In this document: in pieces, positions 1-64,000 of the stretch
Layout: each line of letters begins with the position of its first letter
Position numbering within the stretch: the first letter of the stretch is position 1
Origin: Anaerolineales bacterium
GTDB taxonomy: Bacteria > Chloroflexota > Anaerolineae > Anaerolineales > Villigracilaceae
NCBI GenBank assembly: GCA_016934715.1
Contig: JAFGSI010000028.1
Coordinates: 1 to 64,000, forward strand
DNA length: 64,000 bases
Reading direction: 5' to 3'
Translations under genes and position numbers: made by a program
The notes under the pieces: model-generated
Told to the model about the DNA's origin: nothing
The model's input: the letters and a program-made list of their open reading frames with translations, nothing else
The model's database searches: none

Positions 1-1
1 G

Positions 2-148
2 AAGTCTCTTTCGGTTCGTGTGCATTCCTGTCCGGTCTGTCGTCTCAACAGCGATCGAGACCAAAACGCCGCGATCCATATTTTGGGATTGGGGCACCAA
101 TCCCTGGGCTACGCCCTAGAAGCTCCCGCCTTTCGGCGTGGGGAGTAG
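2..148 (+). CDS. tnpB: TnpB RNA-guided nuclease (IS200/IS605-type OrfB), C-terminal end only
   Basis: Reading from base 2 gives 48 residues ending at TAG 146-148; the rest lies left of the window. The visible part contains CPVC, the second cysteine pair of the TnpB zinc ribbon, then SDRDQNAAIHIL, which matches the RuvC-III block of TnpB with its catalytic Asp. The tail EAPAFRRGE is typical of TnpB C-termini. TnpB proteins are RNA-guided DNA nucleases of IS200/IS605 and IS607 elements whose guide RNA overlaps the 3' end of the gene. All residues expected in this segment are intact, so the copy may be functional, but the N-terminus and any tnpA cannot be seen. It converges tail to tail on the helicase gene. 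Confidence 0.85.
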   Translation, partial: KSLSVRVHSCPVCRLNSDRDQNAAIHILGLGHQSLGYALEAPAFRRGE

Positions 149-152
149 TCAC
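123..152 (+). other. Probable IS right end: subterminal hairpin and guide-RNA scaffold region
   Basis: CTCCCGCC and GGCG..GGGGAG around a TTTC loop form an imperfect hairpin across the last codons and stop of tnpB. IS200/IS605-type elements end in such subterminal hairpins, and the TnpB guide RNA scaffold maps here. The TCAC at 149-152 just after it resembles the cleavage tetranucleotides of this family, so the element may end there. If so, transposon-end bases supply the TGA stop of the opposing helicase gene. The exact boundary is inferred. Confidence 0.45.
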
Positions 153-2458
153 CTTTCGGGGTTCGCTTCCAGCCAGCCCTGCAGGGCGGCGAAGGGCAGC
201 GCAGGGGCCTGGTCACCGGTGCGGCCGGTGTTCCAGGTGACGATCAGGTCGCGTTTGGCACGCGTAATCCCGACATACAACAGGCGCAGGCGCTCGCGGA
301 CGTAATCCAACCGTGCCGCCAGGCTGGCCCGGCCTTCGGAATACCAATCGTACTCGTCGGTGGCCAGCGCGGCTTTGAGCTGGGCCAGGGCCTCGGCCTC
401 CAGGTTCAGGTGGTCACGCACGAACCATTTCTCCGAGATGTAGCGGTCGTTGGGTTGGTTGGAGGGGAAATCATAGCCGGTGACCGATACCAGGTAGACC
501 CGGTCCCATTCCAGGCCCTTGGCTTTGTGCATTGTGGTGACGACCACCCGGCCGCGGTGACGCTCGGGGTCGAAACCCGAATCGTCGGACGAGAAGCCGA
601 TGAAGCGCCTTTCGTTGCGGGCAATGACGGCCAGTTCGGCGGTCAGTTCGGGCAGGCGCCACTCGGCGTGATCGTCGGCTGTCCGGCGCAGGACCAGGGC
701 CAGCTTGTGGGCCAGGGCCAGGTCGGCTGGCTCGCTAAAGATGTCCCCGGCCAGGCTCAGGACCAGTTGGTCGATCGGCAGGCTGACGGCGGCCAGCCAG
801 CGCCGGGCGACCTCCCGGAAGGTGCCCAGTTCGGCGCGCAGGGCTTCGGCCAGGTCTGCTTCGACCTGTGTCGACAGTGTGGCTTCCAGTTGGGCCAGCC
901 AGCCCTCCGATTCGACCTCCGGCGAGAGATACTCTTCCACCCGGCGGATCTTGTGCAGCAGTTCGCTGACCTGTTGGCTGAGTTTCAGGCGCTCACTGTC
1001 CTCGCGCCAGTCGCGCCGCCAGACCCGGTAGGCGCGGGCCAACTTGCTGCTCGCTGACGGGTCGGCCAGGTAAGCGATCAGGTGGGCCAGTGAGCCAGCT
1101 GCCGCCCGGGTGGTGGAAGTGCTGGCCAGGAATTCAACCGGGTCGAGGCCCTGTTTCTTGAGCGCGTCAATGACCTCCACGCCGCGCTGGTTGCGCGGGA
1201 CAAGGATGGCGATCGTCGGCTGCTTTTCTGAGGGCAGGTCGTGCAGCGAGTCAAGCAGTCTGGTCACGGAGCCGACGACCACCTCAACCTCCTGCTCGGG
1301 GGTCAGTCGTTGGCCGATGAAATGGATCGCCGCCGGATCGTCAGGTGGGTTCTTCTGTGGGTCCTTCGCCGGTGCGGGGTGGATGTAAGGCGGGCTCAGT
1401 GCGTCACGAACCTGCGGCTCAGGGTGGTCGCTCATTACCCAGTCGATCATATGATTTGCCAGGGCGATGATCGCCGGCTGTGAACGGCCTGACTCGGGCA
1501 GGTCGTGGGCGTTCTCGGCTTCCTCTTTTATGAATTGGCGCAGGTAGCGCGGGTTGGAGGTCGTGAAGGTCTCGAAGATCGCCTGGTTGGGGTCGCCGAC
1601 CCGCACCCAGTTGCCCTCTGGCCCGGAGAGCAGGCGCAGGATCTGCTCCTGGAGCAGGCTCGAGTCCTGGGCCTCGTCTTCAAGGATGAAGGGGTAGCGC
1701 TGGCGCAGGCGCTCGAGGTATTCGTCATCGCGCTCAAGCAGGTCAAGGGCCAGGCGGATCAAGTCGTCGAAGTCGACCGCCCCGCGGTAGGCCAGGGCGC
1801 GCTGGTAGTCCGTGTAGATCGCCAATCCCATCTCGGCCAGCGGCAGCGGTCCCGGGGACCCTGTCAGCTTGGCGGCCAGCGCCTCAGGTGTCAGGCGGCG
1901 GTCCTTGGCCGAGCGGATGAAGGCCAGCGCCAGGCCCTCGACCAGCCCAGGCAGGCCCTCGCGGCGGACCTTGTTCAACTGGTAGTCGTCCAGATCGGCC
2001 CTGATATAGTGACCGAACAAGTGATCGGGATTGGCCTGCAGGAAGGCCCTCACGGCCTCGCGGCGGATGGCGTCGGCTTCGCGTTCGTCAATGATCCCGA
2101 AGCGCTCCTCCAATCCGACTGTGGCCGGCTTCTCTCGGACGATGTCGTGGGCCAGCCCGTGCAAGGTCCGGACCCGGTAGCTGAGGTGAGGAATCAGACC
2201 CTGGGCCTGGATGAAAGCCCCGATGCGGTGGGAAAAGTTGTCCACCGCCGAGTTGACCAGGGTAACGATCAGGATCTCCTGGTCACGACCCAGGGCGCCG
2301 CGCCCGATCAGGTCGGCGGCCAGGGCTGAAAGCACATAGGTCTTGCCGGCCCCTGGAACGGCCGAAATGCCCAGCCGCCCGCCAGTGTAATCGAGAATCG
2401 GTTGCTGTGATTTCCTAAGGGTGATATCCATTCGCGGCCCTGGTGTTGGTGCGCTCAT
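149..2458 (-). CDS. UvrD/PcrA-type superfamily 1A helicase
   Basis: A 769-residue ATP-dependent 3'-5' DNA helicase. Motif I AVPGAGKT lies at about residues 33-40, motif II LEDEAQDSS near 260, motif III VGDPNQAIF near 290, motif V TMHKAKGLEWDRVYL in the C-terminal third, and motif VI LLYVGITRAKRDL near 726. No nuclease domain follows motif VI; the protein stops about 30 residues later. The chosen ATG overlaps the TGA of the upstream lipoprotein gene by one base (TGATG), which suggests coupling; an ATG nine codons further in is the alternative. It is the last gene of a minus-strand run that begins with another helicase-like protein at 7118. Repair or recombination is the likely role; UvrD, PcrA and RecB/AddA relatives cannot be separated by eye. 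Confidence 0.9.
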   Translation of the reverse strand: MSAPTPGPRMDITLRKSQQPILDYTGGRLGISAVPGAGKTYVLSALAADLIGRGALGRDQEILIVTLVNSAVDNFSHRIGAFIQAQGLIPHLSYRVRTLHGLAHDIVREKPATVGLEERFGIIDEREADAIRREAVRAFLQANPDHLFGHYIRADLDDYQLNKVRREGLPGLVEGLALAFIRSAKDRRLTPEALAAKLTGSPGPLPLAEMGLAIYTDYQRALAYRGAVDFDDLIRLALDLLERDDEYLERLRQRYPFILEDEAQDSSLLQEQILRLLSGPEGNWVRVGDPNQAIFETFTTSNPRYLRQFIKEEAENAHDLPESGRSQPAIIALANHMIDWVMSDHPEPQVRDALSPPYIHPAPAKDPQKNPPDDPAAIHFIGQRLTPEQEVEVVVGSVTRLLDSLHDLPSEKQPTIAILVPRNQRGVEVIDALKKQGLDPVEFLASTSTTRAAAGSLAHLIAYLADPSASSKLARAYRVWRRDWREDSERLKLSQQVSELLHKIRRVEEYLSPEVESEGWLAQLEATLSTQVEADLAEALRAELGTFREVARRWLAAVSLPIDQLVLSLAGDIFSEPADLALAHKLALVLRRTADDHAEWRLPELTAELAVIARNERRFIGFSSDDSGFDPERHRGRVVVTTMHKAKGLEWDRVYLVSVTGYDFPSNQPNDRYISEKWFVRDHLNLEAEALAQLKAALATDEYDWYSEGRASLAARLDYVRERLRLLYVGITRAKRDLIVTWNTGRTGDQAPALPFAALQGWLEANPER

Positions 2459-3819
2459 CACGGACTGAAAAACCACAACCCGGCGTCGTCGCCGTTGAGG
2501 GCTGCCACCCAGACGGTTCGGCGGCTGTCCGCGGCGATGGTGCACAGGCCGGTCTGCAGCGATCCGACCTGTTCGAGTGTCTCTGGTGTGCGCCGGTAGA
2601 TGGCTCCCTGCCAGCAGATCCAGGCAACCCGGGTGCGGTCGAAGGCGACGCCCGGGGCGGGCCAGATGTCGAGACCCTCTTCCAGGAGCGGCAGCCAACG
2701 TTCTTCGTGGCGGAAGTAGTAGGCCATCCTATCGCAAGAGGCCCCGCCGCACAGCAGAGTCCCGACCCAGGGGTCCCCGGTTGGGTCGAAGGCAAGGCTG
2801 GTGATGTACTGGCGGCGTTGCCAGGGCGGCGGCTCGACTGCGACCCATACGCCGGTGGTGGAGTTGTAGATCAGGATCACGTCGGTACCGCCGACCCACA
2901 TGCGGTTCTGAGGATCGCGCTCAAGGGTGTGGACACACTGTCCGGCCGTGGCCTCGATGGCGCTCCAGGCTCCGTCCTTGAAGATCCGCACGCCCTGCCC
3001 GGCGAAACCCTCGCCCATACCGATGCAGTCGGAGACCCAGATGCTGCCGACAGAGGAGAGCGCGACGTCGGTCAGGAAGTGACCCTGGAAATTCTCGTCG
3101 GCCGGGTCGAAGCCGATATCGACCGCGGTCAGCGAACTCCAGCGACCGGAGATGGGGTCGAGGCGGCGCAGGTCGTCCTGGCCGGTGGCCAGCCAGACGT
3201 TGCCCTGCCCGTCACGCACCGGGTTCTCGCCCGGCGGCGCGTGGACGAGCGGTTCCCAGCCCTGGTCGGGGCCATAGGTGACCCAGCCGGTCCCGTCGAA
3301 GGCGTGGATGGTTTCCGCCTCCGGGCCAAGAGCCCAAATGACGCCGCCTTCGTCGATCCCGAGGATGTTCCCAACGGGCTGGTCGTAGATCTGAACGAAA
3401 TCGTCCTGGCCTTCGGCCTCGATGCCAATCTGGCTCGCAATCCACAGGTCCCCGCTGGGGGTTGTCCACAGGTCTGTGATCGCGATGCCGGCCGGCAGGA
3501 TCTCGGCCCGGGTGAGCCGGCTGGTTGGCGAGGGTGTCATGGTGGCACAGGTTGTACCACAGCCGGCGGGACATTCGTCCGGGCAGGAATAGATCTCGTC
3601 CGTGGCGCAGGGCGGCGGCGTACAGACGACCCCCGGCTCCGAGATCGGGAATGGATCTTGCGTTGACGTTGCCTGGGGCGTGTGCGTCTCTCCGGGAATG
3701 GTCGGGATGGGTTCTGTCGTGAAATCCGCAGGAGCGCAGGCGATCAGAACCAGAAGGATGCCGATCACACAACCACGTCGTAGGAGGTTCGTTTTCTTGG
3801 CCGGGTACAGAATCTTCAT
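2458..3819 (-). CDS. Exported lipoprotein with beta-propeller-like repeats
   Basis: A 453-residue protein with an N-terminal hydrophobic segment ending in a lipobox (LVLIAC, Cys28), so it is probably lipidated outside the membrane. A Thr/Pro-rich and Cys-rich linker follows to about residue 110. The rest has repeated blades of the type D/N-hydrophobic-W-hydrophobic (DLWIAS, NVWLAT, SIWVSD, RMWVGG, DPWVG, TVWVAA), the pattern of two-component-regulator or NHL-like propellers. No catalytic motif is seen; ligand or protein binding is the usual role of such folds. It lies 32 bases after another anchored protein gene and overlaps the helicase start. Its place between two helicase genes is unexplained. 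Confidence 0.8.
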   Translation of the reverse strand: MKILYPAKKTNLLRRGCVIGILLVLIACAPADFTTEPIPTIPGETHTPQATSTQDPFPISEPGVVCTPPPCATDEIYSCPDECPAGCGTTCATMTPSPTSRLTRAEILPAGIAITDLWTTPSGDLWIASQIGIEAEGQDDFVQIYDQPVGNILGIDEGGVIWALGPEAETIHAFDGTGWVTYGPDQGWEPLVHAPPGENPVRDGQGNVWLATGQDDLRRLDPISGRWSSLTAVDIGFDPADENFQGHFLTDVALSSVGSIWVSDCIGMGEGFAGQGVRIFKDGAWSAIEATAGQCVHTLERDPQNRMWVGGTDVILIYNSTTGVWVAVEPPPWQRRQYITSLAFDPTGDPWVGTLLCGGASCDRMAYYFRHEERWLPLLEEGLDIWPAPGVAFDRTRVAWICWQGAIYRRTPETLEQVGSLQTGLCTIAADSRRTVWVAALNGDDAGLWFFSP

Positions 3820-3851
3820 AAAGATCGTCCTGATCGGATGCCTGGTGCAGG

Positions 3852-4982
3852 CTAAGGCTTTGGAACAAATGCCAGCAAGGTGCCCGGGTATTTGTCGGTG
3901 GCCAGCAGGAAGCCGAGCGTATCGAGGGCTACCAGGCCCTCCCAGTTGCGGGCATCCTCGGCGACGAGCTGCAACTGGATCGGGGGCCTGTCAGCCAGGG
4001 TGAAGCCATTCGGGCTGTAATCCAGGGAGATGATGCGTTCAACCTGCTCATGAACAGCATGCGTTTCACCCTGGCCAAAAGCCTCGGCCAGAGGATCGAG
4101 TTCTGGGAACAAGTTCGTATCACCCGGGTAGAAATAGTTGATCGCCCAGATGACCCCCTCAGAGTCAACGGTGGCATCGGTGATGCGGTACTCGATGGAG
4201 GGGAAGGGGATCGTCCCTTCCAGCGTCAGGTTGTGGTTGAAGAGGTGCGCAACCGGCTGGGGATTCAGCCCGACTCCGTTGACCTCATAGAACGTGATCA
4301 CATTCGTGTCTGTGATGATCAGGGCCTCGTCGCTGTGGTTTTCCACTTGAATGGGCTGTGGGATCGTATTATAGGTGATGACATCCAGTGTGATCTCGCT
4401 CAAATCGGGGAGGATCGTACCCCTCAGCAGGTATCCGGTCATCTCGGCTCCCTGACCTGCTTCCACGGTGACGTAGATCTCCTCATTGAGAAATCCGATC
4501 GATTCGAATCCCTGAAAAGAAGGGATGGTGTTGCTTACCTGATTTGTGTAAAAGGGGATCAGGGCCGGCGTGATCGGCTCACTGGAGGTCCCGTCCAGGA
4601 AGGCCAGGATCTCTGCTTTGGGAATGGCGAAGACCGCCCCGGCCTCATTCCCGAAGCGCTCGGGGTATTGGGGCAGGAGGATCAGTGTATCGCCGAACCA
4701 GGCCAGGCCGGAGATTTCAGCATTCGGATCATCGATCGGACCTGCCAGTGGGATCAAAATGATGGGCTGCTCACCACCGACAGATGGTACAGAAGCGAGG
4801 AGATTCGCGGCGGCGGTCTCTCCAGGAGCGTCCTGGTTTGCGGGATCAACCTGGGGTCTCGCTCCGGTGATCGGGACTTCTCCGGGCCGGCCAAGGGTGA
4901 AGATCAGGGTAAGGCTGATGACCAGGACGAGCGCAACAACGATGACGATCCATGTGGTCCGTGATTTGAAGTCGATCTTCAT
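3852..4982 (-). CDS. Membrane-anchored extracellular protein, possibly phytase/esterase-like propeller
   Basis: A 376-residue protein with one N-terminal transmembrane helix (about residues 10-31) preceded by a basic stretch, and no lipobox, so the C-terminal part is probably outside. Motifs such as ISGLAWFGDTLILLPQYP near the start and NWEGLVALDTLGFLLATDK near the end recall the propeller of esterase-like phytase proteins, but no catalytic residues are recognisable. The start is supported by AGGAG eight bases upstream, which lies across the stop of the preceding helicase-like gene only three bases away. I do not recognise a specific function. Confidence 0.75.
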   Translation of the reverse strand: MKIDFKSRTTWIVIVVALVLVISLTLIFTLGRPGEVPITGARPQVDPANQDAPGETAAANLLASVPSVGGEQPIILIPLAGPIDDPNAEISGLAWFGDTLILLPQYPERFGNEAGAVFAIPKAEILAFLDGTSSEPITPALIPFYTNQVSNTIPSFQGFESIGFLNEEIYVTVEAGQGAEMTGYLLRGTILPDLSEITLDVITYNTIPQPIQVENHSDEALIITDTNVITFYEVNGVGLNPQPVAHLFNHNLTLEGTIPFPSIEYRITDATVDSEGVIWAINYFYPGDTNLFPELDPLAEAFGQGETHAVHEQVERIISLDYSPNGFTLADRPPIQLQLVAEDARNWEGLVALDTLGFLLATDKYPGTLLAFVPKP

Positions 4983-4985
4983 GAT

Positions 4986-7118
4986 TCATGCTCCTGTTTG
5001 TAAGATGAGCTGGAACGAGCGCAGCAGTTCGCCGCGTTGTTCGAAGCCGGACTCGCCCAGTTCGGACAGTCCGAGGTAGAGCCGTTCCCGGCAGCGGCGC
5101 AGCAGGCCAGCGCTCAGGCGTACCAGGGCATCGGAGGTGGCCTGGACCTCGTCGGCGTCGGTCCACAGGCGCCCGGGTTCCTCGGCTTCCCATGTCCGCG
5201 AAAGGACATAGGGGTGGGTCAGTGGTTGGGACAGGCGCTCGTACCAACCACCTGAGCCGGCGTCCAGCCAGAACTGGACCGTCGCCGGGCGGTTCATCAT
5301 CAGGAAGGTGTGGGCCGGGGCGACCAGGACGGCTTCGGTGTCCTCATCTCTCCAGGCCTGGACGTATTGGGCGGCGATGACCCCGTCATTGAGCGTGGCG
5401 ATGTATTCCCGGCCCAGGTCAACCGTTCCGGCCTGCTCCAGCAGGACTGGCTCAAGGGCCAGGCGGAATTTCTTGATCGACTCGATCAGGCTGGCGGTGA
5501 CGCGCACTGAGTCGAGATTGGAGTGGAAACCGAACCCGGGTTGGGAAAGGATCTCACCAAAGAAGCGGCGCAGGAAGTGGTCGAGCGGCAACGGAGCGGA
5601 GCGACGGTAGTCTCGGAGCCAGTCGTGCAGGACGGTGTAGCGTTGGCCGACCGCATAGCTGATGCGCTGTTGGACCTCGGTTCTGATCTTGTCGAAGGGC
5701 GACAGACGGAAATCCCGTTCCCGGTAAACGATCTCGGCCAGTAATTGGGCGCGCACCAGATCGGTGTCCAAGGACAGGGTGAAGGTGTGCGCCACATCGA
5801 AGCGCGTTGGGCGCAGTCCCCAGGCCGGGTGGGCCAGGGCGGCCAGGGTGAGCAGGCTGCGGGTGGCCGGCTCATCGCGCAGGGAACGCGACGGGCGGTG
5901 CGAGCGGACCGGAACCCCGCGCGCCGTCAGCCGATTCATCAGCGCGAAGCGCAGGGCGTCGGAGAGATAGGGAGCCAGGATGACGATCTCCCCGGGCGGC
6001 AGGCGGGCTTCGCCGATCAACGTGGCGGTCTCGTTGGCAACGGCGTCGAGCAGTTCAGGGTAGAAGCGGGTCTGCAGAATGGAGAGTTCATCTCCGGGCA
6101 CCTTTTCGGCGTGGTCTGCCATGCCGGTGAGCAGCCCGAAATGCGCCGGTGGATCCGGCCGGATGGACCGCGCCAGGGCATCGCCGAGATGGGCGATCGG
6201 GGTCGAAGCAACATGGCTGGTTGCCATCACGACTTGCCGGTTGCTCAGTTCTGCCAGACTCCAGCCGGTCTCGATGTCGGCACCCAGAAAACGGCGGAAG
6301 CCGCCTCCCTGGTCATAGATCAGCAGGGTCGAGTCGAAGTGCGGCGTCCAGTCGCGTACCAGGTCGTGGGCGCGGGGAATGTCTTCTTCAACGTTGTCGT
6401 AAATGAGGTGCCGGTAGGTGCGGACCAGGTGGGCGCGCACAATCTCCTGCGGCCAGAGATGCTCCCAGAAGACTTCCAGTTGGAGCGAAAAGTCGAGCAA
6501 GTTATGCTCTAGGCAATATGCCCGGAAGCGACTGGCGCAATCCTGGGCATCCGCATAGACCCGTCGCTGGACCGGGTCACCGAACCAGGCTGTATCAAGG
6601 CGGGTGCCGATCTCGGTGTGGGGGAAGCCGATGGCGGCGGATTTGTTGAGATTGTCGAGGATCTGGGCGTACAGGCGGTTGCGGTCGATGGTGATCGATT
6701 CGAAATAGCCCTGGTCAAGCAGCGGACGGACCAGGTGCGCCATGTAGTACTGGGCTGTCTCAATGGTCAGGAAGCTGGGCGCCTGATCGGGATGGGTGAA
6801 ACCGGCCGCCTCCCCGGCGAGCGGCCAGAACAGGTCGACCATGCGGCGTGCCAGGCCGCCGACCGTGGCCGGGGTCACCTCGCCGCCGGGGTCTCGTTCG
6901 GGGCTGTGGATCAGGCCCAGGTAGGGGTCCTGCAGGGTCCGCTGGGGAGTGAGCACCAGGATCGCCTCGCCTGGAATGCCCTGTTTGAGCAGGTGGTGCA
7001 GGCGCTCGACGCCGGCAGTTGTTTTGCCGCAGGAGGCGGGTCCAGAGAGGAAGGTGCGAGACTCCAGGGGAGCCCGGGCGACACTCTTCTGTTCAGGGGT
7101 TAACTTGAGGCGGGTCAC
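4986..7118 (-). CDS. UvrD/AddB-like P-loop protein (divergent helicase)
   Basis: About 710 residues. A Walker A motif SGPASCGKTT lies at residues 25-34, followed by LVLTPQRTLQDP, as in UvrD and AddB N-terminal domains. YDNVEEDIP in the middle resembles a degenerate motif II, and RCRERLYLGLSELGE near the C-terminus sits where motif VI would be. No iron-sulfur cysteine cluster or PD-(D/E)XK nuclease block is visible, so it is not a complete AddB. The frame extends upstream to 7613 but that part is antisense to rplU; GTG 7118 is the last start before the homologous region and has no convincing ribosome site. It heads the minus-strand run that ends with a full SF1 helicase, so the two could act together. 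That pairing is inferred. Confidence 0.7.
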   Translation of the reverse strand: MTRLKLTPEQKSVARAPLESRTFLSGPASCGKTTAGVERLHHLLKQGIPGEAILVLTPQRTLQDPYLGLIHSPERDPGGEVTPATVGGLARRMVDLFWPLAGEAAGFTHPDQAPSFLTIETAQYYMAHLVRPLLDQGYFESITIDRNRLYAQILDNLNKSAAIGFPHTEIGTRLDTAWFGDPVQRRVYADAQDCASRFRAYCLEHNLLDFSLQLEVFWEHLWPQEIVRAHLVRTYRHLIYDNVEEDIPRAHDLVRDWTPHFDSTLLIYDQGGGFRRFLGADIETGWSLAELSNRQVVMATSHVASTPIAHLGDALARSIRPDPPAHFGLLTGMADHAEKVPGDELSILQTRFYPELLDAVANETATLIGEARLPPGEIVILAPYLSDALRFALMNRLTARGVPVRSHRPSRSLRDEPATRSLLTLAALAHPAWGLRPTRFDVAHTFTLSLDTDLVRAQLLAEIVYRERDFRLSPFDKIRTEVQQRISYAVGQRYTVLHDWLRDYRRSAPLPLDHFLRRFFGEILSQPGFGFHSNLDSVRVTASLIESIKKFRLALEPVLLEQAGTVDLGREYIATLNDGVIAAQYVQAWRDEDTEAVLVAPAHTFLMMNRPATVQFWLDAGSGGWYERLSQPLTHPYVLSRTWEAEEPGRLWTDADEVQATSDALVRLSAGLLRRCRERLYLGLSELGESGFEQRGELLRSFQLILQTGA

Positions 7119-7211
7119 TTCTAGAGGGTACAGGAAGCCCGGATTTTTGTCAACCGGTAGCCCATCGCTTCGGTTGGCGAAAAATCGTGCAAATCCCCTG
7201 TCTCGCAGCCG

Positions 7212-7240
7212 TTGACATGGCTGCCGGGGGCATGTATAAT
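7212..7240 (+). promoter_or_regulatory. Sigma70-type promoter of rplU-rpmA-rpmE
   Basis: TTGACA (7212-7217), a 17-base spacer ending in TG, and TATAAT (7235-7240): a perfect match to both consensus boxes. It gives a leader of about 115 bases before rplU. That leader holds a hairpin with arms GCAAGCA/TGCTTGC (7315-7336) just ahead of the rplU ribosome site, a possible place for ribosomal-protein feedback. Confidence 0.9.
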
Positions 7241-7362
7241 ATCGTCCGCCTCTGTCCCGGCAGGTCGCTGGGGCGGTTGCATGTATCCCGGCTTCCCCGC
7301 AACAGGGCATTTGTGCAAGCAGATTGCGTTGCTTGCGGCGAAGCGAAGACCAGGAGTGAAAA

Positions 7363-8043
7363 ATGAAGTACGCGATTATTGAAAGTGGCGGCAAGCAGTT
7401 CAAAGCCGTCGAAGGCGTGCCCATCGAGGTGGACCGTCTGCCGGTCGAAGCCGGTGCGACCGTAAAACTTGAGCAGGTCCTGTTGCTGGCGGACGGGGAG
7501 AATGTCACCGTCGGCACACCCTTCATCAAGGATTTCATTGTCTGGGCCAAGGCCCTTGACCACATCAAGGGCCCCAAGGTGACGGTCTTCAAGTACCGCC
7601 CAAAGAAACGCATTCGCGTGAAGGCCGGTCATCGCCAGAATTACACCCGCTTGATGATCGAGCAGATCGGCGGATCGTCACTGGTGGTCAAGCCGAAGGT
7701 CGAAGAGTCGCAGCCAGAAGAGGCGGTTGCTCTTGCGGCAGACGCCGCGGTGGTCTCCAAGGCGGCTCTCAAGAAGAGCACCGAGAAGCCGGCGGCCAAG
7801 GCGGCTCCCAAGAAGAGCACCGAGAAGCCGGCCGCCAAGGCAGCTCCCAAGAAGAGCACCGAGAAGCCGGCCGCCAAGGCGGCTCCCAAGAAGAGCACCG
7901 AAAAGCCGGCGGCCAAGGCAGCTCCCAAGAAGAGCACTGAGAAGCCGGCTGCCAAGGCGGCACCCAAGAAGAGCACCGAGAAATCGGCCGCCAAGCCTGC
8001 AGAGAAGAAGTCATCGAAGCCGGCCGAGAAGAAGGCTGATTAG
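7363..8043 (+). CDS. rplU: 50S ribosomal protein L21 with a long Lys/Ala/Pro repeat tail
   Basis: Residues 1-104 are a complete bacterial L21 (start [14 protein letters not shown], end near [11 protein letters not shown]), which is the usual full length of the family. The protein continues to 226 residues. An acidic linker (about 105-134) is followed by six 13-residue repeats of the type [13 protein letters not shown] (135-212) and a basic end. The tail is rich in Lys, Ala and Pro, like histone-H1-type C-termini, and is probably disordered and RNA-binding (inferred). AGGAG lies seven bases before the ATG. First gene of an operon with rpmA and rpmE. Confidence 0.97.
7765..7998 (+). repeat. Six tandem 39-bp repeats inside rplU
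   Basis: Six in-frame 39-bp units encode 13-residue repeats with few substitutions: the first unit has Leu for Pro, the last has Ser for Pro. Units differ mainly at silent positions. A 39-bp in-frame array can change copy number without breaking the frame. Confidence 0.95.
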
Positions 8044-8062
8044 GGTAGAGAGTGAGGTAGAT

Positions 8063-8323
8063 ATGGCACACAAGAAAAGCGGCGGGTCAAACCGCAATGG
8101 ACGTGACAGTGCCGGCCAGCGGCTGGGTGTCAAGCGGTATGCCGGCGAATTCGTGACCTCCGGCAATATCATCATCCGTCAGCGCGGCACACGCATCCGG
8201 CCCGGCCTGAACGTCGGGCGCGGCAAGGACGATACGATTTTTGCCACGATCGACGGTGTGGTTCTCTTTGACGTGGTGCGCGGGCGCAAGCGCGTCAGCG
8301 TGATGCCGGTCGAACCGCAATAA
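8063..8323 (+). CDS. rpmA: 50S ribosomal protein L27
   Basis: An 86-residue complete L27 starting [16 protein letters not shown]. It has the normal short N-terminus that reaches the peptidyl-transferase centre and no cleavable Firmicutes-type prosequence. It follows rplU by 19 bases with GAGG upstream of the ATG, the usual rplU-rpmA order. Confidence 0.97.
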
Positions 8324-8342
8324 CCGGCGAAAGGACCCCGAA

Positions 8343-8804
8343 ATGAAAGAAGGCATTCATCCCACTTACTATACCGACGCGGTCGTGACCTGCGCCTGCG
8401 GTAATACCTGGAAGACCGGCTCGACGAAGAAAGAGGTACGGGTCGAGATTTGTTCGAAGTGCCATCCGTTCTTCTCGGGCGAAGCTCAACGCATCGTCGA
8501 CATCGAAGGCCAGGTGGACCGCTTCTATAAGAAACTCAAGGTCCGACAGGACTACGTCGAAGATCAGAAGACTCGCTCCCAGGCCAAAGTATCGCCGAAG
8601 CGGGCGATCGCCGAATTGGAACTCGGCACCCGTCCTACGGATGCCCTGACCAAGGCCGGCATCGTTACCGTCGGCCACTTCCTCGGCAAGCTGGCCGAGG
8701 GCGAAGACGTAGTGCTGGCGATTGACGGGTTCGGGCGCAAGTCCCTGATCGACATCAAGAAGAAGCTGCGCTCCCTCGGCTACGATCTTCCCGAGGCTGC
8801 CTAA
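8343..8804 (+). CDS. rpmE: 50S ribosomal protein L31 fused to an RNA polymerase alpha-CTD-like domain
   Basis: A 153-residue protein. Residues 1-75 are a zinc-type L31 with cysteines C17, C19, C37 and C40 and the family start [10 protein letters not shown]. Ordinary L31 ends around residue 70. Here a charged linker leads to residues about 88-150, where [20 protein letters not shown] and [20 protein letters not shown] have the two helix-hairpin-helix blocks of the RNA polymerase alpha C-terminal domain. It lies 19 bases after rpmA in the same operon. The fusion could link the ribosome to nucleic acid or to transcription factors, which is inference. Confidence 0.93.
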
Positions 8805-8850
8805 GCCGCGGCCCCCGGGGCTTGCTGCCAAGACAATATCAGGTAAACTT

Positions 8851-8884
8851 AACAGGCAGATGGAATGCATCTGCCTGTTTGCTT
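8851..8884 (+). terminator. Rho-independent terminator after rpmE
   Basis: A perfect 12-bp stem, AACAGGCAGATG/CATCTGCCTGTT, with a five-base loop, followed by TTGCTT. It separates the ribosomal operon from tdk. Confidence 0.85.
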
Positions 8885-8917
8885 AATCAGATCCACCGGG
8901 AGTACGAAAGGGATATT

Positions 8918-9487
8918 ATGAGACATACCAACGGCTCTGTCGAAGTGGTCTGTGGTTCAATGTTCAGCGGCAAGACCGACGAGCTCATTCGCCGCCTGCG
9001 CCGGGCAGTGATCGCCAGGCAGAAGGTCCAGGTGTTCAAGCCGGCCATCGACGTGCGGTATGCCGTTGAGAAAGTGACTTCGCACGCCGGCAATGATTTC
9101 GCGGCTGCCCCGGTCCGGAAAGCGGCTGACATCCGTGACCGATTGGAGAAAGATGTGACGGTGGTTGCCATCGACGAGGCCCAATTCTTTGACGAGGAGA
9201 TCATCCCCCTGGTTGATGAACTGGCTGCCGCCGGGAGGCGGGTGATCGTCGCCGGGCTGGACACCGACTTCCGCGGTGAGCCCTTTGGGCCGGTCCCAGT
9301 GCTGATGGCCAAGGCCGAGCGGGTTGACAAACTCCAGGCCATCTGCATGGTCTGCGGCGACCATGCCTCACGGACCCAGCGGCTGGTCAACGGGAAGCCG
9401 GCCCGCTATGACGACCCGGTGGTCATCGTCGGTGCAGCAGAGATGTACGAAGCCCGCTGTCGCAGGCATCACGAGGTACCCCGCTAG
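8918..9487 (+). CDS. tdk: Thymidine kinase
   Basis: A 189-residue type II thymidine kinase, which phosphorylates thymidine in salvage. The P-loop GSMFSGKT lies at residues 13-20, DEAQFF is the Walker [14 protein letters not shown] is the substrate lasso region, and CMVCG plus CRRHH form the structural zinc site. The ATG at 8918 is chosen because GAAAGGGA precedes it and the homologous region begins at once; the upstream extension of the frame runs through the rpmE terminator. Confidence 0.95.
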
Positions 9488-9527
9488 AGGGTGAGACCTC
9501 ACCCAAAGGAATGAGAAGCAGGCACTG

Positions 9528-10184
9528 ATGGTGGTTTTCGAGCAGTCCCTTTATGAGGCGATCGGGTGGGGTGGTTTGATTCAGGCTCTTGCCTGGCTGG
9601 TTATCGCCATAACAGGCTGGTGGTTCATCCTGCGGGCGAAACTGTTGAACTCGAATGCCCTGCTGATCCTGGCCGTGTCCCTGGCGTTGCTGGTCTTTGC
9701 CTATCCGGTTTACATCCTGCTGGGTGGGGTGGCGATTGTCATCGCATTTGGCGGAGGCGTTTTCCTCCTGCTACGTGCCTGGTGGGCAACACGCACCTAC
9801 CCTCAATCCGAGCCCGACAGCAGGGTCACGTCCATCATCATGACGGCCATTGTGTCGGCTGTGTTCTTCATCAGTCTATGGCTGATCCTGTCCGGTTATC
9901 AGGTTGTGAAGTCTAGTGCCCGGGAGCCATCCAGACTGTACGCGAGCGCGGAATTTCATCACGGCAACCAGGGCGGATTTGTCAGCTTCAGCACTGCCGA
10001 TACCTGGCTGAGAGCCGATCTGCCTTCTTCGGCGGTTGCGCTGATGGATGAGGGGGATTGTTATGAGATTGCATATTATGCGGGTCTATTCTCCAGCAAT
10101 GGGCAGATGACTGTTGTAGAAAAGGGTGGCCTTGTGGAGATCCTGATCGTGCGTGTGCAGGCAGCTACCGGCTGTGAACAATGA
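9528..10184 (+). CDS. Membrane protein of unknown function
   Basis: A 218-residue protein with about four hydrophobic helices in the first 125 residues (around 15-37, 45-60, 62-85 and 103-125). A polar C-terminal domain of about 90 residues contains two cysteines. No family is recognised. It sits between tdk and hpt, 40 bases after tdk and 13 bases before hpt, so it may be cotranscribed with these salvage genes; nothing in the protein links it to nucleotides. Confidence 0.7.
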   Translation: MVVFEQSLYEAIGWGGLIQALAWLVIAITGWWFILRAKLLNSNALLILAVSLALLVFAYPVYILLGGVAIVIAFGGGVFLLLRAWWATRTYPQSEPDSRVTSIIMTAIVSAVFFISLWLILSGYQVVKSSAREPSRLYASAEFHHGNQGGFVSFSTADTWLRADLPSSAVALMDEGDCYEIAYYAGLFSSNGQMTVVEKGGLVEILIVRVQAATGCEQ

Positions 10185-10197
10185 ACAAGGAGTTCGC

Positions 10198-10752
10198 ATG
10201 AACGACTACCGAAATTTTCTCTCCGAAATCCTGATCGACGAAGAGACACTGCAGCAGCGCGTGATCGAACTGGGAGAAGAGATCAGCCGTGATTATCGCG
10301 GCAAAGAGGGGCTGCTACTGGTCTGCATCCTGCGCGGCGGGATCACATTCATGGTCGATCTGATGCGCCGCATCGATGTTCCGCACATGATGGATTGCAT
10401 GGCGATCTCGTCCTACGGCGCTGGCAACTTTGAGTCAACCGGCAACGTGCGGGTCACCTACGACCTGCAGACCAATATCGCCGACAAGAATGTCCTGATC
10501 GTCGAGGATATTGTCGACAGCGGCCGGACCATCTCGCACGTCCTCGAGATGCTCCAGACCCGCCGTCCGGCCAGTCTCAAGATCTGTGCCCTGCTTGACA
10601 AGGCCGAACGCCGCGAGGCCGATGTGCCGATCGATTACCGAGGCTTTGTCATCCCGGACAAGTACGTCTTCGGCTATGGTCTGGACCTCGATGAGCATTA
10701 CCGCAACCTGCCCTTCGTGGCTGTGGTAGACTTGGAGAAATACAAGCCGTAG
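10198..10752 (+). CDS. hpt: Hypoxanthine (guanine) phosphoribosyltransferase
   Basis: A 184-residue type I phosphoribosyltransferase. The PRPP-binding loop VEDIVDSGRTI is at residues 102-112, the flexible-loop region SSYGAGNFESTG near 71-82, and the base-contacting PDKYVFGYGLDLDE near the end matches HPRT. It converts hypoxanthine or guanine to the nucleotide in purine salvage. The ATG at 10198 is preceded by AAGGAG; an upstream ATG would overlap the membrane protein gene. Confidence 0.95.
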   Translation: MNDYRNFLSEILIDEETLQQRVIELGEEISRDYRGKEGLLLVCILRGGITFMVDLMRRIDVPHMMDCMAISSYGAGNFESTGNVRVTYDLQTNIADKNVLIVEDIVDSGRTISHVLEMLQTRRPASLKICALLDKAERREADVPIDYRGFVIPDKYVFGYGLDLDEHYRNLPFVAVVDLEKYKP

Positions 10753-10937
10753 AATACAAGCGCTACTTTTGTTGCAGGCAATCGAGCGGGGCGGTGGACA
10801 ACAAGAGCGTCGCGAACGAATAGACTGTTGCTCAAGCCGGACGCGGACTGCGCGGACGGGTGAGCGCTCTGGGTGGCACACCCGATCCGATCTGGAGCCT
10901 GGCCCGGGCCTGGAATAAGGATAAACGCGAGATTGCC

Positions 10938-12449
10938 ATGATGCCGTCTTCCCCTCTGCTGGAATTTCCGCCCCTGCTGAACGATGTCCGTCACTTGCTG
11001 CCGGAAGACCTGACCGTCTATCTGGTCGGCGGGGCGGTTCGCGATGCCCTGCTGCGACGTCCGGTCCATGATCTGGACTTCGCCCTGGCCGAGGGCGGGA
11101 TTGCCCTGGCGCGCCGCATCGCCAAGGGTCTTGGGGCCGACTTCTATCCTCTCGACCCCGAACGGGATACCGGCCGGGTCATCGCCATCGCCCAGGATGG
11201 CGGCCGCATGGTGCTCGACTTCGCCGCCTTGCGCGGCCCCGACCTGGCTGAAGACCTGCTCGGCCGCGACTTCACCGTCAACGCCATTGCCTTGGACGTC
11301 CGTTCGGGCGAGATCTTCGATCCACTTGGGGGTGCCCGGGACCTGAAGGACAAGTGCCTGCGAGCCTGCTCGCCGTCGGCCTTCGCCGATGACCCGTTGC
11401 GCATCCTGCGGGCGGTCCGCCAGGCGGCCGAGCTCGACTTTCACATCCAACAAGAAACGCGCAGCGCCATGAAGACGGCCTCCGTCCTGTTGGGCGACGC
11501 CTCGCCCGAGCGCCTGCGCGATGAGCTGTTCCGTATCCTCGAAGGTCCCCGGCCGGCAGTCTGCCTGCGAGCCCTGGATCTGCTTGGGGCGCTCGAGCCG
11601 GTCCTGCCTGAACTGCCGGCCCTCAAGGGCGTGGACCAACCCGCTCCCCACGTCCACGACGTCTGGGAACACACCCTGGCGGTCGTCAGCCGTCTCGAGG
11701 CCATCCTGGATGTGCTGGCCCCCGGACATGATCCTGACCGCGGCGCCGATCTGTACAACGGGCTGCTGTCCTTGCGTCTCGGGCGTTACCGCCAGGAGAT
11801 CCGGGCCCATTTCGCTTCCGCCATCAACGTCAACCGCTCCCTGCGCGGCCTGTTGTTCTTCGCCGCCCTGTTCCATGATGTCGCCAAACCGGATACACTC
11901 CAGGTGGACGAGGTCGGTCAAGTACGCTTTTGGGGCCATGACCAGCAGGGGGCCGCTGCCGCCGCTGCCAGGGCCCGAACCCTGGCTTTGAGCAACGATG
12001 AGATCGAGCGGCTCGAGGCGGTGGTCCGCAATCACATGCGGGTTTTGTTCCACACCACCCGGCTGCTCAAGGAAAAGCGGGAGCCCAGCCGGCGGGCGAT
12101 CTATCGTTTCTTCCGCGCTGCCGGTCCGGCGGGGGTGGAACTCTGCCTGCTGGCGCTGGCCGACTTGCGGGCCACCTACGAGCAGACCCTGCCTCAGGAG
12201 ACCTGGAGCGCCGGCCTGGACGTGGTCCGCCTGCTGCTGGAGAACTGGTTCGAGAAGCGTGACGAGAGCATTGCCCCGCCGCCAGTGGTCAATGGCGACG
12301 AGTTGATGCTGGCGTTCACCCTCCCGCCCGGCCCGCGGATCGGCGAGCTGCTCGAGGCGATCCGCGAGGCTCAGGCGATGGGCCAGGTCACCACGAAAAA
12401 AGAAGCCCTGGCCCTGGCGAGGGAAAAGAATACCGAGAGCAGCGGCTGA
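10938..12449 (+). CDS. cca: CCA tRNA nucleotidyltransferase / poly(A) polymerase family protein with HD domain
   Basis: A 503-residue class II nucleotidyltransferase. YLVGGAVRDALL with HDLDF (residues 28-48) is the GG and DxD active site, RDFTVNAIALD and DPLRILRAVR are the head and neck motifs. A C-terminal HD-type domain has FHDVAKPDT and a preceding HDVWEH. It repairs or completes tRNA 3' CCA ends; the HD domain adds phosphohydrolase activity in some relatives. The start is one of two adjacent ATGs; the frame opens earlier (10860) without a better site. The 185 bases upstream hold no gene. Confidence 0.88.
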   Translation: MMPSSPLLEFPPLLNDVRHLLPEDLTVYLVGGAVRDALLRRPVHDLDFALAEGGIALARRIAKGLGADFYPLDPERDTGRVIAIAQDGGRMVLDFAALRGPDLAEDLLGRDFTVNAIALDVRSGEIFDPLGGARDLKDKCLRACSPSAFADDPLRILRAVRQAAELDFHIQQETRSAMKTASVLLGDASPERLRDELFRILEGPRPAVCLRALDLLGALEPVLPELPALKGVDQPAPHVHDVWEHTLAVVSRLEAILDVLAPGHDPDRGADLYNGLLSLRLGRYRQEIRAHFASAINVNRSLRGLLFFAALFHDVAKPDTLQVDEVGQVRFWGHDQQGAAAAAARARTLALSNDEIERLEAVVRNHMRVLFHTTRLLKEKREPSRRAIYRFFRAAGPAGVELCLLALADLRATYEQTLPQETWSAGLDVVRLLLENWFEKRDESIAPPPVVNGDELMLAFTLPPGPRIGELLEAIREAQAMGQVTTKKEALALAREKNTESSG

Positions 12450-12558
12450 GTTCGATGCTCTCGACCCGCGTCCGACCCTGTTCCAGGGCGATACGCATTC
12501 CAGGAACATCCGTTTCTCCCCGCCGGGCCAGGACTTCGTCACGTTGGAGGAGTGAAAC

Positions 12559-13095
12559 ATGGATATTGTTGTGTTCGATCTCGAGACCCAGAACCTGTTT
12601 GAAGATGTCGGCGGGCGTTACCCGGGCCGATTGCGCCTCTCCTGCGCGGTGACCTGGTCCTCGGTCCGCGGCGATTACGCCGTCTACTGGGAGAAGGACG
12701 TCCCGGCCCTGATCGCCGAGCTGAAGTCTGCCGGGCGAGTGGTTGGATTCAATCTCAAGGGATTCGATTACGAAGTGCTCAAGCCGTATGCGCCCACCGA
12801 GAAGTTGATCTACCTGCCGACCCTTGATATTATGGAAGACCTGGCCCGTACGCTCAGCTTCCGCCTGAGCCTGGACTCGGTCGCCCGGGCGACCCTGGGT
12901 GACACCAAGACCGCTGACGGCATCCAGGCGGTGAAATGGTTCCGGGAGGGCCAGCTCGATCTGCTGGCCGAGTACTGCAAGGCCGATGTCGATGTTACCC
13001 GGCGGGTGTACGAGTTCGGCTGTGAGAACGGCTTTGTCCAGTACTTCACCCGCCTGGGCAGCAAGCAGAAGGTCAAGGTGAACTGGAAATGTTAG
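12559..13095 (+). CDS. RNase H-fold 3'-5' exonuclease-like protein (DEDD type)
   Basis: A 178-residue protein with the DEDD layout: FDLET at residues 6-10 supplies Asp and Glu, GFNLKGFDYEVL near 64-75 the second Asp, and YCKADVDVT near 137-145 the last Asp block. Similar domains occur alone or at the end of DEAD-box helicases in Chloroflexota. It probably trims nucleic acid; the substrate is unknown. GGAGG precedes the ATG. It lies between cca and a hydrolase, with 22 bases to the latter. Confidence 0.8.
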   Translation: MDIVVFDLETQNLFEDVGGRYPGRLRLSCAVTWSSVRGDYAVYWEKDVPALIAELKSAGRVVGFNLKGFDYEVLKPYAPTEKLIYLPTLDIMEDLARTLSFRLSLDSVARATLGDTKTADGIQAVKWFREGQLDLLAEYCKADVDVTRRVYEFGCENGFVQYFTRLGSKQKVKVNWKC

Positions 13096-13117
13096 AATCC
13101 GGGTTGGCGAGGACTCG

Positions 13118-13888
13118 ATGAACACGGTGCATGTGAATGGCCTCGACCTGGCTTACGAGCGCCGCGGCCGTGGGGAAGTTCTGGTCCTGCTGCACGGCTT
13201 CCCGTTGGAGCACGGCATCTGGGATCCGCTCGTCCCGCTGCTGGAAGCGGACTTTGACCTGCTCCTGCCTGATCTGCGCGGCTTTGGTGCCTCGCAGGGC
13301 AGCCAGCCAGGCTTCGGTATCCCCGGCTACGTTGCCGATCTGGCCGGGTTGCTTGATCAGCAGGGCATCGAAAGAGCCTTCATCGCCGGCCACTCGATGG
13401 GTGGTTTTGTCGCGGCCGCCTTCTCTGCCGCCCACCCGGACCGGGTGGGCGGGCTGGCCCTGGTCGCCGCCCAGGTCGGGCTGGACTCGCCCGAGAAACT
13501 GGCCTCCCGTCAGGCGGTCGTCGCGCGGGTCCGGGCCGAGGGCGTGACACCGGTGGTGGAGAGCATGCCGCCGCTGCTTTCGTCCGACCCGGCTGTGCAG
13601 AACCAATTGAGCGAGATCATCCAGCGTCAGTCGGCCCGGGCAGTACTGGGGGGCCTGGAAGCGATGATCGCCCGAGGAGATTACACCCCGGCACTGCCCG
13701 GTTTCGACTTTCCGCTTGTGTTGATCTGCGGGCTGGCTGACCCGATCATTGCCCCGGAGCGCTTCCGGGAGATGCGGGCCCTGGCCCGCCGGGCCTGGTT
13801 GGTCGAACTGGAGGGCGTCGGTCACATGCCGATGATGGAAGCCCCGCCCGAAACTGCCGGGGCCTTGAAGAGGTTTCTCGATGGCTGA
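13118..13888 (+). CDS. Alpha/beta-fold hydrolase
   Basis: A 256-residue enzyme with oxyanion region LLHGFPLEHG near residue 25, nucleophile elbow GHSMGG (Ser93), acid in GLADPI, and catalytic His in GVGHMPMMEAP. The layout is that of small single-domain esterases, lactonases and haloperoxidase-like proteins; the substrate cannot be told. No signal peptide. Its last eight bases overlap the next small membrane protein gene. Confidence 0.88.
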   Translation: MNTVHVNGLDLAYERRGRGEVLVLLHGFPLEHGIWDPLVPLLEADFDLLLPDLRGFGASQGSQPGFGIPGYVADLAGLLDQQGIERAFIAGHSMGGFVAAAFSAAHPDRVGGLALVAAQVGLDSPEKLASRQAVVARVRAEGVTPVVESMPPLLSSDPAVQNQLSEIIQRQSARAVLGGLEAMIARGDYTPALPGFDFPLVLICGLADPIIAPERFREMRALARRAWLVELEGVGHMPMMEAPPETAGALKRFLDG

Positions 13889-14066
13889 AGATCGCGAAAA
13901 GAAAAAGGGAGTTCGAGCCCCTCTGGGAATGGGAGTCGGCCTTGGGATCGCCGTCGGGGCGGGGGTCGGTGTGGCGCTCGGCAATATCGCTTTTGGAGTC
14001 GGGGTGGGGTTGATTTTCGGCCTGCTGCTTGGCCTGCTGGCCGCCTGCCGCCAGAACAAGCAGTGA
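13881..14066 (+). CDS. Small glycine-rich membrane protein
   Basis: A 61-residue protein. A charged start (MAEDREKKKG) leads into a Gly/Val/Ala-rich hydrophobic stretch from about residue 16 to 54 that can form two closely packed helices with GxxxG-type spacing. It overlaps the end of the hydrolase gene by eight bases, is preceded by AGAGG, and is followed by a clear terminator. Function unknown. Confidence 0.7.
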   Translation: MAEDREKKKGVRAPLGMGVGLGIAVGAGVGVALGNIAFGVGVGLIFGLLLGLLAACRQNKQ

Positions 14067-14080
14067 TCTGGTCATGAAAA

Positions 14081-14111
14081 AGACCGCCTCATGGCGAGGC
14101 GGTCTCCTCTT
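14081..14111. terminator. Bidirectional terminator
   Basis: A 10-bp perfect stem AGACCGCCTC/GAGGCGGTCT with a five-base loop, preceded by AAAA and followed by CCTCTTTTTT. It serves the plus-strand hydrolase run and the converging zinc-ribbon gene. Confidence 0.85.
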
Positions 14112-14124
14112 TTTTCCCTTGTTT

Positions 14125-14439
14125 CTAGTCCGCGACTTTTCCGACGATGGCGGTCTCCTGCAGCACCGGCTCGTAGAAGCAGCGGCAGCCGTTCTCGTGC
14201 GAGCAGCCCGGATGGGGCAGGGAGGGGACCTCGTTCTTCGGATAAGTCCTGAGCAGTTCATAGCAATACGGGCAGGCGTCGTGGGCCACGGTCACGCGCA
14301 CGGCCCGGACGCGCGGGTTGGCCTGCATGCGCTGGAGGGCCACAGCAGTAGTCGAAAATTTCACCAGGTCAGCGCCGCAGTGGACGCAGGCTGCGGCGGT
14401 GTCGGGGGAAGATGCATTGCACTTGGAACAGGTCTGCAC
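14125..14439 (-). CDS. Small zinc-ribbon protein of unknown function
   Basis: A 104-residue protein. It begins with a zinc ribbon (CSKC...CVHC, residues 4-21). A second cysteine-rich part follows, with CPYC near 56 and a CSHENGCRCF block near 80, so it may bind a second metal. No catalytic motif. AGGAGG lies close before the ATG. It stands alone between two terminators. Confidence 0.75.
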   Translation of the reverse strand: MQTCSKCNASSPDTAAACVHCGADLVKFSTTAVALQRMQANPRVRAVRVTVAHDACPYCYELLRTYPKNEVPSLPHPGCSHENGCRCFYEPVLQETAIVGKVAD

Positions 14440-14479
14440 GGGGTTCCTCCTGTGGTTTTCCCCAATTGTACCGCAGAGA

Positions 14480-14506
14480 AAAGAAAAACGCAGGCCGGGG
14501 CCTGCG
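14480..14506 (-). terminator. Terminator after the response-regulator gene
   Basis: CGCAGGCC/GGCCTGCG with a two-base loop; on the minus strand it is followed by TTTTTCTTTTC, a good U-tract. It lies about 90 bases after the response-regulator stop. Confidence 0.7.
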
Positions 14507-14520
14507 CGTTCTTAGGACTT

Positions 14521-14587
14521 GTGTAAAAACAACTTCCGTTTCTTGGCCGAATGTTTCTCGTAAAAAGTAGGGAAGTTTTTCTTACAC
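14521..14587. repeat. 17-bp inverted repeat downstream of the response regulator
   Basis: GTGTAAAAACAACTTCC (14521-14537) and GGAAGTTTTTCTTACAC (14571-14587) pair with two mismatches around a 33-base AT-rich spacer. It lies between the regulator stop and its terminator. It may be an extra 3' UTR structure or a small mobile-repeat remnant. Confidence 0.5.
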
Positions 14588-14593
14588 GGCTAC

Positions 14594-15019
14594 TTAGGCG
14601 CTCGAACCGGCCCGGGCCGGTTGGGTTTTGAGCTTGGCGTGACCGTTCTTTCCATTCTCGGCTGCCCTGCGGGTCAGCATGTTGATACGGGCGATCAGTA
14701 GGCTGCTCGAAGCTGGCTTGACCAGGTAATCGTCGGCGCCGGCATCCAGGGCTGCGGCCACATAAGTGGGATTGTCGAGCGCCGAGAGGATCAGGATCGG
14801 GGAGTGGGTGAATCTGCGCATTTCGCTGCAGACCTGGATCCCGTCCATTCCAGGCATCATCAGGTCGAGGATGATGATATCCGGGTTCTGCGCCTGGGCA
14901 ATCTTGAGGCCTTCGATCCCGGAGTGAACGGTGAGGACTTCGAAACCCTGCGGCTTGAGCAGCAGGGTCAAGAGGTCTGTAGTCGCGGGTTCATCATCGA
15001 TGACGAGAACTTTGGTCAT
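14594..15019 (-). CDS. Single-domain response regulator
   Basis: A 141-residue receiver domain. Acidic pocket D8/D9, phosphoacceptor D52 in LDLMMPGMDG, switch Ser79 in LILSA and Lys101 in YLVKPASS are all present. The remaining 25 residues are a basic, probably disordered tail, with no DNA-binding or enzymatic output. No histidine kinase lies nearby, so the partner is encoded elsewhere. It is divergent from ppdK. Confidence 0.93.
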   Translation of the reverse strand: MTKVLVIDDEPATTDLLTLLLKPQGFEVLTVHSGIEGLKIAQAQNPDIIILDLMMPGMDGIQVCSEMRRFTHSPILILSALDNPTYVAAALDAGADDYLVKPASSSLLIARINMLTRRAAENGKNGHAKLKTQPARAGSSA

Positions 15020-15216
15020 ATTTTCTCCAAATTGTTACTGCAATTATCTCCTAGTTTAGCACGTTTCAACTTTGCAGGTGCTTTACAATACGCAACGAAT
15101 GCAACGAATTATTGGCGCCCGGGTTTCCAGGTTTGTGGTAAACTTTCCGGTTGATGCGTTTGTGACGGTATACACATGAGTTGTCTTGACTCATAGATCA
15201 ATTGAAGGAGGCCATC

Positions 15217-17976
<2,760 letters not shown>

Positions 17977-17981
17977 TTTTT

Positions 17982-18013
17982 ACCCAGGGGCGGCCGGTCG
18001 GCCGCCCCTGGGT
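17982..18013. other. Strong 15-bp hairpin after ppdK
   Basis: ACCCAGGGGCGGCCG and CGGCCGCCCCTGGGT pair perfectly around two bases. It is followed by GATCTTAACTT rather than a U-tract, and the T run (TTTTT) lies before it. It is probably a transcript-end or mRNA-protecting structure. Confidence 0.6.
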
Positions 18014-18148
18014 GATCTTAACTTGCCCTTTTGGAATTTCGACGACCGGTGCTTTCCGGGCGTCTTTTCCCGCCATACCAGGAAGTGAATTCTTGTTTGG
18101 ACGCCCGAAAACCACAACATCGTTCGCGAATGACCTGCTGGTCCAGGC

Positions 18149-19333
18149 TTAAAGCAAGACCAGCTCTTTCTGAGGGGGGCTCAAGAATTCCGCGCCGTCC
18201 GAAGTGATGATAACGTCCTCCTCCAGCCCGATGTAACCGTACCCGGGTACCGCCAGCCCCGGCTCGACGGTGTAGACCTGCCCCTCTTCGAGCAGGCCCT
18301 GCGGGGCCTGACCGTATTTCTCCCACAGCGGGCCGAGCATCGTCCCACCATCGTGGGCGGCGCGGCCCAGGCTGTGGCCGGTGCCGTACAGGTACTCCGG
18401 ATAGCCCGCTGCAGTGACGATCCCCCGGGCGACGCTGTCCACCTCCACGCCGCGCATGCCGGGTTTCATTGCTTTGACGGCCTCCTGGATCGCCTGTACG
18501 ATGGTTTCGAAACCGCGTCGGACCTCGCAGGGGGCTTCGATCTCCCCGGATCTCCGCAGGTAGACCATGCGCTGGATGTCAGAGCAGTACTCTTCCTGCA
18601 GGACGCCGAAGTCGAAGTGGACCAGGTGCCCAGGAGTCAGGACAATCTCGGTCGGTGCGGCATGCCCGACTGGCGAATCGGGCCCGGCATTGACCGCCGG
18701 GCAGTGGTCCCAGTCCCAAGCCGGGCCCAGGTTGCGGGTGCTGATCTGGTCATGCATGAAGTCGGCCACCTGCTTCTCGGTCATGCCAGGCCGCATGTAC
18801 TCGAAGGTCTGGCGGTAGATCGCTTCGGTCGTGTCCACCGCCTGACGGATGCGGCTGGCCTCGGCGGGGGTCTTGCGGCCGCGCAGGGCGGCGATGACCG
18901 CCTCGGCTGAAACCAGACGGTCGGCGAACGGCGTTCCGGCCAGGTAACCGGTCAGGACAGTGTACAGGCCGTGGGTCAGGCCGTCGGCGGACGGGTCGTT
19001 GACCGAAGTGTTGATCGCGATCTGGCGTGGGTTCAACCGCTCCAGGGTCCGAATCAGATCGTCCCTGATCGACTGGTCGTAAGCGACGATCTCGCTGTAG
19101 GCCTCCAGCCGACGGGCGGTGTCGGACTCGAGCCGGCCAAGGATGGCGATCCGCTCCCCGGTGAGGGTCAGGATCAGGGCTGAATGCCAGGTCAGCGTCC
19201 GTCCGTAGATCAGCGGCAGGACCGGGTCCTCGACCGCGCTGGTCTCGCGCACAAAGGTCAGCCAGAGGTCAATGTCTTTCTCACCCAGGATTTCAATTGC
19301 CTGGGCGACTTTTTCCTGGATCAAGGTTGGCAT
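18149..19333 (-). CDS. M24-family metallopeptidase (Xaa-Pro peptidase-like)
   Basis: A 394-residue pita-bread-fold peptidase. The N-terminal creatinase-like domain runs to about residue 160. Metal ligands can be read in order: HFDFG (Asp), CSDIQ (Asp), GTGHSLGRAAHDGG (His), YTVEPG (Glu) and GLEEDV (Glu). Aminopeptidase P or prolidase activity is likely. No signal peptide, so cytoplasmic. It lies 12 bases after the exported SH3-like lipoprotein gene on the same strand. Confidence 0.9.
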   Translation of the reverse strand: MPTLIQEKVAQAIEILGEKDIDLWLTFVRETSAVEDPVLPLIYGRTLTWHSALILTLTGERIAILGRLESDTARRLEAYSEIVAYDQSIRDDLIRTLERLNPRQIAINTSVNDPSADGLTHGLYTVLTGYLAGTPFADRLVSAEAVIAALRGRKTPAEASRIRQAVDTTEAIYRQTFEYMRPGMTEKQVADFMHDQISTRNLGPAWDWDHCPAVNAGPDSPVGHAAPTEIVLTPGHLVHFDFGVLQEEYCSDIQRMVYLRRSGEIEAPCEVRRGFETIVQAIQEAVKAMKPGMRGVEVDSVARGIVTAAGYPEYLYGTGHSLGRAAHDGGTMLGPLWEKYGQAPQGLLEEGQVYTVEPGLAVPGYGYIGLEEDVIITSDGAEFLSPPQKELVLL

Positions 19334-19345
19334 GCTCTCCGCTCC

Positions 19346-20167
19346 TCAAGGGTTGGCTGCTGGCCAGGGGATGGTCGCCGGTGTGGTGTAACCATGTTTT
19401 TCGACGGTGTAGATCTGGCCGTAGGATGGGTAGGCGCAGCCCGGTTCGTCCCGAACGGTGTAGCTGGTGACGTACTGGTTGTTCAGAGTCCCTTCGCCGA
19501 CAGTCCACCAGATGTAGGCCCCGTCCTGGCAGACGAACATCTCGATAAAGTAGCCGCGGTCGTCATCTTCGGTCATCCAGACCGGGTCCCAGGTGATGGT
19601 CACCTGGTCTCCCTGGCGGCTGGCCCGGACGTTGGTTGGCGGCCCATAGAGGGCGCTTGGCCCGGGCATGTTTACGCCGGGACCTCTGACGACATAGATC
19701 AGGCTGACATCGCCGCTGGTCACCTGGACGACCGATGGGGCCACCCAGCAGAAATAGGACAGTTTGTCAAATCTGACCTGCAGCCAGCCGTTGTATGGGC
19801 TGCGGCCGCGCACCGTGCCGAGGTCGCCCTGGTACAGGTCTGCGGCGTGCAGGTAGGCTGTCGAAGGACCGTAGCGGCAGTGGGCCATGGCCACGCTGAC
19901 GACCACATCGGGGAAGTCGTAGGTCGCTGTGGGGGTGATCGTGAAGGTGGGGGTGATGGTCGGAGTATCGGTGAGGGTCGGGGTACGCGTGAATGTGGGC
20001 GTAAGGGTCGGTGTGGCTGTGGCCGTATTGGTGGGGGTGAATGTCTCGGTCCACATGGCTGCCGTAGCCGTGCGGGCGGTAGCGGTCAGGGTCGCCTGTT
20101 GCTCTGGCGAGGGCCCGCAGCCGATCAGCAGGAAAGGCAGGACGAGAAGGATGAGGGTCTGTTTCAC
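19346..20167 (-). CDS. Lipoprotein with Thr/Pro linker and SH3-like and FnIII-like regions
   Basis: A 273-residue protein. Signal peptide with lipobox LLIGC (Cys17), then a low-complexity TPT-rich linker (about 40-85), which at DNA level is an imperfect short-period repeat around 19,920-20,045. VSVAMAHCRYGPSTAYL to about residue 145 has the bacterial SH3 pattern, and TNVRASRQGDQVTITWDPV resembles a fibronectin III strand pair. It is probably a cell-surface binding protein; the ligand is unknown. Confidence 0.8.
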   Translation of the reverse strand: MKQTLILLVLPFLLIGCGPSPEQQATLTATARTATAAMWTETFTPTNTATATPTLTPTFTRTPTLTDTPTITPTFTITPTATYDFPDVVVSVAMAHCRYGPSTAYLHAADLYQGDLGTVRGRSPYNGWLQVRFDKLSYFCWVAPSVVQVTSGDVSLIYVVRGPGVNMPGPSALYGPPTNVRASRQGDQVTITWDPVWMTEDDDRGYFIEMFVCQDGAYIWWTVGEGTLNNQYVTSYTVRDEPGCAYPSYGQIYTVEKHGYTTPATIPWPAANP

Positions 20168-20190
20168 GGCAGTTCCTTGGGGCAGGTGGG

Positions 20191-21675
20191 CTAGGGTGTG
20201 GCCGAGGCAATGAACGCGGCCAGGTCGGCTTTCAGTTGTTCGAGCGATGGCATGTGGACGTACATCATGTGCCCGGCCTGGTAATAGGTCATCGTGAGGT
20301 TGCCGCGCAGGCTCTCATCCAGACCGAGGCGGTTGAAGGTGTATTGGGTGGCGAAGTAGGGCGTGGCCAGGTCGTAGTAGCCATTGGCCACAAAGACTTT
20401 CAGGTGCTGGTTGATCGACATGGCATGTCGCAGGGTCTCAGCCACGTTGACGAAGCGGTTCTCGTGGTCGCTGTAGGACCACGGCCAGACCTTGTCGTTG
20501 AGGATTTCGTAGGGCAGGTCGGATTCGTAATTGAGCTCGTTGCGCACGTAGTCGTACAGGCAGGCAGTATAGGGGCCGTTGATGGCGTCCATGCTGGGGT
20601 CCGATTCGAAGTGTTCGCCGGCGGCGTCGCGGTCGATGCCCTTGAAGCGCGAGTCAAGGCGGCCGACCGTGCGCTGTTGGGCTCGCAGGAGTTCCTTGCA
20701 GAAGCGGAAGATAACGATGCGCAGGTCGGTGCTTTCGATGTATGCGGGGCTGAGGCCGGTGTAGCGGGCCAGTTTTTCGATCACCAGGGCTCGCTGGCGG
20801 CGGGGGAGCGTGGCGCCCTTGGCCAGGGCCTGGGTGTATTCACCGGCTGCGAACTGCTCGACCTCGCGCAAAAAGGTGATCAGTGTTTTCTGGGTCCGCA
20901 CTTTACCATGGTAGTGGGCGGTGGCGGCGTAGGTCGGCAGGAACAGGCTGAAGGGCAGGTCGTTCCCGTTGGCGAAGATCAGGGTGCTGAAGTCGAGCAC
21001 TGACGAGACGAGCATGATCCCGTTCAGGTACATGCCGTGGCGCTCCTGCAGGTAGCCGGAGAGCCCGGCGGCGCGCGTCGTGCCGTACGACTCGCCGATC
21101 AGGAACTTGGGCGAGGTCCAGCGCCTGTAGCGGGTGGTGTACAGGCGGATGAAATCACCGACCGACTCGATGTCCTTCTTGAAGCCGTGGAACTCCTTGG
21201 CCTTCTGGCCCTCCACCGGGCGCGAGTAACCGGTGCTGACCGGGTCGACGAAGACCAGGTCGGTGACGTCGAGCAGGGAGAACTCGTTGTCGACCAACTG
21301 GTAGGGCGGAGGAAGCAGGTCTCCGGCATCGCCCATGTTCACCCGCCGTGGGCCGAGCAGGCCCAGGTGGAGCCAGACCGACGATGAACCTGGGCCGCCG
21401 TTGAAGGAGAAGGTCAGTGGGCGGCGGGTCCTGTCGGCGATCCCATCCAGGGTGTAGGCGACGAAAAAGAAGGCTGCCTTGGGTTTTTCGCCCTCCGCCT
21501 CCTTCTCCCGATCAGGGCTTTCCTCTTTCATGACGATCGTCCCGGTCGTGACGGTGTAGTTGAGCTCCTTGTCGCCGATGACCATGCTGTGTCTGGTCTC
21601 GACCAGGTTGTCCTTGGGCTCGGGTTTTTTCTCCTCGGAATTTTTATCCTGTTCGGCCTTCTTTTCTTCAGTCAT
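20191..21675 (-). CDS. S10-family serine carboxypeptidase-like protein
   Basis: A 494-residue alpha/beta-hydrolase-fold peptidase. NGGPGSSS near residue 90 is the oxyanion-hole signature, GESYGTTR holds the nucleophile Ser, NGYYDLATP the Asp and YQAGHMMYVH the His, so the triad is complete. The N-terminal 40 residues are highly charged (Lys/Glu) with no signal peptide, unlike many exported S10 enzymes. It ends 23 bases before the SH3-like lipoprotein gene on the same strand. Confidence 0.9.
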   Translation of the reverse strand: MTEEKKAEQDKNSEEKKPEPKDNLVETRHSMVIGDKELNYTVTTGTIVMKEESPDREKEAEGEKPKAAFFFVAYTLDGIADRTRRPLTFSFNGGPGSSSVWLHLGLLGPRRVNMGDAGDLLPPPYQLVDNEFSLLDVTDLVFVDPVSTGYSRPVEGQKAKEFHGFKKDIESVGDFIRLYTTRYRRWTSPKFLIGESYGTTRAAGLSGYLQERHGMYLNGIMLVSSVLDFSTLIFANGNDLPFSLFLPTYAATAHYHGKVRTQKTLITFLREVEQFAAGEYTQALAKGATLPRRQRALVIEKLARYTGLSPAYIESTDLRIVIFRFCKELLRAQQRTVGRLDSRFKGIDRDAAGEHFESDPSMDAINGPYTACLYDYVRNELNYESDLPYEILNDKVWPWSYSDHENRFVNVAETLRHAMSINQHLKVFVANGYYDLATPYFATQYTFNRLGLDESLRGNLTMTYYQAGHMMYVHMPSLEQLKADLAAFIASATP

Positions 21676-21741
21676 TTGAGACTCCTTGGAATTGAATCGA
21701 AACGCATGGATCGAACGAAAGGTTTTGGGTATCGAATTTCC

Positions 21742-22122
21742 TTATTTGCTGAAGTGGTGTCCTTTGCTTCCCAGCGCTCTGCGGGCTTCGTCCAGTCTGT
21801 CCGCTTTAACGAGGATGTAATCGGTATCAAAGGTTGAGATGGCGAACAGGCTGATCCCCGCCTCTGCCAGTACTCCCGTGAGTCCGGCCAGAATGCCGAC
21901 CAGATCGAAGTCGAGCGGGCCCTCGACCCGGATGCAGGCCCAGCCGCGTTCGGTCCGCTCTGCGGCCAGGTGCAAGGACTCGGGCGCAACGATCGAGAGT
22001 TCTGTCTCGCTGCGGGTGGCGGTGAAAAAAGCAGCCTCCAGGACGGCGGTCGGGACCGGGGTCCCGGGCTCGAAGCGGTGGATCGCGAAGGTTCCGGGGA
22101 TGGTGGATAGTTGCAGGGGCAC
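21742..22122 (-). CDS. ACT-domain-like protein
   Basis: About 126 residues from GTG 22122, which has GGAGAA five bases upstream; an ATG at 22179 without a ribosome site is the alternative. The C-terminal half (LDFDLVGILAGLTGVLAEAG then ISLFAISTFDTDYILVKAD) matches ACT/CASTOR-type small-molecule sensing domains that bind amino acids. The N-terminal half resembles the paired domain. No enzyme is attached. Confidence 0.8.
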   Translation of the reverse strand: MPLQLSTIPGTFAIHRFEPGTPVPTAVLEAAFFTATRSETELSIVAPESLHLAAERTERGWACIRVEGPLDFDLVGILAGLTGVLAEAGISLFAISTFDTDYILVKADRLDEARRALGSKGHHFSK

Positions 22123-22574
22123 GATTTCTCCTTGGCTATTATAAGCGCATTCTTTTGGCAGGCGGGGGATTCTGCTCACTTTTCACTCCGGCCTCTCCGG
22201 GAAGGCCTGTGGTGCTTTCTTTGCGCCATCCAACGAGGAGCCCGAGGTTGGATCACGGTCACGAAAGGCCGGTCTCTTTCGTGGGCCGGGGAGATGCATG
22301 CGTAAGGCTGGTTGCGTGTTTCCATTGCAGGCGGGAGGCTCGCGGGTCAGTTGCGGATCGCGCAGAGCCATGCACGGTTTTAACGATTGACCCCCGGGAA
22401 GTCGATTTCAGCATCAAGCGTGGTTGGAGGTTAAAACAACGGGGCCAGGCCTTCCCAGAGAAGGCATCTGAGGAATTCATCGAGTGCATGGAGTCATTGT
22501 CACCCAATGCTGGGCGGCAACATCTCGGCCGAAACACGAGAGAATTTCTGATAAAAAAATGATAGATAATCAGA
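22123..22574. other. Intergenic region without a recognised gene
   Basis: About 450 bases between the ACT protein and the dehydrogenase promoter. One short hairpin is seen, CACGAAAG/CTTTCGTG (22,260-22,283). Open frames here lack ribosome sites and similarity that I recognise. Confidence 0.6.
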
Positions 22575-22580
22575 TATAAT
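22575..22580 (+). promoter_or_regulatory. TATAAT -10 box upstream of the dehydrogenase operon
   Basis: A perfect TATAAT in an AT-rich patch 29 bases before the E1-alpha ATG. No good -35 box lies at 16-18 bases, so an activator may be needed. Confidence 0.55.
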
Positions 22581-22608
22581 CTCTCCGAGAAAACCTACGG
22601 AGTTGGGA

Positions 22609-23571
22609 ATGAATAAAGAGAGATTATTGCAAATGTACTACGAGATGGTTCTGATCCGGCGTCTCGAGGAGCGCGGCGCGGAACTGTACCAGGCCGGTAA
22701 GATTGGCGGCTTCATGCATCTGTACATCGGACAGGAAGCCGTCAGCACCGGTCTGATCGCTGCCCGGGAGCCGCGTGATCGGCTGATCACAGCCTACCGC
22801 GATCACGGGGTGGCGATCAACGCCGGCATCTCCGCCAATGAAGTCATGGCCGAGCTGCTTGGCAAGGTCACCGGGATCTCGAAGGGCAGGGGCGGTTCGA
22901 TGCATATGGCCTCGGTCGAAAAGAACATGTGGGGCGGGCACGCCATCGTTGGCGGGCATCTGCCGATCGCCGCCGGCCTGGCTCTGGGCGACCAGTATGC
23001 CGGTAATGACAACGTGACCATTTGCATGTTCGGAGATGGGGCGACCAACATTGGTTATTTCCACGAAGCCCTCAACCTGGCCAAGACCTGGAACTTGCGA
23101 GTCCTGTGGGTGTGCGAGAACAACCAGTACGGGATGGGCACGACGGTTGAGCGCGCCTCGGCCGTCTCGGAGATCCGCCAGAAGGCGGATGGCTACGGGA
23201 TGGGCAGCGAACGCGTCGATGGCATGGACGTGCTGGCCGTCTATGAAGCCTCCCAAAAAGCGATCGATTCTGTGCGCACCAGGAGCGAGCCTTACCTGCT
23301 CGAGATTGTCACCTACCGCTTCCGGGGCCACTCGATGGGCGATCCCGAGCGCTACCGCACCCAGGGGGAGGTCAAGAAATGGCAGGCGAATGATCCGATC
23401 GCGATCTTCCGCAAGAAGCTGACCGCCCGCAAGGCGGCCACGCACAAGGCGCTTGACGAGATCGATGCACGTGCCGAGATGGAGGTTGAGAAAGCCATCG
23501 AGTTTGCCGAAGCCAGTCCGGAACCAGAGTTGGACGATCTCTTCAAGGACGTCTACGTGGAGGAGGTGTAG
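22609..23571 (+). CDS. pdhA: 2-oxoacid dehydrogenase E1 component, alpha subunit
   Basis: A 320-residue thiamine-diphosphate enzyme subunit. The TPP motif begins at GDGATNIGYFHEA (residues 142-154) and ends at ENN about 30 residues on. YRFRGHSMGDPERYR is the phosphorylation-loop-like region of E1-alpha. With the beta subunit it decarboxylates pyruvate or a related substrate such as acetoin and passes the acyl group to E2. The ATG at 22609 has GGAG upstream. First gene of an operon with E1-beta and E2. Confidence 0.93.
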   Translation: MNKERLLQMYYEMVLIRRLEERGAELYQAGKIGGFMHLYIGQEAVSTGLIAAREPRDRLITAYRDHGVAINAGISANEVMAELLGKVTGISKGRGGSMHMASVEKNMWGGHAIVGGHLPIAAGLALGDQYAGNDNVTICMFGDGATNIGYFHEALNLAKTWNLRVLWVCENNQYGMGTTVERASAVSEIRQKADGYGMGSERVDGMDVLAVYEASQKAIDSVRTRSEPYLLEIVTYRFRGHSMGDPERYRTQGEVKKWQANDPIAIFRKKLTARKAATHKALDEIDARAEMEVEKAIEFAEASPEPELDDLFKDVYVEEV

Positions 23572-23572
23572 C

Positions 23573-24547
23573 ATGGCGCGCATCACCATACGCGAAGCCA
23601 TCTCCCAGGCCCTGTGGGAAGAGATGGAGCGCGACCCCTCCGTGTTCATCCTGGGCGAGGAGGTTGGCGTTTGGGGCGGAACCTATGCTGTCACCAAGGG
23701 ATTCTACGACCACTTCGGGGCCGAACGGGTGCGTGACACGCCGATTGCCGAGAATGCTATCCTGGGATCGGCGATCGGTGCGGCGCTGGTCGGCCAGCGT
23801 CCCATCGCTGAACTGATGACGATCAATTTTGCCTTCTCGGCCATGGACTACATCGTCAACCAGGCTCCCAAGCTGCGCTATATGTTCGGCGGGCAGTTCC
23901 GCGTCCCACTGGTCATCCGGGCGGTCGGCGGTGGCGGGCGTCAGTTGGGTGCCACCCACTCACAGACCCCCGACGCTATCTTCGCCCATTTCCCCGGCTT
24001 GAAGGTCGTTTCGCCCGGGACGCCCGAGGATGCCAAGGGCCTGCTCAAGTCGGCCATTCGCTCCGACGACCCGGTTCTGTTTATCGAACATGCCACCATG
24101 TACCAGGTCCGCGGCGAAGTGCCGGAGGGCGAGTACCTGATCCCGATCGGCAAGTCGAAGATCCAGCGTCAGGGTTCGGATGTCACGATCGTGGCTTACT
24201 CCAAGGGGCTGGAACTTTCACTCAAGGCAGCCGAAGAACTGGCCGGGGAAGGTATCGAGGCCGAGATCGTCGACCTGCGCACCCTGCGTCCGCTCGACAT
24301 GCAGCCGGTGATCGAGTCGTTCCAGAAGACAAACCGGGCCGTGGTGGTGGAGGAGGGCTGGAAATCGTACGGGGTCGGGTCGGAGGTGGCCGCCCGCATC
24401 TACGAGCAGGCCTTTGATTATGTCGACGCGCCGGTCGTGCGCGTGGCCCAGAAGGAGGTCCCGCTGCCCTACAACCGGGCTCTCGAGCAGGCTGCCCTGC
24501 CGCAGGTAACCGATGTGGTGGCGGCGGTCAAGGAGGTGTTGCGCTGA
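23573..24547 (+). CDS. pdhB: 2-oxoacid dehydrogenase E1 component, beta subunit
   Basis: A 324-residue partner of E1-alpha. The start MARITIREAISQALWEEMER, GEEVGVWGG, DTPIAENAILG and the C-terminal VDLRTLRPLDM with VVEEGWKSYG are all family hallmarks. AGGAGG lies before the ATG, one base after the E1-alpha stop. Its TGA overlaps the E2 ATG. Confidence 0.94.
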   Translation: MARITIREAISQALWEEMERDPSVFILGEEVGVWGGTYAVTKGFYDHFGAERVRDTPIAENAILGSAIGAALVGQRPIAELMTINFAFSAMDYIVNQAPKLRYMFGGQFRVPLVIRAVGGGGRQLGATHSQTPDAIFAHFPGLKVVSPGTPEDAKGLLKSAIRSDDPVLFIEHATMYQVRGEVPEGEYLIPIGKSKIQRQGSDVTIVAYSKGLELSLKAAEELAGEGIEAEIVDLRTLRPLDMQPVIESFQKTNRAVVVEEGWKSYGVGSEVAARIYEQAFDYVDAPVVRVAQKEVPLPYNRALEQAALPQVTDVVAAVKEVLR

Positions 24548-25776
24548 TGGCCGAGACGATTGCCATGCCCAAGTTGGGTTTTGATATGGCCGAGGGCACC
24601 CTCGTCCGCTGGCTTAAGAAAGAGGGCGAGACGGTCGACAAAGGCGAGGTCCTGGCTGAGATCGAGACCGACAAGGCCACCGTCGAAGTTGAGTCATCGG
24701 CCTCTGGAATGGTCCGGAAACTGCTGGTTGACGAAGGGGCGGTCGTGCCGGTGAGCGCGCCGATCGCAATCGTTGGCGCGGCGGACGAAGAGATCGATGC
24801 GATTGCTCCGAAAGCAGCCAGTCAGCCGTCAGCCGTCAGCCGCCAGCCGGCGCCGGAGCCCTCCAAGCCCGCGCCTGCTCCCGGGCCTGTCTCGCCACCG
24901 ACCGCTGGTCCCTTCAAGGCCAGCCCTTTGGCGAGGCGCATCGCAACAGATCACAACCTTGACCTGTCACGGGTGACGGGCTCTGGCCCAGGCGGCCGGA
25001 TCGTACGCCGGGATATCGAACAGGCCCTGGCGGGCGTTCCGCCTGGAGCTCCACTTGCAGCACCTGCGGCCCCTGCGGCGATCGGCCATGATTCCAGGAC
25101 TGTTCCGCTGACCCGCCTGCGCCAGGCAATCGGCCGGCGGATGGGCGAATCCAAGACCAGCATCCCGCATTTCTACATCACCCGCGAGTACAAAGTCGAC
25201 TCGCTGCTTGACCTGCGCCGACAGCTCAACAATATGCTGCCGGAGGACGAGAAGGTATCGGTCAATGATTTCCTTATCAAGGCAGCCGCCCTGACCCTGC
25301 GCCAGTTTCCCAACCTGAACGCCTCATTGCACGACGAGGCGGTCGTCCAGCATGGGCAGGTCAACGTCGGGGTGGCGGTGGCGGTCGAAGGCGGTCTGCT
25401 GACAATCGTCTGCAGGGATGCTGACCAGAAGCCCCTGCGCCAGATCGCGGCCGAGGTTAAGTTTATGGCTGGCCGGGCTCGCGACGGCAAGGTCCGTCCG
25501 GATGACATCGAGGGTTCGACCATTTCGATTTCCAACCTGGGCATGTATGGCGTGGACGAGTTCATCGCCATCGTCAATCCGCCGGAGGCGGCGATCCTGG
25601 CGGTTGGTGCGGCGGCCGAGGTCCCGGTGGTGGAGAACGGCGTTGTCAAGATTGGCTGGCGGATGAAGGCGACCATTTCGGTCGACCACCGCATTAGCGA
25701 CGGGGCTGAAGCGGCAAAGTTCATGCAGGCTCTGGCTGTCTACCTGGAAGAGCCGCTGCGACTGGCGATATCCTGA
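24547..25776 (+). CDS. pdhC: 2-oxoacid dehydrogenase E2 component (dihydrolipoamide acyltransferase)
   Basis: A 409-residue protein with three parts: a lipoyl domain with the modified lysine in ETDKATVEV (Lys43), a peripheral-subunit-binding domain (SPLARRIATDHNLDLSRVTG, about 120-160), and the catalytic domain with VDHRISDG (HxxxDG) near 383. A Pro/Ala linker joins the first two. It moves the acyl group to coenzyme A. No E3 gene follows; a terminator comes directly after, so lipoamide dehydrogenase must be encoded elsewhere. Pyruvate or acetoin as substrate cannot be decided here. Confidence 0.94.
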   Translation: MAETIAMPKLGFDMAEGTLVRWLKKEGETVDKGEVLAEIETDKATVEVESSASGMVRKLLVDEGAVVPVSAPIAIVGAADEEIDAIAPKAASQPSAVSRQPAPEPSKPAPAPGPVSPPTAGPFKASPLARRIATDHNLDLSRVTGSGPGGRIVRRDIEQALAGVPPGAPLAAPAAPAAIGHDSRTVPLTRLRQAIGRRMGESKTSIPHFYITREYKVDSLLDLRRQLNNMLPEDEKVSVNDFLIKAAALTLRQFPNLNASLHDEAVVQHGQVNVGVAVAVEGGLLTIVCRDADQKPLRQIAAEVKFMAGRARDGKVRPDDIEGSTISISNLGMYGVDEFIAIVNPPEAAILAVGAAAEVPVVENGVVKIGWRMKATISVDHRISDGAEAAKFMQALAVYLEEPLRLAIS

Positions 25777-25782
25777 TTGTAT

Positions 25783-25827
25783 TCCTGAAAAAAAACTCCT
25801 CACCAGGTGAGGAGTTTTTTTTCAGGA
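25783..25827. terminator. Bidirectional terminator, 22-bp perfect palindrome
   Basis: TCCTG, eight A and CTCCTCACC pair perfectly with GGTGAGGAG, eight T and CAGGA around one base. A and T runs on both sides make it work for E2 and for the converging 56-residue protein gene. Confidence 0.95.
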
Positions 25828-25854
25828 TCCCGTCAAAGAGAAAAAAATGGAAAG

Positions 25855-26025
25855 TTAAAGGCCCTTGACCAGCAGGGCCAGGACCAGCAGAACGAAACCG
25901 ACGAACAGGAACCAGAAGGCGTAGGCAGAAACCAGGGGGATGGTAACCAGAGTGCCGAGGAAGCCCAGCAGGCCCAAAATGACGGCGATCCAGAAAGTGA
26001 TCACCTTTGGAGGAGTGAGTTTCAT
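25855..26025 (-). CDS. Small two-helix membrane protein (56 aa)
   Basis: Starts MKLTPPKVITFWIAVILG and has two hydrophobic helices (about 9-28 and 32-53) joined by a short turn, ending LLVKGL. AAGGAG lies eight bases before the ATG, and a terminator follows the stop, so this is a real short gene. No known family; it resembles many small two-helix proteins of the cell membrane. Confidence 0.8.
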   Translation of the reverse strand: MKLTPPKVITFWIAVILGLLGFLGTLVTIPLVSAYAFWFLFVGFVLLVLALLVKGL

Positions 26026-26059
26026 GGTTGTTCTCCTTTGTGATTCAAATATTCGGTCT

Positions 26060-26089
26060 TTGACAGGATACTGATCTTGCTTATATTAT
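26060..26089 (+). promoter_or_regulatory. Sigma70-like promoter with no recognised gene downstream
   Basis: TTGACA (26060-26065), then TATATT (26082-26087, spacer 16) or TATTAT (26084-26089, spacer 18). It points right into a region of more than 550 bases without a convincing reading frame. Confidence 0.5.
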
Positions 26090-26664
26090 GTAACCCAAAA
26101 TACTGCTCAGGGTTGCGACTGTCTGTGAGAGCGTCTTTGCACAATTGGGCGTCCAGACGAGACGGCATTCGATCTACGGATGCGAGTTGCCATGCGAATG
26201 CTCGCTATCCAACACCTCGGCGCGATCGCCCAGGAGGAACAGCACCAGCCGTAAACACCGGTCTGTTTGTTCTGGATCCGTTGGTAGGAATCCCCGAATC
26301 CCCGGTGGTTGGTCAGCATGCCTTGGCGAGGTCCTTTTCCAGCGTACTGCGTCAATGGCCGGAGCGGGATCGTTGTGACCCCTTTCGGGGCAACTTCAGC
26401 TCAGCTACATCTGCAAGAAGCGGTCAGTTGTAGAGCGCAGTAGCAGCACGAGTGGTCATGACCATCCGTGCTGTTACTGCCAACGGATCCTTCGCGCTCC
26501 GATGGTGCCTGCGCTGTTCCGATCGCGACGCCGAATTGCTCCCCTCCGACGAGAGGGACCAGAAGGCCATGCTTCCTGGCAGGGTGATGCTGAATTAGGC
26601 TCGATGGTCAGGCGGCTGAATAAACCTTGCGCTGGTTGTGGAAGGCGGTTTTTAGGGCAGCCGT
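26090..26664. other. Intergenic region, possible untranslated transcript
   Basis: No protein family is recognised on either strand. Short hairpins (CCCCTTTCGGGG near 26,380) and a 44-base palindrome at 26,437-26,480 are present. It may be a small RNA locus or decayed DNA. The only nearby gene on the right is the aspartase 3' end. Confidence 0.5.
26437..26480. repeat. 44-bp imperfect palindrome
   Basis: Two 22-base arms (GCAGTAGCAGCACGAG then TGGTCA, mirrored by TGACCA then TCCGTGCTGTTACTGC) with three mismatches and no loop. No U-tract follows. It could be a terminator-like RNA hairpin, a protein site or a mobile-repeat end. Confidence 0.7.
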
Positions 26665-28074
26665 TCACGGTTTGTGAATATATCTGGGCCGGGTCATGTT
26701 TTCTGGTGAAAGGATGTCATCTACCTCGGCTCTGCTGAGATAGCCTTTCTCGAGCACGATTTCATATACGGAGCGGCCGGACCGCAGGGCTTCGTCCGCC
26801 ACTTGGCTGGATTTTTCATAACCGATGTAAGGGTTGAGGGCCGTCACCAACCCGATGCTGCGTTCGACCATTTTCCGGCAGGCCTCACGATTGGCGGTGA
26901 TCTCCGCGATGCAGCGGTCGGCAAGGGTCCGGCAGGCTCGACCGAGCATGTCCAGAGAGGTGAACAGGTTGTAGGCGATGACCGGTTCCATCACGTTCAA
27001 TTCCAGCTGCCCGGCCTCAGCTGCCAGCGTGACGGTGATGTCATTGCCGATCACCTCGAAGGCCACCTGGTTGACCACCTCCGGAATGATCGGGTTGACC
27101 TTGCCGGGCATGATCGTCGACCCGGGTGCCATCGCCGGCAGGTTGATCTCGCCCAGCCCGGCGCGCGGACCGGAGGCCAGCAGCCGCAAATCATTGCAGA
27201 TCTTTGAGAGTTTGGTCGCCACCCGCTTGAGCACACCCGAGAGCTGGACATAGGCCCCGGTATCCTGCGTTGCCTCGACCAGGTCCTCCGCTCCGACGAC
27301 CGGGATGCCGGTCAGCTCGCGCAGCTTTTCGGTCACCAACCGGGCATAGTCGGGATGGGCGTTCAGCCCGGTGCCGATGGCGGTGGCGCCCATGTTGACC
27401 TCTCGGATCAGCGATTGGGCTTCCTGCACCCGCAGGACATCCTCGCCGACCGTCACCGCCCAGGCCCCGAACTCCTGGCCGAGCGTCATCGGGACGGCGT
27501 CCTGCAGTTGCGTGCGGCCCATTTTGATCACATCGGCGAACTCCGTGGACTTGGCCGCCAGGGCCTGCTGAAGGCGGTGCATCTCTACCATCAGACCGTC
27601 CATTTTCTGGCTGAGGGTCAGGCGCAGGGCGGTTGGATAGACGTCGTTGGTGGACTGCGACATATTGACATGGTTGAGCGGGTGGACGAAATCGTACTCG
27701 CCCTTGGCGTGGCCGAGCAGTTCCAGGGCCCGGTTGGCGACCACCTCGTTGGCGTTCATGTTGGTCGAAGTGCCCGCGCCACCCTGGATCACGTCAACGA
27801 CGAACTCGCCGAGCAGCGCGCCGCCCAGGATCTCGTCGCAGGCCTGGGCGATGGCCCCGGCGATCTCGTTGGGCAGCAAGCCCAGGTCGCGATTGGTCAG
27901 GGCGGCGGCCTTCTTAATGTATGCCAGCGACCGGATCAGGCGCGGGTAGTGCGAGATGGGGATGCCGGTGATGGCGAAGTTCTCGGTGGCACGCAGGGTC
28001 TGGATGCCGAAGTAGCGCTCCGCGGGCACTGGGCGCTCGCCGAGCAGGTCATGTTCGAGACGGGTGGCTTTCAT
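26665..28074 (-). CDS. aspA: Aspartate ammonia-lyase (aspartase/fumarase superfamily)
   Basis: A 469-residue enzyme. The signature GSTIMPGKVNPIIPE, plus NMSQSTNDVYPT and GRTQLQDAVPMTLGQEF, mark the fumarase/aspartase superfamily. The N-terminal GERPVPAERYFGIQTLRA with ENFAITG and QLELNVMEPVIAYN favour aspartase over class II fumarase. The reaction is aspartate to fumarate plus ammonia. The ATG at 28074 is chosen because AGGAGG lies seven bases upstream. A TATAAT box (minus strand, 28098-28103) lies just ahead. Confidence 0.9.
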   Translation of the reverse strand: MKATRLEHDLLGERPVPAERYFGIQTLRATENFAITGIPISHYPRLIRSLAYIKKAAALTNRDLGLLPNEIAGAIAQACDEILGGALLGEFVVDVIQGGAGTSTNMNANEVVANRALELLGHAKGEYDFVHPLNHVNMSQSTNDVYPTALRLTLSQKMDGLMVEMHRLQQALAAKSTEFADVIKMGRTQLQDAVPMTLGQEFGAWAVTVGEDVLRVQEAQSLIREVNMGATAIGTGLNAHPDYARLVTEKLRELTGIPVVGAEDLVEATQDTGAYVQLSGVLKRVATKLSKICNDLRLLASGPRAGLGEINLPAMAPGSTIMPGKVNPIIPEVVNQVAFEVIGNDITVTLAAEAGQLELNVMEPVIAYNLFTSLDMLGRACRTLADRCIAEITANREACRKMVERSIGLVTALNPYIGYEKSSQVADEALRSGRSVYEIVLEKGYLSRAEVDDILSPENMTRPRYIHKP

Positions 28075-28097
28075 GGGAGTACCTCCTGACTGCACTC

Positions 28098-28103
28098 ATT
28101 ATA
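28098..28103 (-). promoter_or_regulatory. -10 box of aspA
   Basis: TATAAT on the minus strand, 24 bases before the aspartase ATG; the -35 region is poor. Confidence 0.5.
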
Positions 28104-28248
28104 AAACGGGATGCCCCTCAACGAACACCACCTTCAAAAAGGGAACAGACCTGTTGCTCGCGCGTCATAAGGTCCTTGGCTGGTCCTGTGGTAGATGCGT
28201 GTTCTGCCCGCAGGTCAGGTGGATCTGCCCCAGGTGAGCCTACAGCGG

Positions 28249-28277
28249 GTGACCTTGCAGCGGCAGTTGATTATAAT
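28249..28277 (+). promoter_or_regulatory. Promoter of the first lactonase-like gene
   Basis: GTGACC (28249-28254), a 17-base spacer and a perfect TATAAT (28272-28277). AGAGGT follows at 28,285-28,290, so transcript start and ribosome site fit a gene starting near 28,296. Confidence 0.6.
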
Positions 28278-28295
28278 GGATGCAAGAGGTGCTAA

Positions 28296-29048
28296 ATAGC
28301 CATCTCCATCCTGAACTGCTTCGTAAAAAATCTGCCCTGGCCACCCCACCGGAAGATCGGCACTGTCTGCCTGCTGGCCGAGACGAACCGCGGCCTGCTC
28401 CTGGTGGACACCGGCCTGGGCCTGCACGACTACGCCGGCCCGTCGCGCAAGGTGCGCAGTTTCATGAACGTCATGCGGGCAGTCCAAGACCCCGACCTGG
28501 CTGCTGTGCGACAAGTGGCCCGACTGGGGTACAAGTCGGAGGAGGTGTGCGACATCGTCCTGACCCACCTGCACCTGGATCACGCCGGCGGCCTGCCTGA
28601 TTTTCCAGGGGCGCAGGTGCACCTTTACCGCCGGGAATACGAAGCGTTGCAGCATCCCCGCAGACTCCTTGAGATCGCCGGCTATGACAGGGCCGGCTTC
28701 GTCCATGGTCCGCAGTGGCGCCTGCACGAAATGCAGGGCGAGAAGTGGTACGATTTCGATGCCGTCCGCCTGCCCGGGATCGAGCCTGAGGTCTGGCTGG
28801 TGCCACTGCCTGGACACACCTCCGGTCACTGTGGGGTGGCGATCCATAGCAGGTCGGGCTGGCTTTTCTTTTGCGGGGATGCTGTGCCGGTTAACCTGAA
28901 CCTCGGTTTCTGGCCGGTGCTGCTTTACCGCTCAACGATCGGCTCGCATGTGCCGCGGTTGAAGGCGTTTGCCAGGTCCCATCCAGAGGTGCGCATGTTG
29001 GCCGGGCACATGTGGCTGGATTGGTTCGAAAAAGAAAAACTGGCTTAA
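28296..29048 (+). CDS. Metallo-beta-lactamase-fold hydrolase, N-acyl homoserine lactonase-like; probable ATA start
   Basis: About 250 residues. Zinc ligands: THLHLDHAGG (HxHxDH), PGHTSGH, FCGDAV and LAGHM. The fold is close to AiiA/AttM-type lactonases. Homology to the paralogue at 31,527 begins at codon 28,296: there ATG ACG ATC CAT ATC ATG AAC, here ATA GCC ATC TCC ATC CTG AAC. No ATG, GTG or TTG exists in frame before Met at 28,404, which would remove the first beta strands. AGAGGT at a good distance and a promoter support ATA 28,296. It is a non-canonical start or a start-codon mutation. It lies rightward of the divergent aspartase. Confidence 0.75.
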   Translation: MAISILNCFVKNLPWPPHRKIGTVCLLAETNRGLLLVDTGLGLHDYAGPSRKVRSFMNVMRAVQDPDLAAVRQVARLGYKSEEVCDIVLTHLHLDHAGGLPDFPGAQVHLYRREYEALQHPRRLLEIAGYDRAGFVHGPQWRLHEMQGEKWYDFDAVRLPGIEPEVWLVPLPGHTSGHCGVAIHSRSGWLFFCGDAVPVNLNLGFWPVLLYRSTIGSHVPRLKAFARSHPEVRMLAGHMWLDWFEKEKLA

Positions 29049-29112
29049 GTGTTTGCCAGGCTTTTCGGCGCTGATCCAAAACGAGATCGAGCGTCGCTCT
29101 TTTTTGTTTCTG

Positions 29113-29865
29113 TCAGCGGATTCCGCCCTTGACTTGCCCCTCGATCTTGTCCGCCCACGGATAGATCTCGGCTCCACGGGCCGCCTCCCGGATGCCCGGG
29201 TCGCTGGAATAATGGCCGCGCTTTTCCGGCGGGATCAACTCGGCGATCTGGCGCATGATCTCGTGTCCGATTTCGTCCAGCTCCTGGCGGTGTCGGCGGC
29301 CGGATCCGGTGGTGGAAAAGGGACCAAAGGGCTTGCCGATGTTGATCGTCACCCGGGCACGCCGGCCACGGAACAGGGACGGGAAGACGTCTGTGCACCC
29401 GTCCAGGCCGACGGGCAACAGGCGTGCCCCGGTGCGGGTGGCCAGGAAGGCGGTTCCGGGGCGGGCTGGGCGCAGGACGCTAGCCCAGCTGCCGGCCTCG
29501 GGGAAGATCGCCAGTATCCCGCCGTTGTTCAGGGTCGCCTCGGCTGCCCGCAAGGCGTTGCGCGAACCCGTTCCCCGGTAGAGCTTGTGGTAGCCCCACA
29601 GGAAAGGGATGACGCGCGTCCACAGCGGAGCGTGGGGGGTGGCCGCTCCGCCGACGAACTCGATCGGCCAGGGCGCAAAACGGACGAAGGCCACCGGGTC
29701 GACGAAACTGAAGTGATTGCCGACGACCAGCAGAGGACCCTGGTGGGGGAGGTTCTCCTCACCGTTGATTTCCAGGCGGGTCAACAGGGCAAACGCAGGG
29801 ATGGAGAGTTGCTTGAGAAGGAAACGGATCGGCCGCCTGCGGAAGGGATCAAGGGATACTGGCAT
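29113..29865 (-). CDS. Lysophospholipid acyltransferase family protein (PlsC-like)
   Basis: A 250-residue membrane-associated acyltransferase. VVGNHFSFVDP is the NHxxxxD catalytic block, FPEAGSW stands where FPEGT normally lies (third position Ala for Gly), and an N-terminal hydrophobic segment precedes them. It would transfer an acyl chain to lysophosphatidate or another lysolipid. The ATG at 29865 lies five bases after the MFS stop, so it is translationally coupled. A longer open frame upstream is antisense-like overlap inside the MFS gene and is discarded. Confidence 0.85.
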   Translation of the reverse strand: MPVSLDPFRRRPIRFLLKQLSIPAFALLTRLEINGEENLPHQGPLLVVGNHFSFVDPVAFVRFAPWPIEFVGGAATPHAPLWTRVIPFLWGYHKLYRGTGSRNALRAAEATLNNGGILAIFPEAGSWASVLRPARPGTAFLATRTGARLLPVGLDGCTDVFPSLFRGRRARVTINIGKPFGPFSTTGSGRRHRQELDEIGHEIMRQIAELIPPEKRGHYSSDPGIREAARGAEIYPWADKIEGQVKGGIR

Positions 29866-29870
29866 GCAAC

Positions 29871-31205
29871 TTAATCCACGGGGACATATTCTTGGGCGGC
29901 CTGACGGGCGCGCTGCTGGTTGACCGTCTGCAGGATGATCATGCCGGTGATCAGGAAGACCGCGATCGAGATGATCCCGGCCCGCTGCCCGACCTGTTCC
30001 GCTGCCAGGGTCTCCATGCCCCCCCTCTCCAGCATCAGCGCCACGCCGCCGGCCAGCAGGCCATAGACGGTCGGGCCGATGAAGGACGAGGTCCGTCCGG
30101 CGACCGATTCGAAGGAGTAGAACTCGGCGCTCTGGCCCGGGGGGGCGAAAAATCCGGTCATCGTGCGGCTGACCACCTGGACACCGGTCAGGGCGAAGCC
30201 GGCCAGGGCGGCGATGACGAAATAGCCGGTCAGAGTCTGGTTGAACAGCATCCAGATCACGGCCACCAGCATCAGGAACAGTGAAAGCATTAACGTCCTT
30301 TTGAAACCGGCCTTCTCTCCGTAGATGCCGGAAAGATAGGCGCCGACGATGCTGGTCACCTGTACGACGATCATCAGGAGGATCAGCTGCTGCTGGTTCA
30401 TGCCGTACAAAACCGCCCCGATGATGGCGGCAAAGTCCATTGCCATCATGATGCCGTCGTTGTAGATCAGAAAGGCCACCATGAACTTGACGAATTCCTT
30501 GAAGTGGCGGATCGCCTTGACCGTTCGGCCCAACCGCTTGAAGCCGATGGAGAGATAGGTCTCTCCGGGGGGAAGGGGCCTTGCCACCGCACGCTCCCTG
30601 ATCCACAGGAAGGCCGGGACGGTCGAGATCGCGAAGAAGACTGCTGTGATGATCATCGCCAAGCGTACCGGGAGGTCACTGCCCTGAAAGATCAGGATGA
30701 TCGGCAGGACGATCAGCAGGCAGACGATGCCGCCCAGCGAGCCGATCGCCCAGCCATTAGCGGAGACGCGGCCCATTTCCTCGGGTAGAGCGATCTCCGG
30801 CAGCAGCCCGTTGTAGAAGACCTGCCCGGCCCGATAGCCGATCTCGGCCAGGATGTAGAAAAGCATGCCGATGAAAATCGCGCCCTTAGTTACGAAGAAC
30901 AACAAACCGGTGAAAACCCACGAAAGAGCCGAGAAGAGAAGCAGGAATTTTTTCTTGCCTGCAGTGAAGTCGGCGATCGTCCCCAGGATCGGGGAGATGA
31001 CTGCGCTGACCAGCATGGCAATCCCGACCGAGATCCCCCACAGACGCGTGCCTTCCGCGCCGCCGACCACGGTACCCTTGAAATAGGCCGAGTAAACGGC
31101 CAGGACCACGACAGCCGCATAGGCCGAGTTGCCAAAATCGTACAGGTACCAAGCCCAGTCCTGGCGACGCTTACGCTGCTCTTCGGTTGTCGATTTGGGG
31201 GGCAT
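29871..31205 (-). CDS. MFS transporter, UMF1/Atg22-like
   Basis: A 444-residue protein with about 12 hydrophobic helices. WYLYDFGNSAYAAVV at the start is the hallmark of the UMF1 (Atg22-like) branch of the major facilitator superfamily, and GTIADFTAGKKK is the loop 2-3 motif. The substrate is unknown; relatives are called vacuolar or amino-acid effluxers. GAGGT lies five bases before the ATG at 31205. Operon with the acyltransferase. Confidence 0.88.
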   Translation of the reverse strand: MPPKSTTEEQRKRRQDWAWYLYDFGNSAYAAVVVLAVYSAYFKGTVVGGAEGTRLWGISVGIAMLVSAVISPILGTIADFTAGKKKFLLLFSALSWVFTGLLFFVTKGAIFIGMLFYILAEIGYRAGQVFYNGLLPEIALPEEMGRVSANGWAIGSLGGIVCLLIVLPIILIFQGSDLPVRLAMIITAVFFAISTVPAFLWIRERAVARPLPPGETYLSIGFKRLGRTVKAIRHFKEFVKFMVAFLIYNDGIMMAMDFAAIIGAVLYGMNQQQLILLMIVVQVTSIVGAYLSGIYGEKAGFKRTLMLSLFLMLVAVIWMLFNQTLTGYFVIAALAGFALTGVQVVSRTMTGFFAPPGQSAEFYSFESVAGRTSSFIGPTVYGLLAGGVALMLERGGMETLAAEQVGQRAGIISIAVFLITGMIILQTVNQQRARQAAQEYVPVD

Positions 31206-31345
31206 GGATGACCTCAAAGGTGAGATGGGGGTATTGTACCAATCATTCTGCGCGAATCTGTTATGATTCAGTTAACAGAGAAGACCCAGAAACGATACGG
31301 CCTCTGCTCATTTCCGGGCCTGGTTTCTTCCGAGAAAAGGATCGC

Positions 31346-31500
31346 GATTCTGTCCACATTCTGAATTGCGTTTCGATGTCTCCCTGGTGCCCGCACTGGT
31401 ATCTTGGAGCGGGCTGTCTGCTGGTCGAAACGGGTCCGGACCCGGTGCTGATCGATCCAGGCCACCCGCAGGTGTGCGAACTGTCCAAGCTCAAGTGGCT
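31346..31500 (+). pseudogene. N-terminal remnant of a third lactonase-like gene
   Basis: The frame reading VHILNCV...GAGCLLVETGPDPVLIDPG aligns with the first 40 residues of the two intact metallo-beta-lactamase paralogues, then loses similarity after the DPG strand. No start codon and no HxHxDH motif are present. It lies directly before the intact copy at 31,527, as expected from tandem duplication and decay. Confidence 0.75.
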
Positions 31501-31526
31501 GGGCAGTTCGAGAAGGAAGGCTAATG

Positions 31527-32267
31527 ATGACGATCCATATCATGAACTGCTTTACCTGCAATGCCCGCCCGCCCTCCACCTTGAGGACCGGCCTCGTGTG
31601 TGCGCTGGTCGAAACCGATCAGGGCCTGGTCCTGATCGATACCGGTCCGGGTCTGGAAGATTATGCGCATCCCACCGGGATGCTGCGCTTGTTCAAGATC
31701 GTAACTGACATTCCACTCAACCCGCAGGAGGCCGCCGTCAACCAGGTCCGGCGACTGGGATTCAGGCCCGAGGACGTCCGTCACATCATCCTGACCCATA
31801 TGCACTTCGACCACTGCGGAGGCCTGCCTGATTTTCCCTGGGCGAAGGTCCATCTCCATCGTCGGGAGTTTGAGGCCTTTACGGGCCCCTGGCGACGCTG
31901 GACCGACATGGCCTACGTGCGCCGGCACATTGCTCATGGTCCTGATTGGGCGCTGTATGATGATGCCGGCGAGAGGTGGTACGATTTCGATGCCATCCGC
32001 CTGCCCTTCGAGCCGGAGATGTGGCTGGTACCCTTGCATGGGCATACACGTGGCCTGTGCGGCGTGGCAGCGAAACTGGAGCAGGGCTGGTTCTTCAATG
32101 CTTCGGATGCCGGCGCGGTTTCCAATAACGTGACGCCTGCCTGGTTGATCCGGCTGGTGCTCGGTCCGCACGATGGGCGACTGCGCCAGTTTCTGGCCGC
32201 GCATCCTGAAGTACACCTGACCAATGCCCACATGGAACCAGCGTATTTTGAGCATCCAGTTTTATGA
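31527..32267 (+). CDS. Metallo-beta-lactamase-fold hydrolase, N-acyl homoserine lactonase-like
   Basis: A 246-residue paralogue of the protein at 28,296. Ligands: THMHFDHCGG (HxHxDH), LHGHTRG, NASDAG for the bridging Asp, and TNAHME for the last His. Like its paralogue it carries the WYDFDAIRLP block. Lactone hydrolysis, possibly quorum-signal quenching, is the best guess. Two ATGs are adjacent (31524, 31527); GGAAGG is six bases before the second. Its TGA overlaps the start of the GNAT gene (ATGA). Confidence 0.88.
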   Translation: MTIHIMNCFTCNARPPSTLRTGLVCALVETDQGLVLIDTGPGLEDYAHPTGMLRLFKIVTDIPLNPQEAAVNQVRRLGFRPEDVRHIILTHMHFDHCGGLPDFPWAKVHLHRREFEAFTGPWRRWTDMAYVRRHIAHGPDWALYDDAGERWYDFDAIRLPFEPEMWLVPLHGHTRGLCGVAAKLEQGWFFNASDAGAVSNNVTPAWLIRLVLGPHDGRLRQFLAAHPEVHLTNAHMEPAYFEHPVL

Positions 32268-32761
32268 AGATCGAGCTTCGCGCAATTATCCCTTCTGACG
32301 AACGGTTCCTGTGGGAGATGCTCTTCCAGGCGCTCTACACCCCGGAAGGCCAGGCGCCGTTCCCGCGGTCGATCCTGGACGAGCCTGACATTGCCTGCTA
32401 TGTGCGAGGCTGGGGCCGGCCGGGAGACTGGGGTCTGGTGGCCTGTGATGGTGAAGTTCCCATTGGCGCAGCCTGGCTTCGGTTGTGGTCAGGAGAGGAA
32501 AGGGGGTATGGCTACGTCAACTCGGCCATTCCCGAAGTCTCGATCGCCCTGCTGCCCGGGTATCGTCGCCAGGGCCTGGGTTCACGGATGCTTGAGGCAG
32601 TCATCGCCCAGGCGCGGAAGACCTATCCAGGCATCTCTTTGAGCGTGGTCGCAACCAGCCCGGCCTGCCGTCTCTATGAACGCTTCGGCTTTCGAACCAT
32701 AGGGCGGGAGGGCGAATCGCTGGTGATGCTGTTGAAATGGAGTGCATGTGAATGCAATTAG
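32264..32761 (+). CDS. GNAT-family N-acetyltransferase
   Basis: A 165-residue acetyltransferase. The acetyl-CoA loop is PGYRRQGLGSRML near residue 100 (motif A, Q/RxxGxG/A), followed by VATSPACRLYERFGFRTIG (motif B). The acceptor is unknown. The start overlaps the lactonase stop, and the end overlaps the TrmO-like gene by 20 bases, so the genes 31,527-34,045 form one operon. Confidence 0.9.
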   Translation: MKIELRAIIPSDERFLWEMLFQALYTPEGQAPFPRSILDEPDIACYVRGWGRPGDWGLVACDGEVPIGAAWLRLWSGEERGYGYVNSAIPEVSIALLPGYRRQGLGSRMLEAVIAQARKTYPGISLSVVATSPACRLYERFGFRTIGREGESLVMLLKWSACECN

Positions 32762-33221
32762 TGCCTCTGCCGTTGCATGGGTGAGGAATGAGCGTCTCAC
32801 CCCTGAGGATGATGATTGGGAGGCTGTGGTCTCTGAGATCGTCCTCGATCCTTCCCTGCCTGCGGAATGCCTGGACGGGTTGGAAGCGTTTTCACATGTC
32901 GAGGTGATCTACCATTTCCACCTGGTGGGTGAGGAGCAGATTATCAGCGGGACCCGCCGCCCGCGCGAAAACTCCGCCTGGCCGCAGGTCGGGATCTTTG
33001 CCCAGCGGGCCCGCCTGCGGCCGAACCGGCTGGGGGTTTCGGTGGCGCGCCTCCTTCGCCGGGAAGGGCGCAGCCTGTTCGTGCGCGGCCTGGATGCGCT
33101 CGACGGCACACCGGTCCTGGATCTTAAGCCGGTGATGGCTGAGTTCCTGCCGCGCGGCGAAGTCCGCCAGCCAGATTGGTCGCATGCGTTGATGGAAAAC
33201 TACTGGGAGAGGAACGGCTAG
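32742..33221 (+). CDS. trmO: TrmO/TsaA-like tRNA (t6A37) methyltransferase
   Basis: A 159-residue single-domain protein. FAQRARLRPNRLGVSVARLL and LDALDGTPVLDLKP are the family signatures (RPNxxG and GTPxLDxKP). TrmO uses S-adenosylmethionine to methylate N6-threonylcarbamoyladenosine in tRNA. The C-terminal domain of E. coli TrmO is absent, as in many short relatives. ATG 32742 or GTG 32748 may start; both overlap the GNAT gene. Confidence 0.85.
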   Translation: MHVNAISASAVAWVRNERLTPEDDDWEAVVSEIVLDPSLPAECLDGLEAFSHVEVIYHFHLVGEEQIISGTRRPRENSAWPQVGIFAQRARLRPNRLGVSVARLLRREGRSLFVRGLDALDGTPVLDLKPVMAEFLPRGEVRQPDWSHALMENYWERNG

Positions 33222-34045
33222 TGGATTTCGATGAAATTCGCAATGCTCATGATGAGACCCGCCGCGCCTGGGAGGCGAATGCCCGGGCCTGGGATGAATG
33301 CATGACCGATGCGGGCAACGACTTTGTCAACGTGCTCTGCTGGCCGGCCCTGGAGCGCCTGCTGGTGGTCCGGGTCGGGCAGCGGGTGCTGGATATCGCC
33401 TGCGGGAACGGCCTGCTTTCACTCCGCCTGGCGAACCTGGGCGCTGAGGTGGTCGGCTTTGATTTTTCGGCCAACCTGATCGAGCTGGCCCGTCAGCGAA
33501 CGGCCCCGGATGCGGCCATCACCTATCATGTCCTCGATGCCACGGAGGGGTCCGCGTTGGAGAACGCTCTTGGCGGCCGACCTTTTGACGCGGCTTTGTG
33601 CAACATGGCTCTGTTCGATATCGCCGATATCGACCCGTTGTTCGCGACCTTGCCGAAATTGCTCAAACCGGGCGGAATCTTCGTCTTCTCACTGACCCAT
33701 CCGGCCTTTAATAACGCCTCGGCGGTGCATGTTGCCGAGGAGCTGGACGTGAGCGGGGAGATCAGGACAGTCTACTCGGTCAAGGTCGGGCGCTACATGA
33801 CCCCTTACCAGGCGCGCGGCCTGGCGATTCGTGGCCAGCCGCAGGTCCAGGTGTACTTCGAGCGTCCGCTGGAATATTATCTGAATCGCGGGTTCCGGAA
33901 CAACTTCGTCCTGGATGGGTTTGAAGAGCGCGCCTTTCCCCCCAACCATCCACAGGGACATCCGCTCGGCTGGGGTGGTAAATTCAGCGAGATTCCGCCG
34001 GTGCTCGTGGCCCGGATGCGGCTCCCGGAATTAGGGGTAAAATAG
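33221..34045 (+). CDS. Class I SAM-dependent methyltransferase
   Basis: A 274-residue enzyme. Motif I VLDIACGNGLLSLRLANLG near residue 62, motif II acidic GFDFS, then NMALFDIADIDPLF and LLKPGGIFVFSLTHP (post II/III). GTG 33221 overlaps the TAG of the TrmO-like gene by one base and has AGAGGA seven bases upstream. The substrate is unknown; the family includes methyltransferases of small molecules. It closes the lactonase-GNAT-TrmO operon. Confidence 0.88.
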   Translation: MDFDEIRNAHDETRRAWEANARAWDECMTDAGNDFVNVLCWPALERLLVVRVGQRVLDIACGNGLLSLRLANLGAEVVGFDFSANLIELARQRTAPDAAITYHVLDATEGSALENALGGRPFDAALCNMALFDIADIDPLFATLPKLLKPGGIFVFSLTHPAFNNASAVHVAEELDVSGEIRTVYSVKVGRYMTPYQARGLAIRGQPQVQVYFERPLEYYLNRGFRNNFVLDGFEERAFPPNHPQGHPLGWGGKFSEIPPVLVARMRLPELGVK

Positions 34046-34157
34046 GCGGACTTTTGATCGCGGCAACCGATGCTTGCTGGACAGGGAAGTGTAACCTCCG
34101 GTTGTCCCCATGATCAAGCCATCCTCAAGGAGTGTACAAATTTATCGGAGCTGAATC

Positions 34158-36191
34158 ATGAAGCGTAAAGAAAAGCAAGGCAGATTTGCGTCTGTCTGGA
34201 CACGGGTGGCGGATGGGTTCTGGGGTTCGGAGACGGCAGTGATGATCACCTTTGCTGTCGTTGTTGGCCTGGGAGCCGGCCTGGGAACGATCCTTTTCGT
34301 GAACATGATAGATTGGTCTCATTGGTTGTTTTATGAAGGCGGGGAAAAATTGCTCGGTTTTCTGGGAGGCGCATTTATCATCTGCGTTCCGTTCGCCGGT
34401 GGGCTGCTGGTCGGGCCGATTGTCTATTTCCTGGCCCCGGAGGCCAAGGGGCATGGTGTCCCGGAGGTCATGACCGCTATTGCCACCCGCCGCGGGCGCA
34501 TCCGACCGGTGGTGGTGCTGGCCAAGGCGCTCGGTTCGGCGATCACGATCGGCTCGGGCGGCTCGGTCGGGCGTGAGGGCCCGATCGTCCAGATCGGCTC
34601 GGCCCTCGGTTCGACAATCGGTCAGTTCTTCAAGCTCAACGACCGCCGGGTGATCAACCTGGTGGCCTGCGGAGCGGCGGCCGGGATCGCGGCGACCTTC
34701 AACGCCCCGATCGCCGGAGTGCTCTTTGCCCTGGAGGTCATCCTGCTGGACTTCAGCATCCAGACCTTCAGCACGATCGTCATCGCCGCCGTCACGGCCA
34801 GCGTGGTCAGCCAGGCGGTGCTGGGCGACAACCCGGCCTTCCTGGTGCCAGCCTATTCGTTGATCAGCCCCTGGGAGTTGCTGCTCTATCTGGGACTCGG
34901 CTTGACCTGTGCCGTGGGTGCCTGGGGATTCATGAAGGTCCTGCATTCGTTCGAAGATGGTTTCGATAGGTGGGTGTTCCCTCCTTACCTGAAGCCAGCA
35001 GTCGGTGGCCTGGTCCTGGGACTGCTGGGATTTGCCTTGCCGCAGGTGCTGGGAACTGGTTTTGAGGCCATCGAAGAGACCCTGCGCGGCCACCTGGGCT
35101 TGTGGCTTCTGGTTCTTTTGGTCTTCGGCAAGATCCTGGCCACCTCGCTGACCCTCGGCTCGGGCTTTTCCGGTGGCGTGTTCGCCCCGGCCCTGTTCAT
35201 CGGGGCAGTTCTCGGAGGCGCGTACGGGCAGGCCGCCAACCTCCTGTTCCCGGGGGTTACTGCCAGCAGTGGAGCTTACGCCATGGTGGGGATGGCTGCC
35301 CTGTTCGCCGGGGCGGCTCGGGCTCCGATCACGGCCATCATCATCCTGTTCGAGATGACACGTGACTACCGTATCATCCTGCCGTTGATGTTCGCTACTG
35401 TCGTCAGCGTCATCTTTGCGCGAATGTTCGAACAGGAGAGCATCTACACGTTCAAGTTGAAGCGGCGTGGGATCGACGTGCGGGCCAGGAAGGACCTCAA
35501 CCTGATGCGCGCCATCCTGGTCAGCGAGGCAATGACCCCGGCCGAGAAGATGGAGACTGTCACGCCCGATATGCCGGTCGCGGAGCTGGAGCGGCTGTTT
35601 CTGGATACCGGCCATCATGGGTTTGTGGTCCTTGACGGGCGCCGAAACCTTTTTGGCGTTGTGACCATGGCCGACCTTGAGCGGGTCCTGCTGGAGGACA
35701 AGCACAACCGGCAGGTAAAGGACATCTGTACCCGGCAGGTCGTGTCTGCATATCAGGACGACACCCTTGACGACGCTCTTCGTCACTTCGGTGCCCTCGA
35801 TGTGGGCCGCATCCCGGTCGTCGACCGGCGGCATCCGCGCCGGGTGGTCGGCGTCCTGCGACGGGTGGGGATCGTCAGCGCTTACTCCCAGGCCCTGGTC
35901 GACAAGCAGCAGCGCGATGAGCACCTCGAACGCCTGCGCCTGGAGGCCGCCTCGGGGGTCCACCTGCACGAAATCCACATCCGGGCCGGCGACGAATCGG
36001 CCGGCAGGTGTCTCAAGGACCTCGCTCTACCGGCAACCTGCATTGTCGGTTCGATCTGGCGCGGCGGCCAGGCCTATGTGCCGCGCGGCAATACCCGCCT
36101 GTTCGGTGGTGACCGCCTGATCGTCTTCACTCGCGACCGGGACCTGAAAACACTGGAGAAGTTGATCCGCGAAGGACCGGCCCGGGAATGA
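34158..36191 (+). CDS. ClC-family chloride channel/transporter with CBS and TrkA-C-like domains
   Basis: A 677-residue membrane protein. Selectivity motifs: GSGGSVGREGPIVQIG (with the gating Glu in GREGP) and GSGFSGGVFAPALF (GxFxP). FALEVI holds the internal Glu used by H+/Cl- exchangers, so exchange is possible. After the channel (to about residue 440) two CBS motifs follow (450-575), then a soluble tail with IHIRAGDESAGRCLKDL and FGGDRLIVFTR, typical of RCK-C (TrkA-C). Nucleotides may therefore regulate it. GGAG lies eight bases before the ATG. Its TGA overlaps the next start. Confidence 0.94.
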   Translation: MKRKEKQGRFASVWTRVADGFWGSETAVMITFAVVVGLGAGLGTILFVNMIDWSHWLFYEGGEKLLGFLGGAFIICVPFAGGLLVGPIVYFLAPEAKGHGVPEVMTAIATRRGRIRPVVVLAKALGSAITIGSGGSVGREGPIVQIGSALGSTIGQFFKLNDRRVINLVACGAAAGIAATFNAPIAGVLFALEVILLDFSIQTFSTIVIAAVTASVVSQAVLGDNPAFLVPAYSLISPWELLLYLGLGLTCAVGAWGFMKVLHSFEDGFDRWVFPPYLKPAVGGLVLGLLGFALPQVLGTGFEAIEETLRGHLGLWLLVLLVFGKILATSLTLGSGFSGGVFAPALFIGAVLGGAYGQAANLLFPGVTASSGAYAMVGMAALFAGAARAPITAIIILFEMTRDYRIILPLMFATVVSVIFARMFEQESIYTFKLKRRGIDVRARKDLNLMRAILVSEAMTPAEKMETVTPDMPVAELERLFLDTGHHGFVVLDGRRNLFGVVTMADLERVLLEDKHNRQVKDICTRQVVSAYQDDTLDDALRHFGALDVGRIPVVDRRHPRRVVGVLRRVGIVSAYSQALVDKQQRDEHLERLRLEAASGVHLHEIHIRAGDESAGRCLKDLALPATCIVGSIWRGGQAYVPRGNTRLFGGDRLIVFTRDRDLKTLEKLIREGPARE

Positions 36192-37339
36192 CCTTCTTCT
36201 TCCTTCTGATCGAATTCCTCGATGAACTGGTCTTCGGGGTAAACGAAGCCGCCTGGCCGCTGATGCGCACTGATCTTTCGCTGTCCTACGCCCAGATCGG
36301 TCTGCTGCTCTCCGTGCCCGGGATCGTTTCGGCAGTCGTCGAGCCTTTCCTGGGCATCCTGGGCGATGTCTGGAAACGGAGGGTTCTGATCTTGGGTGGC
36401 GGGATCGGTTTCGCCCTGGCCTGTCTGCTGACCGGTCTCAGCCCGACCTTCGCTGTCCTGATGCTGGCCCTGTGCCTGTTCTACCCCTCTTCGGGAGCCT
36501 TCGTCAGCTTGTCCCAGGCCTCGTTGATGGACCTGGCTCCCGAGCGCCACGAGCACAACATGGCCCGCTGGACTTTTGCCGGTTCGCTGGGCGTGGTCAT
36601 TGGTCCGCTGCTGCTGGGCGGGATGGCTGCCCTGGGATTTGGCTGGCGGGGGGTCTTTCTCGCCCTGGGCGGAGTCACCGTCCTCGTGCTGCTCGTTGTC
36701 TGGCGGCGCATCCCGCAATCTCCGGCCCAGGTCTCCGATCTGCCCAGTTTTGGCAGTCTATGGTCCGGGATTCACGGTGCCCTATCCGCGCTGCGTCGCA
36801 AGGAGGTTTTGCGTTGGCTGATTCTGCTTGAATTCTCCGACCTGATGCTCGATGTACTGCTCGGCTTCCTGGCGCTCTACTTCGTCGACGTGGCCAACCT
36901 GACGGTGAGCCAGGCTGCCCTGGGCATCGCCGTCTGGGCCGGGGTCGGGCTGTTGGGCGACTTCCTGCTCATCCCGCTGCTCGAACGCGTCAAGGGCCTC
37001 GATTATCTGCGTCTCAGCGTGGTCCTCGAACTGCTGCTCTTCCCGGCCTTCCTGGTGCTGCCCAACCTGGTCGTCAAGGTCGTCCTGCTTGGTCTGCTCG
37101 GGCTGTTCAACTCTGGCTGGTATGCTATCCTGCAGGCCCGCCTCTACTCGACCATGCCGGGCCAGTCAGGCACAGTGATGACCGTTAGCAACGTGACCGG
37201 GTTGTTCGGGAAACTGCTGCCCTTTGGCATCGGGCTTGCAGCCCAGGCCTTTGGCCTTGGACCGGCGATGTGGCTGCTGCTGCTCGGTCCGCTGGCGCTG
37301 CTGGTTGGACTCCCGCGCAGGATTTCTGAGGAAGCGTAG
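36188..37339 (+). CDS. MFS transporter
   Basis: A 383-residue protein with 11-12 helices. The loop motif GDVWKRRVLILGG after helix 2 and PSSGAFVSLSQASLMDLAP are like the fosmidomycin-resistance/drug-efflux branch. It overlaps the ClC gene by four bases (ATGA) and ends 18 bases before hemW. Substrate unknown. Confidence 0.88.
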   Translation: MTFFFLLIEFLDELVFGVNEAAWPLMRTDLSLSYAQIGLLLSVPGIVSAVVEPFLGILGDVWKRRVLILGGGIGFALACLLTGLSPTFAVLMLALCLFYPSSGAFVSLSQASLMDLAPERHEHNMARWTFAGSLGVVIGPLLLGGMAALGFGWRGVFLALGGVTVLVLLVVWRRIPQSPAQVSDLPSFGSLWSGIHGALSALRRKEVLRWLILLEFSDLMLDVLLGFLALYFVDVANLTVSQAALGIAVWAGVGLLGDFLLIPLLERVKGLDYLRLSVVLELLLFPAFLVLPNLVVKVVLLGLLGLFNSGWYAILQARLYSTMPGQSGTVMTVSNVTGLFGKLLPFGIGLAAQAFGLGPAMWLLLLGPLALLVGLPRRISEEA

Positions 37340-37357
37340 CACGGATTGGTCGCCGCC

Positions 37358-38539
37358 ATGAACTATTCCCTTTATCTCCACATCCCGTTCTGCAGGCACC
37401 GTTGTGCCTATTGTGATTTCAACACCTATGCTGGCCGGGAGGCGCTGATCCCAGCCTATGTCGCGGCCCTGGGCCAGGAGATCGAGACGGTCGCTCTGGC
37501 TGCACCAGAGCGATTACAGGTCCATACGATTTTCTTCGGGGGCGGGACACCGTCGCTGCTGAGACCGGCGCAGTTCGAGACGATTCTGGGGACGATCGCT
37601 GCCCGATTTGACCTGGTTGCCCCAGAAATCTCCATTGAGGCGAATCCGGGCACCTGCCCGTCCGCCGATCTGGTTTCCTTGCATTCCCTGGGCATTAACC
37701 GGATCAGCTTCGGGGTCCAGTCCTTCCATCCGGACGAACTGCGCCAGCTTGAGCGCATCCATGGTCCATTCGACGCCCTGGATGCGGTCCGTGCAGCGCG
37801 CCGGGCCGGATTTGGGAACCTGAGCCTGGACCTGATCTACGGCCTCCCCGAGCAGACCCTGAACCGCTGGACCACGACTGTCAAACAGGCCGTAGCCCTG
37901 GCTCCCGAGCATCTCTCGCTCTACGCCCTGACAGTCGAGCCGGGGACACCCTTTGGCCGCTGGGCGGACCGCGGCCTGCTCCCGCTGCCCGATCCCGACC
38001 TGGCGGCCGGGATGTACGATTGGGCTGGCAATTACCTGCTGTCGCGCGGTTATGAACAGTATGAGATCTCGAACTGGGCCAAGCCTGATTTCGAATGCCG
38101 CCACAATCTGCAATACTGGCGCAACCTGCCGTATCTGGGTTTCGGCGCCGGGGCGCATGGCTATGCTGGCGGCTGGCGGGTATCCAACGCACTGCGCATT
38201 CGGCCCTACATGAAGCGCCTGGCGGTTTCGGTTGCTGACTTGCTGCCCTTTCCGTTCTCCCCGGCGATGGTCATGCGGCAGCCGGTCTCCCGGCAGCAGG
38301 AGATGGGCGAGACCATGATCACCGGCTTGCGCTTGACTCGCGAGGGGATCTCGGACCCGGTCTTCGCTGCCCGGTTTGGGGTCTGGCTGGCGGACGCCTT
38401 CGGGCGAGAGATCCAGGAGTTGGTCCGCCTGGGGCTGCTCGAGTGGCTTTCTCCGAACGCCGATAAGGAAAGGGTCCTGCGGCTTACACAACCGGGACGC
38501 CTGCTCGGCAACCAGGTCTTCTTGCGGTTTGTCGAATAA
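37358..38539 (+). CDS. hemW: Radical SAM protein HemW (heme chaperone, formerly HemN-like)
   Basis: A 393-residue radical SAM enzyme. CRHRCAYCDF (CxxxCxxC) at about residues 11-20 binds the iron-sulfur cluster; FFGGGTPSLL, IEANPGT, FGVQSFHPDEL, LDLIYGLPEQT and GFGAGAHGY are family motifs. HemW proteins bind heme and help its insertion; some were named coproporphyrinogen III oxidase. ATG 37358 is used because the conserved start NYSLYLHIPFC follows. A strong terminator lies just after. Confidence 0.93.
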   Translation: MNYSLYLHIPFCRHRCAYCDFNTYAGREALIPAYVAALGQEIETVALAAPERLQVHTIFFGGGTPSLLRPAQFETILGTIAARFDLVAPEISIEANPGTCPSADLVSLHSLGINRISFGVQSFHPDELRQLERIHGPFDALDAVRAARRAGFGNLSLDLIYGLPEQTLNRWTTTVKQAVALAPEHLSLYALTVEPGTPFGRWADRGLLPLPDPDLAAGMYDWAGNYLLSRGYEQYEISNWAKPDFECRHNLQYWRNLPYLGFGAGAHGYAGGWRVSNALRIRPYMKRLAVSVADLLPFPFSPAMVMRQPVSRQQEMGETMITGLRLTREGISDPVFAARFGVWLADAFGREIQELVRLGLLEWLSPNADKERVLRLTQPGRLLGNQVFLRFVE

Positions 38540-38567
38540 AAATCTCCCGGCCGTCCGGGAGATTTTT
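38538..38567. terminator. Bidirectional terminator between hemW and the SH3 lipoprotein
   Basis: AAAAATCTCCCGG/CCGGGAGATTTTT, 13 bp perfect with a four-base loop and A/T ends on both strands. Confidence 0.95.
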
Positions 38568-38588
38568 GTGGGCGGACAAACCTGGGCG

Positions 38589-39278
38589 TCAGGGGCAGGC
38601 GTAGACGTTATCCAGCCCGTCCTTGGTAATGTCGACCGTGTTGCCTTCGGCCAGGCTGATCGTGTGCGGTGTCGAACCGGCGACACTCTGGTCGGCGGCG
38701 GTAAATACCCCGGGGGCGAACTGGGCGGTGTTGGCCGGAGCGCCTGTCTGCGGCTCGAGCAGGATTCCGCCAGGATTGACCAGCATCGGGTGGAAGGTGC
38801 AGTTGCGGATGTAGGCTGGCAGGGGTGGAGCCGCGGCCACGATGGGCAGCGAGAAGATGTCGCCCGAGATGGTCGAGTACTGGGTCTGGGTCGAGACCCA
38901 GCCGAAGGCTGCCGGATTGGCCGGGATGGCCACGTACAGCCAGGTGCCCTGGTCATCACGGCCGGAGGCGGTGGCGTTCTCACCCTGGACCATGGAGGTG
39001 ACAACATTGTAGTACAGTCCTGGCCCGCGGCGGATGTTCAGGTTGCCGGAATTGGCCGTGATGATCACTTCCGCCGGAGCGGTAGCCGTGGCGGTCGCAG
39101 CCGGCGGTTCGGGCAACGTGGAGGAAGGGGTGGCCGATGGCGCTGGCGTATCGCTGGCCATGCTGGTTGGGGGTTCGGTGGTTGTGGGGTTTGCGTTGAC
39201 GGAGGTCGGCAGGTTGCAGGCGGCCAGGACCAGGGCGAGTGCCAGGAACAGCGTTGCTTGGATACCTTTAAGATACAT
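38589..39278 (-). CDS. Lipoprotein with a bacterial SH3 domain
   Basis: A 229-residue protein. Signal peptide with lipobox LAAC (Cys21), then a Thr/Pro/Ala linker to about residue 70. SGNLNIRRGPGLYYNVV to about 125 is a clear SH3b (SH3_3) pattern. The C-terminal 100 residues contain two cysteines (RNCTFHP, VYACP). It is probably anchored at the surface and binds wall or another polymer. AGAGAG precedes the ATG at 39278; an upstream in-frame ATG lies across its promoter. Confidence 0.85.
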   Translation of the reverse strand: MYLKGIQATLFLALALVLAACNLPTSVNANPTTTEPPTSMASDTPAPSATPSSTLPEPPAATATATAPAEVIITANSGNLNIRRGPGLYYNVVTSMVQGENATASGRDDQGTWLYVAIPANPAAFGWVSTQTQYSTISGDIFSLPIVAAAPPLPAYIRNCTFHPMLVNPGGILLEPQTGAPANTAQFAPGVFTAADQSVAGSTPHTISLAEGNTVDITKDGLDNVYACP

Positions 39279-39312
39279 GATTTGCTCTCTTTCTTGTGCG
39301 GGGAATGAAAAT

Positions 39313-39348
39313 CGGACCAATTATGACATAATTAGTCCGAATATGCAA
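39313..39348 (-). promoter_or_regulatory. Promoter and operator-like palindrome of the SH3 lipoprotein gene
   Basis: On the minus strand TTGCAT (39348-39343), 17 bases, CATAAT (39325-39320). A 27-base near-perfect palindrome, CGGACCAATTATG-A-CATAATTAGTCCG (39313-39339), covers the -10 box, a typical repressor position. Confidence 0.65.
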
Positions 39349-39413
39349 ATGGGAAATTTGGTAAGGGAAATGATGTGCTGCAGTGTCTTCTGGGAAAAGC
39401 CCCTCACAGGGGC

Positions 39414-39980
39414 CTATGGTTTCCGGAACCAGAACCAGGCGCTGGGGCGCTCGCCGATGTCGGTGCCGTCCTCGCGCCTGTTCAGGGTCAGGTGCAGGCG
39501 GGCGATTTCCAGGTCATCTGGGGTCAGGCCGGCGCCCTTCCCCTCCGCCGGTCGGACGAAGGCGTACAGCAGCCAGGTTCCACCGGAGGCCAGCAGGCGG
39601 TCGAGGTTGTGCAGGTAGGCCACTCGCTCAGTGATGTACAGCCCATGGAAGCAGCCAATGTCCAGGACCAGGTCGAAGGGACCATGAATCTTGTGCAGGC
39701 GGGTGACCGAATCGGTGTGGAAATCGACGTGCAGGCCGGCTCTGGCGGCCTTACGCCTGGCCATCCGGATCGCCCGGGCGGCGAAGTCCACCCCGCTGAC
39801 CGCCCAGCCGGCCCGGGCCAGGGCCAGGCTCGAGGTCCCGCTGCCGCAGCCCAGATCAAGGGCCCGTCCAGGTGGGGTGGCGGCGATGTAGGCCTCCACC
39901 TCAGGCGGGATAATCCCGCTCTCCCAGGGCGGATGGCGCAGGTACCACAGGTTGAAGAGCAGCTGTTTGATGAGACTCAT
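39414..39980 (-). CDS. Class I SAM-dependent methyltransferase
   Basis: A 188-residue enzyme. Motif I ALDLGCGSGTSSLALARAG near residue 40, then GVDFAARAI, LVLDIGCFHGL and LLASGGTWLLYAF. The N-terminal YLRHPPWESGIIPPEV resembles thiopurine/tellurite-resistance-type methyltransferases, which act on soft nucleophiles such as thiols, Se or Te. The ATG overlaps the stop of the candidate selenoprotein gene (ATGA), so the two are coupled. The longer upstream extension in another frame is discarded. Confidence 0.88.
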   Translation of the reverse strand: MSLIKQLLFNLWYLRHPPWESGIIPPEVEAYIAATPPGRALDLGCGSGTSSLALARAGWAVSGVDFAARAIRMARRKAARAGLHVDFHTDSVTRLHKIHGPFDLVLDIGCFHGLYITERVAYLHNLDRLLASGGTWLLYAFVRPAEGKGAGLTPDDLEIARLHLTLNRREDGTDIGERPSAWFWFRKP

Positions 39981-40459
39981 GGGGTGAGGGCGACCCGCAG
40001 CCGGTCCACATCCAGACCGCCCGCCTGGCGCCAGACTTCGACGCCCGAGGCATCGAAGAAAACGAAGGTCGGCGTGTACTCGAAGTTGTAGATCGGGGCC
40101 AGTTCGCGGCCAACGTCGGATTGGATGTTCAGGCGGATGACCAGCAGCCGGCCGGCGTACTCCTGTTCGAGCCCGTCGACGACGGGCTTCAGTGCCGTGC
40201 AGGCAATTCAGTAGGGAGATTGGAATTCGAGCAACACTGGCGTTCCCCGGCCGATCATATCCTGAATATCGGCAGCCCCGCCGGTCAGCATGCTGGCGCG
40301 CGGGCGCAGGAGGCTCCACGCCAGGCCCACACCGGCGAGCAGGACGAACAGGGCGATGAAATCAGACGGACGAGGTTTCTTGCGGAAGAGCAGCGCGGCC
40401 ACCAGGATCACCAGCAAGGTGGCTAGCCAGATGAAAGAGTACTGGTTGAAAATGCTCAT
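39977..40459 (-). CDS. Membrane-anchored thioredoxin-like protein with in-frame TGA in place of the first redox Cys (candidate selenoprotein)
   Basis: Read with TGA 40210-40208 as an amino acid, this is a 160-residue protein. The first 83 codons encode two hydrophobic helices (about 8-27 and 37-53), a linker and LLEFQSPY. The TGA follows, then IACTALKPVVDGLEQEY, and YTPTFVFFDASG with the cis-proline, a complete thioredoxin fold. Thioredoxins have CxxC here; this has (TGA)-Ile-Ala-Cys, the UxxC pattern of selenoproteins. The frame stays open for 76 codons beyond TGA and its true stop overlaps the next gene's ATG. A hairpin 20 bases after TGA fits a bacterial SECIS. A nonsense mutation is the alternative. 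Confidence 0.75.
40170..40188 (-). promoter_or_regulatory. Candidate bacterial SECIS hairpin
   Basis: Minus strand: AGCCCGTC-GTC-GACGGGCT, an 8-bp perfect stem with a GUC apical loop starting 28 bases after the in-frame UGA. Bacterial SECIS elements lie just 3' of the UGA inside the coding region and carry G, usually GU, at the start of a small loop that SelB reads. Confidence 0.55.
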
Positions 40460-40515
40460 GTGGCCTCGGGCGACGGGCAACGGAAAAAGAGTTCACGATT
40501 TTATGAAAGAGGCAG

Positions 40516-40521
40516 TATAAT
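40516..40521 (+). promoter_or_regulatory. -10 box of the EF-G paralogue gene
   Basis: TATAAT 42 bases before the ATG; the -35 region is weak. Confidence 0.5.
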
Positions 40522-40563
40522 CAGGCGGCTGGAATCATAAACCATCTTACGAAAGGTACGCAC

Positions 40564-42639
40564 ATGAAAGAGTATACCACCGAGTTAATCCGCAATGTCG
40601 CTCTCGTATCGCATGGTTCGGGTGGCAAGACCATGCTGGCCGAAGCGTTCCTGCACGTCAGCGGGGCGACGACCCGCCTGGGGAAGATCGAAGATGGCAC
40701 GACGGTTTCGGACTTCGAAGAAGAAGAGATCCGCCGCAAACTATCGCTCTCGACGACGATCGTCCCGGTCGAGTACAAGAATTACAAAATCAACATTCTG
40801 GATACTCCCGGATATACCGATTTCGTCGGGGAGGTCATCTCGGGCTTGCGGGTCGCTGACGGGGTGGTGGTGCTGGTCGATTCGGTCGCCGGGATGGAAG
40901 TCGGCACCGAGATCGCCTGGGATTACTGCGACACATTCAAGCTGCCGCGCTTCGTGGTCATCAACAAGATGGATCGCGACAACGCCGACTACAAAAAGGC
41001 CCTGGCCAGCGTCCAGGAATTTTCACCGACCCGCCTGATCCCGGTCCAATTACCGTGGGGTGAAAAGGCGGCCTTTGCGGGCGTGATCGATCTGATCACG
41101 ATGAAAGCCTACGCCGGGGATGGCAAGACTGCCGAAGAGATCCCGGCCGAATTTAAGGATGCCGCCGAAGAGGCCCAGATGGCCCTGATCGAGGCCGCGG
41201 CCGAGGGTGAGGATACCCTGCTTGAAAAGTATCTGGAGAGCGGTGCCCTGACCCCGGAGGAGTTGCTGCGCGGTCTGAGGGCCATTGTCCGCTCGGGCGC
41301 CTACATCCCGGTCTTTGTTGCCGCCGGGGCTCATGAGAAGGGAGTCACCCCGCTGCTGGAGGCGATCGTTGAACTGATGCCCTCGCCGGCCGACGTGGCA
41401 CCGGCGGTAGCCAAGGGCAAAGGTGGAGAGGAACAACTTCCTGCCACAGACAGCGGCCCGCTGGCGGTTTACGTTTGGAAAACGACCGCAGACCCCTTTG
41501 TTGGCAAGCTGACCTACTTCCGGGTCTATTCAGGGATCCTGCAGGGCGACACCCGCATCTGGAACAATACCAAGGAAACCGAGGAGCGCATGGCCTCGCT
41601 GGCAGTGATGCGTGGTAAGGAGGCCATCCCGCAGAAGGTCATGCACGCCGGCGACATTGGTACAGTGGCCAAGTTGGGCGCGACCAATACTGGCGATACC
41701 CTGTGCGACAAGGCCCATCCCCTGACCTTGCCGAAACCCGATTACCCGGCTCCACTATACCGGGTGGCGATTTTCCCCAAGACCCAGGCCGACGCGGCCA
41801 AGATCAGCTCCTCTTTGACCCGCCTGACCGAAGAGGATATGACCCTGCACTGGTTCCCCGAGCCGGCTACCAAGCAGACCGTCCTGGAGGGCATGGGTGA
41901 TCAGCACATCGATGTGGTCATCCGCCGGGCTCAAACCAAGCTGCAGGTCGGGCTGAACGTGGAGGAACCCAAGGTCCCCTTCCGCGAGGGGATCACCAGA
42001 AAAGGCGACGCCACCTACCGCCACAAGAAGCAAACCGGCGGCGCCGGACAGTTCGGCGAGGTCTGGCTGAGGATTGAACCCCTGCCGGACGAGGACTATG
42101 AGTTCACCGATGAACTCGTCGGGATGAACCTTTCAAAGTCTTACCTGCCAGCGATCGATAAGGGCATTCGGGCCACATTGGCCAATGGTGTCATCGCCGG
42201 GTACCCGATGAGCAACGTCAAGGTGATCGTCTACGACGGCAAGGAGCACCCCGTGGACTCCAAGCCGGTGGCCTTTGAAATCGCCGGCCGGGAAGCATTC
42301 AAGCTGGCAGTTCAGCAGGCCGGGCCGGTACTCTTCGAGCCGATCATGAATGCGCGGGTTACCGTTCAGGACGCCAACATGGGTGACATCATTAGCGATA
42401 TGAACACCCGCCGCGGTCGCGTCGTGGGTACTGAGTCCGACCGCGGTCGCACAGTGGTTGTTGCCCAGGTTCCTCTGGCTGAGATGCTGCGCTACACCAC
42501 TATCCTGCGTTCGATTACGGCCGGTCGGGGGGTCTTCTCGATGGAATTTGACCATTACGAGATGGTCCCGACCCACCTGGCCGAGCAGATCATTGCCGCC
42601 CGCCAGAAGGAGCTGGAGAAAGAGCGGGAAGAGGACTAG
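40564..42639 (+). CDS. Elongation factor G-like translational GTPase (EF-G paralogue)
   Basis: A 691-residue five-domain GTPase. G1 SHGSGGKT (16-23), switch I LSLSTTIVPV, G3 DTPGYTDF, G4 NKMD. Domain IV RKGDATYRHKKQTGGAGQFG and domain V GDIISDMNTRRGRV follow. The HGSGGKT P-loop (instead of AHIDAGKTT) and the EDGTTVSDFEEEE segment mark the FusA2/EF-G II-type branch rather than the main EF-G. Such paralogues may act in recycling, fidelity or stress. Own promoter, monocistronic. Confidence 0.9.
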   Translation: MKEYTTELIRNVALVSHGSGGKTMLAEAFLHVSGATTRLGKIEDGTTVSDFEEEEIRRKLSLSTTIVPVEYKNYKINILDTPGYTDFVGEVISGLRVADGVVVLVDSVAGMEVGTEIAWDYCDTFKLPRFVVINKMDRDNADYKKALASVQEFSPTRLIPVQLPWGEKAAFAGVIDLITMKAYAGDGKTAEEIPAEFKDAAEEAQMALIEAAAEGEDTLLEKYLESGALTPEELLRGLRAIVRSGAYIPVFVAAGAHEKGVTPLLEAIVELMPSPADVAPAVAKGKGGEEQLPATDSGPLAVYVWKTTADPFVGKLTYFRVYSGILQGDTRIWNNTKETEERMASLAVMRGKEAIPQKVMHAGDIGTVAKLGATNTGDTLCDKAHPLTLPKPDYPAPLYRVAIFPKTQADAAKISSSLTRLTEEDMTLHWFPEPATKQTVLEGMGDQHIDVVIRRAQTKLQVGLNVEEPKVPFREGITRKGDATYRHKKQTGGAGQFGEVWLRIEPLPDEDYEFTDELVGMNLSKSYLPAIDKGIRATLANGVIAGYPMSNVKVIVYDGKEHPVDSKPVAFEIAGREAFKLAVQQAGPVLFEPIMNARVTVQDANMGDIISDMNTRRGRVVGTESDRGRTVVVAQVPLAEMLRYTTILRSITAGRGVFSMEFDHYEMVPTHLAEQIIAARQKELEKEREED

Positions 42640-43180
42640 ACGGGCAACCGGGCGACCCCAGTGAACTGAACCCCAAATTTCAGATACAACAAGGAAGCAC
42701 CTCTTGTGGCCATAAAGCACAGGAGGTGCTTGATGAGGGCTGGAAAAGAAGGACGCACGCACGATTCAATCGAAGTCAAGGAAGAAGCGGTCCGGATCTT
42801 CTTGAGTGAGTTCACGATATCTGCTCCTTGCCCATAACGCAAAACAAGCGGCAGGAAGTGCAGCTCGGTTTCTTTCCGCCGCAATCCCGATTATTTTTCC
42901 CGGGATAACGCAACAAGTCGGCGAGAAAAATCGTCCCTCAGGTGGCAGAATTGCTGACATTCTTGGGGACGGCACCATCAAATCGGGCCGCTTTCCGACA
43001 CCTTTCTCCTACTTCGGGTGCGATTTCAGTATAGTGAAATTCGTTCCACCCAGAGCAGAGCGATTGACAATCAGGTTGCCCTGCCATATCAGGGAGGTCC
43101 ACTGCTCAAGCACACCCTTTGCCTGAATAGGGCCTGTCCAAACGGGGAACTTGTTGCACAATCCTTTCCCAAAAATTGTC
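42640..43180. other. Intergenic region, possible decayed insertion sequence
   Basis: A 9-bp inverted repeat AAGCACCTC/GAGGTGCTT (42,695-42,731) is followed by an ATG frame reading MRAGKEGRTHDSIEVKEEAV, which resembles the start of IS3-type OrfA proteins and stops after about 35 codons. The rest shows nothing I recognise. Confidence 0.35.
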
Positions 43181-43225
43181 TTGACAGGTAGGCAATAATG
43201 AGATAATATTTGTCATAATTATGAC
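43181..43225 (+). promoter_or_regulatory. Promoter and operator-like palindrome of the sulfur operon
   Basis: TTGACA (43181-43186), 17 bases, TAATAT (43204-43209), or GATAAT two bases earlier. A perfect 14-bp palindrome GTCATAATTATGAC (43212-43225) lies at the expected transcription start, a typical repressor site. Confidence 0.65.
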
Positions 43226-43307
43226 GAAAACTCTCTCTACCATTCTTTTCGCTTGCATGTGTCTGGGGCGGGGCAGCTAGCCGCCGCTTCGGACGCTTTC
43301 TCACCAC

Positions 43308-43400
43308 GCAACCAACGGTCGAAGGACGGCAAGCAAGGCCCCGCGAACACACATCGTTTGCAGGCGCCCAGCGCCGTCCTTTTGTATTCCCGTTGGTTGC
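43308..43400 (+). promoter_or_regulatory. Structured leader of the sulfur operon, attenuator-like
   Basis: Two nested long-range stems: GCAACCAACGG (43308-43318) with CCGTTGGTTGC (43390-43400), and AAGGACGGC (43322-43330) with GCCGTCCTT (43373-43381). Inside, GGCGC-CCA-GCGCC followed by GTCCTTTT could form a terminator that excludes the second stem. The arrangement looks like a cis-regulatory RNA; no known riboswitch class is recognised. Confidence 0.5.
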
Positions 43401-43424
43401 CATCTTTATACTGTAGAGGTCCGT

Positions 43425-43919
43425 ATGGACGAACTCGAATCGATCGACCACACCGCCATCTTTGTCAGCCAGGTCAGCGTCGTAGTGCTGAACCTGCTGG
43501 CCTTCGTCCTCGACCAGCCCTGGTTGGCGGTGCTGGTCACCATCTTCATGCTGCTCGGGGCCCTTCTTGACACCCCCGGCTTCGGATGGGTCTATCGTCT
43601 GGCCCTGCGTCCGCTCGGGTTGGCCCGGCCGCATGTCCTGGCCGATTACCCCGAGCCACATCGCTTCTCCCAGGGCTTCGGAGCGACGGTCATGGTGGCA
43701 GGGAGCCTGGGCCTGTTCCTGCAGGCTTCACTCTTCGGCTGGACCCTGGTTGGGCTGGTGGCCGCCCTGGCAGCCCTCAATGCCTTTGGCGGTTTCTGCC
43801 TGGGCTGCTTCGTCTACTACTGGCTCGGGCGCCTGGGACTGCCGGGTTTCACCCGCCGGCCTCCGGCCGGTACCTTTCCTGGGCGTCGCCCGGGGGGAGC
43901 GCTTGCCGATGAACACTGA
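43425..43919 (+). CDS. DUF4395-family membrane protein
   Basis: A 164-residue membrane protein with about four helices. Features of DUF4395 are seen: an N-terminal ID.TA.FV.Q region, FSQGFGATVM, and AFGGFCLGCFVYYWL with a CxxC pair inside a membrane helix. DUF4395 proteins often sit next to thioredoxins and sulfur genes, as here, and may handle thiols or sulfur across the membrane. AGAGGT precedes the ATG. First gene of the operon with thioredoxin, cysK, cysE and moeB. Confidence 0.85.
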   Translation: MDELESIDHTAIFVSQVSVVVLNLLAFVLDQPWLAVLVTIFMLLGALLDTPGFGWVYRLALRPLGLARPHVLADYPEPHRFSQGFGATVMVAGSLGLFLQASLFGWTLVGLVAALAALNAFGGFCLGCFVYYWLGRLGLPGFTRRPPAGTFPGRRPGGALADEH

Positions 43920-44316
43920 GCTGTTTTCTCGGTTTTTAATCGCCCTGGTCGCCGCGGTAGTTATCTGGCTGGTCTGGTTCGTTCTCGGCCTCTGGACCCT
44001 GCGCCGGGCCAAAGCGGGCCTGCCCGAGGGTTATGTTCCCGGGCGGGCGGCGATCATCTATTTCTCCACGCCGACCTGCAGCTCCTGCCGGACGGTCCAG
44101 CGCCCGGCGATCGAGGCGTTGCGCGAGTGCCTGGGCGGGGCCCTGCAGGTGCTCGAGGTGGATGCCTCCGCCCGGCCTGATCTGGCCTCGACCTGGGGTG
44201 TGCTGAGCGTCCCGACCACTTTCATCATTGATGGCCGTGGGCGGGCGTGCCATGTCAACCACGGCGTGGCTCATTCCGAGAAATTGTTCGCCCAAATCAA
44301 GGAGAGTCTCCCATGA
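43909..44316 (+). CDS. Membrane-anchored thioredoxin-like protein
   Basis: A 135-residue protein with one N-terminal helix (about 6-28) and a thioredoxin fold with [12 protein letters not shown] (CxxC, about 54-57), [13 protein letters not shown] (cis-Pro). This copy has ordinary cysteines, unlike the TGA-containing one at 39,977. It overlaps the DUF4395 gene by 11 bases and its TGA overlaps the cysK ATG, so it is tied to cysteine synthesis; reducing a sulfur donor or a metabolite transporter is possible. Confidence 0.88.
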
Positions 44317-45248
44317 AAATCGCTTCCGATGTGACTGCATTGATCGGGAATACGCCTCTGGTGCGTCTCAATCGTCTCACCGCCGGGGTCAGGGCCGAGG
44401 TGGTTGCCAAGCTGGAATACTTTAACCCGGCTCACAGTGTCAAAGACCGGATCGGTTATGCCATGATCGCCGCCGCCGAGGAGGCCGGGGTGCTCAAGTT
44501 CGGGCAGGTCATCGTCGAGCCGACCAGTGGCAATACCGGCATTGCCCTGGCAATGGTCGCTGCCTCCAGGGGATATAAGTGCGTCCTGACCATGCCAGAG
44601 ACCATGTCGAAGGAACGCCGTATGCTGCTGAGGGCCTTTGGCGCTGAACTGCTCCTGACCCCCGGCCCAGACGGTATGAACGGGGCCATTCGGGCAGCCG
44701 AGGAACTGGTCGCCTCCGACCCCGAATTGTACTTCATGCCCCAGCAGTTCCAGAATCCGGCCAATCCTGAAGTCCACCGCCGCACGACTGCCGAGGAGAT
44801 CTGGCGCGATACCGACGGGAAGGTCGACATCCTGGTGGCCGGGATCGGCACCGGCGGGACGATCACGGGAATCGGGGAGGTGCTTAAGGAGCGCAAGGAA
44901 TCCCTGCAGGTGATCGCCGTCGAACCGGACGGCTCACCTGTACTCTCTGGTGGCCAGAAGGGCTCTCATAAGATCATGGGCATCGGGGCCGGCTTCGTTC
45001 CCGAGGTGCTCAACACATCCATCTACGATGAGATCGTGTGCGTCAAGGATGAAGATGCCATGGCCACGGCCCGACGCATGGCGAAGGAAGAGGGTCTGCT
45101 GGTTGGCATCTCCTCCGGCGCGGCGACCTGGGCCGCCATCCTGGTCGCGCGTCGGCCCGAGAACGCAGGCAAGCTGGTCGTCGTCATCATCCCGTCCTTC
45201 GGTGAGCGTTACCTGAGCACACCGCTCTACGCCGACCTATCTGACTAG
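44313..45248 (+). CDS. cysK: Cysteine synthase (O-acetylserine sulfhydrylase)
   Basis: A 311-residue PLP enzyme of fold type II. The PLP lysine is in [11 protein letters not shown] (Lys44). [11 protein letters not shown] binds substrate, and GTGGTITG binds the phosphate. It makes cysteine from O-acetylserine and sulfide, thiosulfate or a protein thiocarboxylate. The start overlaps the thioredoxin stop (ATGA); cysE follows after eight bases. Confidence 0.95.
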
Positions 45249-45256
45249 AGGTTCCT

Positions 45257-46021
45257 ATGGACACCAACCTGATCGCAACACCATCCCCGGCTGCCAAACG
45301 TCAGCGCAGCGGCGGCTTCCTGGCTTCCATCCGGCGGGACATTGACTCGGTCCTGGAACGTGATCCGGCTGCCCGGTCACGCCTGGAGGTCTTCCTGGTC
45401 TACTCTGGCCTGCACGCCGTCTGGATCCACCGCTGCACCCACTGGCTGTGGATGCACCGGGTCCGTTTCTTGGCTCGCTGGCTGGCGCAAGTCGCCCGCA
45501 GCCTGACCGGGGTTGAGATCCATCCCGGGGCACTGATCAACCCAGGCCTGTTCATCGATCATGGCATGGGCGTGGTCATCGGCGAGACATCCGAGATCGG
45601 CGCCGACGTGACCCTCTATCACGGTGTGACTCTGGGCGGTACCAGCCTGGAGAGAGGCAAGCGCCATCCGACCCTCGGCGAGCGGGTCGTTGTCGGGGCG
45701 GGGGCCAAGGTGTTGGGCGCGATCACCATCGGCGCCGACAGCCGCATCGGGGCGAATGCCGTGGTGGTCCGTTCGGTGCCACCCAACTCGGTGGTGGTCG
45801 GTGTGCCCGGTCAGATCGTCAAGCGCTCACAGCCGCACCGCCTGGGTGATGCTCCCGACCTGAACCACACCTCGCTGCCCGACGTAGTTGGGGTGACCCT
45901 CAAGCAGCTTCTCGAACGGGTCGACTCGCTGGAAACGCGCTTGAACGGGCATGCCGCTCGGGTGACGCATATCCACACCCCGGCCGGTGAGGTCTGGGAA
46001 GGCGAAGATTTCTCGATCTGA
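45257..46021 (+). CDS. cysE: Serine O-acetyltransferase
   Basis: A 254-residue left-handed beta-helix acetyltransferase. [30 protein letters not shown] and [10 protein letters not shown] are CysE signatures with the catalytic His and Asp. A C-terminal extension after the hexapeptide repeats (about residues 190-254) is polar and may reach CysK; feedback by cysteine is usual in the family. It makes O-acetylserine for the enzyme encoded just upstream. Confidence 0.95.
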
Positions 46022-46077
46022 TCGCTGGCGGGCATGATGAACTCCCGCTGTGTCGAGAAAAGGATTAGAATAGGACC

Positions 46078-47229
46078 ATGCTTCCACCCCTGACCCCTGA
46101 TGAGGTGCGACGTTATTCGCGCCATCTGTTGCTTCCGGAGGTCGGCCTGGATGGGCAGCGCAAGCTGAAGGCTGCTTCGGTTCTGGTCGTCGGGATGGGT
46201 GGACTGGGCTCGCCGGTGGCTCTGTACCTGGCCGCGGCGGGCGTCGGGTGCATCGGTCTTGTCGACTATGACGCGGTCGAAGAGTCCAACCTGCAGCGCC
46301 AGGTGTTATATGGTACGGCGGCGGTGGGACAGCGCAAGGTCGATTCGGCCCGCCGGCGCCTGGTGGACCTCAATCCGGCCATCCAGGTTGACGCTCACGA
46401 CGTTCCCTTCACATCCGAGAATGCAATCGAAATTGCCACCCCCTATGATGTGATCGTCGACGGGACCGACAACTTCCCGACCCGTTACCTGGCCAACGAC
46501 CTGTGCGTGCTGACTGGCCGGCCGCTGGTCTACGGGGCGGTCTACCGTTTCGATGGTCAGGTCAGTGTCTTCGATGCGCGCACGGGCCCCTGTTATCGCT
46601 GCCTGTTCCCTGAGCCGCCTGCCCCCTGGACGGTGCCGTCGTGCGCCGAGGGCGGCGTGTTGGGTGTCCTGCCGGGCACGATCGGGACGATCCAGGCGAC
46701 CGCGACGTTGAAGATCTTGCTGGGACTCAAATCCGGCCTGGACGGAACCCTACTGCTCTACGATGCCTTTTCCATGTCGTTTGAGACCATCCGCCTGAAG
46801 AAGAACCCGCACTGCAAGGTCTGCGGGCCGCAGGCCGAGATCACCACCCTGATTGACTATTTTCACTTCTGCAGCGTTCCAGGCCTGGAGCATCCCGGGG
46901 GGCCTCCGGATATCGCCGAGATGACGGTCGCTGAACTGGCTGATCTGCTGAAGGGTGGGGTCCCCCCCCTGCTGGTTGACGTGCGCGAACCGCACGAATT
47001 GGCCATCTCGTATTTACCCGGGGCGATGAACCTGCCGCTCGGGACGCTGGCCACCCGCGTATCCGAACTGGATCCGGAGGGGGAGATCGTCGTTTTCTGC
47101 CGGACCGGAGTCCGTTCGGCGCGGGCGCTTGAGTTGCTGTCCGGGGCCGGATTCCGCAAGGTCAAGAATCTGCGCGGAGGAATCAACGCCTGGGCGCGCC
47201 AGGTCGACCCCAACTTACCAGTATATTGA
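46078..47229 (+). CDS. moeB: MoeB/ThiF-type adenylyltransferase fused to rhodanese
   Basis: A 383-residue E1-like enzyme. RYSRHLLLPEVG start, ATP loop GMGGLGSPV (about 40-48), DGTDNFPTRYLAND, and two zinc cysteine pairs (CYRC, CKVC). The C-terminal rhodanese domain (280-383) has VFCRTGVRSA with the sulfur-carrying Cys. Such proteins adenylate and then sulfurate MoaD/ThiS/CysO-like carriers. Next to cysK/cysE it may feed a thiocarboxylate-dependent cysteine route, but no carrier gene is seen here; molybdopterin synthesis is the other option. Confidence 0.92.
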   Translation: MLPPLTPDEVRRYSRHLLLPEVGLDGQRKLKAASVLVVGMGGLGSPVALYLAAAGVGCIGLVDYDAVEESNLQRQVLYGTAAVGQRKVDSARRRLVDLNPAIQVDAHDVPFTSENAIEIATPYDVIVDGTDNFPTRYLANDLCVLTGRPLVYGAVYRFDGQVSVFDARTGPCYRCLFPEPPAPWTVPSCAEGGVLGVLPGTIGTIQATATLKILLGLKSGLDGTLLLYDAFSMSFETIRLKKNPHCKVCGPQAEITTLIDYFHFCSVPGLEHPGGPPDIAEMTVAELADLLKGGVPPLLVDVREPHELAISYLPGAMNLPLGTLATRVSELDPEGEIVVFCRTGVRSARALELLSGAGFRKVKNLRGGINAWARQVDPNLPVY

Positions 47230-47236
47230 GGAATCC

Positions 47237-47593
47237 ATGATCTATTTGAAGGCAATCCCTTCCAGCACTCTGGGGGGGGGAGGTCATGAAGAATGTGTCC
47301 ACTTCTACCGAGACAAATTGCTCCCGCCGGCGAACCGTATTGAGGAGAATTTAGCCCAATTCGCCACACGGGGAACCAAACTCTACCTGCGCCGCTTGAT
47401 TGATGCGCCGGACCAGCATCCACACAACCTCGAGATCCACTTCGAGGGCGACGCTGTTGACCAGGCCTGCCGGGCAGTGCTCGAGCGGAAGGTGACTTTC
47501 GAACAGCCCCCAACGGACATACCCTGGGGGATGATTCTCGCTGCCCAGCACGCCCCCGAGGGCTACACGTTGAGGTCATCGGACCGCTTTTGA
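47237..47593 (+). CDS. Small VOC-superfamily-like protein
   Basis: About 118 residues. HFYRDKL near residue 24 and EIHFEGDAVDQACRAVLERK with PTDIPWGMILAAQHAPEGY follow the vicinal-oxygen-chelate (glyoxalase/bleomycin-resistance) pattern of a single module. The metal ligands are not clear. The start region carries a run of nine G (47,272-47,280), so the true N-terminus may be in another frame. It lies seven bases after moeB. Confidence 0.6.
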   Translation: MIYLKAIPSSTLGGGGHEECVHFYRDKLLPPANRIEENLAQFATRGTKLYLRRLIDAPDQHPHNLEIHFEGDAVDQACRAVLERKVTFEQPPTDIPWGMILAAQHAPEGYTLRSSDRF

Positions 47594-47627
47594 GGCAGGA
47601 CCAACGAAAGGAAGGCGCTTAGCACCC

Positions 47628-48485
47628 ATGGCGAAAAAAAAGCCTGTTCTCCTGGCCGTCCTGGCCCACCCGGATGATGAGTCGTTCGGGATGGGCGGGA
47701 CCCTGGCCCTGTACGCAAACCGCGGCGTGGATGTGCACCTGGTCTGCGCGACGCGCGGCGAGGTCGGCGCGGCGGATGAAGAGCACTTGAAAGGTTTTGC
47801 TTCCATTGCCGAGATGCGCGAGTCCGAACTGCGCTGCGCGGCCGGCATCCTGGGCCTAAAGGGTGTCTATTTTTTGGGTTACCGCGATTCGGGGATGCCC
47901 GGATCCGAATCGAACGGCCATCCCGACGCCCAGATCAACCATTCCGTTGGTGAGGTCGCTGGACGGGTTGTGGGTTATCTCCGCGAACTCAAACCGGACG
48001 TCGTCCTGACCTTCGACCCGATCGGCGGTTACCGCCACCCGGATCACATCCACATTCACCAGGCGACCGTCTTGGCCTTCGAGCGGGCTGATGATCCGGG
48101 TTTCCATCCCGAAGCCGGTAAGCCGTTCTGCCCGCGCGCACTCTACTTTCACACCATGCCGCATGTTTTCATCAAGGTGGCAGTGCAGGTCCTGCGCTTG
48201 ACGGGCAAGGATCCACGCCGCTGGGGCCAGAATGGCGACATCGACCTGGTCGCCATCGCCGAGGTGGATTTCCCGACCCATGCGCGAATCGACATCCGCC
48301 CGGTACTGGAAAAGAAGGAACAAGCCAGCGCCTGTCATTCATCTCAGGGAGGCGGCGGGATGCGTCGCGGGTTGACCGGGATCTTCACCCGCATGTTCAG
48401 CGGATACGAGACTTTCATGCGGGCCTTCCCGGCCCCGCAGGCGGGCGAGCGGAGGGTGGATGATTTGCTGGCGGAAATCGGATAA
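47628..48485 (+). CDS. PIG-L/LmbE-family deacetylase
   Basis: A 285-residue zinc-dependent N-deacetylase. AHPDDESFG near residue 14 and GGYRHPDHIHIH near 135 give the metal ligands. The family removes acetyl from GlcNAc-linked compounds, including precursors of mycothiol and bacillithiol and thiol-conjugate amidases. A C-terminal segment has CHSSQGGGGM. Located after a sulfur operon, a thiol role is attractive but unproven. Confidence 0.9.
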   Translation: MAKKKPVLLAVLAHPDDESFGMGGTLALYANRGVDVHLVCATRGEVGAADEEHLKGFASIAEMRESELRCAAGILGLKGVYFLGYRDSGMPGSESNGHPDAQINHSVGEVAGRVVGYLRELKPDVVLTFDPIGGYRHPDHIHIHQATVLAFERADDPGFHPEAGKPFCPRALYFHTMPHVFIKVAVQVLRLTGKDPRRWGQNGDIDLVAIAEVDFPTHARIDIRPVLEKKEQASACHSSQGGGGMRRGLTGIFTRMFSGYETFMRAFPAPQAGERRVDDLLAEIG

Positions 48486-48541
48486 ACCTTGTCGGAAAAG
48501 AACAAGTGTGCTATATTTGGGGCACACCAAAGGAGACTCAA

Positions 48542-48913
48542 ATGACCAAGCGAAATATCGTTCATATCGAAATCCCGGCTGCCAACGTTGAAGAAGCCGC
48601 CAGGTTCTATCAGGATCTCTTCGGCTGGAAGATCCAGGCAGTCCCCGAGATGGAATACACCATGTGGGAACCGGCCGAGGGTCCCGGTGGCGGCTTCAGC
48701 CCTCTCGGCGAGCAGGTCAGGCCCGGCGACATGATGGTGTACGTGGACAGCGAAGACATCGAGACGGATCTGGCAAGGGTGGAAGCTTTGGGCGGCCACG
48801 TGATGGTCCCCAAGACCGAGATTCCCAATACAGGCTGGTTTGCGACTTTCAAGGACCCGACCGGGAATACGGTCGCTCTCTATACCAGCAGGGACCCGAA
48901 ATTCAACCAGTAG
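48542..48913 (+). CDS. VOC-family protein (glyoxalase-like)
   Basis: A 123-residue single VOC module. IVHIEIPAANVEEAARFYQD, LFGWKI and FKDPTGNTVALYTS are typical; His in VHIEI and Glu/acid near the end may bind metal. AAGGAG precedes the ATG at 48542. Substrate unknown. Confidence 0.9.
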   Translation: MTKRNIVHIEIPAANVEEAARFYQDLFGWKIQAVPEMEYTMWEPAEGPGGGFSPLGEQVRPGDMMVYVDSEDIETDLARVEALGGHVMVPKTEIPNTGWFATFKDPTGNTVALYTSRDPKFNQ

Positions 48914-48952
48914 GCTGCTTGTAGACTTTCCGTCACCGGGTTGAATATTTAC

Positions 48953-48983
48953 AAAGGACTTCCGATGTGCTCGGAAGTCCTTT
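48953..48983. terminator. Terminator-like hairpin between VOC and lipoprotein genes
   Basis: AAAGGACTTCCGA/TCGGAAGTCCTTT, 13 bp perfect with a five-base loop; the U-tract is short. It lies between converging genes. Confidence 0.75.
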
Positions 48984-49003
48984 GGGTGTAAGCGGTGGTG
49001 GAA

Positions 49004-49951
49004 TTATGGGGAGAGAGTGATCGTGTTATTGGAACGCAGGTCGACGGCTTCGACGATGATCAAGACGTTGTGGTTGCTGTCTTCGAACTTGACATCGTAG
49101 AAGGCGGGTGGAATGCCTGTGATGGTGTATGTGCCGCCGGCCGAGAGGATATCCGAGCCCAATTGGTCGGGCCCCCAGGTGGCGGTATTCTGGGCGACAA
49201 GGTATATGTACCAGATATCGACACCGGTGTTATTGATGATGGTAAGGCTGGACATGCCGGCGTTGCCGCCTGTAGCCCCCCCCGTATTGCTCCCGGTGAC
49301 GTCCCAGGTCAGGTTGGTATCAAAGACAACACCCGCGTAGGACTCGATGACGTTGTGACTGCTGTCTTCGACCTTGATGTCGTAGGTGCCCGCCGGGATG
49401 TTGGAGAGGGTATAGGTGCTGCCGACCGAAATGATATCGGCACCGAGTTGATCATCGCCCCAGTCGCTGCTCGTGGTGGGGGAGATATACAGGTAGAAGA
49501 TGTCCACTCCGGAGTGGTTGGTGATCTCCAGGGAAACCGTCCCTCCACCGCCGGTGTTCCCGCCCGCGCCGACCACGGTCCAGGTGGTAGAGCCGGAGAG
49601 GGCGACACCCATCCAGGTTTCTATGGTGTTGTGACTGGTGTCTTCGACCAGGAGGTCGTAGTTTCCTTCCGTTATTCCAGTCAGGGTGTAGGTGCTGCCA
49701 GCGGTGATAATGTCTGCCCCGAGCTGGTCATCGCCCCAGGAGCTGCTGGTGGACGGAGAGACGTACAGGTACCAGATGTCCACACCCGAGTTATTGATGA
49801 TGGTCAGTGACGCTCCAGTGGGTGGCGGGGGAGGGGGTGGCGAGGTGGGGGTGGGGATGGGGGTCGGTGTGGCAGCGGGCGTTCCGCATGCCAGGCTGGC
49901 CAGGATCAAGACGAGTGCGCTCAGGCTAATCCAAAGTTTTTGCTTGCGCAT
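49004..49951 (-). CDS. Lipoprotein with three tandem repeats
   Basis: A 315-residue protein. Signal peptide with lipobox LASLAC (Cys22), a Thr/Pro linker, then three repeats of about 85 residues. Each has the block INNSGVDIWYLYVSPSTSS, WGDDQLGADI, a GSTYTLTGI strand and a YDLLVEDTSHN strand. Repeats 1 and 2 are closest. The pattern suggests small beta-sandwich domains exposed at the surface. No known name. Confidence 0.85.
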   Translation of the reverse strand: MRKQKLWISLSALVLILASLACGTPAATPTPIPTPTSPPPPPPPTGASLTIINNSGVDIWYLYVSPSTSSSWGDDQLGADIITAGSTYTLTGITEGNYDLLVEDTSHNTIETWMGVALSGSTTWTVVGAGGNTGGGGTVSLEITNHSGVDIFYLYISPTTSSDWGDDQLGADIISVGSTYTLSNIPAGTYDIKVEDSSHNVIESYAGVVFDTNLTWDVTGSNTGGATGGNAGMSSLTIINNTGVDIWYIYLVAQNTATWGPDQLGSDILSAGGTYTITGIPPAFYDVKFEDSNHNVLIIVEAVDLRSNNTITLSP

Positions 49952-50047
49952 AGAACATTCCTTTCAATTGAGGAGGGGTATGAAAATCCCCCTCATTATA
50001 CGCGCCTCATCGGGACAATGCAATAGGTGAATAGGGACTAATTTTGT

Positions 50048-50260
50048 CTAAAATTTGCATAGGAAAGCTTTCAGAAAGATTCCCTTGAAAATGAGAACGA
50101 GCATGGCATAGACGTATTTCCCTCGACGATGGTTCTGTTTCTTGCATGGGTAGCTGAACTGAAGTTGCCGCGCAGCAGGTGGCAGCAACGATTTCAGTTT
50201 GGATATTTCTACAGTACGCTGTAGATTGGTTCGCTCCATCTGAAAAAGCAGTCTCATCAA
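50048..50260 (-). pseudogene. Decayed transposase fragment
   Basis: On the minus strand one frame reads NQSTAYCRNIQTEI, matching KSTECCVNIQTNP in the remnant at 55,178-55,360; both have a CKKQ or similar block next. Frames are broken. It probably comes from the C-terminal part of one transposase family. Confidence 0.5.
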
Positions 50261-50356
50261 ACGAACAGAGGGGTGCGAAATTTTGAGCCTGCGGGATGCA
50301 TCAATCTATCCTAGTCGAGGTATAATCAAGCAAATTCCCGGGCAGGGCAGGTGCGG

Positions 50357-51988
50357 ATGAACGCCAAAGAGTTGTTTCACAACCAGAAATTTAAATCTGC
50401 TTTCATCTTCGTCTTGGCCTTTACCATGGTCTTTTTTCTGTTCAACGTATTTGTCATCGGGGGCTCGAATTTTATCTCACAGGTTGATAGTCTGGTGTCT
50501 CCGCTGGCTGGGGGAATCGCATGTTGGCTGCTGGCCAGACTGCTTGCTCATAAGAACCTAACCCATGTAGAGAGACGGGTCTATCGCTGGATCATGGTCG
50601 GACTGATTCTGTGGGTCGTGGCCGATGCGATCTGGGCAGTGTATGTCATTTTGCTCAATGTTGACATGCCATATCCATCTTGGGCGGACTTCTTCTGGCT
50701 GAGCGGATACCCATTCTTCTATTTTGCCCTCCTGCTGCGGATCCGTTCCTTTGGGACACCTCTGCGGAGAGGAGAACGCTGGTTCTTTGGCGCGACCGTA
50801 AGCGCCGTCTTGTTGATGACATTTCTCTTTATCATGCCCCCTATCGTGCGGGACTATGATTCCGGCCGGTTGTTGGAAAGCGTCCTGAACCTCACCTTCC
50901 CGCTGGCTGATCTATTTCTCCTGGTACTGATCCTGGTCATTGTATTTGCGCTGGAAAAGGAGAGCCGGGCGCTGTCGTGGCAGATCTTCGCGGCTGGAGT
51001 TGTGGCTTTCAGTGTCTCGAATCTCCTTTTTTCGTATATCTCTTGGCAGGGATTGTATTATCCGGACGGTCAGGCCAATTTCCTGAGCACGCTGGTCGAT
51101 TTTGCCTATAACATACTCTACTTTGCTCTTGGGTTTGCTTTCTATTCGCTGCACCTGCTCCTCTCCACGCGTACGGAGATTCCCATCTCGGGCCCGATCA
51201 CTCTCGAACGGCAATCGGTCCCGAATATGAATTTTGCTGTCTTTACGGATCGACAAAACCGGATCATGTCCGTCAGCGAGAATCTCCTTGCATTCTTGAA
51301 GATCGCAGACCAAAGCAGTATCCGTGGAAAAAGGGTGGGCGCTGTCCTGGGAGTGAAGGCCCACGAAATGGACCAGATTTTTCTCGAAATGGCGGAGATC
51401 GAATTCGTCAGCGACAGGAAAGTGACGATCCGGGATCCTGAGGGTCGGGGTGTGGATGCCTGGTTGACCGCATTTCCAACCCGCGATCTCAATCATGCGT
51501 ATACGGGGGCCAATCTCGTATTGCGGATCTGTCTGGATGCGAGTTCCAATATCCCTACAATGTCGCGCGAATCCTTGATCCTGGCACAAAATATCCTAAA
51601 TCGGGCTGGCGTGTTGAAAAAAGAAAAGGATCAAATTCGAATAGCCACCTTGCAGGCATACTTCATTGCGAAAATGGAGCAGACCTATCGCCTGGTTTCC
51701 AGTGAGAGCAGTCCCAGGATTGCTGCAGCGATGGAAATGTCCTGCCAGAAGATCGCTCAGGAGAATGGGTGGCCGATCAACTTTCGGGGAGGAAAAATAA
51801 CAATCCCTGAATCCGTCCAGCCAGGAATGTTGGAATGTGCGATTCCGGCCCTCATCGCCCAGGTGCGTGAATCTGCGGTGCGCGTTGTTGGCGAAGATCT
51901 GCTCCGGAAAGAGTATAGGAAGTTGGATCGAAGTATAGACGAAACGCTGGACGTGGAGATTCTCGATTCGATGGGTCTGCGTAAATAA
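50357..51988 (+). CDS. Multi-pass membrane protein with a cytoplasmic PAS-like sensor region
   Basis: A 543-residue protein. About nine hydrophobic helices fill residues 15-285. The soluble part begins with NFAVFTDRQNRIMSVSENLLAFLKI, a PAS-like opening, and runs to about 400. A C-terminal domain of about 140 residues includes EMSCQKIAQENGWPINFRGG and LRKEYRKLDRSIDETLDVEIL. No kinase, cyclase or DNA-binding motif is visible, so output is unknown. GTG 50351 or ATG 50357 can start. Its end lies six bases from the converging phosphatase gene. Confidence 0.75.
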   Translation: MNAKELFHNQKFKSAFIFVLAFTMVFFLFNVFVIGGSNFISQVDSLVSPLAGGIACWLLARLLAHKNLTHVERRVYRWIMVGLILWVVADAIWAVYVILLNVDMPYPSWADFFWLSGYPFFYFALLLRIRSFGTPLRRGERWFFGATVSAVLLMTFLFIMPPIVRDYDSGRLLESVLNLTFPLADLFLLVLILVIVFALEKESRALSWQIFAAGVVAFSVSNLLFSYISWQGLYYPDGQANFLSTLVDFAYNILYFALGFAFYSLHLLLSTRTEIPISGPITLERQSVPNMNFAVFTDRQNRIMSVSENLLAFLKIADQSSIRGKRVGAVLGVKAHEMDQIFLEMAEIEFVSDRKVTIRDPEGRGVDAWLTAFPTRDLNHAYTGANLVLRICLDASSNIPTMSRESLILAQNILNRAGVLKKEKDQIRIATLQAYFIAKMEQTYRLVSSESSPRIAAAMEMSCQKIAQENGWPINFRGGKITIPESVQPGMLECAIPALIAQVRESAVRVVGEDLLRKEYRKLDRSIDETLDVEILDSMGLRK

Positions 51989-51994
51989 GGTGTG

Positions 51995-52615
51995 CTAATC
52001 TGCCTCCGCCTCTCGGTTCAGTGGGTTGCAGTTCAGCCGGGTCAGGCGGCAAGATTGTTCGTGGAAGTCCAGGCGGGTGATTGAAGCCGGGTCACAGCCC
52101 AATCGCTGGAACTGGTCCAGCGGCAAGCCAAGATAGTGAGCCACGGCCAGTTTTATCGGGTCGGCGTGGAAAACGACCACCACGAGTGTGTCTTTCTTAT
52201 GCCTTGCGAGAATCTCTTCCAGGGCGGAAACGATGCGCGCCTGCGCCTCGATGAAGCTCTCCCCCTCGGGAAAGCGGAACCGGGAAGGCGCTTTCTGAAT
52301 CACCTGCCAGGTCTTGGTACGGCGCAGGACCTTCCAGGAGCGACCCTGCCAGATGCCGACGTCAGTATCCGTGAGTGCCGCGACGGTGCGGATTTCCAGG
52401 CCCCTGACCTGTGCCAAAGGTTGGGCGGTCTCGACGGCGCGCTCAAGCGGGCTGGCGTAAAGGGCAGTGATGGGGGCCTCTTTCAGGGCGGCGGTCAAGG
52501 CCTCGGCCTGTTGTCGGCCGCGTGCATTCAGGTGGATGCCGGGCAGGCGGCCAGGCAGGCGGTGCTTCTTGACGTAGTCGTTCTCGCCATGGCGGATGAG
52601 CAGCAGGGTTGTCAT
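51995..52615 (-). CDS. Histidine phosphatase (phosphoglycerate mutase-like)
   Basis: A 206-residue branch-1 histidine phosphatase. LLLIRHGEND carries the phospho-His, SPLERAVETA the arginine, PEGES the acid and VVFHADPIKLA the second His. The family includes alpha-ribazole phosphatase and broad phosphatases; no neighbour narrows the substrate. Confidence 0.88.
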   Translation of the reverse strand: MTTLLLIRHGENDYVKKHRLPGRLPGIHLNARGRQQAEALTAALKEAPITALYASPLERAVETAQPLAQVRGLEIRTVAALTDTDVGIWQGRSWKVLRRTKTWQVIQKAPSRFRFPEGESFIEAQARIVSALEEILARHKKDTLVVVVFHADPIKLAVAHYLGLPLDQFQRLGCDPASITRLDFHEQSCRLTRLNCNPLNREAEAD

Positions 52616-52709
52616 GGTCTCTTTCCTCCGTGGAAGGATGGATGAGCGGCGAACACTCCTGGCCTAGACCGAGAAAGGGACCGCCCGGAATCAGGTGCCG
52701 CGCGGCGGG

Positions 52710-53119
52710 GCTGCATGCGATCTCGCTACAGAGAGCGATCGCGATCGAAGAAAAGCAGTCGCTCCCGGGCCGGGGTTTGTAAGGAGCAGCGGGACAGACA
52801 CACGAATTGGACTTCCCGTCAGCTCAGGCAATTCCTGGTTCATAAGAGCACTCTTGATTGGGATGGCGCTGATCGTGGTCAACCCTGGCGACATTTGCCA
52901 GGAGTGCTCCTAGCAAACGGGCAGATCGAACGGGCCAACCGCAGATGCCAGGATGAATCGCGCGTGTCGTAAGCAGTTCGTATCCAGGCTGATGGGAATG
53001 TCGCCATGAACATTCGCAACCGGGTTATGGTCAACCAACCCCTGGTGGCGGGTCGAGCCCTTCGTGGGACTCCAATCCAACTGCAGGCTGATGACTTTAT
53101 CCGGTGCTCGTTGGCTTGA
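52710..53119 (+). pseudogene. Decayed TnpB gene (IS200/IS605-type)
   Basis: Pieces of TnpB appear in order but in different frames: TSRQLRQFLVHKSTL, then VVNPGDICQECS (zinc ribbon), then ERANRRCQDES, then QADGNVAMNIRNR (RuvC-III) and a tail ending TGA 53117-53119. At least two frameshifts separate them. The 3' end overlaps the last bases of rarA on the other strand. Confidence 0.8.
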
Positions 53120-54527
53120 TCCTCTGCTTGATAATATCAATCTCTGCCTGGGTCAGGTCTGGCACGTCCTCGCGACGTTCGATGCCGAGGGCCTTACGCT
53201 GAGCTTCGCGCCATAATTCCAACCGGGTCCGGGCCTGTTCTTCGTAGCCTTCGGAGGAAGGTGCATAGAAATAAGTCCCGAGCAATGGAGTGGGGAGGTA
53301 CTGCTGCGGGGCGAAGTGTCCTTCTTCCATATGCGGGTAGACATATCCTTTTCCGTGGCCCATGGCAACCGCATCCCGGGTGGCATCCTTAAGGTGATTG
53401 GGCACCTCGCCGGCGCCTTCCTGTTCAATCCGCTCAAAGGCTTTGAAGTATGCCGTGGCGCTGTTGGACTTGGGGGCGGTGGCCAGGTAGAGGGTCGCCT
53501 CGACGATCGGGTAGACGCCCTCCGGAAGGCCGATGTAATCGAAGGCCTGGGCGGCAGCGTTGGTGACCACCAGTCCCATCGGGTCGGCCAGGCCGATGTC
53601 CTCGCCGGCCAGGACGATCAACCGGCGCAGGATGAAGCGCGGATGTTCCCCGGCGTAGAGCATCTTGGCCAGCCAGTACAGGGCGGCGTCGGGGTCCGAG
53701 CCGCGCACTGATTTGATGAAGGCCGAGATGGTGTCGTAATGGGCGTCGCCATCCTTATCGTAGAGCACCGCCCGGCGCTGGATCGACTCCTGGGCCACAT
53801 CGAGGGTGATATGGACCCTGCCATTTTTAGCTGCGGGCGTGGATTCGACCGCCAACTCGAGGGCGTTGAGGGCATTGCGGGCGTCGCCGCCGGCCACGGC
53901 GATCAAGTGGGCACGCGCTTCGGGATCCAGAACGACCCGCCGGGTTCCATAGCCGCGCTCGGCATCGGCCAGGGCCGCGTCCAAGATCTGGCCGGTCTGC
54001 TCTTCGCCCAGCGGGTGGAGCTGGAAGACGCGCGAGCGCGAGACCAGGGCGCCGATTACCTCGAAGTAAGGATTCTCCGTTGTTGCCCCGATCAGGAGCA
54101 CAGTCCCGTTCTCGACATGCGGCAGGAGAGCGTCCTGCTGGGCCTTGTTCCAGCGGTGGACCTCGTCGACGAAAAGGGTGGTAGAAGCACCATGAAACCT
54201 GCGGCGTTCTTTTGCCTCTTCGATCACCCTGGAAAGATCCGCTTTTCCTGCCAGGACGGCGGAAAGTGTTTCGAAATGCGACTTGGTATGGTTGGCGATG
54301 ACCATCGCCAGGGTGGTCTTGCCGGTGCCTGGCGGGCCCCACAGGATAATCGAGGAAAACAGTTTGTCCGCCTCGATCGCCCGGCGAAGAAGCTTTCCGG
54401 GGCCAAGAATGTGCTCCTGGCCGATGAATTCGCCCAAGTTCCTGGGCCGCATGCGGGCAGCCAGGGGAGCCTCTTTTTCAAGACGCTTTTGCATGGAGTA
54501 ATCGAAAAGATCCATTGGACCTGTCAT
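53097..54527 (-). CDS. rarA: Replication-associated recombination AAA+ ATPase RarA/MgsA
   Basis: A 476-residue AAA+ protein. [20 protein letters not shown], Walker [12 protein letters not shown] (about 63-73), Walker [11 protein letters not shown], sensor [10 protein letters not shown], and the C-terminal tetramerisation domain with [17 protein letters not shown]. RarA acts at stalled forks with SSB. The stop lies inside the remnant TnpB, so the last residues may have been altered. ATG 54527 is three bases after the higA stop; ATG 54515 is the alternative. Confidence 0.94.
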
Positions 54528-54530
54528 TTC

Positions 54531-54848
54531 TTACGCGGTTACAACTGGCTGGCGCATCGCTTTGACCTCGCGGCGAATTCGATCCCCCATGTCTTCCTCG
54601 GCCACTTCGAGGTCGTAGCGTACCTGCAGGCGCAACCAGATGGCCGCGCTCGTGCCGAAGTACTGCGCCAGGCGCATGGCCGTGTCGACGGTGACAGCGC
54701 GTTCCCCGCGGATGATCTGGCTGATGCGGATGGATGAAACGCCGATGTCCTGCGCCAGGCGGTATTGGGTCAGGCCGAGCGGCTTCATGAAGTCTTCCAG
54801 GAGCACTTCGCCGGGATGGATCGGGGATAGGGTCTTATCCATGTTCAC
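54531..54848 (-). CDS. higA: HigA-family antitoxin
   Basis: A 105-residue helix-turn-helix protein. IHPGEVLLEDFMKPLGLTQY and the HTH with ISQIIRGERAVTVDTAMRLA are classic HigA/VapI. It binds the HigB toxin and represses the shared promoter. It follows higB by three bases. Met1 or Met3 may start. Confidence 0.93.
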   Translation of the reverse strand: MNMDKTLSPIHPGEVLLEDFMKPLGLTQYRLAQDIGVSSIRISQIIRGERAVTVDTAMRLAQYFGTSAAIWLRLQVRYDLEVAEEDMGDRIRREVKAMRQPVVTA

Positions 54849-54851
54849 CTC

Positions 54852-55136
54852 TCAGGTGTGGCAGTCTACGAGTTCAACGCTGACGGCCTTGTTCTTTTCC
54901 CACGCGAAGCAAATTCGCCACTGGTCGTTGATGGGAATGCCGTATTGCCTGGAACGGTTTCCTTTGCGTTTTTCGAGCAGGTTTCCAGGTACTGCTTTCA
55001 AATCGTTCAAATCCTCTGTATCATCCAGGTACAACAGTTTTCGACGCGCAGTGCGCTGGATATCTGCGGGCAGCTTCGTAGAAACCTCGCCGTGGAAGAA
55101 GTTTTTGGTCTCTTGGGATCCAAAGGACTCGATCAC
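54852..55136 (-). CDS. higB: HigB-family toxin (RelE superfamily)
   Basis: A 94-residue toxin. MIESFGSQETKNFFHGE, RRKLLYLDDTEDLNDLKAVPGN and YGIPINDQWRICFAWE match HigB, a ribosome-dependent mRNA interferase. The start is GTG 55136; the promoter -10 box ends seven bases upstream, so the transcript is probably leaderless. Toxin-before-antitoxin order is normal for higBA. Confidence 0.93.
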   Translation of the reverse strand: MIESFGSQETKNFFHGEVSTKLPADIQRTARRKLLYLDDTEDLNDLKAVPGNLLEKRKGNRSRQYGIPINDQWRICFAWEKNKAVSVELVDCHT

Positions 55137-55142
55137 AGGTCG

Positions 55143-55182
55143 ATAGTATCATCAAGGGATAATATCGTCAAGCGATATTATC
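55143..55182 (-). promoter_or_regulatory. higBA promoter and operator
   Basis: Minus strand: TTGACG (55171-55166), 17 bases, TACTAT (55148-55143). A 10-bp inverted repeat GATAATATCG/CGATATTATC with five-base spacer (55158-55182) overlaps the -35 box and is the likely HigA site. Confidence 0.75.
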
Positions 55183-55890
55183 TGGCCGGTATTTCCTGCT
55201 TCTTGCATAAATCTCTTAACTCGGTGAAACCCAATTTCCCCATGAAACGAAAGGGGTTGGTTTGGATATTTACGCAGCATTCTGTAGATTTACAGCGCAA
55301 GGTTCGGAGCGAGAGTAGCCACTTGAGCCAATTTCGCCTTGTGATGTGCGCGATAAGCAACCCGATTCTGCTTCTGGGATTATTTCACACGGTCTAGAGC
55401 AGCCAGCGTGTCAAAGGGCGGTGCGGGCAAGACCGGGGCCAGCAAAAGGCGAACGTGATAAATCGTGAGAGCAGGCGACTGTTCAGGAGGATGCCTTCCC
55501 GGCCGACTCCGCATCTCGTAATACTCCATGCCGACTTTCCCCTTTGGCTTCCTCGTAGATGGTTTCAATCCGCCAACGCAGCTCAGGCGTTTCCGGGCAG
55601 CTTTTTTCGCCTTTGTTGCCAACGTTGGCCCACAGACCAGCCAACTGCCTGCGTTTGATCTGGCAGTCCTTCATCAGCACCTCTTCCAGTCCCTGTATAT
55701 GTCGCGCCGCCTCACATAACCAATCCAAAATCGTGTCCTCTTGGTATCCTTTGACCCTTGTCTGGCTGGCGGTGCGGCTGCCTTCTGCCAGGAAGCGCGT
55801 ACGACTGAAGAGCCCGGTGCGGAAAATCCGCACGCCGGGGTCTGTGCGCGGGCTGTTGGGCAACTGGCAGTCCTACCGCAATGATGAGTA
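55178..55890 (-). pseudogene. Decayed insertion sequence(s): transposase remnants
   Basis: Minus strand, 55,863-55,483: LAEGSRTASQTRVKGYQEDT and ILDWLCEAARHIQGLEEVL with GLWANVGNKGEK match the N-terminal half of transposases with a leading zinc ribbon; similarity is lost after NKGEK. From 55,360 to 55,178: STECCVNIQTNPFRFM and GFTELRDLCKKQ, the C-terminal piece of a transposase. Between them frames are broken. Confidence 0.75.
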
Positions 55891-55915
55891 TCACCGCAAG
55901 TCGTGATACAATTTT

Positions 55916-56200
55916 ATGATGAGCGCGTCGCAAACCCCCTATTTCATCTGGGATTACGATCTTACAGATGCCGATCTACGGGCTATTTTACGCGGGGATG
56001 ACGAGGAGCAAAAAGCCTGGCTGGTGGCGCGACTATTGGAGGCGGCGCGCTATGAGGATATCTGGCAGTACATTACACTGGCAGAACTGCGGGGCATTTT
56101 CCCAAAACTTCAACTGAAGCCTCGAGTGCGCTCTGCCTGGGAGTTCGCCTTGAGCGTGTGGGCGGCCGATCAGCCGGCCGAACCAGCCCATGAGCACTAA
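55916..56200 (+). CDS. Small partner protein of an AbiEii-type nucleotidyltransferase
   Basis: A 94-residue protein rich in Trp, Leu and acidic residues (WDYDLTDADLRAILRGDDEE, WLVARLLEAARYEDIW). It overlaps the nucleotidyltransferase gene by 11 bases and is probably its antitoxin-like or regulatory partner. A TACAAT box (55907-55912) lies so close to the two ATGs (55916, 55919) that the mRNA may be leaderless. No DNA-binding motif is clear. Confidence 0.7.
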   Translation: MMSASQTPYFIWDYDLTDADLRAILRGDDEEQKAWLVARLLEAARYEDIWQYITLAELRGIFPKLQLKPRVRSAWEFALSVWAADQPAEPAHEH

Positions 56201-56846
56201 CTTTGTTCTGCAAGATCGTTTTCTGGAGCGTTTCTTTGCAGGCCCGCTGGGTGAGCATTTCTACCTGACCGGCGGAACGGCCCTGTCGCGCTTCTATTTT
56301 TACCACCGCGAGAGCCTTGACTTGGATTTGTTCACCAATGACTTTGGTCAAGATTTCGCCCAGGTCAACCGGGTGATTCTTGGGATTTTGCATGCATTAA
56401 CATTGCAAATTACCAGCCAGGTTGTTACAGACACGTTCATACAGTACATTGTGACCGATCCGGGTGGAAACTCGCTCAAAGTGGACCTGGTGAAAGATGT
56501 GCCGGTTCATTTTGGCCCGCTGGTCGAAAGAGATGGCATTCGGCTCGACAGCCTGGAGAACATTGGATCGAACAAAATCCTGGCGATCTTTGGCCGCACC
56601 GACGCCAAGGATTTTATTGATCTGTACTGGATGCTGCACCACACTGGGCTAAAATTTGACCAACTATTTCACCAGGCAAATCAGAAAGATTTGGGCCTTT
56701 CAGAATTTTACCTGGCGTATGCGCTGCAGAACGTCGAGAAAATCCGCCTGTTTCCGCGTATGCTGAAGCCACTGGCATGGGAAGATGTCAGGGCATACTT
56801 CCATGCGCTGGCCCGAGAATTACTCGCTCGCATCAAGCCCAAGTAA
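56190..56846 (+). CDS. AbiEii/AbiGii-type nucleotidyltransferase
   Basis: A 218-residue DNA-polymerase-beta-fold nucleotidyltransferase. YLTGGTALSRFYFYHRESLDLDLF has GGT...S and DxD; SNKILAIFGRTDAKDFIDLYW has the downstream Lys and Asp. AbiEii proteins are type IV toxins or phage-abortive-infection effectors that modify nucleic acid such as tRNA. All motif residues look intact. Confidence 0.88.
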   Translation: MSTNFVLQDRFLERFFAGPLGEHFYLTGGTALSRFYFYHRESLDLDLFTNDFGQDFAQVNRVILGILHALTLQITSQVVTDTFIQYIVTDPGGNSLKVDLVKDVPVHFGPLVERDGIRLDSLENIGSNKILAIFGRTDAKDFIDLYWMLHHTGLKFDQLFHQANQKDLGLSEFYLAYALQNVEKIRLFPRMLKPLAWEDVRAYFHALARELLARIKPK

Positions 56847-57255
56847 GTGATTCTACACCCCTTCCCCGAAGAGGATCATCCGCCTCAGGGAGAGGCATTC
56901 GCGCTTCTGTGTCAAGACCGGTTCGGAGGGATCATCCCGGATTGTTTGTAGGGAATGGCCTACGATCTGTTTGGATTGTTTTAGGGGAGATGTCTCTTCT
57001 GGCGACGTGAGGAGGGCGGTTCCGGATGGAAGAGCCAGTCGGCGAGCCGTGAAGGATAGACGAGAGCAACCAATACCGCCCGATCATGGGCGGCAGGCAG
57101 TCACCTATACGATCGGCGGTTCTGAGCCGGACAGGATGTTTTTTTCAACCCACTATTCAAAGAACAGGTTCCCATCACGCGTTTTCTCTGGTCGACTTCA
57201 CCGTAGAGGTGTGTCAGATTGGCAGATGGGTTGCCATCACGTATCGTCCTGAATG
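56847..57255. other. Intergenic region without a recognised gene
   Basis: About 400 bases after the nucleotidyltransferase. One hairpin CCGCCC/GGGCGG near 57,080. Short open frames lack ribosome sites and recognisable similarity. Given the IS remnants nearby it is probably decayed mobile DNA. Confidence 0.5.
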
Positions 57256-57891
57256 TCAGATTGCTTTCGCCGGGAACATCTCCGGACGCAGTTCGACCAG
57301 GGTGACCTGGTTGAGCAGAAATACTGTCAGCTCACGGCGGGACATGCGATCCAGGAGGGTGTGGCTGATCTGGCCTTCGATCAGCAGGCTGGCCAACCCA
57401 TGAACGCTGCTCCAGATGCTCACTGCTGTTGCGTCGGCCGGACCGGGCTTTAAGATCCCGGCCGATTGGCAGGCCTCGACTACTTGGGTCACGAGTTGCA
57501 GGTTTTTTTGCGAGATCTCGACGAAGGTCGGGTAATTTTTTTCTGTTTCTATTACCCCCGAGAAGGTGATTCTGAAGTGAGCCGGGTCTTTGCGGGCGAA
57601 CTCGACATAGGCACAGGCCACCTCGATCAACTGGCGCGGGGGATCGCCTTGATATCTCTGCACGAGCGCTTCGATCCTCTCATAGAGCCGGTGGTAACCT
57701 TCGGTCGAGATGGCCGCAATCAGGTCCTGCTTGTCGGCGAAGTGGGCGTAGGGCGCGGCGTGGCTGACCCCTGCCCGGGCTGCCACCTTGCGCAGCGAGA
57801 GTCCACCGAGGCCTTCCTCGGCCAGGATATCCACGCCGGCGCCGATGAGGGCGTTCTTCAGGTCCCCATGATGATATTTATGCTCGTTCAT
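57256..57891 (-). CDS. TetR/AcrR-family transcriptional regulator
   Basis: A 211-residue regulator. The N-terminal HTH is ILAEEGLGGLSLRKVAARAG then VSHAAPYAHFADKQDLIAAI, with a TetR_C-type C-terminal ligand domain. It is divergent from the aldolase operon and 22 bases from a shared palindrome, so it very likely represses itself and that operon until a ligand binds. Confidence 0.93.
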   Translation of the reverse strand: MNEHKYHHGDLKNALIGAGVDILAEEGLGGLSLRKVAARAGVSHAAPYAHFADKQDLIAAISTEGYHRLYERIEALVQRYQGDPPRQLIEVACAYVEFARKDPAHFRITFSGVIETEKNYPTFVEISQKNLQLVTQVVEACQSAGILKPGPADATAVSIWSSVHGLASLLIEGQISHTLLDRMSRRELTVFLLNQVTLVELRPEMFPAKAI

Positions 57892-57897
57892 ACGATG

Positions 57898-57942
57898 ATT
57901 CTACAGCCAAACCTTGACAGTGTCAAGATTCGGCTGTAGAAT
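57898..57942. promoter_or_regulatory. Palindromic divergent promoter/operator of tetR and the aldolase operon
   Basis: ATTCTACAGCC (57898-57908) and GGCTGTAGAAT (57932-57942) flank CTTGACA-G-TGTCAAG (57913-57927). Rightward: TTGACA 57914-57919, 17 bases, TAGAAT 57937-57942. Leftward: TTGACA (57926-57921), 17 bases, TAGAAT (57903-57898). The regulator can therefore block both promoters at one site. Confidence 0.85.
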
Positions 57943-57957
57943 CTTGACAACATCAAG
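57943..57957. promoter_or_regulatory. Second TetR-type operator
   Basis: CTTGACAACATCAAG repeats the central operator with two changed bases, 30 bp centre to centre downstream at the rightward start site. It would allow cooperative or roadblock repression. Confidence 0.6.
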
Positions 57958-58068
57958 ATGAGCCGCCGAGCGGTCGAGAATTAAGGGGCAATCCCGGGTT
58001 GGAAAGGCGTTCTATTCTGCTGATCCCGTTTTTTGATGGCGTACAGCCGGGAGAATCTGGAGGCCGAG

Positions 58069-58755
58069 ATGGATCTTTTGGACACCGCCAAACAACAGGT
58101 GATGATGGTCGCCCAGGACCTGACCCGCAAGGGGTATCTGCTGGCAACCGGGGGCAATCTTTCCTTGCGGATCGCCAACACCGAGCTCTTTGCCATCACT
58201 CCCTCGAACTTTGATTACATGAAAATGACTTCCGCCGATGTCTGCGTACTGGACTTTGCCCTGAAACAACACGAAGGGGGGCGCAAACCCTCGGTCGAGA
58301 GTGCCATGCATGCTGCCATTTATCAGGCCCGGGCGGATGTGCGGGCTGTGGTCCATACCCACCAGGTCTATGCCAGCGCCCTGGCCCTGATGCGGACATC
58401 CATCCCGGCTCTGTTCGATGAGCAGGCGCGCTTCCTTGGCCGTTCAGTGAAACTTATCCCCTATGCCCCCTCGGGAACGTCGATACTGAAGAAGGTCATC
58501 GCCCGAAACATCGGAGACCATAACAATGCCTACCTGATGCAGAATCACGGTGCGCTCTGTTTTGGCCATGATCTGGAGCGGGCCGCCCACAACGTGGAAA
58601 TCCTCGAAAAATGCGCCCTGGCCTACTTGCTGACCCTGATGACCGGCAGGAAAGCAGGCCATATCCCGCTGGCAGTGCGTGAGATCGCTTTTGCCAAGTT
58701 GCGCCGCGATCAAAAAAAGGCGAGAGAAGGATTGGTCGAGAGTGATCGGGAATAG
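58069..58755 (+). CDS. Class II aldolase/adducin-family protein
   Basis: A 228-residue zinc aldolase of the fuculose-/ribulose-phosphate 4-epimerase group. GGNLSLRI (phosphate loop), ITPSNFDY, VVHTHQVYASAL (HxH zinc) and MQNHGALCFG (third His) are present. The ATG at 58069 has GGAGG five bases upstream; earlier starts lack one. First gene of the TetR-controlled operon. It would cleave or epimerise a phosphorylated sugar made by the kinase at 60,255. Confidence 0.88.
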   Translation: MDLLDTAKQQVMMVAQDLTRKGYLLATGGNLSLRIANTELFAITPSNFDYMKMTSADVCVLDFALKQHEGGRKPSVESAMHAAIYQARADVRAVVHTHQVYASALALMRTSIPALFDEQARFLGRSVKLIPYAPSGTSILKKVIARNIGDHNNAYLMQNHGALCFGHDLERAAHNVEILEKCALAYLLTLMTGRKAGHIPLAVREIAFAKLRRDQKKAREGLVESDRE

Positions 58756-58776
58756 AGAAAAAGGAGTGATTGGGAG

Positions 58777-60234
58777 ATGAAGACAGAACAACAGGGTTAT
58801 TCTATCTCGCAGTATCCCGATGTGGATGAGATCTACCGGCAGCTGAACGCCCTGGTGGCGGCACCTATGCGCCCGGTGCGGCGTGACCGGATGCAGGAAT
58901 ATCTGGCTTACTTTGATACCAGTTGCAGGCGCTCGAAGGAACTGACCGATGAGGCCAAGAAGGTCATCCCGGGTGGAGTACAGCACAACCTGGCCTTCAA
59001 TTACCCCTTCCCGCTGGCGGTCGAAAGGGCCGAGGGGGCCTACCTGTGGGACGCCGACGGCAACCGCTACATCGACTTCCTGCAGGCCGGCGGTCCGACG
59101 ATCCTGGGCAGCAACTATGCCCCTGTGCGTGAGAAGGTATTTGCGCTGTTGCAGACCTGCGGGCCGGTGACTGGCCTGTTTCACGAGTGCGAACTCCAGC
59201 TGGCCAGGCTCATCCAGCGCTACATGCCGGCAATCGAAATGTTTCGCATGCTTGGCTCGGGAACCGAGGCCGTCATGGCAGCTATCCGGGCGGCGCGGGC
59301 ATATACGAAAAAGAAGTATGTTCTCAAGGCCGGCGGGGCCTACCACGGCTGGTCAGACCAGTTGGTATACGGGCTGCACATCCCCGGGACGGGGCGGCTG
59401 GAGGCCAAGGGCATCCCGCGTGCGTCCAGCCGGTACACGGGCGAATTCTTTCCCACCAGCCTGGCCGCCCTGCGCCGGCAGTTGATCGTCAACCGGCTGC
59501 GTGGCGGGACCGCAGCGGTGATCCTCGAGCCAATCGGCCCCGAAAGCGGCACCCGCCCGATCCCGTTTGACTTCTGCGCCCGGGTCCGGGAATTGTGCGA
59601 TGAGTTCGGTGCCCTGCTGATCTTCGACGAGGTCGTCACCGGTTTCCGCCTTGGCATGGGCGGAGCGCAGGGCTATTTCAGTGTCCGGCCCGACTTGACC
59701 ATCCTTGGCAAGTGCATCACTGGTGGTTACCCGATGGCAGGCGGGGTTGGCGGGCGGGCCGAGGTGATCCAGCGCTTTGCCCCCGGAATTGGTGGGACAG
59801 GCGAACGGGCCTATGTCGGAGGGACGCTCTCTGCCAACCCGCTCTCCTGTGTGGCCGGGTATCAGGCCTTGCTGGAAATGGAGCGTACCAATGCACCGGT
59901 GATCGCCGGCCGAGCGGGCGACCGGCTGACCCGCGGCCTGCAGGCGATCATCACCAAGTACGACCTGCCGTTTGTGGCCTTCAACCAGGGATCGATTGTC
60001 CATCTGGAGACTTCCGGAGTGATGCTGCTCGACTTCCGCCACCCGCTGCGCCTGCTCAAGGAACTCAAGCCCCGCAAGCACATGATCGAGGAGATGGGTG
60101 CGGCCTATATGGCCAACGGCCTGGTGACCCTGGCCGGCAGCCGCATGTACACCTCCATGGCCGACACCGATGAGATTATCGATGCCGCCCTGGAAAGGTT
60201 CGAATCCGTCCTTTCCAACGTGGAGGGCGCATAG
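58777..60234 (+). CDS. Class III aminotransferase, glutamate-1-semialdehyde aminomutase-like
   Basis: A 485-residue PLP enzyme. MLGSGTEAVMAAIRAAR, LIFDEVVTGFRLG and ILGKCITGGYPMAG with the PLP Lys are intact. The N-terminus is about 50 residues longer than HemL, and the operon is catabolic, so a role in heme synthesis is unlikely; it may transaminate or isomerise an amino sugar or amino aldehyde. Confidence 0.88.
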   Translation: MKTEQQGYSISQYPDVDEIYRQLNALVAAPMRPVRRDRMQEYLAYFDTSCRRSKELTDEAKKVIPGGVQHNLAFNYPFPLAVERAEGAYLWDADGNRYIDFLQAGGPTILGSNYAPVREKVFALLQTCGPVTGLFHECELQLARLIQRYMPAIEMFRMLGSGTEAVMAAIRAARAYTKKKYVLKAGGAYHGWSDQLVYGLHIPGTGRLEAKGIPRASSRYTGEFFPTSLAALRRQLIVNRLRGGTAAVILEPIGPESGTRPIPFDFCARVRELCDEFGALLIFDEVVTGFRLGMGGAQGYFSVRPDLTILGKCITGGYPMAGGVGGRAEVIQRFAPGIGGTGERAYVGGTLSANPLSCVAGYQALLEMERTNAPVIAGRAGDRLTRGLQAIITKYDLPFVAFNQGSIVHLETSGVMLLDFRHPLRLLKELKPRKHMIEEMGAAYMANGLVTLAGSRMYTSMADTDEIIDAALERFESVLSNVEGA

Positions 60235-60254
60235 AGGTGTGAATTGGAGACACC

Positions 60255-61871
60255 ATGGTAGATGATCCCGTGATCCTGGCTGTCGACCTGGGCACTTCGG
60301 GCATGAAGGTCGCCCTGGTCACCGGGAGGGGGCAGGTCCTGGGCTGGGAATCTGAGCCGGTGCATTTGATCCTGACCCCCGACGGAGGAGCGGAACAATC
60401 GCCAGACGAGTGGTGGCAGGCCTTCCTGCGGGCGGCGAAACGTTTGCTTGGGCGCCGGCCGGCCCAAGGGTCTGCAGTGCGGGGGATTTGTTGTTCAACC
60501 CAGGGGGAGGGCACCATCCCGGTTGACGGGGACGGGAATGCCCTGATGAACTGCATCCTGTGGATGGACATGCGCGGAGCTGCCAGCCTGCGCCGCCAGT
60601 TCCGTGGCCGGATCAACCTGGATGGCGTCAGTCTGGCCCGGATCCCAAACTGGGTCATCCGCACCGGGGGCATGCCCTCGCTGACTGGCAAGGATCCTGC
60701 TGCTCACATGCTGCTTGTGCGCGACCGTTATCCAGATGTCTATGCGCGTACCTATAAATTCCTGAATGTACTTGATTACCTCAACCTGCGTCTGACCGGA
60801 CGCTTCACTGCCACCTATGACTCGATCCTGACCTCTTGGGTAACCGACAATCGCAACCCGGATGCCGTCCGCTACGACCCGGGACTGGTGCGAGGCTCTG
60901 GCATCGCGGCCGACAAATTTCCCGAGATCGTCCCCTGTACCGCGCAGCTAGGCCCGCTCAGGCCGGAGGTGGCCGCCGAATTGGGGCTCGGGTCCGACGT
61001 GCAGGTGGTGGCTGGGGCGATCGACAATACTGCTGCGGCAGTCGGGGCCGGGGCAGTGGCGGATTATGCTCCTCATCTCTATATTGGGACCTCCTCCTGG
61101 ATGGCGGCCCATGTTCCGATCAAGAAGACCGACCTGTTCGCCTCGCTGGCCTCTGTCCCGTGCGCCCTGCCAGGTCGCTACCTGTTAACCGCCCTGCAGG
61201 CCACCGCAGGCGGAAATTTGACATACCTGCGCGACAACATTCTCTACCACAAGGACGAGCTGCTCCAGGAAGCCGCCGTGCCTGATATCTTCAAGGTGCT
61301 CGACCAGATCGCTGCACGCGTCCCGGCCGGAGCGAACGGGGTTGTGTATACGCCCTGGATCTGGGGCGAACGGGCTCCGGTTGAAGACCGCACCCTTCGG
61401 GCGGGATTGTACAATCTGTCCCTGCACAATACCCGCCAGGATATCATCCGGGCTTTCCTGGAGGGCATCGCTCTCAACACTCGCTGGCTGCTGCGGCCGT
61501 TCGAGCGCTTCCTTGGTCGGCGGGTCGCGACGATCAATATCGTCGGCGGCGGAGCGCAATCGGACGTCTGGTGCCAGATCTTTGCCGATGTGATGGGCGT
61601 GGAGATCGGGCAGGTGGCCGATCCTATCTATGCCAATGTCCGCGGCGCAGCCTGGATCGCTGCGGCCGGGCTGGGGGAAATTGCCTTTTCTGACCTTCCC
61701 GAGTTGGTACAGTTCCGGCGGGTTTACCAGCCGGATCCGAACAACCAGGCGGTGTATGACGATCGTTTTGCTGTCTTCAAGCAGATTTACAAAAAAATGA
61801 AGGGCGTGTATAAACAGATGAATGCCGAGACGTCACCGCAAAGAAGGCTCTCACGTAAAGGAACGAATTGA
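60255..61871 (+). CDS. FGGY-family carbohydrate kinase
   Basis: A 538-residue sugar kinase. LAVDLGTSGMKVALV (phosphate 1), WMDMRGA, AGAIDNTAAAVGAGA (phosphate 2 with catalytic Asp) and INIVGGGAQSDVWCQI (adenosine) match the xylulokinase/gluconokinase group. Its sugar is unknown. It lies 20 bases after the aminotransferase, before an MFS permease. Confidence 0.9.
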   Translation: MVDDPVILAVDLGTSGMKVALVTGRGQVLGWESEPVHLILTPDGGAEQSPDEWWQAFLRAAKRLLGRRPAQGSAVRGICCSTQGEGTIPVDGDGNALMNCILWMDMRGAASLRRQFRGRINLDGVSLARIPNWVIRTGGMPSLTGKDPAAHMLLVRDRYPDVYARTYKFLNVLDYLNLRLTGRFTATYDSILTSWVTDNRNPDAVRYDPGLVRGSGIAADKFPEIVPCTAQLGPLRPEVAAELGLGSDVQVVAGAIDNTAAAVGAGAVADYAPHLYIGTSSWMAAHVPIKKTDLFASLASVPCALPGRYLLTALQATAGGNLTYLRDNILYHKDELLQEAAVPDIFKVLDQIAARVPAGANGVVYTPWIWGERAPVEDRTLRAGLYNLSLHNTRQDIIRAFLEGIALNTRWLLRPFERFLGRRVATINIVGGGAQSDVWCQIFADVMGVEIGQVADPIYANVRGAAWIAAAGLGEIAFSDLPELVQFRRVYQPDPNNQAVYDDRFAVFKQIYKKMKGVYKQMNAETSPQRRLSRKGTN

Positions 61872-61969
61872 ATTCCAGCGGACCACGTTCCTTTCTGAAA
61901 TCGCATTTTTGTTCGCCACCTAGCTTTTGCCGCTTCGGTTTGGATATTTTCTAAGCAGTAGGAGTTCTC

Positions 61970-63178
61970 ATGACCCACAAATCTTACCGACTCTACGGTT
62001 ACCGCTGGGTCGTCCTGGCGGTCTTCATGTTCGTAAACCTGACCATCCAGATCCTGTGGATCGCCTACGCGCCGATCACCGGGCCGGCGGCGGCCTTCTA
62101 CGGCGTGACCGACCTGCAGATCGGATTCCTGGCGATGGTGTTCATGATCGCCTTTTTACCGCTTTCCCTGCCGGTCTCGTGGGCGCTCGACACCTACGGC
62201 TTTCGCCCGACGGTCAGCATTGGGGTCGTACTGATGGCTGTCTTTGGCATCCTGCGCGGGCTGGCGGGCGCCAATTACACCTTGGTGCTGTTGAGCACCA
62301 TTGGTTTGGCCGCAGCCCAACCGTTCCTGCTCAATGCCTGGACCAAGGTCCCGGCGCAGTGGTTCGCAGTCGAGGAGCGGGCAACTGCCGTCGGGTTGGT
62401 CACGCTGGCCAACCTGGTCGGAACGGCCCTGGGGATGGTCCTGACCCCGATCCTGACCGAGTCGCTGCCGATCCCGACCGTGCAACTGATCTATGGAGGG
62501 GTGGCAGCCTTTTCGGCGGTCCTGTTCGTGCTCCTGTCCCGCGAAAAACCCCTTACGCCGCCCTGTCCTCCAGGATTGGAGGTGCGGGCCTTGATGTTCG
62601 ACGGCCTGAAGCATGCCCTGAAGGTCAAGTCCTTCTGGCTCTACCTCTTGGTCTCGTTCATTGGGCTGGGTATCTTCAATGGGGTCACAACCTGGGTGGA
62701 GAATATCATTCGTCCACGCGGATTCACGCCGACCGAGGCCGGCACGCTCGGGGCGCTGATGCTGGTCGGCGGCGTCCTGGGAGCGGTGATCATCCCACCT
62801 TTCTCGGATCGCCAGCGCAAGCGCCAGCGTTACCTGCTACTGGGAATCTTGTTGGCCATTCCCGGCCTGGTCGGTCTGACCTTTGCCACGTCGGCCTGGC
62901 TGCTGTTCGTCTCGGCCTTTGCGATGGGTTTCTTCCTGATCAGCACCAGTCCAATCGGGATGCAGTACGCGGCCGAGGTGACCTACCCGACCCCTGAAGG
63001 GACCTCCAACGGGCTGATCCAGCTCTTCGGCCAGGCTTCGGTGGTTTTCGTCTACATAATGGAGGCGATGAAGTCCTCCGACGACTCCTTTACCCCTGCC
63101 CTGGTGCTGGCGGTCGGGTTGCTGATCGTCAGCGCCATACTCATTACCCGGATGAAAGATCCTGTTTACGGGGATTGA
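61970..63178 (+). CDS. MFS transporter (FLVCR-like)
   Basis: A 402-residue protein with 12 helices. WVVLAVFMFVNLTIQILWI at the start and ALDTYGFRPTVSIG in loop 2-3 are like the FLVCR/DIRC2 branch. In this operon it probably imports the substrate of the kinase/aldolase pathway (inferred). Confidence 0.88.
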   Translation: MTHKSYRLYGYRWVVLAVFMFVNLTIQILWIAYAPITGPAAAFYGVTDLQIGFLAMVFMIAFLPLSLPVSWALDTYGFRPTVSIGVVLMAVFGILRGLAGANYTLVLLSTIGLAAAQPFLLNAWTKVPAQWFAVEERATAVGLVTLANLVGTALGMVLTPILTESLPIPTVQLIYGGVAAFSAVLFVLLSREKPLTPPCPPGLEVRALMFDGLKHALKVKSFWLYLLVSFIGLGIFNGVTTWVENIIRPRGFTPTEAGTLGALMLVGGVLGAVIIPPFSDRQRKRQRYLLLGILLAIPGLVGLTFATSAWLLFVSAFAMGFFLISTSPIGMQYAAEVTYPTPEGTSNGLIQLFGQASVVFVYIMEAMKSSDDSFTPALVLAVGLLIVSAILITRMKDPVYGD

Positions 63179-63199
63179 CCCTTGCCGTTTCCCCCTGCG

Positions 63200-64000
63200 G
63201 CGACTCTTTCGCCAGTTGCCAACCTGGAGGCCGTCGTGCGGATCCGGAATGCCCGCTTCACCGTTCTGACCAACCTGCTGGTTCCAATCGAGTCCGGCCG
63301 GAAGGAGCGCTTCGAAGAACGCCGACGCAGGTCTTCTGAAACCGCGATCTGCCGGTTCCCCAATTCGCGAAAACGAGCACCGACCGGTTGGTCGCGAGCG
63401 AGACTGAATTCCTGCGCCTGTGTTACCGCATCACCTCCCTTGGCTTTATCCATGGATGCTGTCGATCACCGCAGGCAGGATGGGCCTTCCTGGAATTATC
63501 GGGATGCCCCGGCTGGCAACCTGAAGGGCACCGCCCGGAGCCTGGAAATGGTCAGCGGAGCGACGCGCCTCTCAAACGGGGCTGGTTTCGCGTCTGGGAT
63601 GGGCTCTGGTAGACGACTCGAGGTCGCTGGTCTTCGAGAATGACGGCCAGCTGACGCCGCGGCCAGGATCTGTATTCCTTGGGCCCGCGGGATTGCACCT
63701 GCGTGGCGGGACCTGTTCCACTGATCCCCCGCTTCGCCCTGGGCAACTGGTGGACGCGGCTGCCGGGAGGTTCCCCAGGATGAACTGCAGGCAGTACGTG
63801 CTGACGGCAATGGACATGACATGGGATGAGGCCGGATGCGCTTCCCGGTCCAGGCCGTCTTCACGTGCGCGGAATCGCGGCCAAGCCCCATGCCCATTGG
63901 CCGGGTAGGTACGACCCGGCCTGGCGGACGGGTCTCCTTAGGGCCGGTGAGGTATTCTCCGGATCAGGATTCGCCGCTCTTCGTGCTCGCCAGTTCTCCT
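63200..64000 (+). pseudogene. GH31 family glycoside hydrolase, decayed, runs off the window
   Basis: Fragments of a GH31 alpha-glycosidase appear in order in changing frames: EAVVRIRNARFTVLTNLLV, RFEER; then QVF-TGA-NRDLPVPQFAKT with TGA for the expected Trp; then WNYRDAPAGNLKGTARSLE; then LVSRLGWALVDDSRSLVFEN; then GPVPLIPRFALGNWWTR, the start of the catalytic barrel; then QDELQAV. At least one nonsense codon and several frameshifts make it non-functional. It is downstream of the FGGY/MFS operon and may once have released its sugar. Confidence 0.85.

Follow-up and report, generated by a model that had tools for sequence, protein, structure and literature searches.

An open reading frame on the minus strand of a 64,000-nucleotide stretch of Anaerolineales DNA, which was analysed whole and is called the window below, raises the question of whether a TGA codon inside a thioredoxin gene is a stop or encodes selenocysteine (Sec). 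The sequence-only reading of this locus had described a thioredoxin frame interrupted by a single TGA, located exactly at the first Cys of the CxxC motif. Translation of positions 40459-39977 of the minus strand yields MSIFNQYSF...LLEFQSPY-U-IACTALKPVVDG...EYTPTFVFFDASG...ALTP-stop with one internal TGA, and a profile search of the window protein showed that the Pfam domain Thioredoxin (PF00085) spans that codon (residues 72-154, E 1.8e-9). Residue-by-residue alignment with three solved thioredoxins places residue 84 at the first Cys and Cys87 at the second Cys of their CGPC or CAPC motifs, which bears out the description. Other elements of that reading likewise held: the frame stays open for 76 codons past the TGA, Pro130 aligns with the thioredoxin cis-Pro and is invariant in 48 aligned members of the family, and the stop TGA at 39979-39977 overlaps the ATG of the next gene at 39980 within an ATGA. 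The coordinates of all features are collected in Table 1.

Table 1. Features of the locus in window coordinates, with the basis of each assignment.
Feature	Position	Strand	Basis or remark
Predicted selenoprotein gene, membrane-anchored thioredoxin	39977..40459	-	160 residues, predicted Sec at residue 84; stop included in range
In-frame TGA, predicted Sec codon (U84 of UIAC)	40208..40210	-	TGA in 63/84 and TGY in 21/84 orthologues
Cys87 codon	40201-40199	-	
cis-Pro130 codon	40072-40070	-	Aligns with the thioredoxin cis-Pro
First membrane helix, residues 8-25	40385..40438	-	AlphaFold model, hydropathy
Second membrane helix, residues 31-51	40307..40369	-	AlphaFold model, hydropathy; inter-helix loop positively charged
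Thioredoxin domain, residues 62-159	39983..40276	-	Pfam, AlphaFold model, PDB matches, alignment
Predicted bacterial SECIS hairpin	40170..40188	-	Arms 40188-40181 and 40177-40170; loop GUC 40180-40178
Class I SAM methyltransferase, next gene, ATGA overlap	39414..39980	-	Methyltransf_25 best; TPMT and TehB also above cut-off
Elongation factor G-like protein, divergent neighbour	40564..42639	+	Beside the gene in 69/84 loci

We examined the aligned codon in an orthologue set of 84 loci from 81 genomes, drawn from 200 related genomes that include the genome of the window, with matches down to E 7.9e-16; one match at a contig edge (G094) and four weaker TGA matches that belong to a lipoprotein family (L109-L112) were left out. 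The codon is TGA in 63 of these loci and TGC or TGT in the other 21, so that every locus followed carries either TGA or a Cys codon, which answers the question that the sequence-only reading had posed about homologues. The same TGA is found in 60 of the 81 separate genomes. That reading would have been undermined by other disabling changes in relatives, and no internal stop besides the one TGA was found in the 84 homologues. Across a quick tree built with the site masked, the TGA and Cys states require 9 or more changes, and starred branches force 5 of these; both of the other genomes of the same genus have Cys. In 10 close pairs of TGA genes, picked by hand, the codons 3' of the TGA evolve under purifying selection, with dN/dS (NG86) of about 0.07-0.22; these pairs share members (L085, L090, L093 and L029, L030, L034 recur) and are therefore not independent of one another. 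An eleventh close pair of TGA genes shows zero protein difference 3' of the TGA.

The family extends beyond the order. Among 400 genomes sampled across the phylum, the family of the window's genome included, 48 contain a match with an E value of 1e-20 or less (17 within that family and 31 outside the order), and 41 of the 52 matches contain one TGA. Thirteen loci outside the order were checked at the site: 8 have TGA, 3 have TGC, and 2 lack a match to the single-sequence query. A scan of named genomes, used for taxonomy, matched Cys-type patterns because it back-translates Cys; 26 of its 29 loci lie in sequences titled Chloroflexi, Anaerolineae, Anaerolineales or Anaerolinea, and the other three are weak matches, presumably to flavobacteria. 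Three contigs (G229:C20, G269:C25 and G483:C326), all from one further family of the phylum, each carry two adjacent copies of the membrane thioredoxin with one in-frame TGA per copy.

Decoding of UGA as Sec would depend on dedicated machinery, and the sequence-only reading had named selA, selB, selD and a tRNA-Sec as the genes to look for. All are present in the genome of the window (4.09 Mb in 88 contigs, 97.8% complete): SelB (357 bits) is encoded on the contig that also contains the window, SelA scores 527 bits, SelD scores 367 bits and itself contains one in-frame TGA (...SSCAGUASK...), and tRNA-Sec scores 70 bits, with ARAGORN calling a tRNA-SeC with anticodon tca. Among the 200 related genomes, SelA exceeds its cut-off in 169, SelB in 163, and tRNA-Sec, searched with stricter filters at E 1e-9, was found in 159; genomes unlisted in these searches were counted as being without the component (31, 37 and 41, respectively), and all three components are absent from 19 genomes. 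At least one component is present in 59 of 60 genomes with the TGA form and in 18 of 21 with the Cys form, which, taken alone, is a weak association (Fisher p 0.052, kinship ignored). The one TGA genome counted as lacking machinery, G121, has neither SelA nor SelB over the cut-off and no tRNA-Sec in the search, though its TGA gene (L088) has the hairpin; this could be due to missing contigs or to a foreign contig, or be a genuine exception. Most of the compared genomes are drafts.

We next consider the hairpin downstream of the TGA. The stem, AGCCCGTC-GTC-GACGGGCT, is a perfect palindrome in the window, and the 8-bp stem and GUC loop of the sequence-only reading stand; its distance of 20 bases does not, as 19 bases separate the TGA from the stem. 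With the T of the TGA as position 0, the stem comprises positions 22-29 and 33-40. The loop of 3 nt, the stem of 8 bp, the loop G and the start of the loop 27 nt after the TGA all fall within the bSECIS limits given in PMC13188914 (loop of 3-9 nt, stem of 4-16 bp, G as one of the first two loop bases, distance of 16-37 nt to the TGA). Bacterial SECIS elements commonly have a small apical loop that contains a guanosine (PMC1088965), and the first loop base is G in all 62 distinct TGA genes. A SECIS model (R1) run against the whole genome scores the predicted selenoprotein gene at 67 bits and gives 11 further weak matches of at most 15.8 bits, the second match being the TGA of the lipoprotein family and another the opposite strand of the window palindrome.

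Whole-segment folding energy did not separate TGA genes from Cys genes (mean -13.2 versus -13.9 kcal/mol over 54 nt), and pairing was therefore counted at fixed positions. TGA genes pair 436 of 496 stem cells (88%; 62 distinct genes), compared with a mean of 406.6 and a maximum of 415 in shuffles that swap codons solely between genes sharing the residue at that position and that do not keep relatedness; 0 of 2000 such protein-preserving shuffles reached the observed value. Cys genes, by comparison, pair 75 of 168 stem cells (45%; 21 genes) versus a shuffle mean of 75.2. In an independent covariation count, TGA genes showed two-sided changes in 34 cells versus 10.2 after shuffling (0 of 500) and a covariation score of 0.232 versus 0.123 (0 of 500), with slid versions nowhere near; two of the five measures gave no clear excess over shuffles in TGA genes (475/500 and 29/500), nor did the same count for the Cys genes. 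The clearest pair, 27/35, joins a first codon position (Val, Ile or Ala) to a third codon position (Asp or Asn); it is G-C in 45, A-U in 15 and G-U in 2 of the TGA genes and is unpaired in 9 of the 21 Cys genes. Pairing is less regular elsewhere in the stem, with pair 2 formed in 35 of the 62 TGA genes and pair 4 absent in 15. The hairpin thus fits the published limits and co-varies in TGA genes only. One Cys gene, L039 (G018), still folds a SECIS-like stem, as would be expected after a recent Sec-to-Cys change.

The predicted protein suggests where a Sec residue would act. An AlphaFold model built on a 48-row alignment (pLDDT 96) shows two helices followed by a thioredoxin fold, and the 50 PDB matches listed for the model are all thioredoxins, some as fusions or complexes. 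The fold, the CxxC-type motif and the proline of the cis-Pro loop together place the protein in the thioredoxin superfamily. By a simple hydropathy rule, 81 of 84 proteins contain a pair of hydrophobic segments, joined by a loop that is net positive in 72 of the 81; by the positive-inside rule, the thioredoxin domain is therefore predicted to lie outside the cytoplasm. We propose that SelB with Sec-tRNA(UCA), aided by the SECIS hairpin, would decode the UGA at 40210-40208, and that translation would continue until the TGA at 39979 is reached. The resulting protein would have a thioredoxin fold, a two-helix hairpin that anchors it in the membrane, and the active site Sec-Ile-Ala-Cys. Its selenolate would attack and Cys87 would resolve the mixed selenyl-sulfide, and the protein would therefore most likely serve as a reductant, with disulfides or oxidised thiols of exported proteins as its most likely substrates. 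Some membrane electron carrier would then re-reduce the Sec-thioredoxin.

Other explanations of the codon were weighed against this proposal. The TGA could be a real stop, with the locus either a pseudogene or a gene whose sole product is the membrane anchor. TGA terminates 18 of the 41 long non-overlapping open reading frames in the window, which indicates that it is an ordinary stop in this genome, but purifying selection past the codon, retention of the proline and the core, and the confinement of the orthologues to TGA or Cys at this one codon make a real stop highly improbable. Error in sequencing or assembly of a Cys codon, conceivable for a draft genome, would have to have produced the same TGA in dozens of separate genomes together with a co-varying hairpin, and we give it a negligible chance. 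If the TGA is translated, it could instead be read through or decoded as Trp, Gly or Cys. Bacterial codes with a sense TGA exist; against this alternative stand the frequent use of TGA as a terminator in the window, the fact that Cys is its only exchange partner among the orthologues, and the presence of a complete Sec system and a SECIS-like hairpin, and we judge it very unlikely.

The hairpin itself could be a by-product of coding for the motif KPVVDGLE or a DNA palindrome rather than a SECIS element. Most of the stem does encode conserved residues and the palindrome is perfect in the window, but protein-preserving shuffles fall short of the observed pairing and Cys genes as a class do not retain the stem. 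Nor is the palindrome conserved as DNA: the loop is GTG in 37, GTT in 17 and GTC in 8 of the 62 TGA genes, and this explanation is also very improbable. The sequence-only reading had proposed that the gene encodes Sec, and the machinery, the SECIS hairpin and the exchange of TGA with Cys in orthologues support that proposal. Taken together, the codon, the covariation of the hairpin, the machinery, the selection past the TGA and the predicted fold make it very probable that this is a selenoprotein gene in which UGA specifies Sec through a SECIS element; its product would be a membrane-held thioredoxin, predicted to face outward and most likely a reductase.

The genome encodes a second thioredoxin with a TGA (L003/L184), a lipoprotein-like protein with the motif FAFW-U-GTC located 12 kb past the end of the window (G000:C48:76171-76698, plus strand). 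This family occurs in 107 of the 200 genomes at E 1e-15 or better; 110 loci were taken, with a second match in G064 left out, and 109 are readable, as one locus in G104 stops short of the site. The site is TGA in 97, TGC or TGT in 10 and another codon in 2 (the second copy in G169, and G133). Genomes with the TGA form have machinery in 95 cases and lack it in none, versus 5 with and 6 without among non-TGA genomes (p 2.7e-7, kinship ignored). The six genomes without SelA, SelB and tRNA-Sec all have Cys and all belong to one genus (f9, g34), and one of the five machinery-bearing non-TGA genomes, G133, has neither TGA nor Cys as aligned. Its locus (L290, G133:C24:792-1310) has CTG at the aligned codon in an unlike motif, which may reflect either a frameshift or a misalignment. 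In G020, G047, G056 and G064, genes of the two families lie on the same strand, about 0.7-1.8 kb apart.

We also compared gene neighbourhoods in the window and 83 other loci, with flanks of 1.5-6 kb, some cut by contig ends. An elongation factor G-like gene is found in 69 of the 84 loci, a methyltransferase gene in 55 and a gene for a metalloenzyme-superfamily protein (PF01676) in 56; all three are present in 41 loci and none in 13. The window's own cluster has no PF01676 gene. The TPMT and TehB matches of the methyltransferase are suggestive of chalcogen chemistry and are weaker than its general Methyltransf_25 match. A tentative and rather doubtful possibility is that the two Sec-thioredoxins, membrane-anchored and UGTC lipoprotein, form an extracytoplasmic selenium thiol relay of Chloroflexota, and that the substrate of the clustered methyltransferase is a thiol, selenol or metalloid produced by the same pathway. 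Elsewhere in the window, 3 kb from the predicted selenoprotein gene, positions 43425-46021 of the plus strand encode a DUF4395 membrane protein together with a presumed membrane thioredoxin-like protein that carries CSSC, and after these come genes that resemble those for cysteine synthase and serine acetyltransferase.

Known selenoproteins provide a context for this family. The Table of a 2026 review (PMC13188914) places a Sec-thioredoxin (PF00085, UxxC) under experimentally verified families and also includes a thiol:disulfide interchange selenoprotein (PF13098, UxxC), and its main text does not contain Chloroflexi, Chloroflexota or Anaerolinea. The available text of PMC9312934 also lists a Sec-thioredoxin family and does not contain the word Chloroflexi. 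For Chloroflexi, PMC1794560 gives a total of 3 selenoproteins from 3 families, whose names were not found in the parts of that paper covered, the portion of PMC5736913 consulted concerns Sec formate dehydrogenases, and the abstract and outline of PMC12013277 contain none of the words searched. By title and the start of the abstract, no such thioredoxin appeared in literature on selenoproteins or selenocysteine in Chloroflexi, Chloroflexota or Anaerolineae. The UxxC kind of Sec-thioredoxin is therefore known, and its mechanism ordinary, whereas the membrane-anchored subfamily appears undescribed within the literature searched, which excluded most subscription papers and all supplements.

The window protein shares with bacterial Sec-thioredoxin the thioredoxin domain, the UxxC motif, a (here predicted) Sec in place of the attacking Cys and the existence of Cys homologues. 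Known bacterial Sec-thioredoxins are presumably soluble, whereas the window protein has a two-helix membrane anchor and probably faces outward, and it scores 37.4 bits against the thioredoxin equivalog TIGR01068, below the cut-off of 96.8. Thioredoxins of the TlpA, ResA, StoA and DsbE type are membrane-tethered; with these and the PF13098 selenoprotein, the window protein has in common a tethered thioredoxin fold and, as predicted, outward thiol chemistry. Its match to Thioredoxin_2 is barely above the cut-off (29.3 versus 27), and the DsbE, ResA, StoA and TlpA models weakly match 1 to 4 of the 48 members each. The DsbD model matches 21 of the 48 (best 6.9e-6), as does, weakly, that of the TsoB rhodanese/DsbD fusion-like selenoprotein (NF045694; best 1.4e-8). 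The window protein itself has no match to NF045694 at E up to 0.1 and no rhodanese domain in Pfam; among NCBIfam models it reaches no cut-off and matches no selenoprotein model at E up to 0.1.

With this finding, the list of selenoproteins would gain a Sec-thioredoxin that is anchored in the membrane and probably faces outward. Gene callers would take the active-site codon for a stop, and as a result this widespread family has probably been split in two or dropped in annotated genomes. The orthologues constitute a natural series of exchanges between Sec and Cys, accompanied by gains and losses of the SECIS hairpin, and the frequency of SelA among the related genomes suggests that selenium use is a common trait of the order Anaerolineales.
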